Source: Spirosoma oryzae (lineage in GTDB: Bacteria > Bacteroidota > Bacteroidia > Cytophagales > Spirosomataceae). Taken from it: a stretch of 64,000 bases of DNA. The stretch lies in the NCBI RefSeq assembly GCF_003002825.1, contig NZ_PVTE01000003.1, positions 62,001-126,000 on the forward strand, written 5' to 3'. Below are positions 1 through 64,000 of the stretch, piece by piece. The translations under genes were made by a program, and so were the position numbers. The first letter of the stretch is position 1. Each line of letters begins with the position of its first letter. The notes below the pieces were generated by a model. The model had not been told where the DNA came from. It was given only the letters and a program-made list of their open reading frames with translations, and did no database searches.

Positions 1-97
1 CCGCCTTTTCCGTCCCGCGTTCCGCCATTACTTCGCCCATGGCCCGCAGGATGCGTTCCATGGTCAATTGTCGATTCCTACGTTTGACAACTTTCAT
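1..97 (-). CDS. TetR/AcrR-type transcriptional regulator, N-terminal fragment
   Basis: Only the first 32 codons lie in the window; the rest continues past base 1. The frame opens with ATG at 97 and has a second in-frame ATG at 61. The visible residues (RILRAMGEVMAERG) have the spacing of helix 1 of a TetR-family DNA-binding domain, which normally reads RIL-A-hydrophobic-AERG. The longer start adds a basic lead (MKVVKRRNRQLT), common before helix 1 in this family, so I prefer it. The regulator would bind DNA as a dimer through the N-terminal helix-turn-helix; ligand and target cannot be known from this fragment. The call rests on one helix only. Confidence 0.55.
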   Translation of the reverse strand, partial: MKVVKRRNRQLTMERILRAMGEVMAERGTEKA

Positions 98-227
98 TCC
101 TGTTCAGTTTTGATGGTTTAATCGGGTTAGCCGGTCGCACCGCGACCTGGACGTAGCCCGAAAGAGGATTATCAGCTAGTCAGCAGACAAATATGCGACT
201 TACGAATGATGTTACCAAGTGGTAACG

Positions 228-671
228 TCATTCATACCCAGCAAGCTGCATAAATTGAGCGTACAGATCGTCGGCGGCTTGCTGAACGGCCAGGCGGCTC
301 GTCAAAATGGGAATCCAGAACGGCGTTAATGGGTTGACGTGCCAGGCCGGGGTAAAATCGTGATCGAGTTTGATCTGTAGTAAACACTCATCGGCATCCG
401 CCGTCAGACAGTCGAATGCCAGACTGGCATCCTGAAACAGAAGCCGGGGTAACCGCGTGTGCGGCTGTCCCATCTGCCGAAGCCAGCCAACGAGTTGGTC
501 GAGTTCATCGGTACGCAAGGTGGCTCCCAGCGCAACGGAGCGGTGTCGCTGCCAGCCCGACCGTACGGCCAGCTCAAGCAGGGATGGCCGGTGCCGCTCT
601 GTCGACAGACGGCTGGGCTGCACAGCGAGCAATTGCAACTCAAAAAAACTTTGGTTACCCGTCAGAATCAT
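228..671 (-). CDS. Hypothetical protein, paralogue of the next gene (WapI-like?)
   Basis: 147 aa, no signal peptide or membrane segment, so probably cytoplasmic. It is a diverged paralogue of the protein at 780-1211: both open with a short beta-type stretch containing F-E-L, have a middle helix with a conserved tryptophan (VGWLRQM here), a strand with L-x-F/V-D, then the shared T-P-A-W-H motif followed by a C-terminal helix. The alternating strands and the T-P-A-W-H region recall the WapI immunity-protein family, but that is a family resemblance from memory and not a firm assignment. It sits downstream of the paralogue on the same strand, separated by a hairpin terminator, so each may be its own transcription unit. 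Confidence 0.65.
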   Translation of the reverse strand: MILTGNQSFFELQLLAVQPSRLSTERHRPSLLELAVRSGWQRHRSVALGATLRTDELDQLVGWLRQMGQPHTRLPRLLFQDASLAFDCLTADADECLLQIKLDHDFTPAWHVNPLTPFWIPILTSRLAVQQAADDLYAQFMQLAGYE

Positions 672-691
672 AGCGTCAGTTTATACAACAC

Positions 692-726
692 AAAGCCCGG
701 CTCTGCACGTGGCGAAGCCGGGCTTT
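692..726 (-). terminator. Hairpin terminator after the 780-1211 gene
   Basis: Perfect 11-bp inverted repeat (AAAGCCCGGCT / AGCCGGGCTTT) with a 13-nt loop, 53 bases past the stop codon of the minus-strand gene at 780. A T run follows on the plus strand and an A/T-rich tail on the minus strand. Confidence 0.7.
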
Positions 727-779
727 TATTTAGGATGCGCCACACGAAGTATGTACGCTAATTAGGTCATTTTCGTTGC

Positions 780-1211
780 TTACCGCTCCGGATATGTAGC
801 CAGTTGCGTAGAAAGCTCTTGAATGGCTTCCTGCAATTGCTTGTGACTAAGCAGCATGTCCATTTCCAGCGGAAAATCCGGGTATGGATGCCAAGCGGGG
901 GTTATTGACTGACTAAACTGAAAGTGCAGCCGGTACTGATCATTCGGAAGCGCAACACCATCGACCGCCAGACCCGGACTGGCAAACGACATCGACGCCC
1001 GGTTGGCTGCTTTCGACCAGAGCGATTTCATCACGTTGACCAGTCGGCGCACTTCCCAGGTGTGCATCGGCGCAGCCTGCGTATCGCGCTGTTGCCGCCA
1101 CATCGTAGAGATATTGCAGGAGAGGCTATTGCGCTCACGCCAGTTGGCCGTCTGCGCGGTATAACCGTTGATCGACAGTTCGAATGAGCTAGTGGACGAG
1201 TTGAGTTTCAT
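780..1211 (-). CDS. Hypothetical protein, paralogue of the preceding gene (WapI-like?)
   Basis: 143 aa, no export signal. It shares the order of elements with the protein at 228-671: an N-terminal F-E-L strand, a central tryptophan-containing helix (TWEVRRLVNVMKSLW), a strand, the motif TPAWHPYPDFP and a C-terminal helix. The duplicated arrangement suggests a lineage-specific tandem duplication. Possible relation to the WapI-like immunity family is inferred only from the overall pattern; no toxin gene is adjacent. It is transcribed away from the carboxynorspermidine dehydrogenase gene, with about 210 bases of shared upstream region. Confidence 0.65.
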   Translation of the reverse strand: MKLNSSTSSFELSINGYTAQTANWRERNSLSCNISTMWRQQRDTQAAPMHTWEVRRLVNVMKSLWSKAANRASMSFASPGLAVDGVALPNDQYRLHFQFSQSITPAWHPYPDFPLEMDMLLSHKQLQEAIQELSTQLATYPER

Positions 1212-1382
1212 GATGACGATTTGGAGGTGCCCGTATTATCTACCAAACAAATATAGTAATCGATTGTTTAGCGACCAACTAAAAAGCTACGTAATTGCTT
1301 CATTGTCAATTAGTAGTCCATAAAAACTTACCGAGTGGGCTGGCCGACTGATTTGATAACATCCCCGGCTGGGTTGTTTCCT

Positions 1383-1390
1383 TATCTTTG
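1383..1390 (+). promoter_or_regulatory. Bacteroidota -7 element (TATCTTTG) before CANSDH gene
   Basis: TATCTTTG matches the Bacteroidota sigma-ABfr -7 consensus TAnnTTTG, 32 bases before the ATG at 1423. A TTTG at 1352-1355 lies 27 bases upstream, longer than the usual 19-20, so the -33 box is uncertain. Confidence 0.5.
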
Positions 1391-1422
1391 CGGGCAAAAC
1401 TGGAATTTAACCTAGCAAGTAC

Positions 1423-2631
1423 ATGGCAACAGTGCTCATCATTGGAGCAGGCGGTGTCGGTAGTGTTGTGGCGCACAAATGCGCCATGAACAGCGACGTA
1501 TTTACCAACATCATTCTGGCAAGTCGCACGAAAGCAAAGTGCGACCGCATTGCCGCCGAAATTAAGGAATTACACGGCGTTACGATTCAGACGGCGCAGG
1601 TCGATGCCGACGTCGTGTCGGAGACGGTAGCCCTGATTCGGTCGTGCAACCCCAAACTCGTTATCAACGTTGCCCTTCCCTACCAGGATCTGCCGATCAT
1701 GGACGCCTGTCTGGAAGCCGGTGTTCATTACATGGACACGGCCAACTACGAGCCCAAAGACGTTGCCAAATTTGAGTACAGCTGGCAGTGGGCGTACAGG
1801 GAGCGCTTTGAACAGGCGGGTCTGATGGCTCTGCTCGGCTGCGGCTTCGACCCCGGCGCGACGCAGGTGTTTACGGCCTACGCCAACAAGCACTACTTCG
1901 ACCGGATGGACTACCTCGACATCGTCGATTGTAACGCCGGTAACCACGGAAAGGCATTCGCCACCAACTTCAACCCCGAGATCAACATCCGCGAGATTAC
2001 GCAGCCAGGTCGTTACTGGGAAAACGGCGAGTGGGTGGAGATTCCGGCGATGAGCATCCACAAACCGATTGAATATCCCGAAATCGGTCCCCGTGAGTCG
2101 TACGTACTATACCACGAAGAGCTGGAGTCACTGGTGAAAAACTTCCCGACGCTCAAGCGCGCCCGCTTCTGGATGACCTTCGGACAGGCCTACCTGACTC
2201 ACCTGGAAGTACTGCAAAACGTCGGGATGACCCGCATCGATTCGGTGAAGTTTCAGGGAATGGACATCGTCCCGCTCGAATTCCTGAAAGCGGTGTTACC
2301 TGCCCCCGATTCGCTGGGTGAAAACTACACCGGCCAAACCAGCATCGGCTGTCAGATCAAGGGCATCAAGGACGGTGCCGACCGGACCTACTACATCTGG
2401 AACAACTGCGACCACGCGGAAACCTACAAAGAAGTACGCGGACAGGCCGTTAGCTACACGACGGGCGTGCCGGCCATGATCGGTGCCATGCTGATGCTGA
2501 CCGGTGTCTGGATGAAACCCGGCGTCTGGAACTGCGAAGAACTAGACCCCGATCCGTTTATCGAGCAGATGAACAAGCAGGGGCTACCCGTTCAGGAGCG
2601 TGTCGACGTTCCGCTGCCGCACGAATACTAA
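1423..2631 (+). CDS. Carboxynorspermidine dehydrogenase (saccharopine dehydrogenase-like)
   Basis: 402 aa. Reductively condenses aspartate semialdehyde with diaminopropane or putrescine to carboxynorspermidine or carboxyspermidine, using NADPH, in the cytoplasm. The N-terminus has a Rossmann dinucleotide loop (GAGGVG, residues 8-13) and the body follows the saccharopine dehydrogenase fold; the full length matches the CANSDH branch and not fungal saccharopine reductase. The residues GCGFDPG after the Rossmann half are typical of this family. The partner decarboxylase (nspC) is in the same window at 24222 but not in the same operon. The gene is monocistronic in appearance, with a -7 box 32 bases upstream. 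Confidence 0.9.
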   Translation: MATVLIIGAGGVGSVVAHKCAMNSDVFTNIILASRTKAKCDRIAAEIKELHGVTIQTAQVDADVVSETVALIRSCNPKLVINVALPYQDLPIMDACLEAGVHYMDTANYEPKDVAKFEYSWQWAYRERFEQAGLMALLGCGFDPGATQVFTAYANKHYFDRMDYLDIVDCNAGNHGKAFATNFNPEINIREITQPGRYWENGEWVEIPAMSIHKPIEYPEIGPRESYVLYHEELESLVKNFPTLKRARFWMTFGQAYLTHLEVLQNVGMTRIDSVKFQGMDIVPLEFLKAVLPAPDSLGENYTGQTSIGCQIKGIKDGADRTYYIWNNCDHAETYKEVRGQAVSYTTGVPAMIGAMLMLTGVWMKPGVWNCEELDPDPFIEQMNKQGLPVQERVDVPLPHEY

Positions 2632-2642
2632 ATAATCTGAAA

Positions 2643-2707
2643 TTCATCGGTAGCAGCTGTTTTTTTACGACTTTTAGCCGTCGTCTAAATTGACTGCTAC
2701 CGATGAA
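2643..2707 (+). promoter_or_regulatory. Inverted repeat that buries the start codon at 2703
   Basis: TTCATCGGTAGCAG (2643-2656) is perfectly complementary to CTGCTACCGATGAA (2694-2707), a 14-bp stem; a smaller ACGAC/GTCGT stem lies in the loop. The ATG at 2703 is inside the right arm. It could terminate the upstream transcript or hide the start of the next gene. Confidence 0.6.
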
Positions 2708-3061
2708 AACTATTCTCATTCTAAGTCTCGTCATCAGCCTCCCCGGCCTCGCTCAAAAAACAGATTCCCTGCGGACATCTTCCGCGCAACCGAAGCGAAC
2801 GGATTATGTCATCAGTCAGCAGGAACGGCAGCAGATGGTCGATATGGCAGCCGGTCCGGCAGCGGGGGTAGGCAACGTCAATCATCGCTACCAGGGTTAG
2901 TTCACGACAAGAATCTACTGTCAGCGCTGACCGACGACCCGTCGACGCAACTGCCGGCCAACGTTCTTGACGACCTGCGGAAGCGCACCGTCGATACAGA
3001 GGCCCAGGCTGTCAAGCTGGTCAATGATTTTGACAGTAGCGGAGCAGCATCATCTAACTAA
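2703..3061 (+). pseudogene. Small secreted protein split by a -1 frameshift
   Basis: The frame beginning at ATG 2703 encodes a clear signal peptide (MKTILILSLVISLPGLAQ) and stops at TAG 2898-2900 after 65 codons. The -1 frame, open from before 2703, makes poor protein at first but becomes plausible from about 2900 (LLSALTDDPSTQLPANVLDD, then a helical charged stretch) and stops at 3061. Joining the signal-peptide frame to the second frame gives about 119 residues of coherent sequence. The shift falls between a GGGGG run near 2862-2867 and the TAG. It could be a true pseudogene, a sequencing error in the G run, or recoding. No function is recognised; the neighbour at 3101 is also secreted. Confidence 0.6.
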
Positions 3062-3100
3062 TTTTCCGACCTTGGCGGTGAACAAACCAGTCAATTTTCG

Positions 3101-3832
3101 ATGCACCGCACTTCCCTATTGTACACCCTGGCTAGCTTACTCCTGACCGGCTCACTGACCATGGCGCAGGACGCTGATCCAACGGCAAGCCTGCGCTTAA
3201 ACAATTTAAGCAGTCCGGGCGGGAGTCCACTTATTTTCCGTATCGACAACCGCTACGAAGGCCAGCATGGTACCCCCTATCTGATCGATACCTGGACGCC
3301 GGGGCAGATCGCCCTGACCGATGGACGACAGTACAAGGACGTGCCCCTGAAGTTCGACGCTTACCGGCAGGAGGTACTGATGCTACGCCCCAAACAGAAC
3401 AACGACTCGATCATCGTCGATAAAAACACGGTCAGCCGGTTTCTGCTGGCGGGGCCCGATGGTCAGTCCTATCTGTTCGGTCGTTACCCATCGGCGCAGA
3501 CGACCGATAATCTGCTGAAGAACGGCTACTTCCTGATTCTGTACGCGGGCAAAAACGCGCTGCTCAAACGCATCGCCAAAACGTTCAAACCAGCGGACTA
3601 CAAGGGCGGCTACTCGGCCAACGTCCGCTACGACGCCTACAGCGACGCGAATTCATACTACCTGCTCAAGCCCGATCAGACGCTGACCAAGCTGAAACTT
3701 TCGAAGAAAGCGCTGCTGGAAGCCATGAGCGACCGCGCCGACGTCCTCGGCGCGTATGCCGACAAAGAAAAGCTGGACCTGAAAACCGAAGATGGTGTCA
3801 CGGCGCTGGTGAAGCAGTACGATAGTCTGTAA
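3101..3832 (+). CDS. Secreted hypothetical protein
   Basis: 243 aa with a signal peptide ending near residue 22 (MAQ). The mature part is mainly beta-strand in its first two thirds (repeated short D-G, Y-L and F-R strands) and a lysine-rich helical stretch at the end (LTKLKLSKKALLEAM). I do not recognise a named domain; similar uncharacterised proteins of about this size with a conserved Y-G-x-Y pattern are common in Cytophagales. It follows the frameshifted secreted gene by 39 bases, so the two may be co-transcribed, and ends at a strong hairpin shared with the convergent membrane acyltransferase gene. Confidence 0.75.
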   Translation: MHRTSLLYTLASLLLTGSLTMAQDADPTASLRLNNLSSPGGSPLIFRIDNRYEGQHGTPYLIDTWTPGQIALTDGRQYKDVPLKFDAYRQEVLMLRPKQNNDSIIVDKNTVSRFLLAGPDGQSYLFGRYPSAQTTDNLLKNGYFLILYAGKNALLKRIAKTFKPADYKGGYSANVRYDAYSDANSYYLLKPDQTLTKLKLSKKALLEAMSDRADVLGAYADKEKLDLKTEDGVTALVKQYDSL

Positions 3833-3843
3833 CCCGTACGCGC

Positions 3844-3885
3844 GCAGCTTTCTGCGACGGTTACTCAATCATCGCAGAAAGCTGC
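3844..3885. terminator. Bidirectional hairpin between convergent genes
   Basis: Perfect 14-bp inverted repeat (GCAGCTTTCTGCGA / TCGCAGAAAGCTGC) with a 14-nt loop, midway between the stop codons at 3832 (+) and 3909 (-). Confidence 0.7.
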
Positions 3886-3908
3886 AATCAGGCTGAATAC
3901 CACCACAC

Positions 3909-5099
3909 TTACAGTTTCAGGCGAATACCGAATTGGTTAAGACGACCGGCTGCCCAGACGCACAGGAGCGCAAACAGTATCGATTTGACTAGACCGACAC
4001 CACCCGTCAGCAGAACCGCCGGCAGATGCAAGCCGGCCAACACAACGACCGCATAGGCGAAATACGGTATCAGGTAGCACAGCAAAGTATCAGTCCCGGC
4101 GGGTTTGAGCGCTCGAAACCAATCACCCTTGCCCCCGATATCGGCCAGCCAATGCAGCGCCGTGAACGCCAGCAGCGTGAACGCACTGCACAGAAATAGC
4201 CAGGCGGGCGTCGCCCCCAGCTTCGCCAGTACCCAGATCGGGTGGGTATAGATCGATAGCCCAATCAGCAACAGGCTGGCGATAACGAAGCCGATGGTCA
4301 TCCGTTGCGTCTGCCCCCGGTCAAGGCAGGCCCGAAAAACAGTGGCGGTCAGGGCACCGCCCAGCGTTAGCCCAGCCAGCGTTCCACCACTGATTGCGTC
4401 GGGAATAAGCCGGATCGCCGACGGCAGCAGATTCGCTTTGGCCAGCATACTCAGCGCGCAGAAGAAAAGCCAGATCAGCGTCAGCAGCCCAATTCGATCG
4501 CGGGCGATCAGCGTTGCGAGCGCCCCGACCAGATACGACCAGCCGATCAACCCGAGTATACCCCACCAATGCGGCTGAAACCGGCCCGATGCTTCGCCCC
4601 GATATATAATCGCCAGCGTCAGCAGGATTAGCCAGCCCGTGATTTTCAGCCCCGTCACCAGCGGCTTTGCGGTCGTATTCGGGTAACTGTTCCAGATCAG
4701 GATAAACGATCCACAGGCCAGCACGTTCCAGACGACCCGCTTCAGCCCCGTTACCGCTTCGTCGATATACTCCCCGTTGACCAGCCACAGCCCCATGACC
4801 AGTAAGGCAACCGTTCGGCTCAGTATGTGCCCGACGAGTTGCCCATCGGAGTCGCCCCGGCTGCGTCGGTGCTGAATGGCGAAGGGCGCTGACAACCCCA
4901 CAATGAACAGAAAAGCCGGGAAGACCACGTCGGCCAGGCCGATACCGTCGACACCAGCCGGTACGTGTTCCAGCCAGCCCGGAATCGCTGTCAGCGACCC
5001 TAAATCATTGACAAAAATCATCAGCACCATCGTCAGGGCGCGCAGCACGTCGATCGAGTCGACACGGGTAAGTAGCCGATGAGTCGGGCGGTTAGTCAT
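3909..5099 (-). CDS. DUF5009 / NagX-type membrane acyltransferase
   Basis: About 396 aa with ten or so hydrophobic segments. The opening R-x-x-S-I-D-V-L-R-A-L-T-M motif followed by a first transmembrane helix, F-V-N-D-L and the FPAFLFIVGLSAPFA segment is typical of the DUF5009 / heparan-alpha-glucosaminide N-acetyltransferase-like family (COG4299), proteins that carry acetyl groups across the inner membrane to sugars. In glycan-using Bacteroidota they often accompany polysaccharide genes, though none adjoins here. The frame remains open to 5186; I chose ATG 5099 because the family motif begins just after it, but an ATG at 5123/5120 is possible. The substrate is unknown. Confidence 0.8.
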   Translation of the reverse strand: MTNRPTHRLLTRVDSIDVLRALTMVLMIFVNDLGSLTAIPGWLEHVPAGVDGIGLADVVFPAFLFIVGLSAPFAIQHRRSRGDSDGQLVGHILSRTVALLVMGLWLVNGEYIDEAVTGLKRVVWNVLACGSFILIWNSYPNTTAKPLVTGLKITGWLILLTLAIIYRGEASGRFQPHWWGILGLIGWSYLVGALATLIARDRIGLLTLIWLFFCALSMLAKANLLPSAIRLIPDAISGGTLAGLTLGGALTATVFRACLDRGQTQRMTIGFVIASLLLIGLSIYTHPIWVLAKLGATPAWLFLCSAFTLLAFTALHWLADIGGKGDWFRALKPAGTDTLLCYLIPYFAYAVVVLAGLHLPAVLLTGGVGLVKSILFALLCVWAAGRLNQFGIRLKL

Positions 5100-5265
5100 T
5101 GAACCGGTTGTTGCGTGCATCATGATAGCCGCGTCGGGAAATAGTGTCGAAACGAGTCGGTCGGTGTTAGCGAAAGTACGAAACAAAACGGCTTATGAAG
5201 TACCGGCCTTACCTGCCGAAACTGACTATAAATCGCTAAAAAAGAACCCATCACGCCACTATTCC

Positions 5266-5844
5266 TCAGAATCGGTAGCTGATGCCCATACCCAGCATGG
5301 AACTTATGCCGGCGGCACCAAGGCTAGCGACCCGAAACCGGCCATCAACACCCCAATCCGGAGAAAATAACCATTCGTATTCAGCAGTCAGATGCCAGCC
5401 CGTATTCACTTCACGCCACGAACGCCGATCAATCGCCACGTTGTCCAGACCGATTCGGGTAGCCCCCCTATAGATGTCGTCCCGGCGGTACCAGGCCGAT
5501 AAACCACCCCCCAGTCGCAGGGCATGACTGGCGCTGGGCAACAGATCGGCTAGCACCGTCACGTCGGCCGTGAGTCGGGTGCGTCGGTTATCCCCCGGAT
5601 CGAATCCGTTAAAAGGCTGGTTGGTCGTCGCAAGGCGCATATAGCCGGCTTCGGCGGTGAACAGTAACCGGTCCTGACGAAAGTGTCTGGCAAAGCGGCC
5701 AACGTAGCGGGGGCCAACCGCGTCTGGTGCGTCAAGTGAGGTCAGATCGACACCCAGGCGAACGGAGTTGCGGCCCATCTGCGCCTGCGCCCGAAGTGAA
5801 CCTGCCAGCAGCAACGCGGTGTACAGGAAGAGAAAACGATTCAT
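5266..5844 (-). CDS. Outer-membrane beta-barrel-like secreted protein
   Basis: 192 aa with a signal peptide (MNRFLFLYTALLLAGSLRAQ, cut near residue 20-22). The rest is amphipathic beta-strand with aromatic girdle residues and ends in S-Y-R-F, an aromatic C-terminus typical of proteins inserted by the BAM complex. Size fits an eight-stranded barrel. No known family recognised. It lies 12 bases downstream of a lipoprotein gene on the same strand, so the two probably share a transcript and may be partners in the outer membrane. Confidence 0.75.
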   Translation of the reverse strand: MNRFLFLYTALLLAGSLRAQAQMGRNSVRLGVDLTSLDAPDAVGPRYVGRFARHFRQDRLLFTAEAGYMRLATTNQPFNGFDPGDNRRTRLTADVTVLADLLPSASHALRLGGGLSAWYRRDDIYRGATRIGLDNVAIDRRSWREVNTGWHLTAEYEWLFSPDWGVDGRFRVASLGAAGISSMLGMGISYRF

Positions 5845-5856
5845 ACGGCTAGCTTC

Positions 5857-6249
5857 TTACTGACGATACCATTCAATGTCGAGCGAGCCGGTTGTGGCCG
5901 GCGATCCACTCACTTGTAGTTCGACTTCGTCGCGCGAATAAAAATCCTGCCTTAGCGAACGATTCGTATGCGTACCGGCCGGCAACGAATCCGTCAGAAC
6001 GGGGTAGCGCGTCTGACCGGATAGCTGGTAGATCGACAGGACAACCGGGCGGTCGACAGTACCACTGACCCGTAGTGTCATCGAGCCAGGATACGTCTCA
6101 CGTCCAGGCATCAGCGACCGGATCGGTACGGAGAAATTAGCGACATGAACGCGCTGATAGGATTGATCGGTCAGGGTAAGATCCTTGCAGCTCAGTAACA
6201 GGGAAGCCGCACCTACGGTACAGCCTTTAAGGAAAGACGATAGTGTCAT
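5857..6249 (-). CDS. Small lipoprotein
   Basis: 130 aa starting at ATG 6249 (MTLSSFLKGCTVGAASLLLSC), which gives a good lipoprotein signal with cysteine at position 21 (LLLSC). A longer start at 6297 would bury the signal 16 residues in. The mature protein is a compact beta domain with two-strand repeats. It has no recognised family and is followed by the beta-barrel gene at 5266-5844 after a 12-base gap, consistent with an operon for an envelope protein pair. Confidence 0.7.
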   Translation of the reverse strand: MTLSSFLKGCTVGAASLLLSCKDLTLTDQSYQRVHVANFSVPIRSLMPGRETYPGSMTLRVSGTVDRPVVLSIYQLSGQTRYPVLTDSLPAGTHTNRSLRQDFYSRDEVELQVSGSPATTGSLDIEWYRQ

Positions 6250-6588
6250 TAAGTTGGATTTTCTACGGTAGTGGCCGTCTGGAACGGTAAACGGCACCGA
6301 CCCCCACTGGTTGTTGCAGCCGGTAATCTTACCAGCTGTTTTGCCCTTATCTGCGAACCAACAGATTAATAAATCATTAAAGACAGTAGGCTGCTTTACT
6401 TACTTCCTGCGACGAAATTGAATCGAGTCAAGCTGTCTATGCCCGCTATAGCCTTCTTCTGTCCTTACCAGAGTTAGGTTAGTGGCATGCTAGTTGGCAA
6501 GTACCAAAAACAAGTTAGCTGGCAGCACGCGACTTACCGTGTGGAGTGCCGATTATTGTACGAAGACTTCCCATTGCCCATTACAACC
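6250..6588. other. Divergent intergenic region
   Basis: 339 bases between two divergently transcribed lipoprotein genes. It is richer in A/T around 6355-6400 and should hold both promoters, but I find no full TTTG-N19-TAnnTTTG match. No gene-like frame seen. Confidence 0.5.
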
Positions 6589-7704
6589 ATGCGCCGTACC
6601 TACACGTTTCTATTGCTGTTACTGATTGGCCTTACCATCGGATCATGCCGCCAAAAGCAGGAGACAACCAGCCCCACCCCGACACCGTCATTGGTCCGGG
6701 CCACGAAAACGGCTTACGCCATCGGCGACTCCATCACGCTACAGCTAGACCCGTCGTTCCGTGTTAACGCTGTTGGTTGGGACAACAGGCCCGTTCAGCC
6801 GATCATCAGCAGCGGCCTACTCTCCTTCAAGCCCGCGACGGCGACCGTTGGCTACCACCAGCTGGTGATTACGGGGCAGACAACGACCCAGAAACAGGTG
6901 TCCGACACATTGCAGATCGACGTATGGTCTGACGTTATACCACGACGGCTGGCGTATACGGTTTTACAGACCTACCCGCACCAGCGCAGCAGCTTCACGC
7001 AAGGGCTTGCGTTTTACAACGACGTGCTGTACGAAGGAACAGGTCTGAACGGTCAGTCCAAATTGATGAAGGTGAATCTGTCCGATGGTGCTACTATTCA
7101 GTCGATTGACTTGCCCAGCCAGTTTTTCGGCGAAGGCATTACGGTTGTCAACGACCATATCTACCAACTGACCTGGACATCGGGCCAGTGTTTTTATTAC
7201 ACAACGGATCTGGTCCTGAAAAAGACCTTCGTCTACCATACGCAGGGTTGGGGAATCACGCATCGGGATACCACCCTGATCGTTAGTGACGGGTCGAATC
7301 GGCTAACGTATTACTCGCTCGATTTTCAGAAACTCGGCGAGACCGCTGTGTACGACAACCAGGGCCCGGTGACGAATCTAAACGAACTGGAATACGTCAA
7401 CGGCTACGTACTGGCCAATGTGTGGCAGACCAATCGCATCGTTCAGATCGATCCGGCATCCGGAAAAGTCGTCGGCGAATTACGCATCGACCCCAACCTA
7501 CCCGCCGGGGTGAACACGAACAATGACGTGTTAAATGGCATCGCCTACCGGCCCGGTGAGCAGGCGCTGTACATCACGGGAAAGAACTGGCCCAGCCTGT
7601 TCAGGATACAGGTAAAGGCACTGTTTGAGCAAGGGCGTCGGCAAACGCTAGTGCTCCAGGACGCCCCTCCCGCATCAAAGCCGCTGTCAGTTGATCGGAC
7701 GTAA
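6589..7704 (+). CDS. Glutaminyl-peptide cyclotransferase (glutamine cyclotransferase) lipoprotein
   Basis: 371 aa. Starts at ATG 6589, which gives a lipoprotein signal (LLLLLIGLTIGSC). A short Ig-like or beta region (residues about 30-125) precedes a five-bladed propeller of the plant-type glutamine cyclotransferase family (Pfam Glu_cyclase_2), with its typical phrases F-T-Q-G-L, Y-E-G-T-G, QLTWTSG, L-N-E-L-E and ANVWQTNRIVQIDP. The family converts N-terminal glutamine to pyroglutamate, protecting exported proteins from aminopeptidases; many Bacteroidota periplasmic proteins begin with Gln after signal cleavage. The extra N-terminal domain is longer than in the stand-alone enzyme. Monocistronic, about 180 bases before the first susC. 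Confidence 0.9.
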   Translation: MRRTYTFLLLLLIGLTIGSCRQKQETTSPTPTPSLVRATKTAYAIGDSITLQLDPSFRVNAVGWDNRPVQPIISSGLLSFKPATATVGYHQLVITGQTTTQKQVSDTLQIDVWSDVIPRRLAYTVLQTYPHQRSSFTQGLAFYNDVLYEGTGLNGQSKLMKVNLSDGATIQSIDLPSQFFGEGITVVNDHIYQLTWTSGQCFYYTTDLVLKKTFVYHTQGWGITHRDTTLIVSDGSNRLTYYSLDFQKLGETAVYDNQGPVTNLNELEYVNGYVLANVWQTNRIVQIDPASGKVVGELRIDPNLPAGVNTNNDVLNGIAYRPGEQALYITGKNWPSLFRIQVKALFEQGRRQTLVLQDAPPASKPLSVDRT

Positions 7705-7832
7705 GCGAAACCCACCCGAACCCAATAATATTCTATTCAATAGGACAAGTACTAATTTTTCGTCTGGTTGCACTGGTAAACATACTATTATATTCGGCTA
7801 ATCTCTGGTAAGACACCCACTAGGGGAAGCGG

Positions 7833-7840
7833 TAATTTTG
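7833..7840 (+). promoter_or_regulatory. -7 element (TAATTTTG) upstream of susC 1
   Basis: TAATTTTG fits TAnnTTTG, 43 bases before the ATG at 7883. I see no clear -33 TTTG at the right distance. Confidence 0.4.
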
Positions 7841-7882
7841 CTTGTTCGCTAAGTAAATTATCAACCTCTTTCGTTCGACCAG

Positions 7883-10800
7883 ATGAAGAATAGACTACTA
7901 CATGGGTGTCTGTATCTGCTGTTTTGCCTGATAGCCGGTCAAAGCTGGGCACAGGCCGTAAAGCTTACCGTCACGGGTAAAGTAACCGAGACCGGTGGGT
8001 CGCCCATACCGGGTGCCACCGTTGTTCTGAAAAATTCGCAGGCTACCGGAACGACAACGGCTGTCGACGGCAGTTTCAGTATCAGTGTACCATCCAATAG
8101 CACGCTGGTAATCAGCGCCATTGGCTTCGGCAAGCAGGAAGTCGCGCTACAGAACCGTACCGCCATCGACGTACAGTTGACCCAGAGCAGCAGCGTCCTG
8201 AACGAGGTCGTGGTCACGGCGCTGGGCGTTAGTCAGGAAAAGCGGACGCTGACCTACAGCACGCAGGAAGTGAAAAGCGAACAGCTCATGAAGGCGAAGG
8301 AGCCCAACGTGCTGAACGCCCTGACGGGTAAAGTAGCCGGAGTGCAGATCACCAGTTCGTCGGGCATGCCGGGCGCATCGGCCCGCATCGTCGTGCGGGG
8401 GGCCACGTCACTGCTGGGCAACAACCAGGCGCTGATTGTCCTCGACGGGATTCCAATCAATAACGACGAAACCGGCAATGCCGATCAGGGTGGCGGTGGT
8501 AGTCGACTGGTCGACCTGGACCCATCGATTATCGAAAGCGTGAACGTCCTCAAAGGGGCAGCGGCTACGACCCTGTACGGATCGGCAGGCGCGCGCGGGG
8601 TCGTCATCATAACGACCAAAAGCGGGTCGGGTAATCGGAAACCGACGGTCGCCGTTTCGTCCGACCTGTCGTTCGACAAAGCTTTGTATCCGAATCTGCA
8701 ACAGAAATACGCCCAGGGTAGCCGGGGTGTGTTCTTCAACGGCGAAGACCAGAAAACAAGCCTGTCGTGGGGTCCGCTGATGGATACGTTGCGCATCAAT
8801 GGGCAACCCGCCCCCCGCTATTTCCTGCCCGACCTGTTTTTTCGCACCGGGATGAGCACCAACAACTCGGTCAGTATCAGTGGCAGTAGTGGCGACCGCT
8901 CGACGTATTTCACGTCCTACACATTCTTCAAGCAACTGGGTACGATTCCAACGACCGACCTGCTCCGGCATACGCTTTTTGCCAAATACACGACCCAGAT
9001 TTCGCCGACCGTCAACGCTACCTTTCAGCTAAACTATTCCAGCACCGACAACAACCGCGTGCCAGAGGGCTACGGCCTGCAAAGTCCGCTCTGGACCGTG
9101 TACGCAGGCCCGGTCTCCTGGAACCCCTTTCCGACGACCAACGCCGATGGTAGTCAGCGCGTGTTCCGGTTTTCGCGCAACAACCCGTTCTGGGGGCTCG
9201 ACAACATCCACAACCGGTCACTCGTCAACCGGTACATTCCGGTCGTAACGATCAACTACCAGCCCACAAGCTGGCTGACGATCACGGAGCGGGCCGGGGC
9301 CGACATGTACGGCGAGCAGGTGAAATATTCCGAAGCACGGGGGTCGACCAACGTGCCGACCGGACAGATTGTCGATCAGGTCAACACGTTCCGGCAATTC
9401 AACAACGACCTGATTATCCGGGCCAACAAACAGTACGGTGACCTGGACATGGGCCTGACGCTGGGAAACAACCTCTACTCCTCGTACGGACAGTATATCA
9501 GCACGCGGGGTGTCGGGGTAGCCATTGCCAACTTCGACAATATGTCGAACACCGAAAAGCAAACGTATTCGGAAGGGCACTACCTCACCCGCAAGATTGG
9601 CTTCTACGGCCAGGCCAACTTCGATTACCGCCGGACGCTGGTGCTGGCACTGACGGGCCGCTACGACGGTAGCTCGGTGCTGTCGCAGGAGCGGCAATTT
9701 TATCCGTATGGCTCCGCAGCTTTTGCGTTTATCTTCTCGGAACTGCTGCCGGCCAGTCTGTCGTCGGCGATCAGCTTCGGGAAGCTGCGTCTGTCGCTGG
9801 CCAGCGTTGGTAACGATAACATCGGGGCTTACCGGCTTAACACACCGTTTCAGTCGGCGGCCATCGGAGCTTATGCTTTTCCGTTTCAGGGGCAGAATGG
9901 GTTTCTGCTGAGTTCAAACCTGGGGAATGCCAACCTGCGCAACGAACGCACCAACGAGGTGGAAGTAGGGCTGGAAATGCGTTTCCTGAAGAACCGTCTG
10001 AGCTTTGAAACGTCGTATTTCCGCAAAAACAGCATCGACCTGCTCACCGATGGCATTCCGGTTTCGGCAGCGTCGGGCTACGGCAGTACGATTCTGAACG
10101 CCGGCTCGATGCAGACCAAAGGGTTTGAGTTTCTCCTGAATGCGACGCCCGTTCGAACTGGCAAGTTCGCCTGGGACATGACCTACACCTTTACCCGGAT
10201 TCGCAGCATCGTTACGCAGGTCAACAGTGGTCTGGATCGGGTGCAGATCGGAACCTCCTGGGCCGTTGTCGGGCAGCAGTACGGCGTTCTGATCGACAAT
10301 CAGTTTGCCCGGAACGAAAAAGGCCAGTTGCTGATCGACGGGCAGGGACTGCCGTACAGTGGCAGCACGGGCATGCTGGGGAACCTGTCGCCCGATTGGC
10401 TGATGGGGCTTAACAACAGCCTGCGCTACGGGGCGTTCTCGCTCAATGCCTTCGCCGACATGCGTAAGGGTGGCGACATCATCAACTCCGACGACCGCTA
10501 CGGCTATTTCTACGGTACGCCCAAGGTCACCGAAAACCGCGAACCGCGCGTAGTCGAAGGGGTCAGTGCCGCCGATGGCAGTCCGAACACCAAAGTAGTG
10601 CAGGCGCAGGATTACTACCAGCGGCTGAATGGCATCGGCGAGTCGGTGATTCAGGACGTTACGTACCTCAAACTCCGCACCCTGGGCCTGACCTACGCCG
10701 TTCCGTCCGCGCTACTGGTCAAGACCCCGTTTAAAACGGCTTCGCTGAGCGTAACGGGTCGTAACCTGTTTATCTACCGGCCGCATTTTACCGGTCCTGA

Positions 10801-10906
10801 CCCGGAGGTAAGTTCCTACGGTTCGTCGAACTCAGCGCAGGGCATGTACGCCAATTCCGCGCCTACGGCCCGCTCGGTTATGTTTTCGCTTCGTTTCAGC
10901 TTCTAA
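7883..10906 (+). CDS. SusC/RagA family TonB-linked outer-membrane receptor 1
   Basis: 1007 aa. Signal peptide cut near residue 24 (WAQ), a carboxypeptidase-regulatory-like beta domain (about 27-100, G-x-P-I-P-G-A-T-V), a TonB-box-like segment (EVVVTALG, about 108-115), a plug domain with L-N-A-L-T-G-K-V-A-G-V-Q and V-L-K-G-A-A-A-T-T-L-Y-G, then a 22-strand barrel ending in LRFSF. It imports bound ligand through the outer membrane with energy from TonB, capped by the SusD partner directly downstream (19-base gap). No glycoside hydrolase, sulfatase or peptidase lies beside the pair, so the substrate cannot be guessed. At 1007 aa it is a normal length for the family. Confidence 0.95.
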   Translation: MKNRLLHGCLYLLFCLIAGQSWAQAVKLTVTGKVTETGGSPIPGATVVLKNSQATGTTTAVDGSFSISVPSNSTLVISAIGFGKQEVALQNRTAIDVQLTQSSSVLNEVVVTALGVSQEKRTLTYSTQEVKSEQLMKAKEPNVLNALTGKVAGVQITSSSGMPGASARIVVRGATSLLGNNQALIVLDGIPINNDETGNADQGGGGSRLVDLDPSIIESVNVLKGAAATTLYGSAGARGVVIITTKSGSGNRKPTVAVSSDLSFDKALYPNLQQKYAQGSRGVFFNGEDQKTSLSWGPLMDTLRINGQPAPRYFLPDLFFRTGMSTNNSVSISGSSGDRSTYFTSYTFFKQLGTIPTTDLLRHTLFAKYTTQISPTVNATFQLNYSSTDNNRVPEGYGLQSPLWTVYAGPVSWNPFPTTNADGSQRVFRFSRNNPFWGLDNIHNRSLVNRYIPVVTINYQPTSWLTITERAGADMYGEQVKYSEARGSTNVPTGQIVDQVNTFRQFNNDLIIRANKQYGDLDMGLTLGNNLYSSYGQYISTRGVGVAIANFDNMSNTEKQTYSEGHYLTRKIGFYGQANFDYRRTLVLALTGRYDGSSVLSQERQFYPYGSAAFAFIFSELLPASLSSAISFGKLRLSLASVGNDNIGAYRLNTPFQSAAIGAYAFPFQGQNGFLLSSNLGNANLRNERTNEVEVGLEMRFLKNRLSFETSYFRKNSIDLLTDGIPVSAASGYGSTILNAGSMQTKGFEFLLNATPVRTGKFAWDMTYTFTRIRSIVTQVNSGLDRVQIGTSWAVVGQQYGVLIDNQFARNEKGQLLIDGQGLPYSGSTGMLGNLSPDWLMGLNNSLRYGAFSLNAFADMRKGGDIINSDDRYGYFYGTPKVTENREPRVVEGVSAADGSPNTKVVQAQDYYQRLNGIGESVIQDVTYLKLRTLGLTYAVPSALLVKTPFKTASLSVTGRNLFIYRPHFTGPDPEVSSYGSSNSAQGMYANSAPTARSVMFSLRFSF

Positions 10907-10925
10907 CGATTCAGCCAACCCAGTC

Positions 10926-12314
10926 ATGAAAAAACACCTTATTACCTTGGGAAGCCTGCTGCTGAGTCTGACGGGCTGCCAGACCTATATCGACGTCAAT
11001 AAAAATCCGAATCAGCCGCTTACCGTTCAGCCCGCGCTGCTGCTGGCCCCGCTGGAACTGACCGTGGCCAACGAGCTGATGGCGGGGGATGCCGCCCGGT
11101 TTACCAACCACTGGACCCAGATGATTGCGTCTAACCAGCCGGCTCCCAACGAGGGCACGTATCGGCAGTTGAACGAAGACCTCAATGGGCAGTGGGGAAC
11201 CAATTACACCACCTGCCTGCAAAACATGCGGGTACTGCGTGAGCGGGCCGAAGCCGACAAGAGCTACAACTATTCGGCCATTGCCGACATACTGACCGCG
11301 CTGACGCTGGGGATGACAACGGATCTTTGGGGTGATGTGCCGTACTCGCAGGCGTTTCAGGGCAGCGACAATTTCCGCCCTTCCTACGACAAGCAGGAGG
11401 ACATCTACAAAACCCTCGATTTGCTGCTGGACCGGGCCATCGCCAGTATCGACAAGAAGGCGTCGCTGAAACCGGGTGGCGACGATTATTACTACGGTGG
11501 TGATATGAGCAAATGGCGTCGGGCAGCCTATACGCTCAAAGCCCGCTTTGCCATGCACCTGATCAAAGCGCCCGGCCATACAGCCGCGTCACAGGCGGAC
11601 CTGGCCCTGGCCGCGTTGCAGAACGGAATGAGCTCGAACAGCGACGACATGAAGATGTTCTACCTCGGCGGTGCCGGTCAGCAGAACAAGCAGAACCAGA
11701 ACTTCTTACCGGTATCGACACAGGTTATGGCGAAACCGGCAGTCGATACGCTGGTACTTCGCAACGACCCCCGGCTGAGTAAAATCATTGCGCCGGCGGA
11801 AGAAACGGGCAAATACACGGGCCGGGCAATTGGGCTACAGGACATCGGCTCACTGGCGTCCTACTCGATCCTGGGCGATTTCTACGGAGCTACCGGCGCA
11901 AACCTGTACATCCTGACCTATGCCGAAGCCCAGTTCCTGAAGGCGGAAGCGACCCTGTACAAGTCCGGGGCAGCAGCGGCCGAACCCATCTACCAGAACG
12001 CCGTGAAAACCAACATGAGCGCGTTGGGCGTATCCGATGCGGATGCGAGTGACTACCTGAGCCGGCGGGGTAAACTCACCAGCAGCAACGCCCTGCGCCT
12101 GATTATCGAAGAGAAAGTAATCGCCGATTACCTATCGCCCGAAAATTATACGGACTGGCGTCGGACGGGGTATCCACTGCTCACCAAGGTGCCAAACGCG
12201 TTATCCGACATTCCCCGCCGGTTCCTGTATCCTCGTTCGGAGCTGACAACGAATCCGCAACCCGAACAGAACGCCAAACTAACCGACCGGGTGTGGTGGG
12301 ACGTCAATAAGTAG
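10926..12314 (+). CDS. SusD/RagB-like surface lipoprotein 1 (SusD-like_2 type)
   Basis: 462 aa with a lipoprotein signal (LLLSLTGC, Cys about 18). The N-terminal D-V-N-K-N-P-N-Q-P motif, a helical TPR-like scaffold, the segment ADILTALTLGMTTDLWGDVPYSQAF and the C-terminal E-N-Y-T-D-W-R-R-T-G-Y-P are typical of SusD-like_2 proteins. It forms the lid of the SusC transporter encoded 19 bases upstream, binding ligand at the cell surface. Ends 58 bases before a strong palindromic terminator. The ligand is unknown. Confidence 0.95.
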   Translation: MKKHLITLGSLLLSLTGCQTYIDVNKNPNQPLTVQPALLLAPLELTVANELMAGDAARFTNHWTQMIASNQPAPNEGTYRQLNEDLNGQWGTNYTTCLQNMRVLRERAEADKSYNYSAIADILTALTLGMTTDLWGDVPYSQAFQGSDNFRPSYDKQEDIYKTLDLLLDRAIASIDKKASLKPGGDDYYYGGDMSKWRRAAYTLKARFAMHLIKAPGHTAASQADLALAALQNGMSSNSDDMKMFYLGGAGQQNKQNQNFLPVSTQVMAKPAVDTLVLRNDPRLSKIIAPAEETGKYTGRAIGLQDIGSLASYSILGDFYGATGANLYILTYAEAQFLKAEATLYKSGAAAAEPIYQNAVKTNMSALGVSDADASDYLSRRGKLTSSNALRLIIEEKVIADYLSPENYTDWRRTGYPLLTKVPNALSDIPRRFLYPRSELTTNPQPEQNAKLTDRVWWDVNK

Positions 12315-12372
12315 GCATCAGCGCATACTCTTCACGGTTTCACGATAGCGTGAACTATAGTAGTACCCTGCC

Positions 12373-12422
12373 CTCGGCGGTCATCGACTCGGAAGCCAGT
12401 TTTCGAGTCGATGACCGCCGAG
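12373..12422. terminator. Perfect 19-bp hairpin after the susCD 1 operon
   Basis: CTCGGCGGTCATCGACTCG (12373-12391) pairs exactly with 12404-12422 around a 12-nt loop; GTTTATA follows. It closes the susC-susD transcript. Confidence 0.75.
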
Positions 12423-12597
12423 TGTTTATACTGAAAGGCGGTTTTACGATACCTGTCTCACCAGCAGTAGGCTGCCATCATCGCAGGCCTTTGTAAGATC
12501 TCGGTCGGGTTATCTGTCCGGGTACGGGTCACCGCAATTGAGCAGCCCGCTTGCGGGATTATGCACAATGTGTTTCTTGCCCACGAACTACCTGACC

Positions 12598-13215
12598 ATG
12601 GCGAACGACGCGACCGATTGGGGTGATGCAGAGACAATATTTCGGTATCACAAACGACTTATCGATCAGTACGGAGCGGGAACGACCCGGGCACAGGGCT
12701 GGCGTAGCTTCGACGGTCAGCGGGCGCGCTTCGACGTGTTGTGCCAGATAGCAAACCTCAGCGGTCACTCCGTACTGGATGCGGGCTGTGGGCACGCGGA
12801 TCTATTCCCCTTCCTGACCAAACGCTTTTCGTCGCTTACCTACTACGGATGCGAGCAAATCCCTGACTTACTCGACGTGGCCATTCAGCGTTATCGACGC
12901 GCATCTCAGGTTACCCTGCTACCGGGCGACTTTCTTGCTGATACGGTGCCCATGACCGACTTTGTGCTGGCGAGTGGCTCGCTGAACTACCGGCATAGCG
13001 ACGCGCGATTTATCTATAAAGCCATCGAAACACTGTTCGACAACTGTCGTATCGGCCTTGGATTTAACCTGCTGAGTGGCGGGGTCGAAGCGGGTAACCT
13101 GCTTCAGACGTACGACCCCGAGGATATTAGTAGTTTTTGTGAACGTCTTGCCAAATCAGTGACGCTTCGAACTGGCTACTGGCCGGATGATTTTACGCTG
13201 TTTCTCTACAAGTAA
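12598..13215 (+). CDS. Class I SAM-dependent methyltransferase
   Basis: 205 aa from ATG 12598 (an earlier start at 12538 adds a Cys-rich stretch unlike a protein N-terminus). The Rossmann-type methyltransferase motif I is clear (VLDAGCGHADLFPFL), followed by the acidic motif II (YYGCEQIPDLLDVA), D-F-L and the motif DFVLASGSLNY, where a lone-pair S-G-S-L-N-Y replaces the usual phenolic loop. It transfers a methyl group from S-adenosylmethionine; the acceptor is not evident. No operon partner: the upstream gene ends with a terminator and the downstream gene is convergent. Confidence 0.8.
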   Translation: MANDATDWGDAETIFRYHKRLIDQYGAGTTRAQGWRSFDGQRARFDVLCQIANLSGHSVLDAGCGHADLFPFLTKRFSSLTYYGCEQIPDLLDVAIQRYRRASQVTLLPGDFLADTVPMTDFVLASGSLNYRHSDARFIYKAIETLFDNCRIGLGFNLLSGGVEAGNLLQTYDPEDISSFCERLAKSVTLRTGYWPDDFTLFLYK

Positions 13216-13259
13216 GCCAAAACGCATCTATCATGCGGAAACAGGCAACGCAACGCAGT

Positions 13260-14177
13260 TCAGTGAAAGGAGGCTCTGAAATCCAGCGGAGACTGAGCCG
13301 TTTTTGCTTTGAACAGTTTACTGAACGATGGCAAATGTTCAAAGCCCAGTTCGTACGCAATTTCACTGACGCTTGACTCAGTAGTCGACAGCTTTTCCTT
13401 TGCCCGCTCGATTAGCTTGTCGTGGATATGCTGTTGGGCCGTTTGCCCAGTCAACACTTTGAGCAAACTGCTCAGGTATTTGGGAGAAACGTGTAAGGCG
13501 TCAGCCAGGTAACCAACGGTTGGCAATCCATGAATGGCTAAATCAGGGTGGTTAAAATAAGTTGTCAACACGCTTTCCACCCGTTCCAGCAGTTGATGGT
13601 TCGTCTTCTCGCGGGTCATGAACTGCCGATGGTAAAACCGGTCGGCATAGTTTAGCAACGTTTCCAACTGCGAGCCGATAATCCGCTTGCTGAACGCGTC
13701 CAGGTTGGCACGACACTCCTGCTGAATTGTTTGCAGAATCGTCGTCAACACAGTCTCTTCGTATTCGGAAAGAAACAACGCTTCGTGTACCGAGTAGCCC
13801 CAGAAATCGTACTGACTGATTGTTTTGGCCAAAGGTGTATGCCAAAGAAAATCGGGGTGGACGAGCAGCACCCACCCCGATTGGTTCAGTTGGACTGCCC
13901 CCTGATCGACAGAAAACCGTAATACCTGACCGGGCGCGACGAAGGACAGGATACCCTCATCATAATCATAGGTTTGCTGGCCGTATTTCAGTTTAATCTG
14001 CTGTGCGTTAACAACCCGTTTGAGCGCTATACAGTAAAAATCATAGCACCAGGCTGCGGCCTCGCTCAGCGTTTCACTGTCGACGGACTCTACCTTGAAC
14101 ACGCTGATCAGCGGATGGTCGGGGCGGGGTAACTGCCGAAACTGGAGGAATTCGCTGATGGTGCTGAAGCGTTTCAT
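13260..14177 (-). CDS. AraC family transcriptional regulator
   Basis: 305 aa. The N-terminal 190 residues form a cupin-like sensing domain of the AraC-type (strands with YDEGILSFVAPGQVLRF), and the C-terminal 100 residues hold two helix-turn-helix units (YLADALHVSPKYLSSLLK and VSEIAYELGFEHLPSFSKLFK), the standard AraC DNA-binding domain. It lies 4 bases downstream of the quinone oxidoreductase gene on the same strand, so the two are co-transcribed and it probably controls that operon. The inducer is unknown. Confidence 0.92.
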   Translation of the reverse strand: MKRFSTISEFLQFRQLPRPDHPLISVFKVESVDSETLSEAAAWCYDFYCIALKRVVNAQQIKLKYGQQTYDYDEGILSFVAPGQVLRFSVDQGAVQLNQSGWVLLVHPDFLWHTPLAKTISQYDFWGYSVHEALFLSEYEETVLTTILQTIQQECRANLDAFSKRIIGSQLETLLNYADRFYHRQFMTREKTNHQLLERVESVLTTYFNHPDLAIHGLPTVGYLADALHVSPKYLSSLLKVLTGQTAQQHIHDKLIERAKEKLSTTESSVSEIAYELGFEHLPSFSKLFKAKTAQSPLDFRASFH

Positions 14178-14181
14178 GGAC

Positions 14182-15156
14182 TTAGGATTCGGCTCGTATT
14201 TCCAGTACTAATTTACCCCGCACATGCTTGGTTTCGCTTTGCCGATGGGCCTCGGCCACGGCCTCCATCGGATACACCTGACTGATGACGGCTTTTACCT
14301 GTCCGTCGTCAATGAGTTGCGTGACCCCGTCCAGCGACGCACTGTACGTCGTTATGCGACCGGACCCAACCATGACTGCTGTCGCATCTCTGCCAGCCAG
14401 AGCCTGCAAAAAAGCCGGGCTGAAGGGCTCATCCAGATGCGTACAGACAAACAAGCCCCCTACTTTGAGTACGTCAACCGATTTTAGTCGGATCTGTTCG
14501 TCACGAACAGGCGAGGCATTGAACACCACATCGATATCTTGCAGTAACTCTTCGAATCGCTGGTTACGGTAGTCGATCACCTCATCGGCCCCCAGTTCGC
14601 GTAAAAAATCACCATTGTGAGCCGATGCCGTTCCAATCACATAAGCGCCTTTCGCTTTGGCAAACTGCACCGCCAGATTACCCACCCCACCGGCCGCCCC
14701 GTGAATCAGCACCCGCTTCCCCAGCCCGACCTTACCCAGATCGACGATACCATCCCAGGCAATGAGCGCACAGGAAGGCAGCGCACCCGCTTCGTTGAAT
14801 GAACTACGCTGCGGCATGAGCCAGAACTGGTCGGCCTTAGCCGCAACGTATTCCGCGTAGCTGCCATCGCCCGGAAAATTAGGAACGCCATAGACCTTGT
14901 CCCCTTTTTTAAATCGGGTGACGTCACTACCGATTTCTTCGACCCGTCCGGCCACGTCTAACCCCAGACCGAGGGGCAGGTGGAGTAAGGCCCGTAATGC
15001 ATCATTACCGCCTTCCCGCATAATGTAATCGGCCGGATTGACGCTGCTGGCGTACACCTTGACCAGAATTTCGTCTGCGGCAGGCACGGGCCGCTCCACC
15101 TCGACCAGTTGCATCACGTCTGGCCCACCAAATGCATATACTCGAATCGCTTTCAT
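14182..15156 (-). CDS. Zinc-type/quinone oxidoreductase of the MDR superfamily
   Basis: 324 aa. An N-terminal GroES-like domain (SVNPADYIMREGG, G-L-D-V-A-G-R-V, G-D-x-V-Y-G) and a Rossmann NADPH-binding domain with the zeta-crystallin-type loop HGAAGGVGNLAVQFAK. The Cys ligands of zinc alcohol dehydrogenases are absent, which points to the zinc-free quinone-reductase branch that reduces quinones or enones with NADPH. It is first in an operon with the AraC regulator, a common arrangement for electrophile-stress enzymes in Bacteroidota. Substrate inferred by family only. Confidence 0.9.
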   Translation of the reverse strand: MKAIRVYAFGGPDVMQLVEVERPVPAADEILVKVYASSVNPADYIMREGGNDALRALLHLPLGLGLDVAGRVEEIGSDVTRFKKGDKVYGVPNFPGDGSYAEYVAAKADQFWLMPQRSSFNEAGALPSCALIAWDGIVDLGKVGLGKRVLIHGAAGGVGNLAVQFAKAKGAYVIGTASAHNGDFLRELGADEVIDYRNQRFEELLQDIDVVFNASPVRDEQIRLKSVDVLKVGGLFVCTHLDEPFSPAFLQALAGRDATAVMVGSGRITTYSASLDGVTQLIDDGQVKAVISQVYPMEAVAEAHRQSETKHVRGKLVLEIRAES

Positions 15157-15261
15157 CGTGCTGCTTTTTGTTTAGGCAAAGGTGAGTACTACCAGTTGGA
15201 CCAATTTAGCCGAACTACGGTTTGGTTTAGTCAAAAGTCAGGTGGCGCTACTTAGTATACA

Positions 15262-15298
15262 TACAGCCCGCGAGTCGATCTGGAACTCGTGGGCTGTA
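15262..15298. terminator. Hairpin downstream of the DinB gene
   Basis: TACAGCCCGCGAGT (15262-15275) pairs with ACTCGTGGGCTGTA (15285-15298), one mismatch, 9-nt loop. It lies past the DinB stop codon (15366, minus strand) and before the quinone oxidoreductase start. Confidence 0.6.
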
Positions 15299-15365
15299 CG
15301 GTCTGGTACGCTGCTCGTGTATACCCGAAGCAGCTATCTGTTGGCAGCGATAAGCTTATCGCAGA

Positions 15366-15881
15366 CTACGCCTGAGGGCGGTCCCAGAACGCGGGCGGTT
15401 CTACGCCCAGGGTGCGCAGGTAAACATACGCCTGCCCCCGGTGGTGAATTTCGTTGTCGATCAGGTAGAGCAGAAACCAGTAGATAGGCCCTTCGTATAA
15501 CCCAAACGCCTTGTCGACTTCCTGAAAACGAGCGGGCGGAATCTGTGGCCAGTACGCGTTGATTTTCTCGGTCACCTGATCCCACCGCGCCAGTACCTGT
15601 TCTTTCGTCGTGGCGCGTTCCCCTTCAGAATCTGCTGTGAACGCGGGCCACTCACCCGAACGAACACCCGGCATACTCAGGTCGGCCATGTTCAGCACTT
15701 CCTCAATCAGCGCCGAGCAGGGCCGCATGCCGCCCAGCGTGTACGAAAAAAAGTGTTCATCGGGATAGATCTCGATCAACCGACGGGTAAGCCCCCGGTG
15801 GGCCTGCCAGTGGGCACGAAGTTGCTCGGGCGAGAGAACGATCGGGGGCATCGTCGGGGTAGGCTGTGCTGTATTTTCCAT
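15366..15881 (-). CDS. DinB/YfiT-like four-helix metalloprotein
   Basis: 171 aa. The histidine arrangement of the DinB fold is present: one His-containing helix start (LRAHWQAHRG), a middle region (LIEEVLNMADLSMPG), and the late EIHHRGQAYVYLRTLG, where the His-x-x-x-Gln/Gly-Gln helix supplies the metal ligands. The family forms a four-helix bundle with nickel or zinc; many are thiol-dependent transferases linked to bacillithiol or mycothiol. No signal peptide. It is monocistronic, and nothing next to it reveals a substrate. Confidence 0.85.
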   Translation of the reverse strand: MENTAQPTPTMPPIVLSPEQLRAHWQAHRGLTRRLIEIYPDEHFFSYTLGGMRPCSALIEEVLNMADLSMPGVRSGEWPAFTADSEGERATTKEQVLARWDQVTEKINAYWPQIPPARFQEVDKAFGLYEGPIYWFLLYLIDNEIHHRGQAYVYLRTLGVEPPAFWDRPQA

Positions 15882-16031
15882 AATCGGCTGGTGATTGACG
15901 TTGTCGATTTAATGACGACACGAAGTAAAGCCGACCGAGTGACAGCCCTATGTCAGTAGTGAAGTCGGATGGTGAAAGCGGTACAACCAGCCGGTGGGAA
16001 GTCGGTGTATGCCGTCGAGCCAGTGACGGTG

Positions 16032-16814
16032 CTAGTTCGATGGTAAGCGGGCGGCCCATCGAATGGCATTGCGTACCATAGTCGTATAGGCTGTATTTCG
16101 GAACAGGTCGGGATGGTGTCCCATGAAGAAATAAACGTTTCGCGCCTTGACCCGCCCATTCGACCAGATCACCGGATGGTCGCCCATCTTCTTCGGTGAA
16201 TCGGGCTGGTAGGTCGACTCATCGACGGTCGCCAGCACGTCAACAGTCTGACGTGGGCTCCTGTCGTACGTGTACCATTCTTCCCGCTCAACCGTAAACG
16301 ACGCCGGTACGCCCTGCATCACCGGGTGCTGCCGGTTCTCGACCCGCACCGTCGCCGTGACAAAGCTGGCGATGTAATCCTTATAGCGGATACCGCCCAT
16401 AAACTGCGAAAACCACGGCCACAGCCCATAACCATCGAACTCACCCAGCAGACTGGCATGGTGAAAGCCGATCCACCCGCCCCGCCCCTGTTCGATGTAG
16501 TCGACGAGCGCTGCCTTTGCCCGGTCGGTCCACCGGTAAGGGGGATAGTCCAGCTGAATGAATAACTGATACTGATCCAGAAACTGGCGGTCAATGGAAT
16601 CGGTCGTCGTGATGTAATCAACGGAGAACACCTGCTCGCGGCCCAGCATTGCCAGCCACTGTTTGGCCGCCATCACAAACGGCTGATGGACGCCCCCCGC
16701 TTCGGCGATAGCCAGCACCCGAATCGACGGCTTTACCTGTGCCAGCGCGACGCTGCCCATCAGTAGCCAGAGCCCTATAACGCTCATCAAAAAACGACCC
16801 GTTTGTCTAGCCAT
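16032..16814 (-). CDS. Exported ThuA-domain protein
   Basis: 260 aa from ATG 16814, giving a signal peptide (SVIGLWLLMGSVALAQ). The mature part is one ThuA-like domain of the class-I glutamine amidotransferase-like fold: VLAIAEAGGVHQPF near the start, GWIGFHHASLLGEFDGYGLWPWF in the middle, HPVMQGVPASF, EEWYTYDRSP and VYFFMGHHPDLF near the end. ThuA proteins are tied to trehalose or sugar-ketone metabolism, often beside Gfo/Idh oxidoreductases; here it stands alone, 390 bases before the second susC, transcribed away from it. Function beyond the fold is unknown. Confidence 0.88.
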   Translation of the reverse strand: MARQTGRFLMSVIGLWLLMGSVALAQVKPSIRVLAIAEAGGVHQPFVMAAKQWLAMLGREQVFSVDYITTTDSIDRQFLDQYQLFIQLDYPPYRWTDRAKAALVDYIEQGRGGWIGFHHASLLGEFDGYGLWPWFSQFMGGIRYKDYIASFVTATVRVENRQHPVMQGVPASFTVEREEWYTYDRSPRQTVDVLATVDESTYQPDSPKKMGDHPVIWSNGRVKARNVYFFMGHHPDLFRNTAYTTMVRNAIRWAARLPSN

Positions 16815-17203
16815 GTTGCTGCTGGTATCGAACATAAAGCAGAATACCTGCCCCATCATACCGGGCCATTGCGGATTTCTGGCCTTTATGACCGCATCAG
16901 TCCGTTATAGTAACTGCGCCTGTCTGCGCCTGTATCGCATGCTAAGTAAGCATCAGCTTGTAATTTATACGTGATAACCGCAAAATACTACTCAGTAATT
17001 ACACTTATCTACTTTTAGTACCCAATACCCACAAACAAACTATAGTATCGCCTTTACCACTATTATTAGAATATTATGTCCATAGAAGTATAATTTAACG
17101 AATTTTCTTTTATCAGTTTTTAAGCTACTTTTAATCTTTTCCCAATTTTCATCTATTTTTAACATTCATTAATGCTCACCCAACAATTCAACATGACGTG
17201 CTT
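16815..17203. other. AT-rich divergent leader before susC 2
   Basis: 389 bases between the divergent ThuA and susC genes. From about 16970 to 17190 the sequence is strikingly A/T-rich against the GC-rich background, with many TTTT and TTAAT runs and no gene. It should hold the susC promoter and probably a regulator site, but no exact TTTG-N19-TAnnTTTG was found. Confidence 0.5.
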
Positions 17204-20200
17204 ATGGCAAAACGTTTATTAATGTGCTTACTGGGGATCTGGCTCCTGGGCACAACCGCCTACGGTCAGTCCCGGCGAATCACCGGCAAGGTCACCTCTG
17301 GTGAAGATGGAACCGACATTCCGGGAGTATCCGTCGTCGTAAAAGGAACGACGGTCGGTGCCACAACCGACGCGGACGGACAGTATTCGATCAACGTACC
17401 CAACGATAATACCACGCTGGTATTCAGCTTTGTAGGGATGACCTCGCGGGAGGTTCAGGTTGGTACCCGGTCGGTACTCGACGTGGTGCTGTCACCCGAT
17501 AACAAGCAGCTCCAGGAGGTGGTCATTACTGCCCAGGGGATTGCCCGCGAGAAAAAGGCCCTCGGCTATGCCGTTACCGCGCTCGACAAGAAGCTCATCG
17601 AAGATCGCCCGCAGGCCGACGTTGGTCGTATTTTGCAGGGTAAGATTCCGGGCGTCAACATCACGGCAACGTCGGGCGTATCCGGAACGGGCACCAACAT
17701 CACCATCCGGGGTTATTCGTCGATCACCGGTTCGACGCAGCCCCTGTTTGTGGTCGATGGCGTGCCGTTCAACTCGAACACCAACACGCGTGATGGTTTT
17801 ACGCAGGGCGGTCAGTCGGCTTCCAGCCGCTTTCTGGACCTCGATCCCAATAATATCGAAAACGTAACCGTACTGAAGGGGCTGGCTGCTACCGTGACCT
17901 ACGGCGATCAGGGTCGTAACGGCGTTATTCTGGTGACGACCAAAAACGGCACCCGCTCGGCCCGGCCGACGGAAGTAGCCGTAACCCAGTCGTTCTTTAC
18001 CAATACCGCTAATCTGCCCACCTATCAGAACGATTACGTGGGTGGTTTCCAGCAAAACCTGGGGTACTTCTTCAGCAACTTCGGCCCCACCCTACCCGAA
18101 GCCTACGCCTATCCCTCGCAGAATACCAATACAGCGCTGACTAACCACCCCTACGCCTTCTTCAGTCTGGCGTCGTTGCGGGAAGCGATGGCCCCCTATG
18201 TATCGTCGCTGGGGAAATATCAGATGCAGATCTACCCCAACAACGTGAAAGATTTCTTCCGTACGGGTCAGGTCGCGACAACCTCGCTCAACCTGTCGGG
18301 TGGCGGTGAAAAGGTAAGCTACAACATATCGGCGGGCTACCACAACGAGCAAGGCTACATCCCGAACAACGGCCTGCGCAAGCTGAACCTGGGTCTGGGT
18401 ATCAACGCGCAGCTGAGCAAGAAGGTGAGCATCGTTACGTCGCTTAACTTCGCCAATACCGATCAGTACTCGCCCCCACTCAACGCCGGACAGGGCAATA
18501 ACACGCTGGGCGGCTTTCCGTCGGTACTCGCCAACGTAATGTACACCCCCCGGCAGGTCGACCTGATGGGCTGGCCGTACGAAAACCCCATTACGGGTGG
18601 CTCGGTCTACTTCCGCAGCGGTAACGACATTCCGAACCCACGCTGGATTCTGGACAATTACAAGACGACGGGCGTCGTCAATCGCCTGTTTGCCTCGACA
18701 TCGCTGACCTACGACATTGCCAAAGACCTGACCTTCCTCTACAAAGTCGGGCTGGATACGTACTCGGAAAATCAGCAGTACATGTTCAACAAAGGTGGCG
18801 CTGACCTGGTCAACGGTTTCTACAACACCTTCGACGTTCGGAATACGATCTGGGACAACAGCGCGATTCTGTCGTACTCAAAAGCCGTCAACGACAAGTT
18901 TACGCTCTCGGCCCGGCTGGGTGCCAACATGCGGAACGACCGCTATAACTCGACCTCGGTTATCAGTCAGAATCAGCTGGCCCGCAACCTGTTCCGGCAC
19001 AACAACTTTATCGACAACGTAGCCTATAATGGTTCTAACGAGCAAACCCGGATCGGTATTTTCGGGGAAGTAACGGCGGATTTCAATAACTACCTCTTCC
19101 TGAACCTGGCCGGCCGGAACGACTGGACCTCGACAGTGGAAGTACCAAACCGGGAAATCTTCTACCCCTCGGCCAGTTTGTCATTCGTTCCGACGACGGC
19201 CTTTACGGGTATGCAGGGCGGTGGCGTGCTGAACTTCCTGAAACTGCGGGCCGGTGTCGGTACGTCAGCGGGTTTCCCCTTCCCGTACAGCACCCGGAAT
19301 GTACTGAACCAGAGTGCACGGGCTTGGCTCAACTCGTCTGGAACTACAGTACAGACGCACTCGGTCGACAACACGCTGGGTAATCCCAACCTGATGCCGG
19401 AGCTGCATACCGAATACGAAGCGGGCGTAGAAGGACGGATGTTCAACAACACGCTGAACTTCGACCTCACCGTTTACCAGCGCAACACCAGCAACCTGAT
19501 CACGTATAGCCCACTCGACGCATCGACGGGCTACACCAACACGACAATCAATATCGGTAAGATTCGTAACGAAGGGATCGAGCTGAACCTGAGCGGCACG
19601 TTCTTCAAAACGGCGTCATTCGCCTGGACACCGACGCTCGTCTTCTCGCGCAACCGCCCCAAAGTGCTTGACCTGGGTGGTACCCTGCAGGAAGTACAGG
19701 TGGCTGGTTTCGGCAGCGCACTCGGTAACTACGCCGTGGTCGGTCAACCCTTCAACGTGATCAAAGGCACCGGTTTCCGGCGCAACGAGCAGGGCCAATA
19801 CCTGATCGACGGGGGTGGCTACCTGCTGACGACGACCTCGCCGATCGTGCTGGGTGATCCGAACCCGGCCTTTACCTCCAGTCTGATTAACAACTTCACC
19901 TACAAGGATCTGTCGCTGGAAGTGATGGTGTCGTACCGCCACGGTGGTGCCATGTATTCGACTACGGCAGGTGCCCTGCTGGGTCGCGGTCTGACGATCG
20001 ACAATGCGCTGGCGGGTGGTATCGACCGGGCGCAGACGATGATTATTCCCGGTGTCAAACTGGCCGACGGTACGCCGAACACCACGCAGATCACCGCGTC
20101 GGATTTCTACTTCAACAACTATTACTTCTTCGGCGACGAAGGTCGGATCTTCGACGGATCGACGGTCCGCCTACAGGAAGTGTCGCTGTCGTACCGCCTA

Positions 20201-20410
20201 CCCAAGCGGCTGCTGAACAAAGTCGGTATCAAAGGTGCATCGATCGCGCTGACGGGTAATAACCTCTGGTACCGGGCACTCTACTTCCCCAAAGGACTCA
20301 ATTTCGATACCGACAACCTGGGCCTTGGCGTAGGCAACGGTATGGGTTTTGAATTCCTGACGGGCCCCAGCTCACGGCGGCTGGGTGGTACCCTGCGGCT
20401 GACGTTCTAA
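17204..20410 (+). CDS. SusC/RagA family TonB-linked outer-membrane receptor 2
   Basis: 1068 aa from ATG 17204 (a GTG two codons earlier is less likely). Signal peptide to about residue 22 (AYGQ), carboxypeptidase-regulatory-like domain (D-I-P-G-V-S-V-V-V-K-G-T), TonB-box-like EVVITAQG, a plug domain with ILQGKIPGVNITATSG and VLKGLAATVTYGDQG, and a barrel ending in GTLRLTF. It moves ligand across the outer membrane with the SusD protein 69 bases downstream and a third small lipoprotein. Shares the domain order with susC 1 but is a different subfamily. No degradative enzyme is adjacent. Confidence 0.95.
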   Translation: MAKRLLMCLLGIWLLGTTAYGQSRRITGKVTSGEDGTDIPGVSVVVKGTTVGATTDADGQYSINVPNDNTTLVFSFVGMTSREVQVGTRSVLDVVLSPDNKQLQEVVITAQGIAREKKALGYAVTALDKKLIEDRPQADVGRILQGKIPGVNITATSGVSGTGTNITIRGYSSITGSTQPLFVVDGVPFNSNTNTRDGFTQGGQSASSRFLDLDPNNIENVTVLKGLAATVTYGDQGRNGVILVTTKNGTRSARPTEVAVTQSFFTNTANLPTYQNDYVGGFQQNLGYFFSNFGPTLPEAYAYPSQNTNTALTNHPYAFFSLASLREAMAPYVSSLGKYQMQIYPNNVKDFFRTGQVATTSLNLSGGGEKVSYNISAGYHNEQGYIPNNGLRKLNLGLGINAQLSKKVSIVTSLNFANTDQYSPPLNAGQGNNTLGGFPSVLANVMYTPRQVDLMGWPYENPITGGSVYFRSGNDIPNPRWILDNYKTTGVVNRLFASTSLTYDIAKDLTFLYKVGLDTYSENQQYMFNKGGADLVNGFYNTFDVRNTIWDNSAILSYSKAVNDKFTLSARLGANMRNDRYNSTSVISQNQLARNLFRHNNFIDNVAYNGSNEQTRIGIFGEVTADFNNYLFLNLAGRNDWTSTVEVPNREIFYPSASLSFVPTTAFTGMQGGGVLNFLKLRAGVGTSAGFPFPYSTRNVLNQSARAWLNSSGTTVQTHSVDNTLGNPNLMPELHTEYEAGVEGRMFNNTLNFDLTVYQRNTSNLITYSPLDASTGYTNTTINIGKIRNEGIELNLSGTFFKTASFAWTPTLVFSRNRPKVLDLGGTLQEVQVAGFGSALGNYAVVGQPFNVIKGTGFRRNEQGQYLIDGGGYLLTTTSPIVLGDPNPAFTSSLINNFTYKDLSLEVMVSYRHGGAMYSTTAGALLGRGLTIDNALAGGIDRAQTMIIPGVKLADGTPNTTQITASDFYFNNYYFFGDEGRIFDGSTVRLQEVSLSYRLPKRLLNKVGIKGASIALTGNNLWYRALYFPKGLNFDTDNLGLGVGNGMGFEFLTGPSSRRLGGTLRLTF

Positions 20411-20479
20411 TCGGATTTGATTTCGACGCGCACCGGGTTCGCTCCTGCGCGTCGGATCTACTAAAACAAGCCTTATCAA

Positions 20480-22129
20480 ATGCTGAAACGATATATAGGA
20501 ATTACGTTACTGGCGGCTAGCATGCTGGGGGCGGGTGCCTGCAAACTCGACTTGCTCGACAACCCCAACGCCGTAACGACCAGCAATACCGACATCAACT
20601 ACCTGCTCAACTCCATCGAGTTGACGTACCGGGACCATTTCAACGGTATCGGTGACTCGGGCATGCGGCTGACCCGGATGCTCAACCAGGCATCGGCTAT
20701 TTATGACAACGCCGTGTCGCCGGCGGGCTACAACGGTGTCTGGGAAACGGCCTATGCCGGCCTGCTGACCGATGTCAAGACGCTTATCCCGCTCGCTGAA
20801 TCGCGGCAACTGTTCGTCCACGCCGGTATCGCCCGGACGCTGCGGGCGTCGACGATGGTGAACCTGGTCGATGCATTCGGCGACGTGCCGTACACGGAAG
20901 CGATTGACCCCACCAATTTCAACCCGAAAACGGACGCAGGGTCTTCGATTTACACGGCAGCACTGGCTGAACTCGACAAAGCCATCGAGAACTTTTCGGC
21001 TACCTCCAGCGCTGGCGCTACCGGTGACCTGATCTTCGGAGGGACGACGGATAGCTGGATTCGTACGGCCAACACGCTGAAGCTGAAAATCTATCTGAAC
21101 CGACGGCTGATCGACAAGTCGGGTTCGACGGCGGCTATCAATACGCTGATCGCGGGCAACAAGCTGATTTCGACCAACGCGCAGAACTTCGTGTTCAAGT
21201 TCGGCACGAACCTGACCAACCCCGACACGCGGCATCCCCGCTACCGGGATCAGTACTCGCCATCGGGCGGTGGCGACTACCAGTCGAACTCGTACATGGG
21301 CACAATGTACTCCGCGAAAGGCTTTCCCGACCCACGTATGCGGTTCTATTTTTACCGGCAGACGGTGCGGAACCCGACGGACGTCAACGTACTACGGTGT
21401 ATTACGAACAGTAAGCCATCGCACTATTCGGACGCCGACGTCTTCTGTCTGCCGACCAGCGTAGGGTACTGGGGGCGCGACCACCTGAGCAACGAGGGGA
21501 TTCCACCAGATGGGCTGCTGCGTACAGCCTGGGGCGTTTATCCCGCTGGCGGCCTGTATGACAACAACGCCGGGGTACCGGTATCGCTGGGTGCCGGAGC
21601 CGGTGGCGCGGGTATTCACCCGATGATGATGCGCTCGTTTGTCGACTTTATGCTGGCCGAATCAGCCCTGACACTGGGCACGACCGGCTCAGCCCGCGAC
21701 CTGCTGAAATCAGCTATCGAGAAGTCGATGGCCGACGTCCGTACAATGGTCCTCGGCACGACGGAAAGCAGCAAAATCGCAACCTACGAGTCGGCGAATG
21801 AAATCGTCTGGTCGAATGAGGTGACGAAGTATGTCAATGCCGTACTGGCCCGCTACGACGCAGCCACCACCGACGATGCACGGCTCAACGTGATCGGTAC
21901 CGAGTACTGGCTGGCGCTCTACGGCAACGGTATCGAGTCGTATAACCTGTACCGCCGGACGGGTAAACCCGCCAATCAGCAGCCGGCCCTCGACCCCAGC
22001 CCCGGTGCGTTTGCCCGCTCGTTCTACTACCCGGCCTCGTACATCACCCGCAACGCCAACGCCAAGCAGAAAGCCAGCGTAACGGTACCCGTGTTCTGGG
22101 ATAACAACCCGACCAGCCTGTTCCGATAG
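20480..22129 (+). CDS. SusD/RagB-like surface lipoprotein 2
   Basis: 549 aa with a lipoprotein signal (SMLGAGAC). N-terminal LLDNPNAVT motif, a helical scaffold with TLRASTMVNLVDAFGDVPYTEA, and a long C-terminal part ending in N-P-T-S-L-F-R. It belongs to the larger SusD-like_2 type. It is the ligand-binding lid of SusC 2. Ninety residues longer than SusD 1, with an extra loop region near residues 270-390. Co-transcribed with susC 2 and the lipoprotein that follows after 35 bases. Confidence 0.93.
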   Translation: MLKRYIGITLLAASMLGAGACKLDLLDNPNAVTTSNTDINYLLNSIELTYRDHFNGIGDSGMRLTRMLNQASAIYDNAVSPAGYNGVWETAYAGLLTDVKTLIPLAESRQLFVHAGIARTLRASTMVNLVDAFGDVPYTEAIDPTNFNPKTDAGSSIYTAALAELDKAIENFSATSSAGATGDLIFGGTTDSWIRTANTLKLKIYLNRRLIDKSGSTAAINTLIAGNKLISTNAQNFVFKFGTNLTNPDTRHPRYRDQYSPSGGGDYQSNSYMGTMYSAKGFPDPRMRFYFYRQTVRNPTDVNVLRCITNSKPSHYSDADVFCLPTSVGYWGRDHLSNEGIPPDGLLRTAWGVYPAGGLYDNNAGVPVSLGAGAGGAGIHPMMMRSFVDFMLAESALTLGTTGSARDLLKSAIEKSMADVRTMVLGTTESSKIATYESANEIVWSNEVTKYVNAVLARYDAATTDDARLNVIGTEYWLALYGNGIESYNLYRRTGKPANQQPALDPSPGAFARSFYYPASYITRNANAKQKASVTVPVFWDNNPTSLFR

Positions 22130-22164
22130 GTCACATTCCCGATTCAAACGATACGTATCTGTTC

Positions 22165-22731
22165 ATGAAAAAGATCATATCCTTTTTGTTTGTCGGCCTT
22201 GCCATCGCAGCCTGTCAGACAGACATCGTCAGCCGCATTGACGATAAGACGCTGGAGAACGGCGGCTACATGCGGACGGTTACGCCATACCCGGCTGGCA
22301 ATAGCACGTTCAGCGTCAGCAAAGCCAACCTGAGCGGTACCAAGCTGGAGCTGGTAACCGAGGCCGTCACGCCCGACGCCGGTGCTCAGTTTGCCGCCTA
22401 CGATCTGTCGATTGCTTTTGTCGACGCGACGCCGAGCAACGGCACCAAGAGCGTTGCGGCCGTAGCCCTGAAATCGCTCACGCCGACCAACTTCACCAAA
22501 GACGCCACGACGGGCTACCCCCGTGCGACGTTAACGATCACGGGTACCGAAGCCCTGAGCGCGGTGAAGCTGGCCGATACCGACATCACAGCAAGCGATT
22601 ATTTCACCGTTACGGGGGTGATGCGGCTCACGAACGGCAAAACGTATTCGGCAACCAATACGGGTGCTAACATAACGGGGGGTGCTTTCTACAGCTCACC
22701 TTTCACGTACCGCATCAACGTAGCCAACTAA
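22165..22731 (+). CDS. Small lipoprotein in the susCD 2 operon
   Basis: 188 aa with a lipoprotein signal (VGLAIAAC). The mature part looks like a two-domain beta-sandwich, with repeated T-L-x-I-T-G and A-A-Y-D-L-S-I-A-F-V-D strands. It occupies the place of SusE-type surface glycan-binding proteins and ends the operon at a good terminator. I cannot assign a named family; position and export signal suggest an accessory ligand-binding or assembly role at the cell surface. Confidence 0.8.
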   Translation: MKKIISFLFVGLAIAACQTDIVSRIDDKTLENGGYMRTVTPYPAGNSTFSVSKANLSGTKLELVTEAVTPDAGAQFAAYDLSIAFVDATPSNGTKSVAAVALKSLTPTNFTKDATTGYPRATLTITGTEALSAVKLADTDITASDYFTVTGVMRLTNGKTYSATNTGANITGGAFYSSPFTYRINVAN

Positions 22732-22753
22732 CCGACTACGACGGTGCATCGAC

Positions 22754-22787
22754 AGTCCGGTGGGCGCATAGCCTGCCGGACTTTTTG
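22754..22787 (+). terminator. Rho-independent terminator of the susCD 2 operon
   Basis: AGTCCGG (22754-22760) pairs with CCGGACT (22776-22782), 15-nt loop, then a T run (CTTTTTGTG). Confidence 0.8.
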
Positions 22788-22844
22788 TGTTTATAGCTGT
22801 GCATTCGTGTCTGTTCGTGCATCTGTATTAAAACAGTTTACACC

Positions 22845-23282
22845 ATGACATACATCCGATTTGTCCCCCTGCTGCTCTGCCTGCTGTTCTGTTTCAACAA
22901 ACCCCTGTCTGCCCAGTCTGCCGTTGCACAGGATCTGCTGCTGCGTGAGCCCAAACAAACGGGTGAAATCTATACCGTCGTTGACAAACAGCCATCATTT
23001 CCGGGAGGACCGAGCGCATTACAGGACTACATCAGGCGAAATCAGATCTACCCCGAAGCGGCAAAAAAAGCAAACATCTCAGGGCGGGTCTTTGTCGCCT
23101 TTATTGTCAACACCGATGGTAGCATACAGAACGTAGACCTGCTTAAAGGCATCGGCATGGGCTGCGATGAAGAAGCTATTCGCCTGGTCAAACGTATGCC
23201 CAAATGGATACCTGGTAAACTGGACAGCAAGATTGTTCGGGTAAAGTATAATCTGCCCATCCTCTTCGACATGGCCAACTAA
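22845..23282 (+). CDS. Exported TonB C-terminal domain protein, copy 1
   Basis: 145 aa with a cleavable signal peptide (FNKPLSAQS, cut near residue 24). The rest is one TonB C-terminal domain: Q-P-S-F-P-G-G, a helix, YPEAAKKANISGRVFVAFIV, D-G-S-I-Q-N-V, a G-C-D-E-E-A helix and W-x-P-G-K. In energy transducers this domain contacts the TonB box of SusC-type receptors, but here the inner-membrane anchor and the proline-rich linker are both missing, so it cannot span the periplasm. First of three homologous genes directly downstream of susCD 2; 11 bases before copy 2. Confidence 0.85.
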   Translation: MTYIRFVPLLLCLLFCFNKPLSAQSAVAQDLLLREPKQTGEIYTVVDKQPSFPGGPSALQDYIRRNQIYPEAAKKANISGRVFVAFIVNTDGSIQNVDLLKGIGMGCDEEAIRLVKRMPKWIPGKLDSKIVRVKYNLPILFDMAN

Positions 23283-23293
23283 GCAACAGCACT

Positions 23294-23734
23294 ATGCGAA
23301 TCCGGCGAAACCTTCTCCTGTACGGTCTATTTATCTCATTTGTGTCCTGCTCGACCACATCGCTACAGCCTGATACAACACCAGTACAGCAAGAAGACAT
23401 TCCAGATCCCGCTTACTTCATATGTGCCATGGTCGAAACGCAACCCGAATTTCCGGGCGGACATGAAGCATGGCTAGCCTATGTTAAGCGTTACCAACAC
23501 TACCCGGCCGAAGCGGCTCGGGCTGGCATTTCCGGACGCGTATTTGTCTCGTTTACTGTCGCTGAAACGGGGCAGATTCAGGACGTGCAGGTATTGAAAG
23601 GACTTGGCTACGGTTGCGATGAGGAAGCGGCTCGGCTTGTCCGGGAGACGCCCCGCTGGAAACCCGGCACCCATAGCGGCCGAGCGGAGAGGGTGAAATT
23701 TAACATACCCGTCTTTTTCGGGCGGGGTGACTAA
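23294..23734 (+). CDS. TonB C-terminal domain lipoprotein, copy 2
   Basis: 146 aa. Unlike copy 1 the N-terminus is a lipoprotein signal (GLFISFVSC, Cys about 19), then a short spacer and a TonB C-terminal domain (Q-P-E-F-P-G-G, RAGISGRVFVSFTVAETG, GYGCDEEAARLV, W-K-P-G). The membrane end it would attach to is therefore probably the outer membrane. Nearly the same signal sequence as copy 3, so copies 2 and 3 arose by recent duplication. No linker long enough to cross the periplasm. Confidence 0.83.
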   Translation: MRIRRNLLLYGLFISFVSCSTTSLQPDTTPVQQEDIPDPAYFICAMVETQPEFPGGHEAWLAYVKRYQHYPAEAARAGISGRVFVSFTVAETGQIQDVQVLKGLGYGCDEEAARLVRETPRWKPGTHSGRAERVKFNIPVFFGRGD

Positions 23735-23744
23735 GCAAAGCAAC

Positions 23745-24185
23745 ATGCGAACTTGGCGAAATCTCTTCCTGTACGGTCTATTTATCTCATTTACGTCCTG
23801 CTCGGCCCCTTCGCTGCAGCCTGAACCGGCCCCAACCCAACAGGTAGAGCTTGCCCCAAATCCAAACGATATGTTTGTCACGGTCGAACGGCAACCCGAG
23901 TTTCCGGCAGGATACAACGCACTGAAAGCTTACATCAAGCGCCGGCAACGCTACCCGGCCGAAGCAGCTCGGACCGGGATTTCCGGGCGTGTGTTTGTCT
24001 CGTTTGTTATCACGGAGACAGGGCAGATTCAGGATGTGCAGGTATTGAAAGGACTCGGCTACGGTTGTGACGAGGAAGCCATTCGGCTTGTCCGGGAGAT
24101 GCCCCGCTGGAAACCCGGCACCCAAAGCAACCGGATCGTGCAGGTAAAGTATAACCTACCGTTCACCTTCGGGCCGGGGAATTAA
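23745..24185 (+). CDS. TonB C-terminal domain lipoprotein, copy 3
   Basis: 146 aa from ATG 23745; an upstream ATG at 23727 overlaps copy 2 and lacks the conserved MRxxRN start, so I reject it. Lipoprotein signal GLFISFTSC, then a TonB C-terminal domain almost identical to copy 2 (RTGISGRVFVSFVITETG, GYGCDEEAIRLV). The DNA of copies 2 and 3 also matches in long stretches. The end lies 37 bases before the nspC start, with the nspC promoter inside the gap, so the triplet is a separate unit. Confidence 0.83.
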   Translation: MRTWRNLFLYGLFISFTSCSAPSLQPEPAPTQQVELAPNPNDMFVTVERQPEFPAGYNALKAYIKRRQRYPAEAARTGISGRVFVSFVITETGQIQDVQVLKGLGYGCDEEAIRLVREMPRWKPGTQSNRIVQVKYNLPFTFGPGN

Positions 24186-24186
24186 C

Positions 24187-24217
24187 TTGGCAGGCCCTTG
24201 CGCCCTGCCTACCTTTG
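24187..24217 (+). promoter_or_regulatory. nspC promoter, probably leaderless
   Basis: TTG (24187-24189), 20-nt spacer, TACCTTTG (24210-24217): a good Bacteroidota promoter. The ATG at 24222 follows the -7 box by four bases, where transcription should begin, so the mRNA would be nearly or wholly leaderless. Confidence 0.65.
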
Positions 24218-24221
24218 CGGT

Positions 24222-25415
24222 ATGAATTCGCCCCTGCTACAGTACCTCGACAATCCAACCGGTACGAGTATTCCCTCCCCCTGTTTCGTACTCGAAGAAG
24301 CCAAACTCCGCCGGAATCTTCAGCTCATCGACTCGGTGCAGCAATCGGCCGGCATCACCATCATTCTGGCCCTGAAAGGCTTTTCGATGTACAGCGCCTT
24401 CCCGCTCGTACGCGAGTACCTGAGTGGTGCCACGGCCTCGTCGCTCAACGAAATCAGGCTGGTCAACGACTACATGCACGTACCGGCTCATACCTACATC
24501 CCGGCCTACCGCGACGACGAGTTCGACGAGGTACTGACACGCAGCAGTCACCTGACCTTTAACTCTTGGAGTCAGTGGGATCGGTTCAATGAGCGGGTGG
24601 CGGCTTACAACGCCCAACAGCAGGCCGACGGTAAGCCGACCGTTTCCTGCGGCATCCGCGTCAATCCGCAGTATTCGGAAGTAGCCACGGAGATGTACAA
24701 CCCCTGCGTACCCGGCTCCCGGCTTGGTGCCACGCGCAATCAACTGCCCGATCAGCTACCCGACGGTCTGGAAGGCATTCATTTTCACACGCTTTGCGAA
24801 AACGATTCGTTTACGCTCGAACGAACGCTGACGGCGCTTGAAGAACGCTTCGATAAGCTGCTGCATCAGGCCAAATGGGTCAACTTCGGCGGTGGTCACC
24901 TGATGACCCGCGAAGGCTACGATACCGAACACCTCATCGGGCTGCTCAAGGCGTTCCGTACCAAATACAACGTCGACATCATTCTCGAACCCGGCTCGGC
25001 CATCGCCTGGCAAACGGGTGTCCTCGTCTCGACGGTTCTGGATGTTGTTGACAGTCAGGGCATCGACGTTGCTATCCTCGACACCTCGTTTGCGGCACAC
25101 ATGCCCGACACGCTCGAAATGCCGTACAAGCCACGCATCCTGAATGCGTACCACGAACCGGTAGCCGGTAAGCCAACGTACCGGCTCGGCGGCATGACCT
25201 GCCTGGCCGGCGACTTCATGGGCGACTATTCGTTCGACGCACCTCTGGCTATCGGCGACAAACTCGTATTCGACGATATGATTCACTACACCATGGTGAA
25301 AACAACCACGTTCAACGGCGTTAACCTGCCCAGCATTGGCGTCTGGAAAGAAGACAACAGCTTCTCACTAGTACGCTCATACGGCTACGAAAGCTTCAAA
25401 GACCGGTTGAGCTAG
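24222..25415 (+). CDS. nspC: Carboxynorspermidine decarboxylase
   Basis: 397 aa, PLP-dependent, fold type III (alanine-racemase-like barrel). Decarboxylates carboxy(nor)spermidine to (nor)spermidine, the last step of the alternative polyamine route. The PLP lysine is in ILALKGFSM (about residue 52), the phosphate-binding glycine loop in NFGGGHLM, and the second-subunit cysteine loop in MTCLAGDFMGDY. Length and motifs match NspC and not the longer diaminopimelate decarboxylase. Its dehydrogenase partner is at 1423-2631, about 21 kb away. Start chosen at ATG 24222; a TTG at 24198 would place the promoter inside the gene. Confidence 0.93.
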   Translation: MNSPLLQYLDNPTGTSIPSPCFVLEEAKLRRNLQLIDSVQQSAGITIILALKGFSMYSAFPLVREYLSGATASSLNEIRLVNDYMHVPAHTYIPAYRDDEFDEVLTRSSHLTFNSWSQWDRFNERVAAYNAQQQADGKPTVSCGIRVNPQYSEVATEMYNPCVPGSRLGATRNQLPDQLPDGLEGIHFHTLCENDSFTLERTLTALEERFDKLLHQAKWVNFGGGHLMTREGYDTEHLIGLLKAFRTKYNVDIILEPGSAIAWQTGVLVSTVLDVVDSQGIDVAILDTSFAAHMPDTLEMPYKPRILNAYHEPVAGKPTYRLGGMTCLAGDFMGDYSFDAPLAIGDKLVFDDMIHYTMVKTTTFNGVNLPSIGVWKEDNSFSLVRSYGYESFKDRLS

Positions 25416-25439
25416 TCGCAACCTAATTAATAAAGAAAA

Positions 25440-25478
25440 GCGCCCTGTCAGTAAGTCTGACAGGGCGCTCGTTCTTAC
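25440..25478 (-). terminator. RT-gene terminator and left copy of the island direct repeat
   Basis: GCGCCCTGTCA (25440-25450) and TGACAGGGCGC (25458-25468) form a perfect 11-bp hairpin with a 7-nt loop, just past the RT stop codon (25475-25477), with T-rich tail on the minus strand. The same 38 nt with only two differences recurs at 34022-34059 in the same orientation. Confidence 0.85.
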
Positions 25479-26962
25479 AGCACATCCCACCAATCCGTCG
25501 ATAAATTCGTATCCTTCGGAGGCTGATTGATTTGACCATTAGTTGACGGTTCCTGCCTAGGCAGTTCACCTGCCGACTCGACAGCGGGCAGCATCAGTCT
25601 TTTGACCGTCTCTACGAGCCGCTTTCCCTGTTCTGGCTTCACCATAGCGACAAAATTGGCGTAACCCAATACGGTATTCTGAATCTGGCCTTTACCCCAC
25701 GTTTTGCCTTGCCATCCCGACTGTTCAATCTGATGCAGCAAGGCCCGAAACTTCCGAAGCGTAGTCCGGTCGATGCCTAGCTGGTCATTCACAACCAGAC
25801 CCGTCACACGTTGCTGACTTCCCTTGCGCATCACCTGCAGTTTGTCCGGGTGCAGCACAAAACCCTCCCCGTCGATCACTTGCCTGATCGACCAGAGCAG
25901 TTGCCCCACGCGCCCGGCCGCTTCGTCCGATGCAGAAAAGGTTAAATCATCAGCGTAGCGCGTGTATATATAGCCGAATTTATTCGCAACACCCCGTAAC
26001 CGATGGTCAAGGCGGTAGGCGATCATATTGGTCAGGGCAGGGCTGGTCGGTGCCCCCTGTGGCAATACACGACTTCCCTTGGCAACGTAGTACGTTTTGC
26101 CATCAAGCTCGATCATGTCGCTGTCAGGTTCCGTACAAAGCAGCGCCAGGATGGTCGCTATAGTTTCGGCATACCCAATCATCACGAACAACCCTTTGAC
26201 CCGCCGGTAGCTGATACTGGGAAAAAAGTTTTTTAAGTCCAGGTTCACCACCACGTCCTTGCCTGTGTGTGGCTGCGCATTGGTTACGATGGATCGATCG
26301 ATCGTAAAGCCGTGCGCGTGTTCTGTGGGCTGAATTTTTCGAAGAATGTGCTCCAGAATCCAGTACTGGACCGTCTTCAGATACGGCATCGGTGCCGAAA
26401 TCAAACGTTTACCACCCGATTTTTTGAGCAGGTAGAACCGCTTGTAGTGCGACACCGTCGACACCGGACGATCATACGCCAGAAAGCGCAACCGGCTAAG
26501 CGTTACACCGACTGCCTGAGCCAGCGCCAGCGGGCTGTCGAAATCCGGAAGGCCAAACCGGCGCAGTTGGTCGTTGTTGGCCGTTCCTGATTGTAAACCA
26601 CCGGAGACGTTTTCGCCCAGGTAAACAATCGTCTGCTCCTGCTGCCGTTTCCACTGCGCGGCCCGTTCCTGGCGTTTTTGCTCGTTGCGTTGCTTCGTTT
26701 CCTGCTGCTTCCGTTTGGATTCGGCCATACGGGTTTTCCGCATCTCGGCCAGCATGGCTTTCCGATTTTCGTACCGGCGCTGCTTCTCCAGTAATTCGTT
26801 CAGCTCTCGTTGAAGCTGGCCCTGCCGTTCGATGAGTTGCTCCGGCAGACCGGGCATATCGGTCGTCGGCTCCCAGAAACCAAGCCGTTTCATCTCGGCT
26901 AGCACAAACGAATCTTTTGAACCCAGCCCACGGATTCGGTCATAAATTTCCTGACGAGTCAT
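25475..26962 (-). CDS. Retron reverse transcriptase (type XIII-like)
   Basis: 495 aa from ATG 26962; the frame is open upstream but without typical protein sequence. Residues about 1-40 form a small helical start, 41-115 a highly charged coiled coil (long Q/E/K/R run), and about 150-470 the RT domain. Motifs: K-R-L-I-S-A-P (about 185-191), the retron signature NAQPH (228-232, NAxxH), the catalytic aspartate block NLDLKNFFPSI (240-250), QGAPTSPAL (302-310), YADD (336-339) and VTG (386-388), the retron-specific motif of the msr-binding region. It copies the msd part of the adjacent ncRNA into DNA that stays attached to RNA. The ncRNA lies 61 bases upstream. Lack of a maturase domain argues against a group II intron. 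The coiled-coil extension is unusual for simple retron RTs. Confidence 0.95.
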   Translation of the reverse strand: MTRQEIYDRIRGLGSKDSFVLAEMKRLGFWEPTTDMPGLPEQLIERQGQLQRELNELLEKQRRYENRKAMLAEMRKTRMAESKRKQQETKQRNEQKRQERAAQWKRQQEQTIVYLGENVSGGLQSGTANNDQLRRFGLPDFDSPLALAQAVGVTLSRLRFLAYDRPVSTVSHYKRFYLLKKSGGKRLISAPMPYLKTVQYWILEHILRKIQPTEHAHGFTIDRSIVTNAQPHTGKDVVVNLDLKNFFPSISYRRVKGLFVMIGYAETIATILALLCTEPDSDMIELDGKTYYVAKGSRVLPQGAPTSPALTNMIAYRLDHRLRGVANKFGYIYTRYADDLTFSASDEAAGRVGQLLWSIRQVIDGEGFVLHPDKLQVMRKGSQQRVTGLVVNDQLGIDRTTLRKFRALLHQIEQSGWQGKTWGKGQIQNTVLGYANFVAMVKPEQGKRLVETVKRLMLPAVESAGELPRQEPSTNGQINQPPKDTNLSTDWWDVL

Positions 26963-27022
26963 GTTACAGGGGTATTCCTGAGTTGACTGGTGCAGGCAAA
27001 CAGCGATACAGATGGGAGAAAA

Positions 27023-27262
27023 CAAAAACAGTCAGACACGGCCTTCGAACAATCTCAGGATTACGTCAATCCACTCCCGGGGGGCCGTACTAGGGGCACC
27101 TTTTAGTCCGCAGGAGTCGTACCGAAAAGGTGCCCCTAGTACGAAGCCCCCCACAGTAACGATTGCACGTAATGATGCGTGTGAAGTCAGTTGGCACGAA
27201 CGACGAAACATCGTTCTTTTCCCGAAGGAAACGCAAGGTCTTTTGCGTGCCTGACCGTTTTG
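27023..27262 (-). ncRNA. Retron msr-msd non-coding RNA
   Basis: Read on the minus strand from 27262 to 27023, by eye. a1 (27262-27246) and a2 (27040-27023) pair over 17 bp with two G-U pairs and one bulge, closing the RNA. Inside a1 come three small hairpins of the msr: CGCAA/TTGCG (27247-27232), TTTCC-TTCG-GGAAA (27231-27218, a UUCG tetraloop), and GAACGATG-TTT-CGTCGTTC (27216-27198), an 8-bp stem with a UUU triloop like that recognised by the Ec86 RT. The msd part is a 26-bp stem: arms 27152-27146 plus 27143-27125 and 27104-27086 plus 27085-27079, 2-nt bulge, 20-nt loop. A basal 12-bp stem (27173-27161 with 27071-27060) supports it. The branching G is not obvious; no AGC follows a1. Promoter at 27276-27306. 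Confidence 0.88.
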
Positions 27263-27275
27263 CTACTTGATTCCA

Positions 27276-27306
27276 CAAATTTATACCGAACTGGTTACTC
27301 TGCAAA
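27276..27306 (-). promoter_or_regulatory. Consensus promoter for the retron ncRNA
   Basis: On the minus strand TTTG (27306-27303), exactly 19 bases, then TAAATTTG (27283-27276), a perfect match to the Bacteroidota consensus TTTG-N19-TAnnTTTG. Transcription should begin near 27270, just before a1 at 27262. It lies in the gap between the SWIM gene and the ncRNA, so the RNA and RT can be made apart from the upstream genes. Confidence 0.85.
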
Positions 27307-27365
27307 GAGTCAATACACTATTTGTTTTTAGTTACGTACACAGAATTTATCGCTACCCAAACCGC

Positions 27366-29009
27366 CTACGTCAGTTGGTTTCGATAGGCGATCCGTAGCG
27401 CCAGCATATGCTCACAAGGCCCTTTGTGAAGCTTGTTCTGCTGATAAAAACCACAATCACAGCTGCCTTTTACCTGTCGTTCGTCGGCATCGATTACCAG
27501 GCTGGGGTTATATGTCCGGCTTTCGGTTTTGACGGCACCCATCAGGCGGACCCCTTCTGATTCGGCGGTCGCTGTGACCTGAACCGCCTTGTCGTCGAAC
27601 AACTGGTGCGCAGTGGCTTCACGCGGGTTGTCAAACCGCAGCTGCGCCATCGGTAGTGGGGCCTGCGTCAGTTCCCGAACCCGGTAAACCCCCTGCTGTA
27701 AATCGAAAATGGCCCGCCCCGCCTGTGTATAGGCTCCGAGTGCGCCCAGTACGACTTTCGTGTCCAACCCCATTCGTTTAGCCAGCGCTTCGGGCTTTTC
27801 GTACCAATTTTGCTTGAGCGTCTCGAATATCAGTTGGGCCGTAGCTGGCGGCACGTCGGCACGCGGGGCCATCAGGTCAAAATTACCCAGCCGCGACCAA
27901 TCGTTGGCCGACCAGCCTGAAAGGCCAAGCGTAAAGCTCATATCACCCAGATCGGCTACATAAAATGAGGGCAAACCCGACCCCAGCAGGTGAACCGTGA
28001 ACCGGCGACTCACCGGAATCAATCGCTCCAGAATAAGCAATCGGCGACGGCCCCAAATCCGAATTTCCCTGGCCGCAGTCCCCTCGTAAACAGACCGGCT
28101 ACAGACCAGTTCTTTGCCCCAGGGGTCAAACACCAGTTTGATCGGTTTGCCGGGCGTGAGTTGGAATCGGATGGACCTTGGCCCTGTTTTTTCCTTGAAC
28201 CGACGCAGCAGCGAGCAAATACCGTACACATCCATCGGATGCAATTCGAGCGTCGTTGCCGGCAGCGTCATAGCCGAACTTACCTGTAGGAATCCACGCA
28301 CCCAGCTATCGGGCAGATCGATTTTTACTTCTTTATACGCGTCTTCATCAGTTGTCTGCACGTCGAAGCCACTGGGATCGATCTTGAAATCGGTTTCTTT
28401 ATAGTCGCGAATTTTCTGAAACTCGTTGTAAAGCGCTGACGAGTAATCAATATTGGTGGTACCGCAGGCGTATTCGCTGATATGCTTGAATACATTGTAG
28501 TTGGCCGACAGTTTTCCGTATGACGATTCATCCTGCGAGAAACATTCGAAAAACACCTCGTCGGGATGTACAGTGATAACGGGGTCCAGCACAAACCAGG
28601 CATCCCGATCGCGTTCGTAGAGGTATTTGTAGTAGCGTTGCCGTGCCTCGTAAAACGGTTTCATAACCCGATCCTGATCGCGGTACAACGACGCCAGTTC
28701 TGTCTTAACCTTAGCAATTCGTTCTTTCCCGTCATCGATCTGCTGATCGGCCATAAATTCCGAGAGCCAGATCGCTTCCTGCTGTGCGGCCCATTCCTTA
28801 TAGGCGGTCTTGTCGCGCGGAACGAAGCGCATATCCGATACGACGACATCGTGCAAGGCCGAAATAGCTTCCCGAAATGCCAGTTTCCGATGCAGTTTCC
28901 CAACAAAAAATGTAGGACTCCGATTAACGTCGGGGGCGAACGACATACCCAACGAGTTGGCGTTACTGACTACGGATGTGCTGCCACCGAATTTATAGTT
29001 GAAGCGCAT
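27366..29009 (-). CDS. Winged-helix plus SWIM zinc-finger protein (retron XIII WHSWIM)
   Basis: 547 aa, cytoplasmic. Residues about 1-400 are a mixed alpha/beta region with a positively charged middle (WGRRRLLILERLIPVSRRF); about 400-460 is a winged helix (ATAQLIFETLKQNWYEKPEALAKR... then a wing), and the last 35 residues hold a SWIM zinc finger, C517-x-C519 ... C532-x-H534 (the order CDCG ... PCEH). SWIM domains bind nucleic acid or protein. RT, ARM and WH-SWIM genes together define what I know as retron type XIII, where this is expected to be part of the toxic effector or its regulator. It is 13 bases downstream of the WGR-propeller gene and followed by the ncRNA, all on the minus strand. 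Confidence 0.88.
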   Translation of the reverse strand: MRFNYKFGGSTSVVSNANSLGMSFAPDVNRSPTFFVGKLHRKLAFREAISALHDVVVSDMRFVPRDKTAYKEWAAQQEAIWLSEFMADQQIDDGKERIAKVKTELASLYRDQDRVMKPFYEARQRYYKYLYERDRDAWFVLDPVITVHPDEVFFECFSQDESSYGKLSANYNVFKHISEYACGTTNIDYSSALYNEFQKIRDYKETDFKIDPSGFDVQTTDEDAYKEVKIDLPDSWVRGFLQVSSAMTLPATTLELHPMDVYGICSLLRRFKEKTGPRSIRFQLTPGKPIKLVFDPWGKELVCSRSVYEGTAAREIRIWGRRRLLILERLIPVSRRFTVHLLGSGLPSFYVADLGDMSFTLGLSGWSANDWSRLGNFDLMAPRADVPPATAQLIFETLKQNWYEKPEALAKRMGLDTKVVLGALGAYTQAGRAIFDLQQGVYRVRELTQAPLPMAQLRFDNPREATAHQLFDDKAVQVTATAESEGVRLMGAVKTESRTYNPSLVIDADERQVKGSCDCGFYQQNKLHKGPCEHMLALRIAYRNQLT

Positions 29010-29022
29010 GGTTTGTCTAAAA

Positions 29023-30462
29023 TCAGTTGGGCGTATATTTCAGAATATTACCGAATACACGGTAGAAGCCACCCTGCGCGGCTTCCTTCAATTCGTCAAC
29101 AACATAGGTTGTGTTTTCCTGGCGAAGGTTCCTAGGGAACTGAACGTGCCAGTCGGCATGAAAGCCTTCCGAGATTGGCCTTACCCGTAGTTTTCCGCCC
29201 TCCTTCACACAGCGTACCCGTATACCGCTTGTGTCGGCGGTTGTTTCCAGAACAGCGGTATCGGTCGACGTGATAGCCGCCGACAGCTCAGTAGCGGCAA
29301 TTTTAACATCCTTCACCGCCGGTGTAATTCCGTTTTGGGCGTCGGTAATCGCTTCCTGTCGGGCATCGATACAAGCTAGTAAGCCATCTGTAGTTACGAT
29401 ATAGAGTCGTTCATTAAAATACTGCATCGACAGGGCCGATCCACAGCCCGTAGCTAACTTCCAGAGTCGGTTTCCAGCCGCATCGAAACAGTAAATAGCG
29501 GAATAGTTGTCGCCGGCAAATACAAAATCGCCATTGGGCGACGTGGCGCACGAATACACGACGGCGTCGGTTCGGTAATTTCGCAGGTGCTCACCCGTCT
29601 TCGTAAACGCCTGCACCAGATTTCTGACGGTAGCCGCGTAAAGTTTGTCGCTTTCAGCCCAGCCAAAGAGAACTGACCCTTCCGTAGCTACTTTCCACTC
29701 GAATTGCCCGTCAGGCCCATTGTAACAAACGATTCCGGCCGAATCACCACAGAAAATCTTACCCCGATCATCACAACGAATCATCCAGGCGGATTTACCA
29801 TCCTGCTGTTTATTCCACTGTTCCTCGTCCTCGTAGTTGATGATCGTTGCTTTACCGGTTGCATCCGATACACCCAACAAACCATCGTTGATGTCGAGCC
29901 AGTATATTTCAATGTTGTCATTGATTTCGTACGACAGACGCGGCCGTTTACCGGTCAAATCGTAGACGTTCCCATCGTCGCAGCCGACGTAGATCCACTC
30001 ATTATCAGCGACAATGCATTTAACTCCGTCGGGCAGCCGGTAGTGTAAGCCAACATCACCATCGTGATTCAGTCGAAATACGTCGCCCCGTTGGTTACCG
30101 GCCCAGCAGTTTTGCTCGTTTACATAGATACCAAAAGCGGCAGAGCCCGTATTGAACCGCCAGAGGATGGGCAGGCTTTGCTTTACGGCAGCCGGCTTAC
30201 TCTCTACGGCACGCCTGGTAACACCCCGTTTTTGACGCTGCCCCTGAACAGCCAGTGCATAGCCTTTCTTTTGTTTTTCCTTGATTTTCTTTTCGGCAAA
30301 TTTTGTCGCTTCGGCGGCATCACCGAATGAGTTTGTCTGGCTTTGTCCATGATCGCCAATCCGTCCGAAGCGAATGGTCACGGCCGTTTCTTCAACCGTG
30401 ACTTCATAAAATTTATGCGCAGCTCCCTGATCTTCCGAGAGTTCCAAATAATTTTTCAACAT
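29023..30462 (-). CDS. WGR domain plus beta-propeller protein of the retron operon
   Basis: 479 aa, no export signal. Residues about 1-80 form a WGR domain (KFYEVTVEETAVTIRFGRIG ... QKKGYALAV), the nucleic-acid-binding domain first known from PARPs. About 105-390 is a beta-propeller of WD/PQQ type with repeated blades (GNVYDLTG, GIVCYNGPDG, GLLACIDAR). A C-terminal module of about 70 residues (GGKLRVRPISEGFHADWHVQFPR, then YVVDELKE) ends the protein; I do not recognise it but it looks conserved and charged. It sits between the ARM gene (30-base gap upstream) and the SWIM gene (13-base gap). I do not recall this gene as part of the minimal type XIII definition, so it may be an added component. 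Confidence 0.85.
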   Translation of the reverse strand: MLKNYLELSEDQGAAHKFYEVTVEETAVTIRFGRIGDHGQSQTNSFGDAAEATKFAEKKIKEKQKKGYALAVQGQRQKRGVTRRAVESKPAAVKQSLPILWRFNTGSAAFGIYVNEQNCWAGNQRGDVFRLNHDGDVGLHYRLPDGVKCIVADNEWIYVGCDDGNVYDLTGKRPRLSYEINDNIEIYWLDINDGLLGVSDATGKATIINYEDEEQWNKQQDGKSAWMIRCDDRGKIFCGDSAGIVCYNGPDGQFEWKVATEGSVLFGWAESDKLYAATVRNLVQAFTKTGEHLRNYRTDAVVYSCATSPNGDFVFAGDNYSAIYCFDAAGNRLWKLATGCGSALSMQYFNERLYIVTTDGLLACIDARQEAITDAQNGITPAVKDVKIAATELSAAITSTDTAVLETTADTSGIRVRCVKEGGKLRVRPISEGFHADWHVQFPRNLRQENTTYVVDELKEAAQGGFYRVFGNILKYTPN

Positions 30463-30491
30463 GGTAAAAGGTGAGATAGGTCAAAAAAAGC

Positions 30492-33400
30492 TTACCGAAT
30501 TTCCAGTTGATGCTGTCGAATCGGCAAGGGTAACTCGTTGAATTGTTGCTGCAAATCCCGCATAATCTGGATGCAGCTGGCTTTGTCGCCAATGGCAGCT
30601 GTAGCCGACACGTCGGTCAGTATCCGGGCAACAAAGCGGGCATTATCTTCCGATTTAAGCCCCTCCTGCCGGAGAAAGGCGAAGACGCGGGTTTTGGCCG
30701 TTCGGCTCTGTTGGACGCGCAGCAACACCGACCGAAAGTAGAAAGCAAGCGCTTTAAGACGATCGGGCTGGTCAGTCGCATATCGCTCCAGGTAGTTGGT
30801 CGTGAATACCTGAACGGCGGCCGCTGGGTGCTGACTTAATTTGAGCAGGAATTCCGGCCCGTCGGCATCCGTGAAGAAGTGGGTAATCAGTTCACGCCCA
30901 AACGCCTGAACATCGGGTCGTACCGAATCCGCAATACCGATCAGCGTTTCTGGTGTCCAGTCGGTTTCGGTAAACGCATGGCGGAAAAAGGCCATAGCGG
31001 CCTGTCGGGTATCTTCCCAGGTAGCATCCAGCAGTCGGATCGCTTCATCGCGCTCGTAGCGGATACGCGCCACATTCTGCCGGAAGTAGTTCCAGCACCA
31101 CTGCCTGATGGCCAGCAGTTCGTGGTTACCCAGGGCGATGATTTGCCGAATGGTAAGATCGTGCGGGTTCTGGTAGCGGTCCAGCATAAACAGGCCCAGT
31201 TCCTGCGCTGGCCGAAAATGAGCATAGACCAACCGCAGCGTTGTCGCCCGATCGAGTTTAGCGACCGAAGTCACCAGCGGACCACGCAATACCATGGCCA
31301 GTTCGTCGTGTATGCCCTCGGCCACTTCTTTTCGAATCAGCGCATGCACCAACAGCTCGGTCAGTTCATCAGCGTACGTCGCGTCGGTTGTCAGACCTGA
31401 CACCATACCCGCATACAGCTGTTGCCCGGCCAGGCGTACGTCGGCATAGGCACTAGTAAGTAGTGCCCCCAGGACCGACGCAGAAGGTTGACTGTTTTTC
31501 AAAATCAGCAGCCTGACCGCAAACGCCTGAATGGATGCTACGGGCAGTTGCAGTAATTCAGCCACGACCTGCTGACTGAGCAACGGAAGCGCATCGGCGG
31601 TGTACCGAAGTAGGCTTTGCGTCGCATCGCCGATGAGCGCATTGGTTTCAGCCGTATTGTCGGTCAGGGTGTGCAGCCTGGCCACTGCCCGTCCAATCAG
31701 CACTTGTTGCTGCGTAGCCGTCAACGTTACGTTGGCGAGCAGGCGATTCATCCAGCGTCTCAATTCGTCATGGGGGGAAAAAAGCATCGCCACGACAAAG
31801 CCAGAATCATCGACAAAGGGTTGGCTGTTCTGTTCGATCCATTCCTGCCCCAGTTTGCGTACATCAGCAAAGGGGCTATTCAACAAAAGAAGCACCAACG
31901 AACGATCCGCTCCGTGTGGCAGCCGTTTACGCAGTAGCTCGACGCCCCACCGCGCCGGAATTTCGAACGTCGAAGTCAGCAGTTGCCGCAGTAACTGATC
32001 GTCTATTTTTTCATCAATTGCTGGGTAAGCCGCGTGTTGACACAGGTTCTGATAAGCAAACGCATGGACTTCGTCGACTCGTGCCCGTAGTAGCAGTTGG
32101 ACATACGCCTGCGGCATCTGATCCCAGAGTTCCGGGAAATACTCGTCACGAACCGAAGGGGCTGGCGTGTCTGCGTGTTCAGGAGTCGTGTCTGTCGCCT
32201 GTTTACCTAGTAACTGTGAAAAACGGCTAAGCAGACTGGCGAATAAGCCCCCTTCCATCGGTTTGACAGCCTGTTGCGCATCTAACTGAACCTGAGTGTC
32301 GTATGGAACCAATTCACGGTAATGCCACAACCCCATGTAGTCGATTTCCAGCTTATCATTTCCGCCGTACAAAATCCAGTTCAGCAGGTAAGCGTTGTTG
32401 TAGGCCGGGTACTGACGAGTATACAGTATACTTCGCTGCTGTGCCTGATCCCACTTGTACGTAATCTCGCTGTGTGGTGGTCGGTAGTCGGTGGCTTTGT
32501 CGTACGACAGCAGTATAGCCGTTGCCAGTCGTACGTAGTCGACGCTTTTCTGTTTGCCAAACTGGATCAACGTCCGGAACAGCCGTTTCCGCAGATAACT
32601 GCGGGTTCGGTTAGAATACGCCAGCCGGCTCTCCGGCTTACGGAGCTCCGCCCTTATGCGAACGCGCTGCCCCAAAGCCGCGATATAGATCGATGGGTCG
32701 TTGCTATCCTCGTCGTAGTGATAATAGGCCGGCTTGCGGAAGAAAGACGTGGTGCGCTCGAAACGATAGGCCAGTAAACCCTGAACCTCGAAGTCGTCGC
32801 GCAACTCCGCCATTTTTAGTATGTGCCGAACATGCCGGAACCAGCCCGGCTTCAGCGGAATAGTTCGCAGCACGTTCAGCAACGGCGCCCGGATAATCGG
32901 CTTATTCAACGTCAACGTGTACAAGTCTTCCAGCATGGAATAGTCCGGTTGACTTTGGTTCTGCACGCTATCCGCCAGTAACGTGGTCAGCGTCGCAACA
33001 TCGGGCTCGGCAAGAGCCTGCTGAACCGACGGCGGTAACCGACTTTCAATGCGTTGCGTGTGCGCCCATAATTCGTCGTCTTTCAATACGTGCAGCAACG
33101 CTTCGCCCGCCACGCGCCGGATTTTATCGGCATACTTCTGGTTTGAGAAATAGACCTGGAGCGTTCGGGCAGCCTGTGGATCAGCGCAACGCCCCAATGA
33201 CCAGAGGGCGGCATAACGCTGCATTTCGTCGCCCCGGTCGACCAGCCGAATCAGGAAGGGAACGGATTCAATGAGCCGAAGCTGTCCCGCCCGCCAAATC
33301 ACCCGCGACGGTTTCCAGGCCGTTCGGAACGCCGTTTGCCCACTGGCGAGTGCACTCAGTCGTTTCAGAATAGCCGCTTCACAGGTTTGTGGTTTCGAGT

Positions 33401-33677
33401 CATCGACTATGCCTGTCGGCATTGGCCGGAACACCTCATCTTCAGACTGATAGCCCTTTTTCCGCTTTTCGACTTCCAGGCTATTGAAGTAGTTTTCAGC
33501 AGCCAGCAGCGCTACAGGCTTGGGGGTTTTAGTCCCTTCTTTCAGCGTAGCCCCTCGTCGGCCGAAGCGAAAATTAACGACATATTGTTCAGAACCAACG
33601 TCACATAGATCGACCTCATACACCTTATCGGAATTACCTTCCTTGAAGTAGAGTTTAATTTGCTTGATCAATTTCAT
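30492..33677 (-). CDS. WGR domain plus HEAT/ARM-repeat protein (retron XIII ARM)
   Basis: 1061 aa, first gene of the operon. Residues about 1-85 are a WGR domain (LYFKEGNSDKVYEVDL, YVVNFRFGRRGATLKEGTKT, RKKGYQ). From about 110 to the end is an alpha-solenoid of HEAT/ARM-like helical pairs, with repeats such as RYAALWSLGRCADPQAARTL and PFADVRKLGQEWI recurring every 35-45 residues. A Pro/Thr-rich loop near 480-530 interrupts it. No enzymatic motif was seen. Together with the RT and WH-SWIM protein it matches retron type XIII, where the ARM protein is a named component. It may be a scaffold holding effector and msDNA. Two genes here carry WGR domains. Confidence 0.88.
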   Translation of the reverse strand: MKLIKQIKLYFKEGNSDKVYEVDLCDVGSEQYVVNFRFGRRGATLKEGTKTPKPVALLAAENYFNSLEVEKRKKGYQSEDEVFRPMPTGIVDDSKPQTCEAAILKRLSALASGQTAFRTAWKPSRVIWRAGQLRLIESVPFLIRLVDRGDEMQRYAALWSLGRCADPQAARTLQVYFSNQKYADKIRRVAGEALLHVLKDDELWAHTQRIESRLPPSVQQALAEPDVATLTTLLADSVQNQSQPDYSMLEDLYTLTLNKPIIRAPLLNVLRTIPLKPGWFRHVRHILKMAELRDDFEVQGLLAYRFERTTSFFRKPAYYHYDEDSNDPSIYIAALGQRVRIRAELRKPESRLAYSNRTRSYLRKRLFRTLIQFGKQKSVDYVRLATAILLSYDKATDYRPPHSEITYKWDQAQQRSILYTRQYPAYNNAYLLNWILYGGNDKLEIDYMGLWHYRELVPYDTQVQLDAQQAVKPMEGGLFASLLSRFSQLLGKQATDTTPEHADTPAPSVRDEYFPELWDQMPQAYVQLLLRARVDEVHAFAYQNLCQHAAYPAIDEKIDDQLLRQLLTSTFEIPARWGVELLRKRLPHGADRSLVLLLLNSPFADVRKLGQEWIEQNSQPFVDDSGFVVAMLFSPHDELRRWMNRLLANVTLTATQQQVLIGRAVARLHTLTDNTAETNALIGDATQSLLRYTADALPLLSQQVVAELLQLPVASIQAFAVRLLILKNSQPSASVLGALLTSAYADVRLAGQQLYAGMVSGLTTDATYADELTELLVHALIRKEVAEGIHDELAMVLRGPLVTSVAKLDRATTLRLVYAHFRPAQELGLFMLDRYQNPHDLTIRQIIALGNHELLAIRQWCWNYFRQNVARIRYERDEAIRLLDATWEDTRQAAMAFFRHAFTETDWTPETLIGIADSVRPDVQAFGRELITHFFTDADGPEFLLKLSQHPAAAVQVFTTNYLERYATDQPDRLKALAFYFRSVLLRVQQSRTAKTRVFAFLRQEGLKSEDNARFVARILTDVSATAAIGDKASCIQIMRDLQQQFNELPLPIRQHQLEIR

Positions 33678-34021
33678 ACACGATAAATCGTTGTGGGCAA
33701 CGTAGCACTTCGTAACGAATGCAGGGGTCTATAGTCTAATTTTACCGTTCGGACGAGTTCGTCATGACAAGCATAGACAGACAAACTCAGCCCACAGGAA
33801 AGCCCGAACAGCTGCAACAATTTACAATATATATAGCTTTATTCATAAGATACGCATCGCAATAATTCTTAGTCAAAAGTGGCGTTGCAAGCCAGTGAAG
33901 GCCCCTTATGACTAGCGATTAACTCAGGCTGAGCTCCGTGGCATAAGTCAATTGCCAGCTTTTCCTACTTTTTCCAGGTACACCGCTCTCCCAGTCAGTG
34001 TGTCCTACTTATAAACAGAAA
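33678..34021. other. AT-rich region upstream of the retron operon
   Basis: 344 bases upstream of the ARM gene, ending at the repeated terminator. From about 33820 to 33880 it is A/T-rich (TATATATAG), which may hold the operon promoter. A possible -7 box on the minus strand (TATGCTTG, near 33773) has one mismatch. No gene or ncRNA recognised. Confidence 0.45.
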
Positions 34022-34059
34022 CGCCCTGTCAGTGAGTCTGACAGGGCGCTCGTTGTTAC
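34022..34059 (-). repeat. Right copy of the island direct repeat / terminator
   Basis: CGCCCTGTCA and TGACAGGGCG form a hairpin downstream of the minus-strand gene that ends at 34072. The 38 bases match 25441-25478 at 36 of 38 positions, same orientation, bracketing 8.6 kb with the whole retron operon. Confidence 0.8.
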
Positions 34060-34071
34060 GTGGATGCCTGA

Positions 34072-34770
34072 CTAGTACTGTGAACGGCCTTCCGACTGCG
34101 ACGATTCGGAGTCGGCGGTACCACCCGAAACGCCCATGCCACTGACGTACGATGCATTACTACGCGACGGCTTTTCAGCTGAATTATCGTTCTGTGGACT
34201 GTAGGCGCTGTCGTCTTCGGCTTCGCCCGCCCGGATGCCGCCGTCACTGCCGGTCGTGTCGTCCATATAATCGACGTCACTATCGTCGTCACGCGTACCA
34301 CCCTGACGCTGGGTCAGATCATCCTCGTCGTCGCTCAAGGCCGACGCACCGCTTCCGCTGCGCGACGACTCCCCACCTACCGTACTGGCAATAGGCGCTT
34401 CACCCCCGGTAGGAGCCGGATGACCCGTCCCACCGATCTGCTGACTCAGGCCGTGAAGCGACCCCGCCAGCGTCGTCAGCGTCGATTTATCGTCCGCGTC
34501 GACCGAACCGGCCAGCTTTTCCGTCTGCTGCGACAGGTTCTGAAGCAGATGCTGTACCTGCGTCGTGTCGGGATTTCCGTTTGCCAGTTCTGATCGGAGG
34601 TCGTTCAGGCCGGCCAGCACGTCGTTTCCGGTCGACGGGTCCGTTTTCAGGAAACTGGTCCAGCTGTCGATCAGTGAAATACCGTCCGTCATCGATACGC
34701 TGTTGGCATCGCCCCCGAAGGCTTTGTTCGTCAGGGCAATTAAATTCTCGGCATGTTGGTCAAGTGCCAT
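34072..34770 (-). CDS. Acidic low-complexity protein with helical N-terminus
   Basis: 232 aa. Residues about 1-110 are helical and paralogous to the next gene (SLIDSWTSFLKTDPSTGNDV; ELANGNPDTTQVQHLLQNLS). From 115 on it is disordered, rich in Gly, Ser, Asp and Glu with a long acidic D-D-E-D-D patch. No signal peptide, no known domain. It could be a stress-related protein of the sort found near GsiB-like proteins in soil Cytophagales, but no evidence supports that. The terminator lies directly after its stop codon, and its start is 75 bases from the paralogue's stop. Confidence 0.7.
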   Translation of the reverse strand: MALDQHAENLIALTNKAFGGDANSVSMTDGISLIDSWTSFLKTDPSTGNDVLAGLNDLRSELANGNPDTTQVQHLLQNLSQQTEKLAGSVDADDKSTLTTLAGSLHGLSQQIGGTGHPAPTGGEAPIASTVGGESSRSGSGASALSDDEDDLTQRQGGTRDDDSDVDYMDDTTGSDGGIRAGEAEDDSAYSPQNDNSAEKPSRSNASYVSGMGVSGGTADSESSQSEGRSQY

Positions 34771-34845
34771 GATTTCTAAGGGTTATACTTGTTGAGCAGG
34801 GCAAACAGCCTGCTGGTGTATAGTTTCTACTACGGCAATTCGCGA

Positions 34846-35241
34846 TTACTGCGCGGGTTCGCTGGATTCGTCGGTTTGCTCGATCTGTTGGCCAGCTTGT
34901 GGCTCAGCCAGCTTGTCAGCGAAGGTTTTCAATACAGTCGATACGTTGCGTAGCTCGGCGATGTATTCGCTCGCGGCTGCGTTGTTGGCCAGGTCGATGG
35001 TCATTCCCGACAAGCCATGCATCAGACCGTCGATTTCATGAAGATCGTTTTTGTAGATGGCGTCGCGCAGTTTTTCAAGCGGCTCGGCGACCCACTGCGT
35101 ACTGACATTGGACCGAACCAGGAAGATCCATTCCTGCACCAGATCGGCTCCCTCGTCGAGCGTTGTGGCGGATAAGTCACCCCCTAAAACAGACAGGGTG
35201 CGCTCGACCATACTGTCTATTTTTTCTTTTTCCTGAGACAT
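34846..35241 (-). CDS. Small helical protein, paralogue of the preceding gene
   Basis: 131 aa from ATG 35241 (the frame is open to 35424, but the extra residues resemble non-coding translation). All-helical, with LVQEWIFLVRSNVSTQWVAEPL matching the paralogue's LIDSWTSFLKTDPSTGNDV segment, followed by a matching helix pair and a short acidic tail. The two share spacing and pattern but little identity, so the duplication is old. Function unknown, no export signal; probably an operon with the 232-aa paralogue. Confidence 0.68.
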   Translation of the reverse strand: MSQEKEKIDSMVERTLSVLGGDLSATTLDEGADLVQEWIFLVRSNVSTQWVAEPLEKLRDAIYKNDLHEIDGLMHGLSGMTIDLANNAAASEYIAELRNVSTVLKTFADKLAEPQAGQQIEQTDESSEPAQ

Positions 35242-35486
35242 AACGTTGCTGAGTTTGTGTTGAGACAGAACCGGCAACGGGGGCAAATGTTCGGCAGGCA
35301 GCACTGTTTTCGCCCAACGGGTAGCATTCGGCGAACGACCGTTTTGCGGGCTCATGTCGGTCGGAAACGCCGTATGCTGACGGAGCGAAAATCGCTGTAA
35401 AACAAAAAACCTGCATGCCAGCAAGCGCGCAGGTTTTTAAAGACAGCTAAAGTATTACTGCTCAACGCAGTAAGGCGACAAATATA

Positions 35487-35512
35487 CGGCTTCGCTGACT
35501 ACCGCGAAGCCG
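35487..35512 (-). terminator. Hairpin after the UDP-glucuronate decarboxylase gene
   Basis: CGGCTTCGC (35487-35495) and GCGAAGCCG (35504-35512) form a perfect 9-bp stem, 8-nt loop, 7 bases past the minus-strand stop at 35519. Confidence 0.7.
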
Positions 35513-35518
35513 TTCGCT

Positions 35519-36499
35519 TTATTTTTTCTCGAACTCCCGGTGATAGGCTGCGCGGTACAGTTCTTCTTCGGGCAGGCTTTTGAAATAATCGTACGTGATC
35601 CGTAGTCCTTCAGCACGAGATACTTTCGGCTCCCAGTCGAGAATGGCTTTAGCCTTCGTGATGTCGGGTTGGCGCTGCTTCGGATCGTCTTTCGGCAGGT
35701 CTTTCAACACCAGTTTCTGGCTTGTACCCGTCAGTTTGATGATCTCTTCGCCAAATTCCTTGATCGTGATCTCCGACGGGTTACCGATATTGACCGGATA
35801 CGCGTAATCACTCAGCAGCAGGCGGTAGATCCCCTCGACCAGATCATCGACGTAGCAGAACGAACGCGTCTGACTACCGTCGCCGAACACCGTCAGGTCT
35901 TCCCCGCGCAATGCCTGACCGATGAAGGCGGGCAATACCCGACCGTCGTTCAGACGCATACGCGGCCCGTAGGTGTTGAAAATCCGAACGATCCGTGTTT
36001 CCAGCCCGTGGTAGGTATGGTACGCCATCGTCATGGCTTCCTGGAATCGCTTGGCTTCGTCGTACACGCCACGCGGGCCAACCGGGTTCACGTTACCCCA
36101 GTACTCTTCGGGTTGTGGGTGAACGGTTGGGTCACCGTAGATTTCCGAGGTCGACGCGATCAGTACGCGGGCTTTCTTTACCCGGGCCAGACCCAGGCAA
36201 TTGTGAATACCCAGCGAGCCCACTTTCAGGGTCTGAATCGGGATTTTCAGGTAGTCGATCGGGCTGGCCGGCGACGCAAAGTGCAGGATATAATCCAGCT
36301 CACCCGGTACGTGGATGAACTTCGATACGTCGTGGTGATAGAACTCAAAGTTTGGCAGCTTGAACAGGTGCTCGATGTTGCGGATGTCGCCTGTGATCAG
36401 GTTGTCCATCGCAATTACGTGATACCCTTCCTTGATAAACCGGTCACACAGGTGCGACCCCAGAAAACCGGCTCCACCGGTAATAAGTACTCGTTTCAT
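35519..36499 (-). CDS. UDP-glucuronate decarboxylase (UDP-xylose synthase)
   Basis: 326 aa short-chain dehydrogenase of the extended type. NAD-binding loop [10 protein letters not shown] at the N-terminus, the catalytic Y-x-x-x-K in [11 protein letters not shown] with the preceding Ser-Thr-Ser ([10 protein letters not shown]), and the [10 protein letters not shown] segment typical of UXS proteins. It converts UDP-glucuronic acid to UDP-xylose in the cytoplasm, providing xylose for exopolysaccharide or glycans. The UDP-glucose dehydrogenase that makes its substrate is just upstream (36599-37930) on the same strand; a long palindrome separates them. Confidence 0.93.
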
Positions 36500-36515
36500 T
36501 TGTTCGGTTTAAGTA

Positions 36516-36592
36516 GTTTACGGTATTCGGTTCACAGTATCCGGTTCACAGCAGCAGCGCCAACCGTGAACCGGATACTGTAAACCGTAAAC
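36516..36592. repeat. Two-part palindrome between ugd and the decarboxylase
   Basis: GTTTACGGT (36516-36524) pairs with 36584-36592 and CAGTATCCGGTTCAC (36535-36549) with GTGAACCGGATACTG (36566-36580). Together they make a long hairpin, with direct repeats of CGGTTCAC-type words in each arm. May attenuate read-through between the two genes. Confidence 0.6.
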
Positions 36593-36598
36593 CGATAA

Positions 36599-37930
36599 TT
36601 AGGCTTTCTGCTCGACGGGGGTCGTAACCGCTTCGCGACCGACACTGTAGTAGGTGTAGTTCATCTCGCGCATCTGATCGAGTTCGTATACGTTACGACC
36701 GTCGAAGATCACCCGGTTTTTCATCAGCAGGTTCATCTTGTCGAAGTCGGGCGTACGGAACAGCGGCCACTCGGTCACGATCATCAGGGCGTCGGCGTCG
36801 TCCAGGGCAGCGTACTGCGTGTGCGCGTACACGATGCTGTTACCCATGATATTACGCACGTTTTCCATCGCTTCCGGATCGTACACGGTAACTTTCGCAC
36901 CGGCTTCCAGCAGGGCCCGAATGTTATCGAGGGCGGGCGCTTCGCGGATATCGTCGGTATATGGTTTGAAGGCCAGTCCCCACACGGCAATGGTTTTGCC
37001 CGTCAGGTCACTACCGAAGTGGTTCATCACGTACGGCAACATCTTCACCTTCTGCTTGTCGTTGACTTCCATCACCGACTTCAGCACTTTGAAATCGTAG
37101 TCGAAATCCTTCGCCGTTTTAGCCAGCGCCTGCACGTCTTTGGGGAAGCAGCTACCGCCATAACCGATACCGGCAAACAGGAACCGCTTGCCGATACGGC
37201 TGTCGGTACCGATACCACGACGAATATCGTCGACGTTGGCACCAGCCCGCTCGCAGAGGTTAGCGATTTCGTTCATGAACGTAATCTTCGTTGCCAGGAA
37301 CGCGTTGGCGGCATACTTGGTCATTTCAGCCGACCGCTCGTCCATGAAGATGACGGGGTTACCCTGCCGCACGAGCGGAGCGTACAGACGGTTCATCACG
37401 GTCTTGGCCCGCTCTGATTTCGTACCGATAACCACGCGATCCGGCTTCATGAAATCTTCGACGGCTACCCCTTCACGCAGGAACTCGGGGTTCGATACCA
37501 CGTCGAAATCAACCTTGGCGTTGTCGGCGATGTGCGCGTGTACTTTCTCGGCCGTACCGACCGGTACCGTGCTCTTGTCGACGATTACCGCGTACTGACT
37601 CAGGATCGGGCCGAGGTCCGACGCTACTTTCAGAATGTATTTCAGGTCGGCAGAGCCATCTTCACCCGGCGGGGTGGGGAGCGCCAGGAAGATCACTTCC
37701 GCGCCTTTGATGCCTTCTTCCAGATCGGTCGTGAACGTCAGCCGGCCCTGTTCAACATTACGGTTGAAGAGGATGTCCAGGCCGGGTTCATAAATGGGGA
37801 TAATACCGTTGTTAAGTTTCTCAACTTTCCGTACGTCGATATCGACGCAGGTAACCTGATTGCCGGTTTCGGCAAAACAGGTCCCCGTCACAAGTCCTAC
37901 GTACCCGGTTCCTACGACTGCCAGTTTCAT
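36599..37930 (-). CDS. ugd: UDP-glucose 6-dehydrogenase
   Basis: 443 aa. NAD-binding Rossmann start (VVGTGYVGLVTGTCFAETG), the central UDP-glucose/GDP-mannose dehydrogenase helix region (AEMTKYAANAFLATKITFMNE), and the catalytic cysteine loop G-Y-G-G-S-C-F-P-K-D. Oxidises UDP-glucose to UDP-glucuronate with two NAD, in the cytoplasm. Co-oriented with and upstream of the decarboxylase, giving UDP-xylose. The divergent acyl-CoA dehydrogenase gene begins 370 bases away. Symbol by family convention. Confidence 0.95.
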   Translation of the reverse strand: MKLAVVGTGYVGLVTGTCFAETGNQVTCVDIDVRKVEKLNNGIIPIYEPGLDILFNRNVEQGRLTFTTDLEEGIKGAEVIFLALPTPPGEDGSADLKYILKVASDLGPILSQYAVIVDKSTVPVGTAEKVHAHIADNAKVDFDVVSNPEFLREGVAVEDFMKPDRVVIGTKSERAKTVMNRLYAPLVRQGNPVIFMDERSAEMTKYAANAFLATKITFMNEIANLCERAGANVDDIRRGIGTDSRIGKRFLFAGIGYGGSCFPKDVQALAKTAKDFDYDFKVLKSVMEVNDKQKVKMLPYVMNHFGSDLTGKTIAVWGLAFKPYTDDIREAPALDNIRALLEAGAKVTVYDPEAMENVRNIMGNSIVYAHTQYAALDDADALMIVTEWPLFRTPDFDKMNLLMKNRVIFDGRNVYELDQMREMNYTYYSVGREAVTTPVEQKA

Positions 37931-38299
37931 ATAAGTTTGTTAAAAGTAATGTCTTGGTTAGGGCTACATTGGCCAGTCGCCCAACTGACTGGTATGCGCA
38001 AAAATAGGAGTTTTTCAATAAGTGCTCTCGGTTGGCCGCTTATAGTGACTAAGTGGTTCAGGTGATCATCGAGTCTGTTGCCGGTTCCGCCCCCTCAAAT
38101 TTGCTCGTCAGCACGTAAAAAGGAGGTTGTGGATGTAGCTAAAAACCGAATTATCAATCGCTAAACTGCTTACCAGCAAGAAAATATTCCTTTTCTGACA
38201 TAACTACAGCATAGCGCAATTCTGGGTCCAAAATAGTTTGCGACCTCCGTATTTTTTTGCATATTAGGGTATTATCACTTCATCAATACCAATTCGTAC
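37931..38299. other. Divergent intergenic region, ugd / acyl-CoA dehydrogenase
   Basis: 369 bases. It should hold both promoters; A/T-rich near 38150-38280. I found no exact TTTG-N19-TAnnTTTG and no gene-like frame. Confidence 0.45.
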
Positions 38300-39439
38300 A
38301 TGGTTAGCGAAATTGCAGAAAACCAAGAATTAATAGCCCAATCCGTGCGTGATTTGAGCGAGCGACTGATCCGCCCAAACGTTCGGCAATGGGACGAAAG
38401 TCAGTATTTCCCGGCCGATCTGTTTCGGCAACTGGGTGAACAGGGTCTCATGGGTATGCTGGTTCCCGAAGCCTATGGCGGGGCAGGGCTTGGCTACCGC
38501 GAATACGTAACGGCGATCGTCGAACTGTCGCGGGTCGACGGAGCTGTTGGCCTGTCGATGGCGGCCCACAATTCCCTGTGTACCAACCATATTCTCCTGT
38601 TTGGCAACGAAGCGCAGAAAGAGCACTACCTGCCCCGGCTGGCAACGGGCGAATGGCTCGGTGCCTGGGGACTGACGGAACCAAATACGGGCTCCGACGC
38701 GGGCAACATGCGTACGACTGCCGTACGCGACGGCGACGACTGGGTGCTGAACGGGGCCAAAAACTTCATTACGCACGGACGCAGCGGTCAGGTTGCCGTA
38801 GTCGTTGCCCGCACCGGCGAACCCAACACCCCGCACAACGCGACGGCCTTTATCATCGAACGGAATACGCCCGGCTTCGCGGGGGGTAAGAAAGAAGACA
38901 AATTGGGCATGCGGGCGTCCGAAACCGCAGAGCTGATTTTTACCGACTGCCGGATTCCGGACAGCCAGCGGCTGGGTGCGGTCGGCGATGGATTTGTGCA
39001 GTCGCTGAAAGTTCTCGACGGCGGCCGTATTTCGATTGCGGCCCTCAGCCTGGGCATTGCCTGGGGCGCGTACGACGCAGCTTTAGCCTACGCGCAGGAA
39101 CGGCAACAGTTCGGGCAGCCCATTGCCAGTTTTCAGGGCATCAGTTTCAAGCTGGCCGATATGGCAACGGACGTAGAAGCGGCTAGACTGCTGACCTATC
39201 AGGCTGCGGACCTGAAAGACGAAGGCAAGACGGTGACCAAGCAGTCGGCGATGGCCAAGCTGTTTGCGTCGGAAGCGGCCGTACGAGTTGCCAACGAAGC
39301 GGTACAGATTTTTGGTGGTTACGGTTATATCAAAGATTTTCCGGTCGAGAAGTTTTACCGCGACGCCAAGCTCTGCACGATTGGCGAAGGCACGAGCGAG
39401 ATTCAGAAACTCGTTATCTCGCGGCAAATCTTGAAATAG
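38300..39439 (+). CDS. Acyl-CoA dehydrogenase
   Basis: 379 aa. FAD-dependent dehydrogenase that forms trans-2-enoyl-CoA. N-terminal helical domain, then the middle beta domain with WGLTEPNTGSDAGNM, C-terminal four-helix bundle with ASEAAVRVANEAVQIFGGYGYIKDFPVEK and the catalytic glutamate in IGEGTSEIQKL. Typical butyryl/short-chain acyl-CoA dehydrogenase length. No beta-oxidation partner is adjacent; probably a single-gene unit ending at a pair of hairpins. Confidence 0.95.
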   Translation: MVSEIAENQELIAQSVRDLSERLIRPNVRQWDESQYFPADLFRQLGEQGLMGMLVPEAYGGAGLGYREYVTAIVELSRVDGAVGLSMAAHNSLCTNHILLFGNEAQKEHYLPRLATGEWLGAWGLTEPNTGSDAGNMRTTAVRDGDDWVLNGAKNFITHGRSGQVAVVVARTGEPNTPHNATAFIIERNTPGFAGGKKEDKLGMRASETAELIFTDCRIPDSQRLGAVGDGFVQSLKVLDGGRISIAALSLGIAWGAYDAALAYAQERQQFGQPIASFQGISFKLADMATDVEAARLLTYQAADLKDEGKTVTKQSAMAKLFASEAAVRVANEAVQIFGGYGYIKDFPVEKFYRDAKLCTIGEGTSEIQKLVISRQILK

Positions 39440-39528
39440 AAAAAAGAGGTAAGAAGAAAGAGAAAAGATAGAGTTCTGGCTTTTTGACTTACCTAACACA
39501 TATGCTCACCACAGTGAGCCGACCGACA

Positions 39529-39633
39529 GACCTAAAAGGTTTTAAAAACCTTTTAGGTCTAAAAAAAGACGTTGGCAGAGCGATACTGTGTCCCAACTCG
39601 GGCTATACAGTGTCGCTCTGCCAACGTCTTTTT
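39529..39633. terminator. Two stacked terminator hairpins
   Basis: First, GACCTAAAAGGTTTT (39529-39543) and its complement (39545-39559) form a 15-bp stem with a 1-nt centre. Second, a 22-bp-plus stem between 39562 and 39633 (AAGACGTTGGCAGAGCG and complement) closes with a T run. Both fall between the convergent acyl-CoA dehydrogenase and the GlsB-like gene. Confidence 0.75.
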
Positions 39634-39667
39634 TCTTTCTTCTTACAATCTATTGTCTCCCTAAATT

Positions 39668-39910
39668 CTATACCGCTCTTTGCCGACCTTTGATCAGCGC
39701 TGCGATACCCAGTACAATTACGGCACCGACGAACGAGGTTAAAATGCTATCCAGAACTCCTTCGGACTTCCCGAAGAGCATACCGCCCACAAAACCGCCG
39801 ACGATACCGAGCAGAATTTGTACGATCAGTGAAAACGAAAATCGCTTGAAAACAAGGTCAGCCAGCCACCCGGCTACCGCCCCGACGAGAATAGATACCA
39901 GAATGCCCAT
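39668..39910 (-). CDS. GlsB/YeaQ/YmgE family small membrane protein
   Basis: 80 aa with three hydrophobic helices. It starts MGILVSILVGAVAGWLAD and has G-G-x-x-G-G-M-L-F-G glycine zipper-like turns typical of the transglycosylase-associated protein family. Members are stress-linked small membrane proteins, function unclear. Monocistronic. Confidence 0.85.
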   Translation of the reverse strand: MGILVSILVGAVAGWLADLVFKRFSFSLIVQILLGIVGGFVGGMLFGKSEGVLDSILTSFVGAVIVLGIAALIKGRQRAV

Positions 39911-39969
39911 TGTAGTAAGTGTGTTTAGTGTTATTAATTAGTCCTATAACACTACTCACCCGGCATTGT

Positions 39970-40752
39970 TTAAGCAGCCTTTAATCCGATAACGGCCAGC
40001 ATCCGGCCTGTTTGCCCGTGTTCGGCCCGGTACGAGAAGTAATCCTGATTGTGTAGCACGGTCGAAAAGGGTGAGACCTCAATCTGCGACGCGGGCACAC
40101 CCATTGCCAGACATAATTCGGCATTCGCCCGTTTCAGATCGGCGCAGGTACGGCCCGTTTGCGGGTCAGTCTGCAGCAGCGACAGGGCGAACTGTTTGGC
40201 AACGTCCGGTCCGATTTCGAACGCATTTTCGTCGATACACGTACCGATATAAACAAGGCAATCGGCCGGGCGGGTGCCGAACTGCTGCTGCATGTTCGCC
40301 AGGGTACTCTGTACGATCCGCCCAACCGTACCGCGCCAGCCGGCATGGACAGCCGCTACCGCCCGCTGTACCTTGTCGTAAATCAGAACGGGTACACAGT
40401 CGGCGACGGTGACGCCCACCAGCAAACCGGGCTGATTGGTCATCAGCGCATCGTACCCGTCGTACCGCCCCGCTTCGGTTGCGTGCAGTACGGCCGTCCC
40501 ATGTACCTGATACGACGAGGCAAAGTCCAGGCCGTCGGCACCGATAGCCGAGAAAAAGCGGAGTCGGTTTTCGTCGACATTAGCCCGTGTGTCGTCGGTA
40601 TTGATACCCAGATTCAGCGATGCAAACGGTGCCGGACTAACGCCCCCATGCCGCGTACTTTCGGCAGCAATCAGCCCGTCGACAGACGCCAGTAGTGCCG
40701 GGGTTCGGTAAAGCGGCAGCCGTTGCACTTCAGCCGGTGTGTAGCTCATCAT
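39970..40752 (-). CDS. pgeF: Peptidoglycan editing factor PgeF (YfiH/LACC1 family)
   Basis: 260 aa. The metal-binding triad of the family is visible: His in YQVHGTAVL, Cys in TVADCVPVLIYD and His in VHAGWRGTVG. Members act as purine nucleoside/amino-acid hydrolases in the cytoplasm; in Escherichia coli PgeF removes wrongly incorporated L-serine from peptidoglycan precursors. C-terminal F-S-Y-R-A-E-H-G-Q-T-G-R-M is typical. The second of two adjacent ATGs (40749) may be the start. Monocistronic in appearance. Confidence 0.92.
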   Translation of the reverse strand: MMSYTPAEVQRLPLYRTPALLASVDGLIAAESTRHGGVSPAPFASLNLGINTDDTRANVDENRLRFFSAIGADGLDFASSYQVHGTAVLHATEAGRYDGYDALMTNQPGLLVGVTVADCVPVLIYDKVQRAVAAVHAGWRGTVGRIVQSTLANMQQQFGTRPADCLVYIGTCIDENAFEIGPDVAKQFALSLLQTDPQTGRTCADLKRANAELCLAMGVPASQIEVSPFSTVLHNQDYFSYRAEHGQTGRMLAVIGLKAA

Positions 40753-40857
40753 AGTCCGAAGATACGGCGTTCAGCCCAGTTTATTGGCAGAAAAACCACT
40801 CATCCCGATTATAAACCGTTCCGGTAGTTTGCAATGCATAGTACCCATCGTAACCTA

Positions 40858-40865
40858 TATCTTTG
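40858..40865 (+). promoter_or_regulatory. -7 element (TATCTTTG) before 40926 gene
   Basis: TATCTTTG matches TAnnTTTG; the nearest TTTG (40828-40831) is 26 bases upstream, beyond the usual 19-20. ATG follows 60 bases downstream. Confidence 0.5.
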
Positions 40866-40925
40866 TTTCACCAATCAGGAAGTAAAGCACACAAAACATA
40901 GTCAACCCCAAAAACACACAACACC

Positions 40926-41321
40926 ATGAAAACGCTCGTAAACACCCTGCTCATTGCCCTGACCCTTGTTTCATCGGCTGCTACGCTCAGCACTGCCAAG
41001 CCCATCGTTCGCCCGGTCAAACAGGCGGCTGCCTATGAAGTCGGCATCTACACGGCCATCGATGGCAACCTTCGTCTGGCCCTCGACAAACAAAAAGGCG
41101 GCCGCGTAACGATCTGCATCAAAAATGCACAAGGACGGAAACTACTGACGGAATACGCCGGCAAAGGTGAAACCAAATCTCGCTATAACTTCAATGTCAA
41201 CGAGTTGCCCGACGGTGTCTACACGGTCGAAATCTCGAACGGCGTGCAGACGACAACCCACGAACTCACGATAAATACGCCGAAAGCAGAAACGCCATCC
41301 CGGCAGATCGCGCTGAACTAA
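40926..41321 (+). CDS. Small secreted protein with C-terminal beta domain
   Basis: 131 aa with a signal peptide (TLVSSAATLSTA, cut about residue 24). The mature part is a single beta-sandwich ending in LPDGVYTVEISNGVQTTTHELTI, which resembles the type IX sorting-domain-like fold of Bacteroidota secreted proteins, though without the usual strict conserved Lys-Gly ends. I do not assign type IX secretion from this. The gene has a -7 element upstream and a strong terminator. Confidence 0.78.
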   Translation: MKTLVNTLLIALTLVSSAATLSTAKPIVRPVKQAAAYEVGIYTAIDGNLRLALDKQKGGRVTICIKNAQGRKLLTEYAGKGETKSRYNFNVNELPDGVYTVEISNGVQTTTHELTINTPKAETPSRQIALN

Positions 41322-41343
41322 TCCGCTACCCACCATCACTAAA

Positions 41344-41374
41344 GAAATCCGCCGGAAATAGGCGGATTTCTTTG
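41344..41374 (+). terminator. Terminator of the small secreted protein
   Basis: GAAATCCGCC (41344-41353) and GGCGGATTTC (41361-41370), perfect 10-bp stem, 7-nt loop, then TTTG. Confidence 0.85.
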
Positions 41375-41445
41375 TTTATACCCCCATCCGTGCAGCCATA
41401 CCCGCCGAAATGGCGTTATTACAGAGACTGTAGACAATCGCTCCC

Positions 41446-42957
41446 ATGGCTAAACTCCCACCCCGCAACTACATCATTCTACCCCGTACGGGTCTTCGGT
41501 TTTCCGACACTACCCCCGCCACCAACGAAACGCTCAGCAGCCTGAACGTCGACACGCGCCTGAGCGATATCCTGCCGGTCGATCTGACCAATCAGGCCGT
41601 GGTGCTGGATGCTACCAGTGCGCAGGGCGCTAAGCTGGTACAACTGTCCGAATCGGAAGTACCGCTGCTGCGGGCGCAGTTACCGGGTGTGCTGATCGTA
41701 CCGGAAGTCTTCTATTACCCCCAGCTCTTTCGGGAAACCATTCGCACAGTCGTCCGCCCGTTGCAGGGGCAGGCCAAGGTGGCCCTGAAAATTCAGCTGG
41801 TCGAAGCGAAAAGTACGAAGCCGGTCGTTGGCGCTACGGTTGTCGCGTTCACGAATTTTGCCGATCGGACGGGTGAACAGGCAACGTCAGACGCCAAAGG
41901 GGTTGTCTCCTTCAAGAACATTACCAACCAGACCATCGATCAACTGTACGTTTATCCGAAAGTTGGGTACTGGAGTTACTGGAAGCAGAAAGTGACGCTC
42001 AAGACCGGCGACAAACTCCCCATCCAACCGGTTAAACTCGACTACCAGGACGCGAAGTCGTTTTTCTACCCCGCCCCGGCCGACGGCGAGCCGAACGGTA
42101 CCGGCCTGACGGTGGGCGTTATCGATACCGGTGCCGGACCGCATCCCGACCTGACCATCGCTGGTGGGGCCTGCACCGTGACGGGCGACGATCCAAAGGA
42201 CTTTGCCGACGTCGACGAACACGGGTCGCACGTATCGGGGATTATTGCTGCCCAGGGTACCCCGCCGACGGGTGTACGTGGGGTTGCCCCCGGTGCGACG
42301 CTACGGGCCTATCGCGTCTTTGGCCGTAACAGTCAGGGGGCGTCTAACTTCGCCATTATCAAAGCGATTGAGCAGGCGGTCGCCGATGGCTGCGATATTC
42401 TGAATATGAGCCTGGGTGGTGGCCCGGTGGATACGGCGACGCAGGAAGCGATCACCTTTGCTTACCAGAATGGCACGATCTGTTTTGTCGCGACGGGCAA
42501 CGACGGGCGGCAACCGGTTAGTTTTCCGGCGTCTTTTTCCCTGTCACTAGCCGTCAGTGCGATGGGGCGCAAAGGTACGTTTCCGGCGAACACAACCGAT
42601 GCACCCAATGTCGCGGCTCCCTACGGCACTGACAAAAAGAATTTCATTGCCGCTTTCTCGAACGTTGGCCCAAACGTCGATTTCACGGCACCGGGCGTTG
42701 GGATTGTCTCGACCGTACCGGGCGGCTACTCCCCCCTGAGCGGCACGTCGATGGCCTGCCCGGCGGCAGCGGGTATGGCGGCCCGGCTCCTGTCGGGCCA
42801 TACGGATCTGCTGGCCATGCCCCGGACAGCCGCCCGTGCCGACGCCATGATTCAGCGGCTGGCGCAGTATGTCCGGCCAATGGGTTTTGGTCCGACCTTC
42901 GAGGGCACCGGTATGCCCCTCCTGCCCGACGGAACAACCAAACCCACTCTTTCGTAG
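41446..42957 (+). CDS. Subtilisin-like serine protease with propeptide and beta domain
   Basis: 503 aa. No normal signal peptide at the N-terminus. Residues about 1-110 hold an inhibitor-I9-like propeptide (LLRAQLPGVLIVPEVFYYP), about 115-195 a carboxypeptidase-regulatory-like beta domain (KPVVGATVVAFTNF), and about 210-500 the S8 peptidase with catalytic Asp (VGVIDTGAG), His (DEHGSHVSGI) and Ser (GTSMACPAAAG). Conserved oxyanion Asn region FVATGNDG is intact, so it should be active. Cytoplasmic or cryptically secreted; no type I signal seen. A small protein at 43057 resembles its propeptide. Confidence 0.9.
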   Translation: MAKLPPRNYIILPRTGLRFSDTTPATNETLSSLNVDTRLSDILPVDLTNQAVVLDATSAQGAKLVQLSESEVPLLRAQLPGVLIVPEVFYYPQLFRETIRTVVRPLQGQAKVALKIQLVEAKSTKPVVGATVVAFTNFADRTGEQATSDAKGVVSFKNITNQTIDQLYVYPKVGYWSYWKQKVTLKTGDKLPIQPVKLDYQDAKSFFYPAPADGEPNGTGLTVGVIDTGAGPHPDLTIAGGACTVTGDDPKDFADVDEHGSHVSGIIAAQGTPPTGVRGVAPGATLRAYRVFGRNSQGASNFAIIKAIEQAVADGCDILNMSLGGGPVDTATQEAITFAYQNGTICFVATGNDGRQPVSFPASFSLSLAVSAMGRKGTFPANTTDAPNVAAPYGTDKKNFIAAFSNVGPNVDFTAPGVGIVSTVPGGYSPLSGTSMACPAAAGMAARLLSGHTDLLAMPRTAARADAMIQRLAQYVRPMGFGPTFEGTGMPLLPDGTTKPTLS

Positions 42958-42968
42958 CAGAACGGATT

Positions 42969-43027
42969 ACTTGAAGTCCCCGACAGCTTCCAGCCGCTTC
43001 GGCGGACCGATGTCGGGGACTTCAAGT
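42969..43027. repeat. Perfect 17-bp palindrome after the protease gene
   Basis: ACTTGAAGTCCCCGACA (42969-42985) pairs with TGTCGGGGACTTCAAGT (43011-43027) and the loop holds a second short stem. Probably a terminator, though the small gene at 43057 follows. Confidence 0.6.
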
Positions 43028-43056
43028 CCGTTCATTACTACCTACTCCCCTTTCCT

Positions 43057-43293
43057 ATGGCACGCTACCTCTTTGCTTTCAACGGGCCGCTGCCCTTACC
43101 GGCCGACGATCTGCGGCTGATTCAGCAACAAACTCAATTACTCGACACCAGCCGCCGGACCGTATTGGTCGACGCTGATACCGAACAGCATATACAAAGC
43201 CTGGCACAGCAACTTCCCGACTGGACAGTCAGCCCGGAAATCGTTGTACCGATTCCAGGCACTCGCCCAACCGTTCGTAGCACTCCAGATTAA
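43057..43293 (+). CDS. Small protein resembling the subtilase propeptide
   Basis: 78 aa, no export signal. Residues RTVLVDADTEQHIQSLAQQ then LPDWTVSPEIVV match the pattern of the I9-like propeptide region in the protease upstream (VVLDATSAQG... then LLRAQLPGVLIVPEVF). A free-standing propeptide-like protein next to a subtilase suggests an inhibitor or folding chaperone acting in trans. The match is by pattern only. No similar gene elsewhere in the window. Confidence 0.6.
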   Translation: MARYLFAFNGPLPLPADDLRLIQQQTQLLDTSRRTVLVDADTEQHIQSLAQQLPDWTVSPEIVVPIPGTRPTVRSTPD

Positions 43294-43392
43294 TTCTTTT
43301 TAGCATACAACCAAGATTTATTTGCCCCTAACCCAGTACAGCTAGCACGATAAGTGAGATATTGCCGTGTCTGACTGGCTTTCCTTTACTTC

Positions 43393-45048
43393 ATGACAAC
43401 TCATCCACCGTTTATCTCCCCTATTGCCTGGTCTGACGCGGTTCGGCAGCCAGCTTTCTGGGCCGAACTTTGTCAGTCGTTACTACCGTCTTATATCAAT
43501 ACCTGCCGCTGGTTTGCCGGTAAAGCCAGGCAGCAGACGGGCCTGCACATACGAACGGCCATGCCGTTATCAATCGACGCCGAGTCCGGTAAGCTCGCGT
43601 ACCTGACCATTCTGTCGGTGAGCTATGCCGAAGGAGCCCCGGAAAATTATTTATTGCCGCTTTCGTTCGTCTCCGACCGGGCCACCCAGGGACGTCCTTT
43701 CAGCGTAGCCGACGTACCGGACAAAGGCCGTATCGGCGACGTGCAACTGGCCGGTCAGGCGGGGTTGCTGATCGACGCAATCTATGACGACCGATTTCGC
43801 CGTGCGCTGTTCGAAGCTATTTATGCCAGTCAGGTAATTCCCATGCCGGAAGGACAGCTCCGGTTTCAGCGGGGCCGGGGGCTGGAAGACGGCGACGCGA
43901 ACCTGCCGTCGCGCGTACTCCCCGTCGATTCGAGCAACTCGGCCATGACGTTCGGCGACAAGTATTTCGTGAAACTGTACCGCAAGCTGTTTCGCGAAAC
44001 CAACCCCGAAGTCGACATGGTGGCGTTCCTGACGGATGTGAGTTATTTCCCGAACATACCCGCTTTCGGCGGTAGCTTCGTCTGGCAGCGCGACGGGATC
44101 GCCGATGTGACACTGGGCATGGTGCAGCGCATGGTACCCAACGACAAAGACTCGTGGGGGCAAACCGGCGACTACCTCAACGATTTTCTGTATGCCGTAC
44201 CCCAGCGGTTGTTTACCATTCGGGAAGACGTCTTCGAAAAAGTAGAATTGCTGGGTCGGCGGACGGGCGAAATGCATAATGCGCTCTACAAAACGGGGGC
44301 AGATACCGATTTTGCGCCCGAACCGTTCACCGATAACTACCGCACCTTCATCATCAACCGGTTCGAGTCGTTACTCGCCCAACGATACGCGCTGCTGATC
44401 GACAAGTATACCGAACTCGATCCGCTGGCGCAACGGCTGGCCTGGGTGTTTATGGAAGCCCGCGAGATGATCGACGCCTTCATCAATGACTTCCGCACCC
44501 GGCCGCTTGGCTCGCTGCGCACGCGCATTCACGGAGACTACCACCTGGGGCAGGTACTGGCCACGGAGAACGACTTTGTCATTATCGATTTCGAAGGGGA
44601 GCCCGAAAGCAGCATCGCCGACCGCAAAATCAAGCATTCGCCCCTGAAAGACGTAGCCGGCATGATTCGTTCATATCATTACGCGGTCTGCGCCAAGCTG
44701 TTCAACTCGGCAGAAACCGAAGACCTTGATCCGGCGTATCTGCAACGCGTGTCGGACCGGTGGTTCTACCTCATCCGGGACACGTATCTGGACGCTTATT
44801 TCGATACGTTCGGTAGTCCGCATCCACTCTTTAAAAACAACAATGAGATCAATTTTCTGCTGTTGATTTATCTGTTGGAAAAAGCGGTGTACGAACTGGG
44901 CTACGAAATCAGTTACCGGCCATCGTGGGTCAAGATTCCGCTGAAAGGCATCATCGACGTAGTCACGGAGATCGAGAAGATCCGCATCAGCGACGGCACG
45001 TCCCAACCGACCGACATCCCCATGCTACAGAAGGGGCTGCTGCGCTAA
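43393..45048 (+). CDS. Maltokinase-like aminoglycoside-phosphotransferase-fold protein
   Basis: 551 aa. The N-terminal region (CRWFAGKARQ) is typical of the maltokinase/TreS C-terminal domain, and the kinase core has the phosphotransferase HGDYHLGQ loop, followed by IIDFEGEP (metal-binding Asp) and S-I-A-D-R. Maltokinase phosphorylates maltose with ATP to maltose-1-phosphate, the donor for GlgE. About 100 residues longer than simple maltokinases, without the trehalose synthase half. glgB lies two genes downstream, in the same orientation; no treS or glgE is present in the window. Confidence 0.88.
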   Translation: MTTHPPFISPIAWSDAVRQPAFWAELCQSLLPSYINTCRWFAGKARQQTGLHIRTAMPLSIDAESGKLAYLTILSVSYAEGAPENYLLPLSFVSDRATQGRPFSVADVPDKGRIGDVQLAGQAGLLIDAIYDDRFRRALFEAIYASQVIPMPEGQLRFQRGRGLEDGDANLPSRVLPVDSSNSAMTFGDKYFVKLYRKLFRETNPEVDMVAFLTDVSYFPNIPAFGGSFVWQRDGIADVTLGMVQRMVPNDKDSWGQTGDYLNDFLYAVPQRLFTIREDVFEKVELLGRRTGEMHNALYKTGADTDFAPEPFTDNYRTFIINRFESLLAQRYALLIDKYTELDPLAQRLAWVFMEAREMIDAFINDFRTRPLGSLRTRIHGDYHLGQVLATENDFVIIDFEGEPESSIADRKIKHSPLKDVAGMIRSYHYAVCAKLFNSAETEDLDPAYLQRVSDRWFYLIRDTYLDAYFDTFGSPHPLFKNNNEINFLLLIYLLEKAVYELGYEISYRPSWVKIPLKGIIDVVTEIEKIRISDGTSQPTDIPMLQKGLLR

Positions 45049-45089
45049 CAGACGGCATTCAGTTTCCGGTATACCCTCAACCAAAACCC

Positions 45090-45923
45090 ATGTCCTCACT
45101 ACGTACACATAGCATCCTTATCACCGGAGCCGGTTCGGGTATCGGGCGGCAGCTGACGATTCAGGCGGCCGCTACCGGTGCGCCGGTCATCGCGACCGAC
45201 ATCAACCTCGACGGACTGGCGGAAACGGCACGGCTGGCCGGCGGTACCGTAACGACTCACCAACTCGACGTATCGGATGCCGCAGCCATCCGGCAGTTCG
45301 CCACCGACACGATACCCACGCTGAACGGACGGCCGCTGCTGCTGGTCAACAATGCGGGGGTTGCGCTGGCCAGTGGCCCGTTTTCGACGACCGAACTGGA
45401 CGATTTCGAGTGGTTGCTCAACATCAACCTATGGGGAGTCATTCGCATGACGAAAGCCTTTTTACCGTACATGATCGAGCAGAACGCCGGTCACATCGTC
45501 AACCTGTCGAGCGTGTTTGGGCTGGCGGGCGTGATGAACCAGTCGGCCTACTGCACGGCCAAGTTCGGCGTCCGGGGTTTCAGCGACGTACTGCGCATGG
45601 AACTGCTCGACACACCGATTCAGGTTACCTGCGTACATCCCGGTGGTATCAAAACCAACATTGCGGCCAGCGCCCGGCAGGGTATCAACACGCCGGTGAC
45701 CGACGATATGAAGCGACGCATCGTCAGCAGCTTCGAAAGAGCCGCCCGCACCACGCCCGACGAAGCCGCCCGGCAGATCTGGCGGGGCGTCGAACAGAAC
45801 AAAGCGCGCGTATTGATCGGGGCCGACGCCCGACAAATCGAATGGGTGACGCGGCTGCTGCCTACGCGTTATGTGAACATTATTCGCAGTAAGATTGACC
45901 GCACCTTCACTACGGAAGGCTGA
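45090..45923 (+). CDS. Short-chain dehydrogenase/reductase
   Basis: 277 aa from ATG 45090; the frame extends upstream over the maltokinase gene without protein-like sequence. NAD(P) loop GAGSGIG (residues about 12-18), NNAG, catalytic Ser in VNLSSVFG and Y-x-x-x-K in AYCTAKFGV. Classical SDR with an extended C-terminus of the acetoin-reductase-like group. Substrate unknown. Its place between maltokinase and branching enzyme (41 and 60 base gaps) puts it in one transcription unit with them. Confidence 0.9.
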   Translation: MSSLRTHSILITGAGSGIGRQLTIQAAATGAPVIATDINLDGLAETARLAGGTVTTHQLDVSDAAAIRQFATDTIPTLNGRPLLLVNNAGVALASGPFSTTELDDFEWLLNINLWGVIRMTKAFLPYMIEQNAGHIVNLSSVFGLAGVMNQSAYCTAKFGVRGFSDVLRMELLDTPIQVTCVHPGGIKTNIAASARQGINTPVTDDMKRRIVSSFERAARTTPDEAARQIWRGVEQNKARVLIGADARQIEWVTRLLPTRYVNIIRSKIDRTFTTEG

Positions 45924-45983
45924 GATTTTTCTAACTTTCCGCCCGATCACCGGGTTCAACCAGTAACTCCGAATCGCTACCTA

Positions 45984-48125
45984 ATGGCAAAACGTACGAC
46001 TAGCACTACCCCTGACGGCACTCAGCCTGACCCGCAGACCGAGTCTGTTCAGTCCTCTTCCACCAGCGACGCCAAACCCAAAACGGCCCGCAAACCAAAA
46101 CCCGTAGATCCTTCCAAGGTAATGTCGCCCGGCCTGGACGCACCGACCGCCGAATTACCGGCTCAAAACACACCTACCCAACCCGCCGAAATGCCTGACA
46201 CCACCCAGCCCGCTGCTTCTGAATCGACGGGTACTTACTCCCGCTTCACTGATTTCGACGTCCACCTGTTTCGGGCGGGTAAGCACCAGCGGCTGTACGA
46301 AAAGTTTGGCTCGCACGTAGTCGAACATAACGGTGTAGCGGGTACATATTTCGCGGTCTGGGCCCCCTCCGCGCGTTACGTGGCCGTCATCGGCGATTTC
46401 AACGGCTGGGACAAGGGGAGTCATTCGATGAACGTTCGCTGGGACTCATCGGGCATCTGGGAAATTTTCGTTCCCAACATTGGCCGGGGTACCGTTTACA
46501 AATACTTTATCGTCCACGAAGGCGGTCGCGAACTGGAGAAAGGCGACCCGTACGCCCACTACTGGGAAGTACCGCCCAAAACGGCCTCGCTGGTCTGGGA
46601 CACCTATTACGAATGGAACGACCAGGACTGGATGACGGAGCGCGGGGCTAAAAACGCGCTGAACGCGCCCATTTCGGTTTACGAAGTTCACCTGGCATCG
46701 TGGCGTCGTGATCCGGGCAACCCGGAGCGCGAACTAAGCTTCGGCGAAATTGCCGACGCGCTGGTACCCTACGTGCAGGAGATGGGCTTTACCCACGTCG
46801 AATTCATGCCCGTCATGCAGTACCCATATGCACCGTCGTGGGGCTACCAGATCACGGGCTATTTCGCGCCGAGTAGCCGTTTCGGGTCACCCCAGGACTT
46901 TATGCGGCTGGTCGAACGGTTCCACCAGGCCGGTATCGGCGTGTTGCTCGACTGGGTGCCCAGCCACTTCCCCGGCGACGCGCACGGGCTGTACGAGTTC
47001 GACGGATCGCATCTCTATGAACACCCGGACATGCGGAAGGGCTACCACCCCGACTGGAAGAGCTATATCTTCAACTACGGTCGGCCGGAGGTACGTTCGT
47101 TCCTGCTGTCGAACGCGCTGTTCTGGCTCGACCGCTGCCATGCCGACGGGCTGCGCGTCGATGCCGTAGCGTCGATGCTGTACCTCGACTACTCGCGCAA
47201 CGCGGGCGAGTGGGAGCCGAATATGTTTGGCGGTCGTGAAAACCTGGAAGCCATTTCGCTGCTGAAGGAGATCAATGAAGCCGTCTATGCAGCCTTCCCG
47301 GATGTACAAACCATCGCCGAAGAATCGACCTCGTTCCCCGGCGTATCGCGCCCCCTGTATACGGGTGGCCTGGGCTTCGGTATGAAGTGGATGATGGGCT
47401 GGATGAACGATACGCTCAGCTACTTCGAGCGCGATCCGGCTTTCCGCAAATTCCACCAGGACAATCTGACATTCAGCACGATATATGCCTTCACGGAAAA
47501 CTTCATGCTGCCTCTGTCGCACGACGAAGTGGTATACGGCAAGCATTCGCTGGTAGGTAAGATGCCCGGCGACGAGTGGCAGCGGTTTGCGAACCTGCGT
47601 CTGCTGTTCTCGTATATGTTTACTCACTCGGGCACTAAGCTGCTTTTCATGGGTGGTGAATTCGGGCAGACCGAGGAGTGGAAGTTCGACAGCAGTCTCG
47701 ACTGGCACCTGCTTCAGTACGCACCCCACAGTGGCATGGCCGCCTGCGTGAAAGCGTTGAACAAACTGTACCGCAGCGAACCGGGACTGTACGACCGTAA
47801 CTTTACGGCTGACGGCTTCGAATGGATCGACACGGCCGATCGCGAAAATAGCGTCATCACCTACGCCCGAAAAGGCAACCGCCCGGAAGATACGCTGCTG
47901 ATTGTGTTGAACATGACCCCCGTTCCGCGTAATGGCTACCGCATCGGCGTGCCAACGGCGGGCGTTTATCACGAACTGTTCAACAGCGATGCCACCGAGT
48001 TTTACGGCAGTGGCGTCACCAACCCGAACGACATCACCGCCGATGCGGAAGCCTGGCAGGGTCGTACGCAGTCGCTACAGCTCAACATCCCCCCGCTGGG
48101 CGCGGTCGTGTTGAAGATGAAGTAA
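45984..48125 (+). CDS. glgB: 1,4-alpha-glucan branching enzyme
   Basis: 713 aa. The first about 75 residues are Pro/Ser/Thr-rich low complexity not found in most GlgB proteins. Then a carbohydrate-binding module 48 (YFAVWAPSARYVAVIGDFNGW), the GH13 barrel with HVEFMPV, the nucleophile in GLRVDAVASML (about 400) and the acid in IAEEST (about 450), LPLSHDEVVYGK, and a C-terminal alpha-amylase-like domain. Transfers alpha-1,4 chain segments to alpha-1,6 positions in glycogen. Last gene of the maltokinase-SDR-glgB set; 8-bp-plus palindromes follow. Confidence 0.95.
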   Translation: MAKRTTSTTPDGTQPDPQTESVQSSSTSDAKPKTARKPKPVDPSKVMSPGLDAPTAELPAQNTPTQPAEMPDTTQPAASESTGTYSRFTDFDVHLFRAGKHQRLYEKFGSHVVEHNGVAGTYFAVWAPSARYVAVIGDFNGWDKGSHSMNVRWDSSGIWEIFVPNIGRGTVYKYFIVHEGGRELEKGDPYAHYWEVPPKTASLVWDTYYEWNDQDWMTERGAKNALNAPISVYEVHLASWRRDPGNPERELSFGEIADALVPYVQEMGFTHVEFMPVMQYPYAPSWGYQITGYFAPSSRFGSPQDFMRLVERFHQAGIGVLLDWVPSHFPGDAHGLYEFDGSHLYEHPDMRKGYHPDWKSYIFNYGRPEVRSFLLSNALFWLDRCHADGLRVDAVASMLYLDYSRNAGEWEPNMFGGRENLEAISLLKEINEAVYAAFPDVQTIAEESTSFPGVSRPLYTGGLGFGMKWMMGWMNDTLSYFERDPAFRKFHQDNLTFSTIYAFTENFMLPLSHDEVVYGKHSLVGKMPGDEWQRFANLRLLFSYMFTHSGTKLLFMGGEFGQTEEWKFDSSLDWHLLQYAPHSGMAACVKALNKLYRSEPGLYDRNFTADGFEWIDTADRENSVITYARKGNRPEDTLLIVLNMTPVPRNGYRIGVPTAGVYHELFNSDATEFYGSGVTNPNDITADAEAWQGRTQSLQLNIPPLGAVVLKMK

Positions 48126-48132
48126 TTTTTTA

Positions 48133-48241
48133 GACAGGATTACAGGATTAACAAGATTGTTATCCGGGCGCACCGATTCCATTAGTATGCGAATTGGTGC
48201 GCTTGTTTGTCGAAAAATCCTGCTAATCCTGTAATCCTGTC
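48133..48241. repeat. Palindromic repeat (ACAGGATTA type) after glgB
   Basis: GACAGGATTACAGGATTA (48133-48150) is perfectly complementary to TAATCCTGTAATCCTGTC (48224-48241), with a second GC-rich hairpin inside (GCGCACCGATTC and complement with one mismatch). Resembles a family of GATTACAGG-word repeats I know from other bacterial genomes. Confidence 0.65.
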
Positions 48242-48278
48242 CAATATCTTTGCCCCTCAATCATCACGTTACGCCTGA

Positions 48279-49037
48279 ATGAAGAAAATTTTGCTGGCCG
48301 CCTGCCTGTTGGGCGCGGTCTCTTCGTTTGCGCAGTCGCCCGTATCGGCGCGGCTTAGCAGCGGTTACGATCTTGGTATGGCCTATTCGACCGACCGCTA
48401 CAATCCGTCTTTTCAATACTATCAGTTGCTCAATATTGGCAGTCGGAAGCTTATCTCGTTGGGCTGGAACTTTCGGGTGGGCGCTTTCTACGGCGACAAC
48501 ATCAATTATTACACCGCCCCTGCCCGCCTGACGCGGGGTAAATCGGGCTTCGGTGCACTGGGTGCTCCCCTCATTGAGGACAATATCGACCGGGTTCGCT
48601 TCGATTACGCAACAATGACGTCGGCGAACATCGGCATTCGGGGACAGATCAACCTGGGACGCGTTGAGATTGGTGCCACGGCCGACCTGGTTGGCCTGAC
48701 ACTGGGGCGTACACGCATTGGGCGGGTTTCATCAGCGAATGGCCGTTATCGGATCGATTCGGTAACGACGCGCGCGTTTACGGGCGTCTATGCCGAGCAG
48801 TCGGCTCGCCCGACGCGGCTCAATGCGCAGTTGCTGGGCGACAACGCCATGGGGACACTGTCGACCGAAGTCTATGCCCGCGTTCGCATCAGTCAGCGCG
48901 TCGGAATCAAAGTTGGCTATCAATGGCTGACGTCCGAAATGCGCCTGAGCAACCGCGACGTCGTTGCCGACAACGATCGCTACCGCAACCGCTCCGGCAT
49001 GGCCTACCTGGCCGTCACGCTGCCGATATTTCAGTAA
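48279..49037 (+). CDS. Outer-membrane beta-barrel-like protein
   Basis: 252 aa with a signal peptide (AACLLGAVSSFAQS, cut about residue 19). The mature protein is repetitive amphipathic strands with aromatic ends (NFRVGAFYGDNINYY, EVYARVRISQRVGIKVGYQW) and ends in A-V-T-L-P-I-F-Q. Consistent with a small barrel. Preceded by a -7 box TATCTTTG (48245-48252). No family recognised, no partner gene. Confidence 0.75.
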   Translation: MKKILLAACLLGAVSSFAQSPVSARLSSGYDLGMAYSTDRYNPSFQYYQLLNIGSRKLISLGWNFRVGAFYGDNINYYTAPARLTRGKSGFGALGAPLIEDNIDRVRFDYATMTSANIGIRGQINLGRVEIGATADLVGLTLGRTRIGRVSSANGRYRIDSVTTRAFTGVYAEQSARPTRLNAQLLGDNAMGTLSTEVYARVRISQRVGIKVGYQWLTSEMRLSNRDVVADNDRYRNRSGMAYLAVTLPIFQ

Positions 49038-49045
49038 GTTATAAA

Positions 49046-49129
49046 GTTGCAAAGTTGTAGGGTTGTAAAGTTGCCATCCGGCGTCAGCTACGACGCGCCA
49101 GCAACTTTACAACCCTACAACTTTGCAAC
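49046..49129. repeat. Perfect 29-bp inverted repeat between convergent genes
   Basis: 49046-49074 (GTTGCAAAGTTGTAGG ...) and 49101-49129 are exact complements; the 26-nt loop holds a smaller GGCGTC-type stem. The arm is built from near-direct repeats of AAGTTG/GGGTTG words. Sits between stop codons 49037 (+) and 49136 (-). Confidence 0.75.
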
Positions 49130-49135
49130 CCCCTT

Positions 49136-50098
49136 CTACACCTCCAGTGGCTTCAAATCGAAGTAGGTTTCAAAGATAGCGGCACCGACTTCGTTGGTCC
49201 GGGTCTGGAAACTATCGAGATACTGGTGCAGCCCTTTTTTGAAAATGTCGGTGGTTTCGGTGAACTCGATTTCCGACCGTAGCTTACTCAGCCGCCGTTC
49301 GGCCATGTTACCGAAGCCACTGGTAATGTTGTTACCCGATATTTCGTAGAGCGACAGTTCGGCCTGCCGGATGCAGTGCGCCACCGATCGGGGAAACGCC
49401 TTGCTCAGAATCAGAAATTCAACGATACTGGCGGGTGTCAGCGTGCGGTATTGCTGCCGGTGCATGTTGTACGCGCTGACCGACTTCAGTACGGCCGACC
49501 AGATCATCAGGTCGAGCGTCGACCCAACGGCTTCGACCTGCGGCAAGAGCGTAAAATATTTTACGTCCAGAAAGCGCGACGTTTTATCCGCCCTTTCCAG
49601 GAAACGGCCCAGCCGACCGAAATGCCAGGCATCGTTCCGCGTGATCGTCGCATCGATGATACCGTAGAATAACTGGATGGCGTTACGAATTTCGTTGAAG
49701 TAAGTCTGTGTCTGCGTTTGCTCCTGCTGCTGCCGGGGGTCGGTATCGCGCACCATCAGGTAGAACTGGTTCAGGTGCTCCCACATTTCCTTTGAAATCA
49801 CTTCGCGGATCGTCCGGGCGTTTTCGCGGGCATTGCTCAAACACGAAATAATCGAGTTCGGGTTGCGCTTATCGAACGTCATAAACTGAATGACGTTCTC
49901 CCGCGTCGCGGCCTTGTAATAGTCCGCAAACAGGTCATTATCAGCCGTTGCAATCAGCAGCGGTTCCCATTGCTGATTGACGGTCGGGGGCAGATCCAGT
50001 TCGAGATTGAAGTTGACGCTCATGAATCGAGCGTAATTTTCGGCCCGCTCAATATAGCGGTGCATCCAGTAAACAGAGTTGGCAACGCGACTCAGCAT
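49136..50098 (-). CDS. Alpha-E (DUF403) domain protein
   Basis: 320 aa, all helical. Opens MLSRVANSVYWMHRYIERAENYARF, the diagnostic start of the alpha-E family, with later REVISKEMWEHLNQFYLMV and GRFLERADKTSRFLDVKYF. Family members usually sit beside a circularly permuted ATP-grasp protein and a transglutaminase-like protease, a suspected peptide-modifying set; none adjoins this copy. The divergent NIPSNAP gene shares its upstream region, with a promoter found at 50135-50165. Confidence 0.9.
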   Translation of the reverse strand: MLSRVANSVYWMHRYIERAENYARFMSVNFNLELDLPPTVNQQWEPLLIATADNDLFADYYKAATRENVIQFMTFDKRNPNSIISCLSNARENARTIREVISKEMWEHLNQFYLMVRDTDPRQQQEQTQTQTYFNEIRNAIQLFYGIIDATITRNDAWHFGRLGRFLERADKTSRFLDVKYFTLLPQVEAVGSTLDLMIWSAVLKSVSAYNMHRQQYRTLTPASIVEFLILSKAFPRSVAHCIRQAELSLYEISGNNITSGFGNMAERRLSKLRSEIEFTETTDIFKKGLHQYLDSFQTRTNEVGAAIFETYFDLKPLEV

Positions 50099-50134
50099 GG
50101 TGTCAGACGGTTAGTAATAACGGAGGGGTATCGA

Positions 50135-50165
50135 CAAAAATAGGTTTCTGCTGCTGTTTTGCAAG
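50135..50165 (-). promoter_or_regulatory. Promoter of the alpha-E gene
   Basis: On the minus strand CTTG (50165-50162), 19-base spacer, TATTTTTG (50142-50135), then 36 bases to ATG 50098. On the plus strand TATATTTG (50186-50193) may serve the divergent NIPSNAP gene. Confidence 0.65.
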
Positions 50166-50247
50166 CCAATGGTGCATCTGCCCCGTATATTTGTTTGCAT
50201 CCACGCCGAATCACTTTCATTATCTCCTGTTCCTAAACCCTTATTGT

Positions 50248-51018
50248 ATGAGTCGTTTTAGTACCCTGCTGACGATGGGTCTGCTGGCAGTTTCTGCATT
50301 TGCCGCAACGTTTGCGTCGCCCCCCGCCAAGCCCAGCACGAAGCTGTACGAAGTGCGTATCTATCACCCAACGCCCGGCAATTACGCCAACATCGTCGAT
50401 CGGTTCCGGCAGTATACAACCAAGCTGTTCGAAAAACACGGTATGGAAAACATCGGCTATTGGACCCCCACCGACACGACCGACAAGCGACTTATTTACA
50501 TCCTGGCGTACCCCGACCGGGCCGCCCGTGACGCATCGTGGAAAGCTTTTGGGAACGACCCGGACTGGAAAGCGGTGGTCGCCAAGACGGAGGCTAACGG
50601 CAGGATCGTCGCGAAAGTCGACCAGATCTTTATGACCGAAGCCGACATCTCACCGGCCCTCAAGCTCAAAAAAGCGTCGCCCACCCGCGTATTCGAGATG
50701 CGTACGTACTTCCCGGCACCCGGCAAGCTCGCCGACCTGCTCAGCCGCTTCCGCGATCACACAATCAAGCTGTTCAGCAAACACGGCATGACGAACGTCG
50801 CCTACTGGCTCACCGAAGACAAGGATGCCGACGGTCAGTCGAAGCTGGTTTATATTCTGGCGCACCCCAGCGAAGCGGAAGGGAAACAGCATTTCGATGA
50901 ATTCCGCAAGGATGTCAAGTGGGTAAAGGCCAAAGCCGACTCCGAAAAGAACGGCTCGCTAACGACGAAGGTCGAATCGGTATATATGGTCCCGACGGAT
51001 TATTCGCCGATCCAATAG
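50248..51018 (+). CDS. Exported double NIPSNAP-domain protein
   Basis: 256 aa from ATG 50248, giving a signal peptide (LLAVSAFAATFASP). Two NIPSNAP dimeric ferredoxin-like domains in tandem: residues about 30-130 (KLYEVRIYHPTPGNYANIV, GYWTPTD) and about 140-250 (RVFEMRTYFPAPGKLADLL, AYWLTED). The duplicated domains could pair within one chain. NIPSNAP proteins are of unknown catalytic role. Exported forms are frequent in Spirosoma-like genomes. Standalone, then the repeat element at 51024. Confidence 0.9.
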   Translation: MSRFSTLLTMGLLAVSAFAATFASPPAKPSTKLYEVRIYHPTPGNYANIVDRFRQYTTKLFEKHGMENIGYWTPTDTTDKRLIYILAYPDRAARDASWKAFGNDPDWKAVVAKTEANGRIVAKVDQIFMTEADISPALKLKKASPTRVFEMRTYFPAPGKLADLLSRFRDHTIKLFSKHGMTNVAYWLTEDKDADGQSKLVYILAHPSEAEGKQHFDEFRKDVKWVKAKADSEKNGSLTTKVESVYMVPTDYSPIQ

Positions 51019-51023
51019 TCGTC

Positions 51024-51381
51024 CTGAACCGCCGGGCGGCCCCGTGTGATTTATACTGATTGATTTGATAGACTGTGATTTTCTGCTACTGGAAGAATCA
51101 GTGAAATCATCTCAATCACACGAATCACAGTCCGGATTGTCTGAACTGTGATTGACCCTGATTGATTTGATAGGCTGTGATTTTCCGCTACTGAAAGGAT
51201 CAGTGAAATCAAGTCAATCACATGAATCACAGTTCGAGACAATCTTGAACTGTGATTCATGTGATTGACTTGATGGACTATGATTATTTCTACTTCTCCA
51301 TAAATCAGCGAAATCATAAAAATCAAACGAATCATAGTTCAGACAATCACATGAATCACACGGGGCCGCCCGGCGGTTCAG
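51024..51381. repeat. Repeat element: three 102-bp direct repeats between 28-bp inverted ends
   Basis: The 28 bases at 51024-51051 (CTGAACCGCCGGGCGGCCCC ...) are exactly complementary to 51354-51381. Between them three copies of an about 102-bp unit begin near 51056, 51158 and 51261 with CTGATTGATTTGAT-like words, each holding TGATT/AATCA inverted parts. The interior is A/T-rich, the ends GC-rich. No transposase or protein-like frame. It fills most of the 438-base gap between the NIPSNAP and oxidoreductase genes. Confidence 0.85.
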
Positions 51382-51456
51382 AACGTGAACAATCATAGTC
51401 TATCTGTGTAATCATAAAAATCACAGTTCAAGACAGACACAGTTCAAGACGACGTT

Positions 51457-52836
51457 ATGAAACCCATTGACTCAATAACCGAGCAGGTCGCGGTCAACCG
51501 CCTGTCGCGCAGTCAGTTTTTAGCCACCGCCGGACGGGGTCTGGCTATTGGGGCACTGAGCAGCGCCCTGGCTTCCTGCGCGAAGCAGGTCGCCCAACCG
51601 GTGACGGCGCAGACGACGCCAACGCCCAACGGTCCCGTTCCCAAGCTGCCGGCGGTATCGCCCCCCGCCACCGTTCCGTCGGACCCGGCCAAGCCAATCG
51701 AGCTGGAGCCGATCAAAGCGAAAACAGAGCAGAAAAACCCACCAACGCCAACACCCCTGCCACCCGGTCAGCGCGTCGGTTATGCCGTTGTCGGGCTGGG
51801 TCACCTGACGCTCGACGAAATTCTGCCGGCGCTGAGCATGAGCAAAAAATCGAAGATCGTTGCGTTGGTAAGCGGCAGTCCGGAGAAGATGAAGAAGGTG
51901 GCCGAACAGTATGGCGTTCGCAACGACTATTGCTACAGCTATGCCGATTACGACAAGCTGAAAGACAATGAAGACGTCCAGGTTATTTACATCGTGCTAC
52001 CCAACGGCATGCATGCCGAATACACCGTTCGGGGGGCGCAGGCCGGCAAACACATTCTGTGCGAGAAACCGATGGCCAACACAGTGGCCGAATGCCAGAC
52101 GATGATCGACGCCTGTAAGCAGGCCAACGTCAAACTGATGATCGCCTACCGGATTCAGTACGAGCCGCACAATCGCAAGGTGCGCGAAATGGTGCAGGCC
52201 AACCAGTTCGGTAAGGTCAAATCGATTATCGCCAACAACGGGCAGAACTCCGACAACCCCAAACACTGGCGGTTCAACAAAGCGCTGGCCGGGGGCGGCT
52301 CATTGCCCGACGTAGGGCTGTACTGCCTGAACACGATTCGCTTTGTACTGGCCGAAGAGCCCACGGAAGTGTCGGCCATGATACACAGCACACCGGGCGA
52401 TCCGCGCTTTACCGAAGTCGAAGAGCAGGTCAACTGGCTGATGAGGTTTCCCAGTGGCGTACAGGCTAGTTGTGCGACCAGCTACGGGCACCACGACGAA
52501 AAGAGTTACCGTGTGCTGGCCGATACCGGCTGGATCAAAATGGACCCCGCATTTCCCTATCAGGGCCTTAAACTGATGACCAGTCAGGCGCAGGGTAAGG
52601 AGAACCGGGTCATCGAACACGATATGGGGCAGAAAAATCATTTCATGGCCGAGATGGACCATTTTTCCGACTGCGTGAAGAATAACAAGACGCCCTTTAC
52701 GCCCGGTGAGGAAGGCCTGCAGGACCAGAAAATCATGGAAGCCATCTACCAGTCGGCGCGGGAAGGACGCCCCGTCAAACTGGCCAGAATCGACAAAAAA
52801 GACGCCTTCCGGGGGACACCACCCGCCGAGGAGTAG
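51457..52836 (+). CDS. Gfo/Idh/MocA family oxidoreductase with export signal
   Basis: 459 aa. N-terminal signal resembling a lipoprotein or Tat signal (LSRSQFLATAGRGLAIGALSSALASC), but without twin arginines, then about 70 Pro/Thr/Lys-rich residues. The Rossmann domain has VGYAVVGLGHLTLDEILPAL and CEKPMANTVAEC (the family E-K-P motif), followed by the C-terminal alpha/beta domain with GGGSLPDVGLYCLN. Likely a glucose-fructose oxidoreductase-like enzyme acting in the periplasm. A strong terminator follows, before the dnaX promoter. Confidence 0.93.
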   Translation: MKPIDSITEQVAVNRLSRSQFLATAGRGLAIGALSSALASCAKQVAQPVTAQTTPTPNGPVPKLPAVSPPATVPSDPAKPIELEPIKAKTEQKNPPTPTPLPPGQRVGYAVVGLGHLTLDEILPALSMSKKSKIVALVSGSPEKMKKVAEQYGVRNDYCYSYADYDKLKDNEDVQVIYIVLPNGMHAEYTVRGAQAGKHILCEKPMANTVAECQTMIDACKQANVKLMIAYRIQYEPHNRKVREMVQANQFGKVKSIIANNGQNSDNPKHWRFNKALAGGGSLPDVGLYCLNTIRFVLAEEPTEVSAMIHSTPGDPRFTEVEEQVNWLMRFPSGVQASCATSYGHHDEKSYRVLADTGWIKMDPAFPYQGLKLMTSQAQGKENRVIEHDMGQKNHFMAEMDHFSDCVKNNKTPFTPGEEGLQDQKIMEAIYQSAREGRPVKLARIDKKDAFRGTPPAEE

Positions 52837-52855
52837 CCGCCGAAAGGCACCGTCT

Positions 52856-52917
52856 ACGGCAAGGTCCGCCCGATTTACCACCGGCTCGTGTCGGTCAAAT
52901 TGGGCGGACCTTGCCGT
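52856..52917 (+). terminator. Perfect 16-bp terminator hairpin before dnaX
   Basis: ACGGCAAGGTCCGCCC (52856-52871) and GGGCGGACCTTGCCGT (52902-52917), extended by an ATTT/AAAT pair after one mismatch. It separates the oxidoreductase from dnaX, and the open frame start at 52888 falls in it, supporting the later dnaX start. Confidence 0.8.
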
Positions 52918-52937
52918 GTCCGACGGGTCGAAACGGG

Positions 52938-52968
52938 TTTGAAGTCTGGTTGGGAAACGGTATCTTTG
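52938..52968 (+). promoter_or_regulatory. dnaX promoter, perfect consensus, probably leaderless
   Basis: TTTG (52938-52941), exactly 19 bases, TATCTTTG (52961-52968). ATG 52972 follows by three bases, at the expected start of transcription, so the message is predicted to be leaderless. Confidence 0.8.
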
Positions 52969-52971
52969 AGT

Positions 52972-54858
52972 ATGGAAAATTTCGTGGTTTCGGCCCGCAA
53001 GTACCGCCCCGCTACCTTCGACACCGTTGTTGGTCAGGAGCATATTACGACCACACTCAAGAATGCCATCAGGACCAATCACTTAGCCTCGGCCTTCCTG
53101 TTTTGCGGGCCGCGCGGTGTCGGCAAAACGACCTGCGCCCGGATTCTGGCCAAGACCATCAACTGCCAGCACCTGACCGACGAGGGCGAAGCCTGCGATC
53201 ACTGTGACTCGTGCGTCAGCTTCAACCAGAGCGCATCGTTTAATATCCATGAACTCGATGCAGCCTCCAACAACTCGGTCGAGGACATTCGCAACCTGAT
53301 CGATCAGGTGCGGTATCCGCCCCAGTCCGGCAAATACAAGATCTATATCATCGACGAGGTACACATGCTCTCGTCGGCTGCGTTTAACGCCTTCCTGAAA
53401 ACGCTGGAAGAGCCGCCCAGCTACGCCATTTTCATTCTGGCGACGACCGAGAAGCACAAGATTTTACCCACGATTCTGTCGCGCTGTCAGATCTTCGACT
53501 TCAACCGGATTCAGCCGCAGCACATCGCCGGTCATCTGGCGAAAATCGCCGAGAAAGAAGGCATCGAAGCCGAGGGGGAAGCGCTGGCGCTGATTGCCCA
53601 GAAAGCCGACGGTGGGCTGCGCGATGCCCTGTCGATGTTCGATCTGAACGTGACGTTTGCCGCCGACCGGGTAATTCGCTACAAGGAAGTGCTCGACAAC
53701 CTGCACATCCTCGATTACGATTATTATTTCAAGCTGACGGAGCAGTTACTGGCCGGCGATCTGGTTCAGAGCCTGTTGACGACCGACGAGATTCTGCGCA
53801 AGGGGTTCGACGGACACCAGTTCGTCGTGGGCTTGTGCCGCCACTTCCGCGACCTGCTGGTAGCGAAAGATGCCGCCACGGTACAGCTCTTACAGGTGAC
53901 CGAGACAGTACGAAAACAGTATCTCGACCAGGCGACCAAAGCGCCCATGTCATTTCTCCTGTCGGCGCTCAGCCTTGGCGGTCAGTGCGACATGAACTAC
54001 AAACAGGCGAAAGATCAGCGACTGCATACGGAGTTATGGCTGATGAAACTGGCCAACCTGCGCAACGTCCTCGACTGGGATGCGATGACCGCTCAGCCCG
54101 CCAACGGGGTGCGGAGCAGTGCGCCCGTTTCCCCCATCATCACGGACGCTACGGCACCCAACGGTATCCAACTGCCGGACGGGGCCGAAAAAAAAAACGG
54201 CAATCCACAGCCATCGCCTGAGCCCGGCCTGACGGAACAACACCCGATCACGAGCGAGCCCGTAAACGGTTACCGGCCCACACCGTCGCCCGTTGCAGAG
54301 CCGATTGCTGCGGTACCGCCCCCATCGGCCGTGCCTGCCCCACAACCGGCGACGGCAATGCGGCAACCTGTCACCCTACCGACACGGCCGGCCAGTAGTC
54401 GGCTGAAGTCAACCGTGTCGCTAACTGCCAGCCCGGTGCAGGCGACTACCGAAGCGGATGTTGTTGCCGTCGTCGCCCCAACCCGTCCCGATCGTTCGTT
54501 CGACTTCGATGAACTACAGGAATGCTGGCGGACGTTTGCCAAACTGCGGCATCAGCAGACGGATTCAACGACCGAGCAGCTTGTCTTGAACCGCCAGCTC
54601 ACCCTCGACGGCACGACGATTCATCTGACGCTGGACAACACGCTACAGGTCGGTTACCTGGCCGATATACGGGTCGAGTTGCTACAGTACCTGCGCGAAC
54701 ATTTGCAAAACAGCCGGATTCAGCTGGAGCATACGGTTACGTTGCAGGAAGTCAAGAAGATGATCTACAGTTCGCAGGACAAGTACAACTTCATGGCGAA
54801 CAAGAACCCGGCCCTGCACGAACTCCGGCAGGTACTCAATCTGGAAGTCGATTACTAA
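52972..54858 (+). CDS. dnaX: DNA polymerase III subunit gamma/tau
   Basis: 628 aa from ATG 52972. Clamp-loader ATPase. The Walker A loop is GPRGVGKTTC (about 44-53), the zinc module CQHLTDEGEACDHCDSC (about 64-80) and Walker B IYIIDEVHML (about 123-132); the S-R-C of the arginine finger region follows in ILSRCQIF. Residues about 400-520 are a Pro/Ala-rich linker, then a C-terminal tau-like domain (FDFDELQECWRTFAKLRHQ). An A10 run at 54188-54197 (codon 406) could make a short gamma form. Preceded by a perfect promoter; not in an operon. Confidence 0.96.
   Translation: MENFVVSARKYRPATFDTVVGQEHITTTLKNAIRTNHLASAFLFCGPRGVGKTTCARILAKTINCQHLTDEGEACDHCDSCVSFNQSASFNIHELDAASNNSVEDIRNLIDQVRYPPQSGKYKIYIIDEVHMLSSAAFNAFLKTLEEPPSYAIFILATTEKHKILPTILSRCQIFDFNRIQPQHIAGHLAKIAEKEGIEAEGEALALIAQKADGGLRDALSMFDLNVTFAADRVIRYKEVLDNLHILDYDYYFKLTEQLLAGDLVQSLLTTDEILRKGFDGHQFVVGLCRHFRDLLVAKDAATVQLLQVTETVRKQYLDQATKAPMSFLLSALSLGGQCDMNYKQAKDQRLHTELWLMKLANLRNVLDWDAMTAQPANGVRSSAPVSPIITDATAPNGIQLPDGAEKKNGNPQPSPEPGLTEQHPITSEPVNGYRPTPSPVAEPIAAVPPPSAVPAPQPATAMRQPVTLPTRPASSRLKSTVSLTASPVQATTEADVVAVVAPTRPDRSFDFDELQECWRTFAKLRHQQTDSTTEQLVLNRQLTLDGTTIHLTLDNTLQVGYLADIRVELLQYLREHLQNSRIQLEHTVTLQEVKKMIYSSQDKYNFMANKNPALHELRQVLNLEVDY
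54188..54197 (+). other. Candidate slippage site (A10) in dnaX
   Basis: The codons E406-K-K-N are written GAA-AAA-AAA-AAC, a run of ten A. Insertion of one A, or a -1 ribosomal slip, leads after seven more codons to a stop at 54219-54221 (416 aa product); loss of one A leads to TGA at 54230-54232 (419 aa). The site lies right after the ATPase and zinc domains, where the gamma form ends in Escherichia coli and Thermus. Confidence 0.6.
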
Positions 54859-54860
54859 TG

Positions 54861-55003
54861 TGTAGCCCAGACCTCCAGGTCTGGACGGACGCCCCAGCGT
54901 CCGAAAAAGTTTCCGCCAAGAGCATTTACCGGCAGTAATTAAGCCTCCTTTATTAGTTTACGTATTGGCCTGACGCCCGCCAGACGTGGACGTCTGGGCT
55001 ACA
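54861..55003. repeat. MITE-like palindromic repeat after dnaX
   Basis: TGTAGCCCAGACCTCCAGGTCTGG (54861-54884; a near palindrome in itself) is nearly complementary to 54980-55003, differing at two bases. A CGGACGC-CCCA-GCGTCCG hairpin lies just inside. Fills the gap between dnaX and the convergent TPR gene. Confidence 0.7.
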
Positions 55004-55004
55004 T

Positions 55005-56120
55005 CTATTTAAACGCTTTGGCTTCGCGGACAGTCATTTTGTACTCGGCCGTGTCGAGCGCCTTCTTGTAATAGGTTTTAGCCAGTGCGCGGTTGTTGGC
55101 GCGGGCGGCAATGCGGGCCAGGCCGGTGTAGGCAAATGCCCGATACTCTTTCGTGTACGCTTCGTTGGTCGGCAGTTTCAGCGCAGCTTCGTAGAAATCA
55201 GTAGCGGCTTTGTCGTTTTTGTCAGCCTGTTCAGCCAGCATACCCGAAAACGTCTGGTAGGCTATCGGCACCAGTTTGTTGGAAAACTGTCGCAGTTGCT
55301 GCACCGCCGGACGAGCATCAGCGTACCGCCCCGACAGCAACAGCGACTCCGCCTGAATCATGGCAAACAGCGGATTCTTCGGGTACTTGTCAGTTAGATA
55401 TGAGGTATACACGTTTGCTTTCACCGGGTTCGACTCGTGCTTGAGCAGGATGTGCGCCAGGTAGTAATTGGCGACGGGCCGCATAAATACCGCCTTTCGG
55501 GTCGCAATGTCCATCTGTTTCAGGCCGAGACTGATATCGCCGTCCGCGAAGAAAAACATGAACGGCCGTACAATGGGATGGTCGATCGGGTAGCGTTCGA
55601 CGTAGTAATTGTACAAACCCGTGGTAAAATAAAAGTCGGGGTTTCTGTCCAGCAGTTTAGCCCCGTCGCGCAGGTAGTTGTACGCTTTTTTCGACTCACC
55701 CACCGCCTTCAGCGATTCGCCCTGATTGTGGTACAGCGACGCCATATAGCTGTAGGCACTCAGCGTAAAAAATACCCCTTCCGGATCGTCCTCGTTTTTG
55801 TCGAGCATCTGCTTGGCCAGCGTCATACCTTGATTTACGGCCTGTCCGAACTGACCGACGGCAGCTTTGTTTTCGGCCAGGGGCAGGTGCTGAATGTCGA
55901 GCTGGGTAGCGCGGAGCATCGACGCGACCGGATGCTGCGGGTAGCGGGTCTGGAGCTGCCGGATCAGCCCGTCGGCCTGCGTAAACTCCATGTTGTAAAT
56001 ATGATCGAGCGCTTTTTGCACGGTCTGCTGGGCAACGGGATCAGTCATGACCTGCGCCCGAGCGGGAATCAGCAGACAAACCAGACTAAGCAGGAATAGA
56101 AGGGGCGACAGTCGAGACAA
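55005..56120 (-). CDS. Exported TPR-repeat protein
   Basis: 371 aa with a signal peptide (LLFLLSLVCLLIPARAQ). The mature protein is an alpha-solenoid of TPR-like helix pairs: HIYNMEFTQADGLIRQLQTRYPQHP, NYLRDGAKLLDRNPDFYFTTGLYNYYVERYP, and ATDFYEAALKLPTNEAYTKEYRAFAYTGLARIAARANNRALAKTYY-type repeats. Probably a periplasmic scaffold; role unknown. The gene ends within the palindromic repeat and diverges from the M16 peptidase gene. Confidence 0.85.
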   Translation of the reverse strand: MSRLSPLLFLLSLVCLLIPARAQVMTDPVAQQTVQKALDHIYNMEFTQADGLIRQLQTRYPQHPVASMLRATQLDIQHLPLAENKAAVGQFGQAVNQGMTLAKQMLDKNEDDPEGVFFTLSAYSYMASLYHNQGESLKAVGESKKAYNYLRDGAKLLDRNPDFYFTTGLYNYYVERYPIDHPIVRPFMFFFADGDISLGLKQMDIATRKAVFMRPVANYYLAHILLKHESNPVKANVYTSYLTDKYPKNPLFAMIQAESLLLSGRYADARPAVQQLRQFSNKLVPIAYQTFSGMLAEQADKNDKAATDFYEAALKLPTNEAYTKEYRAFAYTGLARIAARANNRALAKTYYKKALDTAEYKMTVREAKAFK

Positions 56121-56140
56121 GGTGGTCGGTGATGGTTACG

Positions 56141-56171
56141 TTGATTCTGTACGGCCGGAACCGTACTTTTG
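56141..56171 (+). promoter_or_regulatory. Promoter of the M16 peptidase gene
   Basis: TTG (56141-56143), 20-base spacer, TACTTTTG (56164-56171), 44 bases before ATG 56216. Confidence 0.6.
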
Positions 56172-56215
56172 TTTACTGCGTATAGCTAACGACGGCTCTA
56201 CACAAAAGTTTCACA

Positions 56216-57466
56216 ATGATTCACTACGAACAGTTCGTTCTTGACAATGGTCTGACGGTTTTCGTCCACGAAGACGATTCGACGCCCATGGCTGCGGTCA
56301 ATATTTTATACAACGTCGGCTCGCGCGACGAAGATCCGGCCCGCACCGGCTTTGCCCATCTGTTTGAGCACCTGATGTTCGGTGGATCGCAGCATATTCC
56401 CAGTTACGACGAGCCGCTGCAAAAGGTGGGCGGTGAAAACAACGCCTTTACCAGCCCCGACATTACCAACTACTACATTACTCTGCCCGCAGCAAATCTG
56501 GAAACGGCGTTCTGGCTCGAATCCGACCGGATGATGAGCCTGTCGTTCGACCCGCAGGTACTCGACGTGCAGCAGAAAGTCGTTATCGAAGAGTTCAAAC
56601 AGCGGTACCTCAACCAACCCTACGGCGACGTGTGGCTCAAGCTTCGCCCCCTGGCCTACAAAGACCACCCCTACCGCTGGGCGACGATCGGTAAGGACAT
56701 CAGCCACATCGAACACGCAACGCTCGACGACGTGCGCGCCTTCTTTTTCAAATATTACCTGCCCAACAACGCCAATCTGGTCGTGGCGGGCAACGTGACC
56801 GTCGAACAGGTGAAGCAACTGTGCGAGAAGTGGTTTGCGCCCATCCCGGCGGGTCCCGCCTACGTTCGACAACTACCCGCCGAAGTAACGCAAACCGAAG
56901 CGCGGCACGAAGAAGTCAGCGCCAAAGTTCCGCTCGACGCGCTGTACAAAGTCTGGCACATGCCGGGCCGCTTCCAGCCGGGCTACCACACCGCCGATCT
57001 GCTCAGCGACATGCTGGGCCGGGGCAAATCGTCGCGGCTGTACCAGCGGCTGCTGCGCGACAACCCCCTGTTCAGTAACATCGGTGCGTATAACACGGCC
57101 TCACTCGACCCCGGTTTGCTCATCGTGCAGGGAACGCTCAACGAGGGCGTATCGCTCGAAGAAGCTGATGCTGCCGTTACGGCCATCATTCAGGAATTCA
57201 TCGATCAGAAAGTAAGCGACGATGAGTTGAGTAAAGTAAAAAACCAGGCCGAAGCCACGCTGGCCTTCTCGGAAGTCGAGTTGCTGAACCGGGCTATGAA
57301 CCTGGCCTACGCGGCCAACGCGGGCGATCCTGAACTGGTCAACAAGGAAGCCGAGCTGATTCAGGCGATCACCGCTGACGACGTACAGAACACCGCCCGG
57401 CAGGTACTTCGCCCCGACAACTGCTCGACGCTCTTCTACCGCCGGAGCGACGAAGTGGCTGCGTAA
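56216..57466 (+). CDS. M16 family zinc peptidase
   Basis: 416 aa, one pitrilysin half. The inverted zinc motif H48-x-x-E51-H52 is in AHLFEHLMFGG, and the third ligand glutamate is in VIEEFKQRYLNQPYG, so it should be active. C-terminal domain with the R/Y pair region (GRGKSSRLYQRLLRD). Processing-peptidase-like enzymes of this size are common in Bacteroidota, often in tandem with a partner; here only one copy is present. No signal peptide: cytoplasmic. Its own promoter and terminator. Confidence 0.93.
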   Translation: MIHYEQFVLDNGLTVFVHEDDSTPMAAVNILYNVGSRDEDPARTGFAHLFEHLMFGGSQHIPSYDEPLQKVGGENNAFTSPDITNYYITLPAANLETAFWLESDRMMSLSFDPQVLDVQQKVVIEEFKQRYLNQPYGDVWLKLRPLAYKDHPYRWATIGKDISHIEHATLDDVRAFFFKYYLPNNANLVVAGNVTVEQVKQLCEKWFAPIPAGPAYVRQLPAEVTQTEARHEEVSAKVPLDALYKVWHMPGRFQPGYHTADLLSDMLGRGKSSRLYQRLLRDNPLFSNIGAYNTASLDPGLLIVQGTLNEGVSLEEADAAVTAIIQEFIDQKVSDDELSKVKNQAEATLAFSEVELLNRAMNLAYAANAGDPELVNKEAELIQAITADDVQNTARQVLRPDNCSTLFYRRSDEVAA

Positions 57467-57521
57467 ACCGCCGTCGCCCGTAGCACCGCTTCCCCCTTAC
57501 CCAGACGTACGAGTCCTCCCC

Positions 57522-57555
57522 CATCTGGTCGGTTTTCACAAACACCGACCAGATG
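57522..57555 (+). terminator. Terminator of the M16 peptidase gene
   Basis: CATCTGGTCGGT (57522-57533) and ACCGACCAGATG (57544-57555), perfect 12-bp stem, 10-nt loop, then TTTG. Confidence 0.85.
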
Positions 57556-57832
57556 TTTGAAATACGCCGACAGCGACGGCCGGAACTGGTTATTTGGCCG
57601 ATAAACCTGTCGACTCTAGTCGTCGCGGCTTCCGTTGTCTTGCCGGCTTACACCCGAGTAAACGCCTTCCTGGCGGTCGATTTGGCTTCAGTCTGTCAGT
57701 CGCGTACGTTGTCTATCAGACTACGACGCAAACTGGCAAGCAAATCGTCAGCTGATACACATCGCGGAGTCAGCAGACCGATAGAGCCCCGACAGGTAAA
57801 CAGTACGGACACGGGTTGTGGGTTTTCTCTCT
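57556..57832. other. Intergenic region upstream of the hybrid kinase
   Basis: 277 bases. An open frame (57553-57846) starts inside the terminator hairpin and does not look like a protein. Nothing else recognised; probably the remains of a longer kinase gene or its promoter region. Confidence 0.45.
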
Positions 57833-59803
57833 ATGGCGGGCGGTAAGATAGCTAATCGGTACAATCGGTTTGCATGCAGACGAACGAGGCTACACTATGC
57901 CTTTTGGGTTCTGTTGTGCTGCTGTGCGTTCCCGCTTCGGGCCCAGCCCCTTCAACTTCCTCTCCTGCGTACGGCTCGCGAACAGGAAGCGCAATCCATC
58001 GGAGCCGACGTTTCGCCCGCTTCGCCTTCCCGATTTACCTGCCAGCCCCTCAGGCGACTCGTCGGGAGCCACGACCTGATGCAGTGCAGCAGGACCACTC
58101 CAGACGGGCCTAAACTGGCCATCGCGCTGCTGTTTCCCTGGTGGCAGCGTTGGTGGGCCTGGTTCGGCTATGCCTTGCTCGTTGCCGGGTTGAGTTGGGC
58201 CTACGTACGGTACCGCATGCTGCAACTGGACGAGCAGCACGCGCAGCTTAAACGGCAGTTGGAAGCCGATCAGTTACGCCAGATCGACGAACTGAGAAGC
58301 CACTTCTTCTCGAACATCACCCACGATTTCCGCACCCCCCTGTCGTTGATTCTGTCGCCCGTCGGCACGCTGATCAATGAACTGGACCATACGCCATACC
58401 GCGATCGGCTCCGGCTTATCGACCGAAGCGCCCGGCAGCTATTGGGTCTGATCAATCAACTGATGGATCTGGACCGGCTCGACGCAGACTTACTGTCGTT
58501 GAGCCTGTTGCGGGGGCGACCCGATGAGGTGGTGGGCGCTGTAATCGACACGTTCAAGGAACTGGCTGAACAGGATAACGTCCGCCTGACGTATGAGCCC
58601 GAATTAACAGACGCCTACTGGTTCGACAGCGAAAAGCTGGAGCGGATTGTCAGTATCCTGCTGGCTAACGCATTCAAGTTCACCACCTCGACGCCACAAA
58701 AACGGGGGCAGGTTACGGTGCGCCTACAAAACCGGGCCGGTTCACCGCCGTCGGGCATCCAACTGATCGTTACCGACAACGGCTTCGGTATATCGCCCGA
58801 CCATGTATCTCAATTGCTTCACCGCGTTCACCAAGCCCATAAGGCAGCCAGTAAAGCAGAAACGGGTATTGGGCTGGCGCTGGCGAAGGAACTGGTTGAC
58901 CTGTACAGCGGTACGATTCGCGTAGAGAGTCAGGTGGATAACGGCACAACCGTCTGGGTCGACCTCCCGCTGCAACCTGCCGCCGACAGCCAGATTAATA
59001 CCAACGCTACCGAAGCAACGTCCCTGACACCCGCTATGCCAGACGAAGGTCTACCCGATGCCCGGCTATTGCTGGTGGAAGACAACGACGACATGGCTGA
59101 GTTTATCCTACAAAGCCTGCCGGATACGTACGACGTGTACCGGGCCGTCGATGGCGTAGAGGGGCTGGAGCAGGCCCGGCAGCTGCTGCCCGAGTTAATC
59201 ATCAGCGATGTGATGATGCCCCGCATGGACGGCTTCGCGCTCTGCGATCAGCTAAAATCAGATCCGCTGACGAATCATATTCCGATCTTGCTACTGACGG
59301 CGAAAACGACGCTGACCAACCGCATGCAGGGGTTGCAGGCTGGTGCCGACGATTACCTGGGCAAGCCATTTCACGTACCGGAATTACTCGCCCGGATCAA
59401 TAACCTGCTGACGACACAACGCCGGCTGAGCGAACGGGTTCGCGCGGACCTGGCTTCGTCCGAATCGGTTCCCCCGCCCCTTCACCCGTTCCTACAGCAA
59501 CTATATGCGGTACTGGATCAGCAGTTAGACAAGACGGATTTCGGCGTTGATGAACTGGCCGATGCTGTCCACCTCAGCCGGATGCAGCTGCACCGAAAGC
59601 TAAAGTCACTGACCAACCTGTCGACAACGGAGTTTATCCGCTCGTACCGGCTGAAGCAGGCGATGACCCTGCTGACGGGCGGTTTGTCCGTCACGCAGAC
59701 TGCCTACGCCGTGGGCTTTGCCAACCCGACGTACTTCAGTCAGCGCTTCCGCGAACAGTTCGGAAATCCACCTTCCAGTTACGTACCAGCCGCGCAACGA
59801 TAG
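57833..59803 (+). CDS. Hybrid two-component regulator (HTCS-type) lacking its sensor domain
   Basis: About 656 aa. A signal-peptide-like segment (WVLLCCCAFPLRAQ), then only about 70 residues, then a transmembrane helix after FPWWQRWWAWFG. Next the histidine kinase (HDFRTPLSLIL with phospho-His; DNGFGIS; G-I-G-L-A-L-A), a receiver domain (LLVEDNDDMAEF, ISDVMMPRMDG with phospho-Asp, LLLTAKT) and an AraC DNA-binding domain (ELADAVHLSRMQLHRKLK). In HTCS proteins the periplasmic side normally carries about 600-750 residues of propeller and Y_Y_Y sensor; these are missing here, though the PWW-x-x-WW edge that follows Y_Y_Y remains. The start codon is uncertain. Confidence 0.9.
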   Translation: MAGGKIANRYNRFACRRTRLHYAFWVLLCCCAFPLRAQPLQLPLLRTAREQEAQSIGADVSPASPSRFTCQPLRRLVGSHDLMQCSRTTPDGPKLAIALLFPWWQRWWAWFGYALLVAGLSWAYVRYRMLQLDEQHAQLKRQLEADQLRQIDELRSHFFSNITHDFRTPLSLILSPVGTLINELDHTPYRDRLRLIDRSARQLLGLINQLMDLDRLDADLLSLSLLRGRPDEVVGAVIDTFKELAEQDNVRLTYEPELTDAYWFDSEKLERIVSILLANAFKFTTSTPQKRGQVTVRLQNRAGSPPSGIQLIVTDNGFGISPDHVSQLLHRVHQAHKAASKAETGIGLALAKELVDLYSGTIRVESQVDNGTTVWVDLPLQPAADSQINTNATEATSLTPAMPDEGLPDARLLLVEDNDDMAEFILQSLPDTYDVYRAVDGVEGLEQARQLLPELIISDVMMPRMDGFALCDQLKSDPLTNHIPILLLTAKTTLTNRMQGLQAGADDYLGKPFHVPELLARINNLLTTQRRLSERVRADLASSESVPPPLHPFLQQLYAVLDQQLDKTDFGVDELADAVHLSRMQLHRKLKSLTNLSTTEFIRSYRLKQAMTLLTGGLSVTQTAYAVGFANPTYFSQRFREQFGNPPSSYVPAAQR

Positions 59804-60218
59804 GCCCTGCACACGCTTTCCTGGCCATTTATGCCCCCGTGTTACAATAGTTAACGAATGTGTTACAATCGTTAAGGCACGCCCGATAGCGGCCAAATAG
59901 CTTTGTACCAGTGCTGTCGCTACACGCTTACAACGCGTGTCTTCCTACCACGTATTCACACCGTAAACGTAGCGCTGCCGAACGGGTTCGCTACCCCTAC
60001 ACCCTAGCGCCGGATCGTTTTTCGCGATGCGCAGTACACCCTGTACGACACAGATCGATCCGTTTGATCAGCTGTATTTACCCCTATAACTACACTCGTA
60101 GACAAAAAGACCCTGTTCATACGCAATATCTAGTGCGTCTATAAAGCAAGTGTTACTAGTCGCCGGCCGCGTTCCCATCTTTACATAACCCTCGTCAACC
60201 CTACTCAATCCGTCTATT
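59804..60218. other. Intergenic region with a LytTR-like direct-repeat pair
   Basis: 415 bases between the hybrid kinase and LytTR genes. It holds the direct-repeat pair at 59839-59876 and no convincing gene; the open frame 59911-60144 does not look like a protein. Confidence 0.5.
59839..59876 (+). promoter_or_regulatory. Direct-repeat pair resembling a LytTR operator
   Basis: GTGTTACAATAGTTAAC (59839-59855) recurs as GTGTTACAATCGTTAAG (59860-59876), 21 bases apart, two helical turns on one face. LytTR proteins bind 9-bp direct repeats with about 12-bp spacing, similar to the ATnGTTAA core here. Possible target of the LytTR gene 340 bases downstream. Confidence 0.45.
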
Positions 60219-60620
60219 ATGAACACGCTTGGCATCCGCCCGGAGGTACGATCATTATCCGTTTCCGGTTGTGTCCCTTTTTTGCGCGTTAACGATGTTC
60301 GCGCCGGCTGGCAGAACAAACCGGTCAGCGAGCTGATCATGATTAAAGGCGTACGCGGCTACAGCTGGCTCTACTGGAGCGACGGCAGTAAGCAGATCAT
60401 GGCGTACACGATCAAGCACTACGCCGATCAGCTGTCCGAAACAGAGTTCGTTCGAGTCCACCAGAACTACGTCATCAACCAGAAATTCGTCCGCAAAACG
60501 CAGCTGACCCACCGGGGTCCCATGCTACGGCTGGCCTGCGGCACCGAAATTATTGTGTCCCGACGCCGGTGGGCACTGGTAAAAAAGACGTTCCAGCACC
60601 TTTTCAGCGTAGCTGAGTAA
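60219..60620 (+). CDS. LytTR DNA-binding domain protein without receiver
   Basis: 133 aa. After about 30 residues comes one LytTR domain (ELIMIKGVRGYSWLYW, FVRVHQNYVINQKFVRK, a strand-rich end with REIIVSRRR-like tail). LytTR domains bind direct-repeat DNA as elongated beta-type contacts. The normal N-terminal receiver is absent, so control must come from elsewhere. It sits 36 bases before the PAAR gene on the same strand, so it may be the first gene of the T6SS set or its regulator. Confidence 0.88.
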   Translation: MNTLGIRPEVRSLSVSGCVPFLRVNDVRAGWQNKPVSELIMIKGVRGYSWLYWSDGSKQIMAYTIKHYADQLSETEFVRVHQNYVINQKFVRKTQLTHRGPMLRLACGTEIIVSRRRWALVKKTFQHLFSVAE

Positions 60621-60655
60621 CCAACCTGCCTGCGTCATCCGATTCTGGTTTGCCT

Positions 60656-60946
60656 ATGCCTCCTGCTGCCCGCCTGACCGACATGCATACCTGCCCGATG
60701 ACCACCGGCCCCGTTCCACACGTGGGTGGTCCGATCGTCGGGCCGGGCTCGCCACAAGTGCTGATTGGCGGTTTGCCGGCGGCTCGCGTGGGCGACTCGC
60801 TGGTCTGTGTTGGTCCCCCCGATTCCATTATCAAGGGATCGGCGACGGTGCTGATTGGTGGGGCACCAGCCGCCCGAATGGGCGATTCCACCGCGCACGG
60901 TGGCGTTATCGTGCTGGGTTACCCGACAGTGATGATCGGTGGTTGA
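60656..60946 (+). CDS. PAAR-domain spike-tip protein of the T6SS
   Basis: 96 aa (ATG 60656; a TTG at 60650 is less likely). Three repeats of the PAAR pattern: PAARLTDMHTC, LPAARVGDSLVCVGPP and APAARMGDSTAHGG, with His and Cys that bind the zinc at the tip. It sharpens the VgrG spike and carries effectors. Followed after 42 bases by tssN. It is a minimal PAAR with no C-terminal toxin extension. Confidence 0.9.
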   Translation: MPPAARLTDMHTCPMTTGPVPHVGGPIVGPGSPQVLIGGLPAARVGDSLVCVGPPDSIIKGSATVLIGGAPAARMGDSTAHGGVIVLGYPTVMIGG

Positions 60947-60988
60947 TTCTCTTTTTACACTGACAAATTACCCCCGGCACTTGTACGA

Positions 60989-61867
60989 ATGGTCGCGATT
61001 ACGCCTTTTCTGATTACGTATATCCTGGTCCTGCTGGTCGTGGTCGGGCTGTTCATCGCGACCATCTGGATCAACCAGAAACACGCCCTGATGCGCACGA
61101 AACGGCTTCTGCTGACGATACTCATCGGGGCATTGATCCTGGCGCTGCCCGGCGGCTTCGGCCTGATCGGACTACAGTTCATTCCGGTCTATTACATCGT
61201 CGTTCAGGGCATCGGGCTGCTCCTCGGCATCCTGTTTCTGAACCGGATGCTGGTCGACATGGGGCCGACGTTTTCGATCAAACCGGCGTTCACGCTATTG
61301 CTTACCGGGAGTGTCCTCGGGTTTGGCATCCTGCTCTTCACGCCCCTGTTCAACTACCTGAGCAGCCTACAGTATGGCAGTATTCAGTACGATCTCTGGG
61401 CCGCCACCAGTTTGCTACCATTCGGCCTGCCCATGCTGTTCGCCTACACGTTCGACGCGCTGACGAAAATTCCCAACGAGATCTACAAACTCTGGTACTA
61501 CCCCCGGCATGCCGAAGAGATCGACCTGGAGGGCGTCGACTACTACCGGCTGATGCTTCTGGAGGTGCAGGTGCACAAGCAGCCTGGCCGGAAGGAGCCA
61601 CCGATAAACGTGAAAGCCCGCACGGCAGGCGACGTTCCGTTCGGCATGTGGTTTCAGAAGTTTATCGACGACTACAACTACAAGTTCCCGAACGACCCGA
61701 TTCAGATTTTCGACGACACCGCGCACGAGTACGGCTGGCTTTTTTACAGCATCAAACCGTCGCTGTTTCGGCTGCGTTCGTACATCGACGTTGAACAGAC
61801 CATCGCCCAGAACAACCTACAGGAAAACTACCTGATCGTTGCCAAGCGGGTCGAAGAAATCAGCTAA
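60989..61867 (+). CDS. tssN: TssN-like membrane protein of the Bacteroidota T6SS (T6SSiii)
   Basis: 292 aa. Four hydrophobic helices in residues 1-150 (FLITYILVLLVVVGLFIATI, LLLTILIGALILALPGG, and two more) and a soluble C-terminal half (EIYKLWYYPRHAEEIDLEGVDY and HEYGWLFYSIKPSLFR). This layout and size match TssN, specific to the T6SSiii of Bacteroidota and thought to be part of the membrane-baseplate link. Family recalled from pattern, not from a search. Three bases before tssK, same operon. Confidence 0.75.
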   Translation: MVAITPFLITYILVLLVVVGLFIATIWINQKHALMRTKRLLLTILIGALILALPGGFGLIGLQFIPVYYIVVQGIGLLLGILFLNRMLVDMGPTFSIKPAFTLLLTGSVLGFGILLFTPLFNYLSSLQYGSIQYDLWAATSLLPFGLPMLFAYTFDALTKIPNEIYKLWYYPRHAEEIDLEGVDYYRLMLLEVQVHKQPGRKEPPINVKARTAGDVPFGMWFQKFIDDYNYKFPNDPIQIFDDTAHEYGWLFYSIKPSLFRLRSYIDVEQTIAQNNLQENYLIVAKRVEEIS

Positions 61868-61870
61868 TCC

Positions 61871-63025
61871 ATGCTTTTCCCCAAACATTACCTGCCGATC
61901 AACTGGGCCGATGGCATGAAGCTGTCGCAGCAGCATTTTGTCGAAACCGACAATCACGTGCAGGATCTGGTCCGTGATGCCACCTCGCTGTTTCTGACGA
62001 GCTACAACTACGGCCTGCTGCCACCGGTTCGGGGGAGCGCCGTGTCGCACGAGTTCGACCTGCTGGAGAAAAACAGCAACCATGTGGAAGTGCGGCTCTA
62101 TCGCTGCAACGCCATCACGCAGGGCGGCTGCCGCATTGCCATAAACCCCGACGTGCTGAAGTTCACGGTATTGACCGCTTCCTTCGCCGTTACTCAGCAG
62201 TACGATCAGCAGCAGCGCCCGGACTACGACATTGTGTTGGTTGTCAACCCGTTCGAGAAAGTACCGATCGGCAACCCCGACCCCGACGAGTCGCCCCTGC
62301 GGCACCCGTATACCGAATACGCCTACCGGCTGATGGTGGTGCCGTCGCAACAGGTCAATGCCGACGAGCTGGGTAGTCATCACCTCGTTATCGGGAAAGC
62401 CGTGTATCAGGAAGGACACTACGTAGTCGATAGTCAGTACATTCCCCCCTGCGCATCGGTGGCCAGTCATCCCCGCCTGATTCAGTACTACAAGGCGTTT
62501 GGCTGGGGACTTAATGAGCTACAGGTCAGTTCGTTCAAGATTATCCGTAAGATTCACGATCAGTCGCAGCCGTCGGATATTGCCCGGCATGTGCAGATGC
62601 TTTGTACGCGGATGCTGGATTACCTGGGTACGGTCTTTTTCCATTTCCGGAACCTCGACCACCAGCACTCACCCGTCTTTCTGGTCGGCTACTTCGCCAA
62701 CCTGACCAGCATCATTTATACGGCGCTGTACTGTCTGCCCACGCGACAGAAAGAAGAACTGCTGCACTATTTCTACGAATGGACGGACGTAACGCCGGGG
62801 CAGTTCGAGGAGCTACTGCTGCGCCTGCTCGAACACGACTACAATCACCACCAGATCGGCGTGTCGATGACGACGGTCGAGCAGTTCCTGAGCGTGTTTA
62901 CCAAACTGTGGAACAAGCTCAGTACGCTCGAATATATCGGGCAGCGGAAAGATACGATTCTGGTGCGTGAAGAGGCCCCCGTTCAGCTCGCGCCCACCCG
63001 GCGGGGCTGGAATATTCTGGACTAA
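61871..63025 (+). CDS. tssK: Type VI secretion baseplate subunit TssK
   Basis: 384 aa. The N-terminus YLPINWADGMKLSQQHFVETDN matches the conserved shell region of TssK (W-x-x-G-M-x-L-x-Q-H-F), followed by beta-rich shoulders and a C-terminal receptor-like domain that contacts the membrane complex. TssK links the baseplate to TssJLM, or TssN-type proteins in Bacteroidota. It overlaps the RHS gene on the opposite strand by 107 bases. No tail-tube or ATPase genes are within the window; they may lie beyond it. Confidence 0.85.
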   Translation: MLFPKHYLPINWADGMKLSQQHFVETDNHVQDLVRDATSLFLTSYNYGLLPPVRGSAVSHEFDLLEKNSNHVEVRLYRCNAITQGGCRIAINPDVLKFTVLTASFAVTQQYDQQQRPDYDIVLVVNPFEKVPIGNPDPDESPLRHPYTEYAYRLMVVPSQQVNADELGSHHLVIGKAVYQEGHYVVDSQYIPPCASVASHPRLIQYYKAFGWGLNELQVSSFKIIRKIHDQSQPSDIARHVQMLCTRMLDYLGTVFFHFRNLDHQHSPVFLVGYFANLTSIIYTALYCLPTRQKEELLHYFYEWTDVTPGQFEELLLRLLEHDYNHHQIGVSMTTVEQFLSVFTKLWNKLSTLEYIGQRKDTILVREEAPVQLAPTRRGWNILD

Positions 63026-64000
63026 GCGGCAACCCGCTATCAGCATCGACGTAACTAAAATCACTATATACCAGCCCAACCTCCGGCACGTCGAACTGAC
63101 CAGGGCCCAGGTAGGTATGCCAGTGCGCCGGTCCCGTTAACCCGTGCTTTTTGCCAAACAGATACCAGTCGTACGTCCAGACCGGCTCGCCCGTCGACGT
63201 ATGCATCGATAGCGGTTGACCCAGGTGATTGCACACCAGGCTGTACACCTGATTACCAACCTGTAACAGGACAGGCACCGAACTATCAGCGGTGAACCAG
63301 GTGAGCGCGACCGGCTCGTCGTCGCCCTGCTGATGCCATTCGTGGGCCAGTTGTCGGCCATTCCAGCCCCAGCGTACGGTCCTGTTGCCCACCCGCTTTT
63401 CAATTCGGCGACCCAGCGCGTCGTACACAAACGTTACCGGTTGCTTATCGGGCCGGACAACCCGGTTTAGTACGCCCGATTCGTACCAGTGAAACGTCCA
63501 GACCTGTCCGGCCACCCGTTTTTCGCGCAGATAGCCATCGGCATCATAGTAAAAGCGCATGGACCCGACGATCAGCAGTTGCCAGCCGAATTCGGCCACG
63601 TCGGTGGCGGGGCGGAGCAGGTGCTGCTGATACGCCCGTCGATCGGCGACCCAGCGTTCGGTCCAGCCCACCGAACAAACGGCTTCCACGACGGCTCCTG
63701 TCAGATCGTACCGCAGGTCGACGGTTCCCGAGCGCGTATCCTGTAACCGGCTGAGTTGCGAACCCGCCCAGCCGTACGTCAGCCCGCGACCCGCCTGCAA
63801 CTGACTGCCCCAATACACCGACTGACTGACAGGCAACCGGCCGTCGCCGTATTGCCACCGACAGCGCAGCCCACCCGGCCACACCTGTTCGGTCAGCCGA
63901 CCGCGCTGGTCATAGGTTTGCCAATAGTGCCCGACGGGGTGAGTCAGCTTACTCAGCTGATGTTGACTTGTGTAGCTGTATGTGACAGCCACCCCATCGG
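62919..64000 (-). CDS. RHS-repeat protein, C-terminal portion (upstream part outside window)
   Basis: At least 360 residues of YD/RHS-repeat protein, running on past 64000. It has repeats such as YDQRGRLTEQVWPGG, FYYDADGYLREKRVAGQVW and YDALGRRIEKRVGN, then the core end NHLGQPLSMHTSTGEPVWTYDWYLFG. RHS proteins wrap a C-terminal toxin that is released into prey; the canonical D-P-x-G-x-x-G-G cleavage block and a toxin domain after it are not evident here, only a short tail overlapping tssK on the other strand. The gene faces the T6SS cluster. It may be a decayed or toxin-less RHS protein. Confidence 0.82.
   Translation of the reverse strand, partial: DGVAVTYSYTSQHQLSKLTHPVGHYWQTYDQRGRLTEQVWPGGLRCRWQYGDGRLPVSQSVYWGSQLQAGRGLTYGWAGSQLSRLQDTRSGTVDLRYDLTGAVVEAVCSVGWTERWVADRRAYQQHLLRPATDVAEFGWQLLIVGSMRFYYDADGYLREKRVAGQVWTFHWYESGVLNRVVRPDKQPVTFVYDALGRRIEKRVGNRTVRWGWNGRQLAHEWHQQGDDEPVALTWFTADSSVPVLLQVGNQVYSLVCNHLGQPLSMHTSTGEPVWTYDWYLFGKKHGLTGPAHWHTYLGPGQFDVPEVGLVYSDFSYVDADSGLPLSPEYSSPAGWARAERGPLHAPESYLSAARYIRAY

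Follow-up and report, generated by a model that had tools for sequence, protein, structure and literature searches.

A covarying msr-msd-like RNA beside a type XIII retron reverse transcriptase gene in Spirosoma oryzae

Gene order at the locus and in its relatives

The window, which is the whole stretch of 64,000 nucleotides of S. oryzae DNA that was analysed, carries on its minus strand genes for a WGR-HEAT protein, a WGR-propeller protein and a SWIM zinc-finger protein, followed by a structured RNA and the gene of a retron reverse transcriptase (RT) (Table 1). The three protein genes upstream of the RNA are co-oriented and separated by gaps of 29 and 13 nt, and 104 nt lie between the SWIM gene and a1. 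PADLOC assigns the RT to type XIII, with the RT_XIII model far above the runner-up (2.3e-184 versus 2.2e-95 for RT_other). Retron RTs are distinguished by the motifs NAxxH and VTG, alongside YADD, and the translation from 26965 contains NAQPH at 229, YADD at 337 and VTG at 387. The nearest solved chain to this RT by sequence is the Ec86 RT (E 1.6e-45). The partner genes of a type XIII retron are also present, since SWIM and WGR/HEAT genes stand in one operon with the RT and all of them match the type XIII models of PADLOC (RT_XIII, SWIM_XIII, WGR_XIII and HEAT-ARM_XIII). The class was reportedly defined by Mestre et al. in 2020. The system is of a known kind and its RNA is that of a known retron type, for which no first description is claimed. 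Our literature search on type XIII retrons found the type named in a list of the defences of one strain (PMC11953036), and no account of its mechanism; PADLOC itself is described as including covariance models of msr-msd RNAs (PMC9252829).

Table 1. Features of the retron locus in the window (A1, the alignment of 22 loci described in the text)
Feature	Positions	Strand	Evidence or remark
WGR + HEAT-repeat protein, effector candidate	30492..33677	-	PADLOC WGR_XIII E 0, HEAT-ARM_XIII 1.3e-34
WGR + beta-propeller protein, accessory gene	29023..30462	-	Pfam WGR 6.3e-19
SWIM zinc-finger protein, effector candidate	27366..29009	-	PADLOC SWIM_XIII E 2.4e-239; Pfam SWIM
Promoter-like TTTG-N19-TAAATTTG	27276..27306	-	ends about 14 nt before a1
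a1, outer part, 16 nt	27246..27261	-	RNAduplex with own a2, -28.0 kcal/mol
a1, inner CCUU	27235..27238	-	pairs with AAGG 27042-27045; helix 1, 98.9% of cells paired
Proposed priming (branch) G in CUUGC	27234	-	G in 22/22 of A1 and in 4 further copies
P2 hairpin, UUUCC-UUCG-GGAAA	27218..27231	-	counterpart in relatives patchy
P3 hairpin, 8 bp, UUU loop	27198..27216	-	helix 2, 99.4% paired; 6/8 pairs with both-side changes
Basal msd stem, 5' strand	27161..27173	-	helix 3
msd long hairpin, 8+19 bp and tip	27078..27153	-	helices 4-6
TACYA motif, 5' arm of msd stem	27137..27141	-	18/22 loci
Conserved CRGU, msd tip	27121..27124	-	bulge in consensus fold
Basal msd stem, 3' strand	27060..27071	-	helix 3
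Proposed msDNA (cDNA)	27047..27162	+	about 116 nt, start placed opposite the conserved C
a2, inner AAGG 27045-27042 and outer 27040-27025	27025..27045	-	fold, RNAduplex, covariation
Retron RT, type XIII	25475..26962	-	PADLOC RT_XIII E 2.3e-184

The WGR-propeller gene is an addition to the set described by the type XIII models, and its product matches WGR_XIII weakly (E 1.2e-4). Among the propeller models of Pfam, PQQ_2 alone exceeds its own cut-off in this protein. A homologue was found by tblastn in 7 of 26 loci, over stretches of uneven length, and the gene is a possible subtype marker. The predicted structure of the WGR-HEAT protein has a mean pLDDT of 72.7. For the SWIM protein, AF2 gave a weak model (mean pLDDT 53.7), in which residues 247-364 matched sliding clamps with Foldseek and VIA, a lead that hints at a DNA-clamp-like domain in this candidate effector.

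Upstream of the RNA lies TTTG-N19-TAAATTTG, which we take to fit the Bacteroidota-type promoter consensus. On both strands of the 64 kb the pattern has two matches against 0.46 expected, one of them being the site at the RNA, and at least two matches occurred in 9 of 100 shuffles. With the spacer of the -7 element varied by one nucleotide, it was found in 7 of 22 loci (the window, L003 and five more) and in a looser form in two, while 13 of the 22 had no such promoter even with the loosened pattern.

To place the RNA among relatives, RT searches (for genomes at E 1e-90) were made over a contig scan (8 loci), the window's family (12 of 222 genomes), genomes drawn from the phylum (6 of 395) and a second family (7 of 299), which gave 26 distinct loci including the window once overlaps were removed. 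Each locus was counted once under several handles (L003=L012=L025; L004=L019; L005=L024; L006=L021; L001=L002=L011=L013=window); L035-L051 are longer versions of L014-L018, L020, L022, L023 and L026-L034, and L053-L056 and L058-L066 are repeats. In 22 of the 26 loci the RNA immediately precedes the RT gene, and its range covers Bacteroidota, one cyanobacterium and Sericytochromatia. In L006 the contig breaks off upstream of the RT, at a distance of about 160 nt, and the RNA belonging to this locus (entered as L057) lies at the end of a second contig of that genome (G469, 200.8 bits). In L050 (7907-8132) and L051 (4613-4838), which belong to the same genus, a divergent RNA lies past the SWIM gene, some 5 kb upstream of the RT (35.7 and 30.0 bits with the covariance model). 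No RNA was found in the 4.4 kb of contig upstream of the RT in L039, where the best model score was 11.3 bits; an apparent match there spans only 111 nt and was rejected as chance. Because the contig offers only these 4.4 kb, the RNA of L039 may sit farther off. Alignment A1 comprises 22 of the 26 loci (L006, L039, L050 and L051 excluded, the first for its contig end), its segments being located by CCTTGCA-like and TCGAAGG-like patterns; alignment A2, of 20 sequences, is the source of the covariance model. As separate observations, the cyanobacterial locus L008 has a tandem pair of RNAs before a single RT (5165-5412, 77.7 bits, and 5646-5845, 133.3 bits), and in L004 about 850 bases (4026-4880) between the SWIM gene and the RNA gave no match to the tblastn queries.

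Fold and covariation of the RNA

The original prediction described a complete msr-msd RNA between the SWIM gene and the RT, and the fold of 27262-27023 on the minus strand bears this out. Its minimum free energy (MFE) is -117.1 kcal/mol, whereas 200 dinucleotide shuffles average -73.6 (sd 4.27) and none of them is as low, which gives a z score of -10.2. The stems that had been picked out by eye were all recovered to within one or two base pairs: the UUU hairpin has exactly the predicted 8 bp (27216-27198), the basal stem has 7+5 = 12 bp as predicted, and the msd stem, put at 26 bp, has 27 bp (8+19) and a bulge of 2 nt, followed by short pairs at the tip. The a1/a2 pairing had been given as 17 bp with one bulge; the MFE fold contains 15 bp, and RNAduplex extends this to 16 contiguous pairs, with 3 more beyond a bulge of 1 nt and another 4 farther outward. 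The MFE fold contains all three msr hairpins (a 4-bp, a 5-bp and the UUU one), of which the first lacks conservation in relatives. No Rfam family reached its gathering score in the whole 64-kb window. Seven matches at a loose threshold were set aside as generic hairpins, six of miRNA type below the gathering score (best E 5.5e-06) and one to C4 antisense RNA (E 7.6).

RNAalifold, run without an imposed structure on the 22 sequences, gave 46 pairs. Standard pairs fill 92.1% of the 1009 cells, compared with 72.9% in shuffles. Both-side changes occur at 37 of the 46 pairs, in 217 cells, against 25.3 pairs and 72.3 cells in shuffles, and none of 500 shuffles reached these values; extra pair types number 78 against 69.9, a level matched by 2 of 500. 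The shuffle control ignores kinship, which is corrected by sliding the pairing partners, a control that lowers the paired cells to 35-46% yet favours a structure drawn from the same sequences. This bias is partly answered, because a hold-out model, for which the window and its 93% relative were kept out of the 20 training sequences, detects the window over its full length (170.5 bits, E 1.7e-35). The stems are thus conserved in homologous loci, a point on which the original prediction had staked itself. The ACU/AGU extra pairs (columns 92-94 with 178-180) had zero both-side changes and were discarded as uninformative.

The a1/a2 junction, P3 and the msd

The outer part of a1 pairs strongly with its own a2, and this pairing is specific to a varying degree. 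In the window, it was equalled or bettered by two of the 200 mononucleotide a2 shuffles and by two of the 21 foreign a2. The own a2 beats all 21 foreign ones in 8 of 22 loci, one or two foreign a2 are equal or better in 12 loci, three in L008 and seven in L036, and some of the ties are close relatives. Many shuffles matched the outer helix in L036 (34/200), L008 (22/200) and L010 (51/200). Towards the inside, a1/a2 is extended by CCUU/AAGG instead of the GCAAAAGACCUUGC hairpin, the 4-bp hairpin right after a1 (27246-27233). Three of the four CCUU/AAGG pairs are invariant, and the outermost is C-G in 19 loci, U-A in two and unpaired in one. The GCAAAAGACCUUGC hairpin was rejected as a conserved structure: in local folds of the 19-nt stretch from 22 loci, its register forms in the window and L003 only, whereas 10 loci have no pair and 10 have other registers.

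The inner helix ends at a conserved G. CUUGC is found in 22 of the 22 A1 sequences, facing CGAAG in all 22, an invariance that is partly a product of selection because the segments were cut on such motifs. Copies found by the covariance model give further cases: L057 has CCUUGC and CGAAGG, and the first copy in L008 shows a third change to U-A, with UCUUGC and CGAAGA. The divergent copies in L050 and L051 retain the G, in UUUUGU, and lack the facing CG. In Ec86, the primer G comes directly after a1, and a C is where reverse transcription starts (PMC6868368). By analogy with Ec86, priming is likely to occur at G27234, with C27047 as the template base copied first. The original prediction had found no obvious AGC after a1 and for that reason left the priming G in doubt; the observation was correct, the motif being CUUGC, and the doubt is resolved in part by the conserved G that follows inner a1. 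The G thus has the position expected in a retron, directly after inner a1, and stands outside an AGC. We did not take the AGC context as defining, because exceptions are on record: AGC is the usual priming context, with CAGA and ACGC among the exceptions (PMC6868368). Priming within CUUGC, if true, would add a context to the AGC rule.

The RNA might instead belong to the RT while the cDNA starts elsewhere, for instance by self-priming at the 3' end, with no 2'-5' branch at G27234. The missing AGC and the loss of the facing CG in L050 and L051 would fit such a start, and the Sen1/Se72 retron is said to lack an apparent priming G (PMC6868368). Yet the G after a1 and the C facing it are present in all 22 sequences of A1, as priming at the junction predicts, and the ACGC and CAGA contexts occur in known retrons (PMC6868368). 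We therefore regard a start elsewhere as unlikely, and the most credible competitor to priming at G27234.

The loop of P3 is UUU in 11 of 22 loci, GAU in 5, UAU in 4, CUU in one and GUU in one, and NNU in all 22. When the covariance model was run on the 5.2-kb Ec86 locus, its best match was the UUU hairpin of Ec86, in the right place and on the right strand, although the match is weak (11.0 bits, E 0.047); it is restricted to P3, and the RNA outside P3 is unaligned. The Ec86 RNA sequence used has matches of at least 99% identity in 48 of 5426 E. coli genomes, with 100% among the five matches listed. A fragment of the Ec86 RT binds an 8-bp UUU hairpin (PMC6868368), and P3 is likewise a likely RT-binding element here. 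Mutations in Eco1 (Ec86) are described as least tolerated at the priming G and in the UUU hairpin, and as better tolerated in P2 and P4 (PMC11754653). The pattern of constraint in type XIII runs parallel: the P4 stem drifts, and at the site of P2 a hairpin of at least 4 bp forms in 14 of 22 loci and one of 3 bp in a single locus, with none in 7.

In the msd, helix 3 has 10 pairs, 8 of them with both-side changes, and 96.4% of its cells are paired, and both-side changes occur at 22 of 24 pairs of the long hairpin. While the rest of the long stem varies freely, TACYA is retained in 18 of 22 loci and in 10 of 13 representatives with identities below 80%, its first base standing 15 to 18 nt ahead of the tip. 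It was chosen post hoc as the top one-degenerate 5-mer, a choice for which the shuffled-arm test allows; the best such 5-mer in shuffled arms reached at most 10/22 and at most 7/13. TACYA is present in L050 and L051 and absent from L057 and the first copy in L008. The tip retains a small 5-bp hairpin beside CRGU, where column 129 is G in 22 of 22 sequences and columns 127 and 130 are C and T in 21 each. TACYA and the tip CRGU are two conserved features of the DNA-coding part. Because both would belong to the DNA product, a DNA-reading protein is the natural guess, and a motif kept within the DNA hairpin gives a hint of what the effectors might recognise.

The RNA follows the RT and is probably its template

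The RNA tracks the RT across genomes. In the window's family, the genomes matched by the model, 12 of 222, are exactly those that carry the RT; in the second family it matches 5 of 299, all among the seven RT genomes, the missed two being those of L050 and L051; pooled, 17 of 19 RT genomes have the RNA. Among 502 genomes of the two families without an RT match, there were 0 matches, under stricter filters at which weak matches are lost. Because most of the matched genomes trained the model, the telling parts are these zeros, the held-out window and G025. An adjacent RNA with paired ends, msr hairpins and a long msd stem, conserved together with the RT, is what is expected of a retron. Type XIII was named from its proteins, and a covariance-backed RNA for which a priming G, a first template base and a cDNA sequence can be proposed makes the type directly testable; the model can be used for finding type XIII RNAs.

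Since it occupies the RT gene's leader in 22 of the 26 loci, the RNA could also be read as a structured regulatory element or an attenuator acting on the RT mRNA, without serving as a template for DNA. In two loci, however, the RNA stands on the upstream side of the SWIM gene and about 5 kb from the RT, and its a1/a2 frame, conserved G and long covarying hairpin are the plan of a retron, so that we hold this explanation to be very improbable. Inverted repeats arisen by chance, or the remnant of a mobile element such as a miniature transposon, which long near-perfect inverted repeats and the purely generic Rfam hairpins might bring to mind, can scarcely account for the z score of -10.2, for compensatory changes within an architecture that stays fixed from Bacteroidota to a cyanobacterium and Sericytochromatia, for the single copy in the window's genome or for the lack of RT-less RNA copies in the 502 genomes.

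The RNA is thus, with high confidence and by analogy with studied retrons, the msr-msd of a complete type XIII retron, which would template the RNA-linked DNA made by the RT in defence. Transcription, priming, cDNA synthesis, RT binding and defence are modelled here on other retrons. A promoter just upstream would transcribe the RNA jointly with the RT gene or slightly before it. The a1/a2 ends would pair, and the inner CCUU/AAGG helix would set the conserved G27234 at the junction. The RT would bind the P3 hairpin through its NNU loop, as the Ec86 RT does its UUU hairpin, prime from the 2'-OH of G27234 and copy from C27047 through the long hairpin. Copying may halt near a UUACU motif, the product being an RNA-linked DNA hairpin of about 116 nt; its 3' end is placed near 27162 by analogy with the cDNA end of Ec86, and UUACU is presumably the counterpart of UUACUG near that end. 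The RT-msDNA particle might keep the SWIM and WGR-HEAT proteins, and here also the WGR-propeller protein, in an inactive state for as long as no phage disturbs it; the released effectors would damage the cell and so halt the phage.

This RNA shares with Ec86 an 8-bp P3 with a UUU loop, a G directly after a1 and a C as the proposed start of reverse transcription. It differs in having CUUGC for UAGC, a covarying basal stem that closes the msd, the conserved TACYA and tip, and other effectors. A more speculative idea, to which we give a rather low probability, is that type XIII msDNA is a sequence-specific DNA bait, in which a fixed TACYA/TRGTA duplex that begins 15 to 18 nt before CRGU, in a stem otherwise free to drift, would be read by the clamp-like and SWIM effector, released when a phage changes or removes the site, with priming by CUUGC rather than AGC.

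In one relative, L046, the RT gene (1462-2828, minus strand) contains an in-frame TAG although the adjoining RNA is conserved, which possibly reflects a decaying copy or an assembly error.
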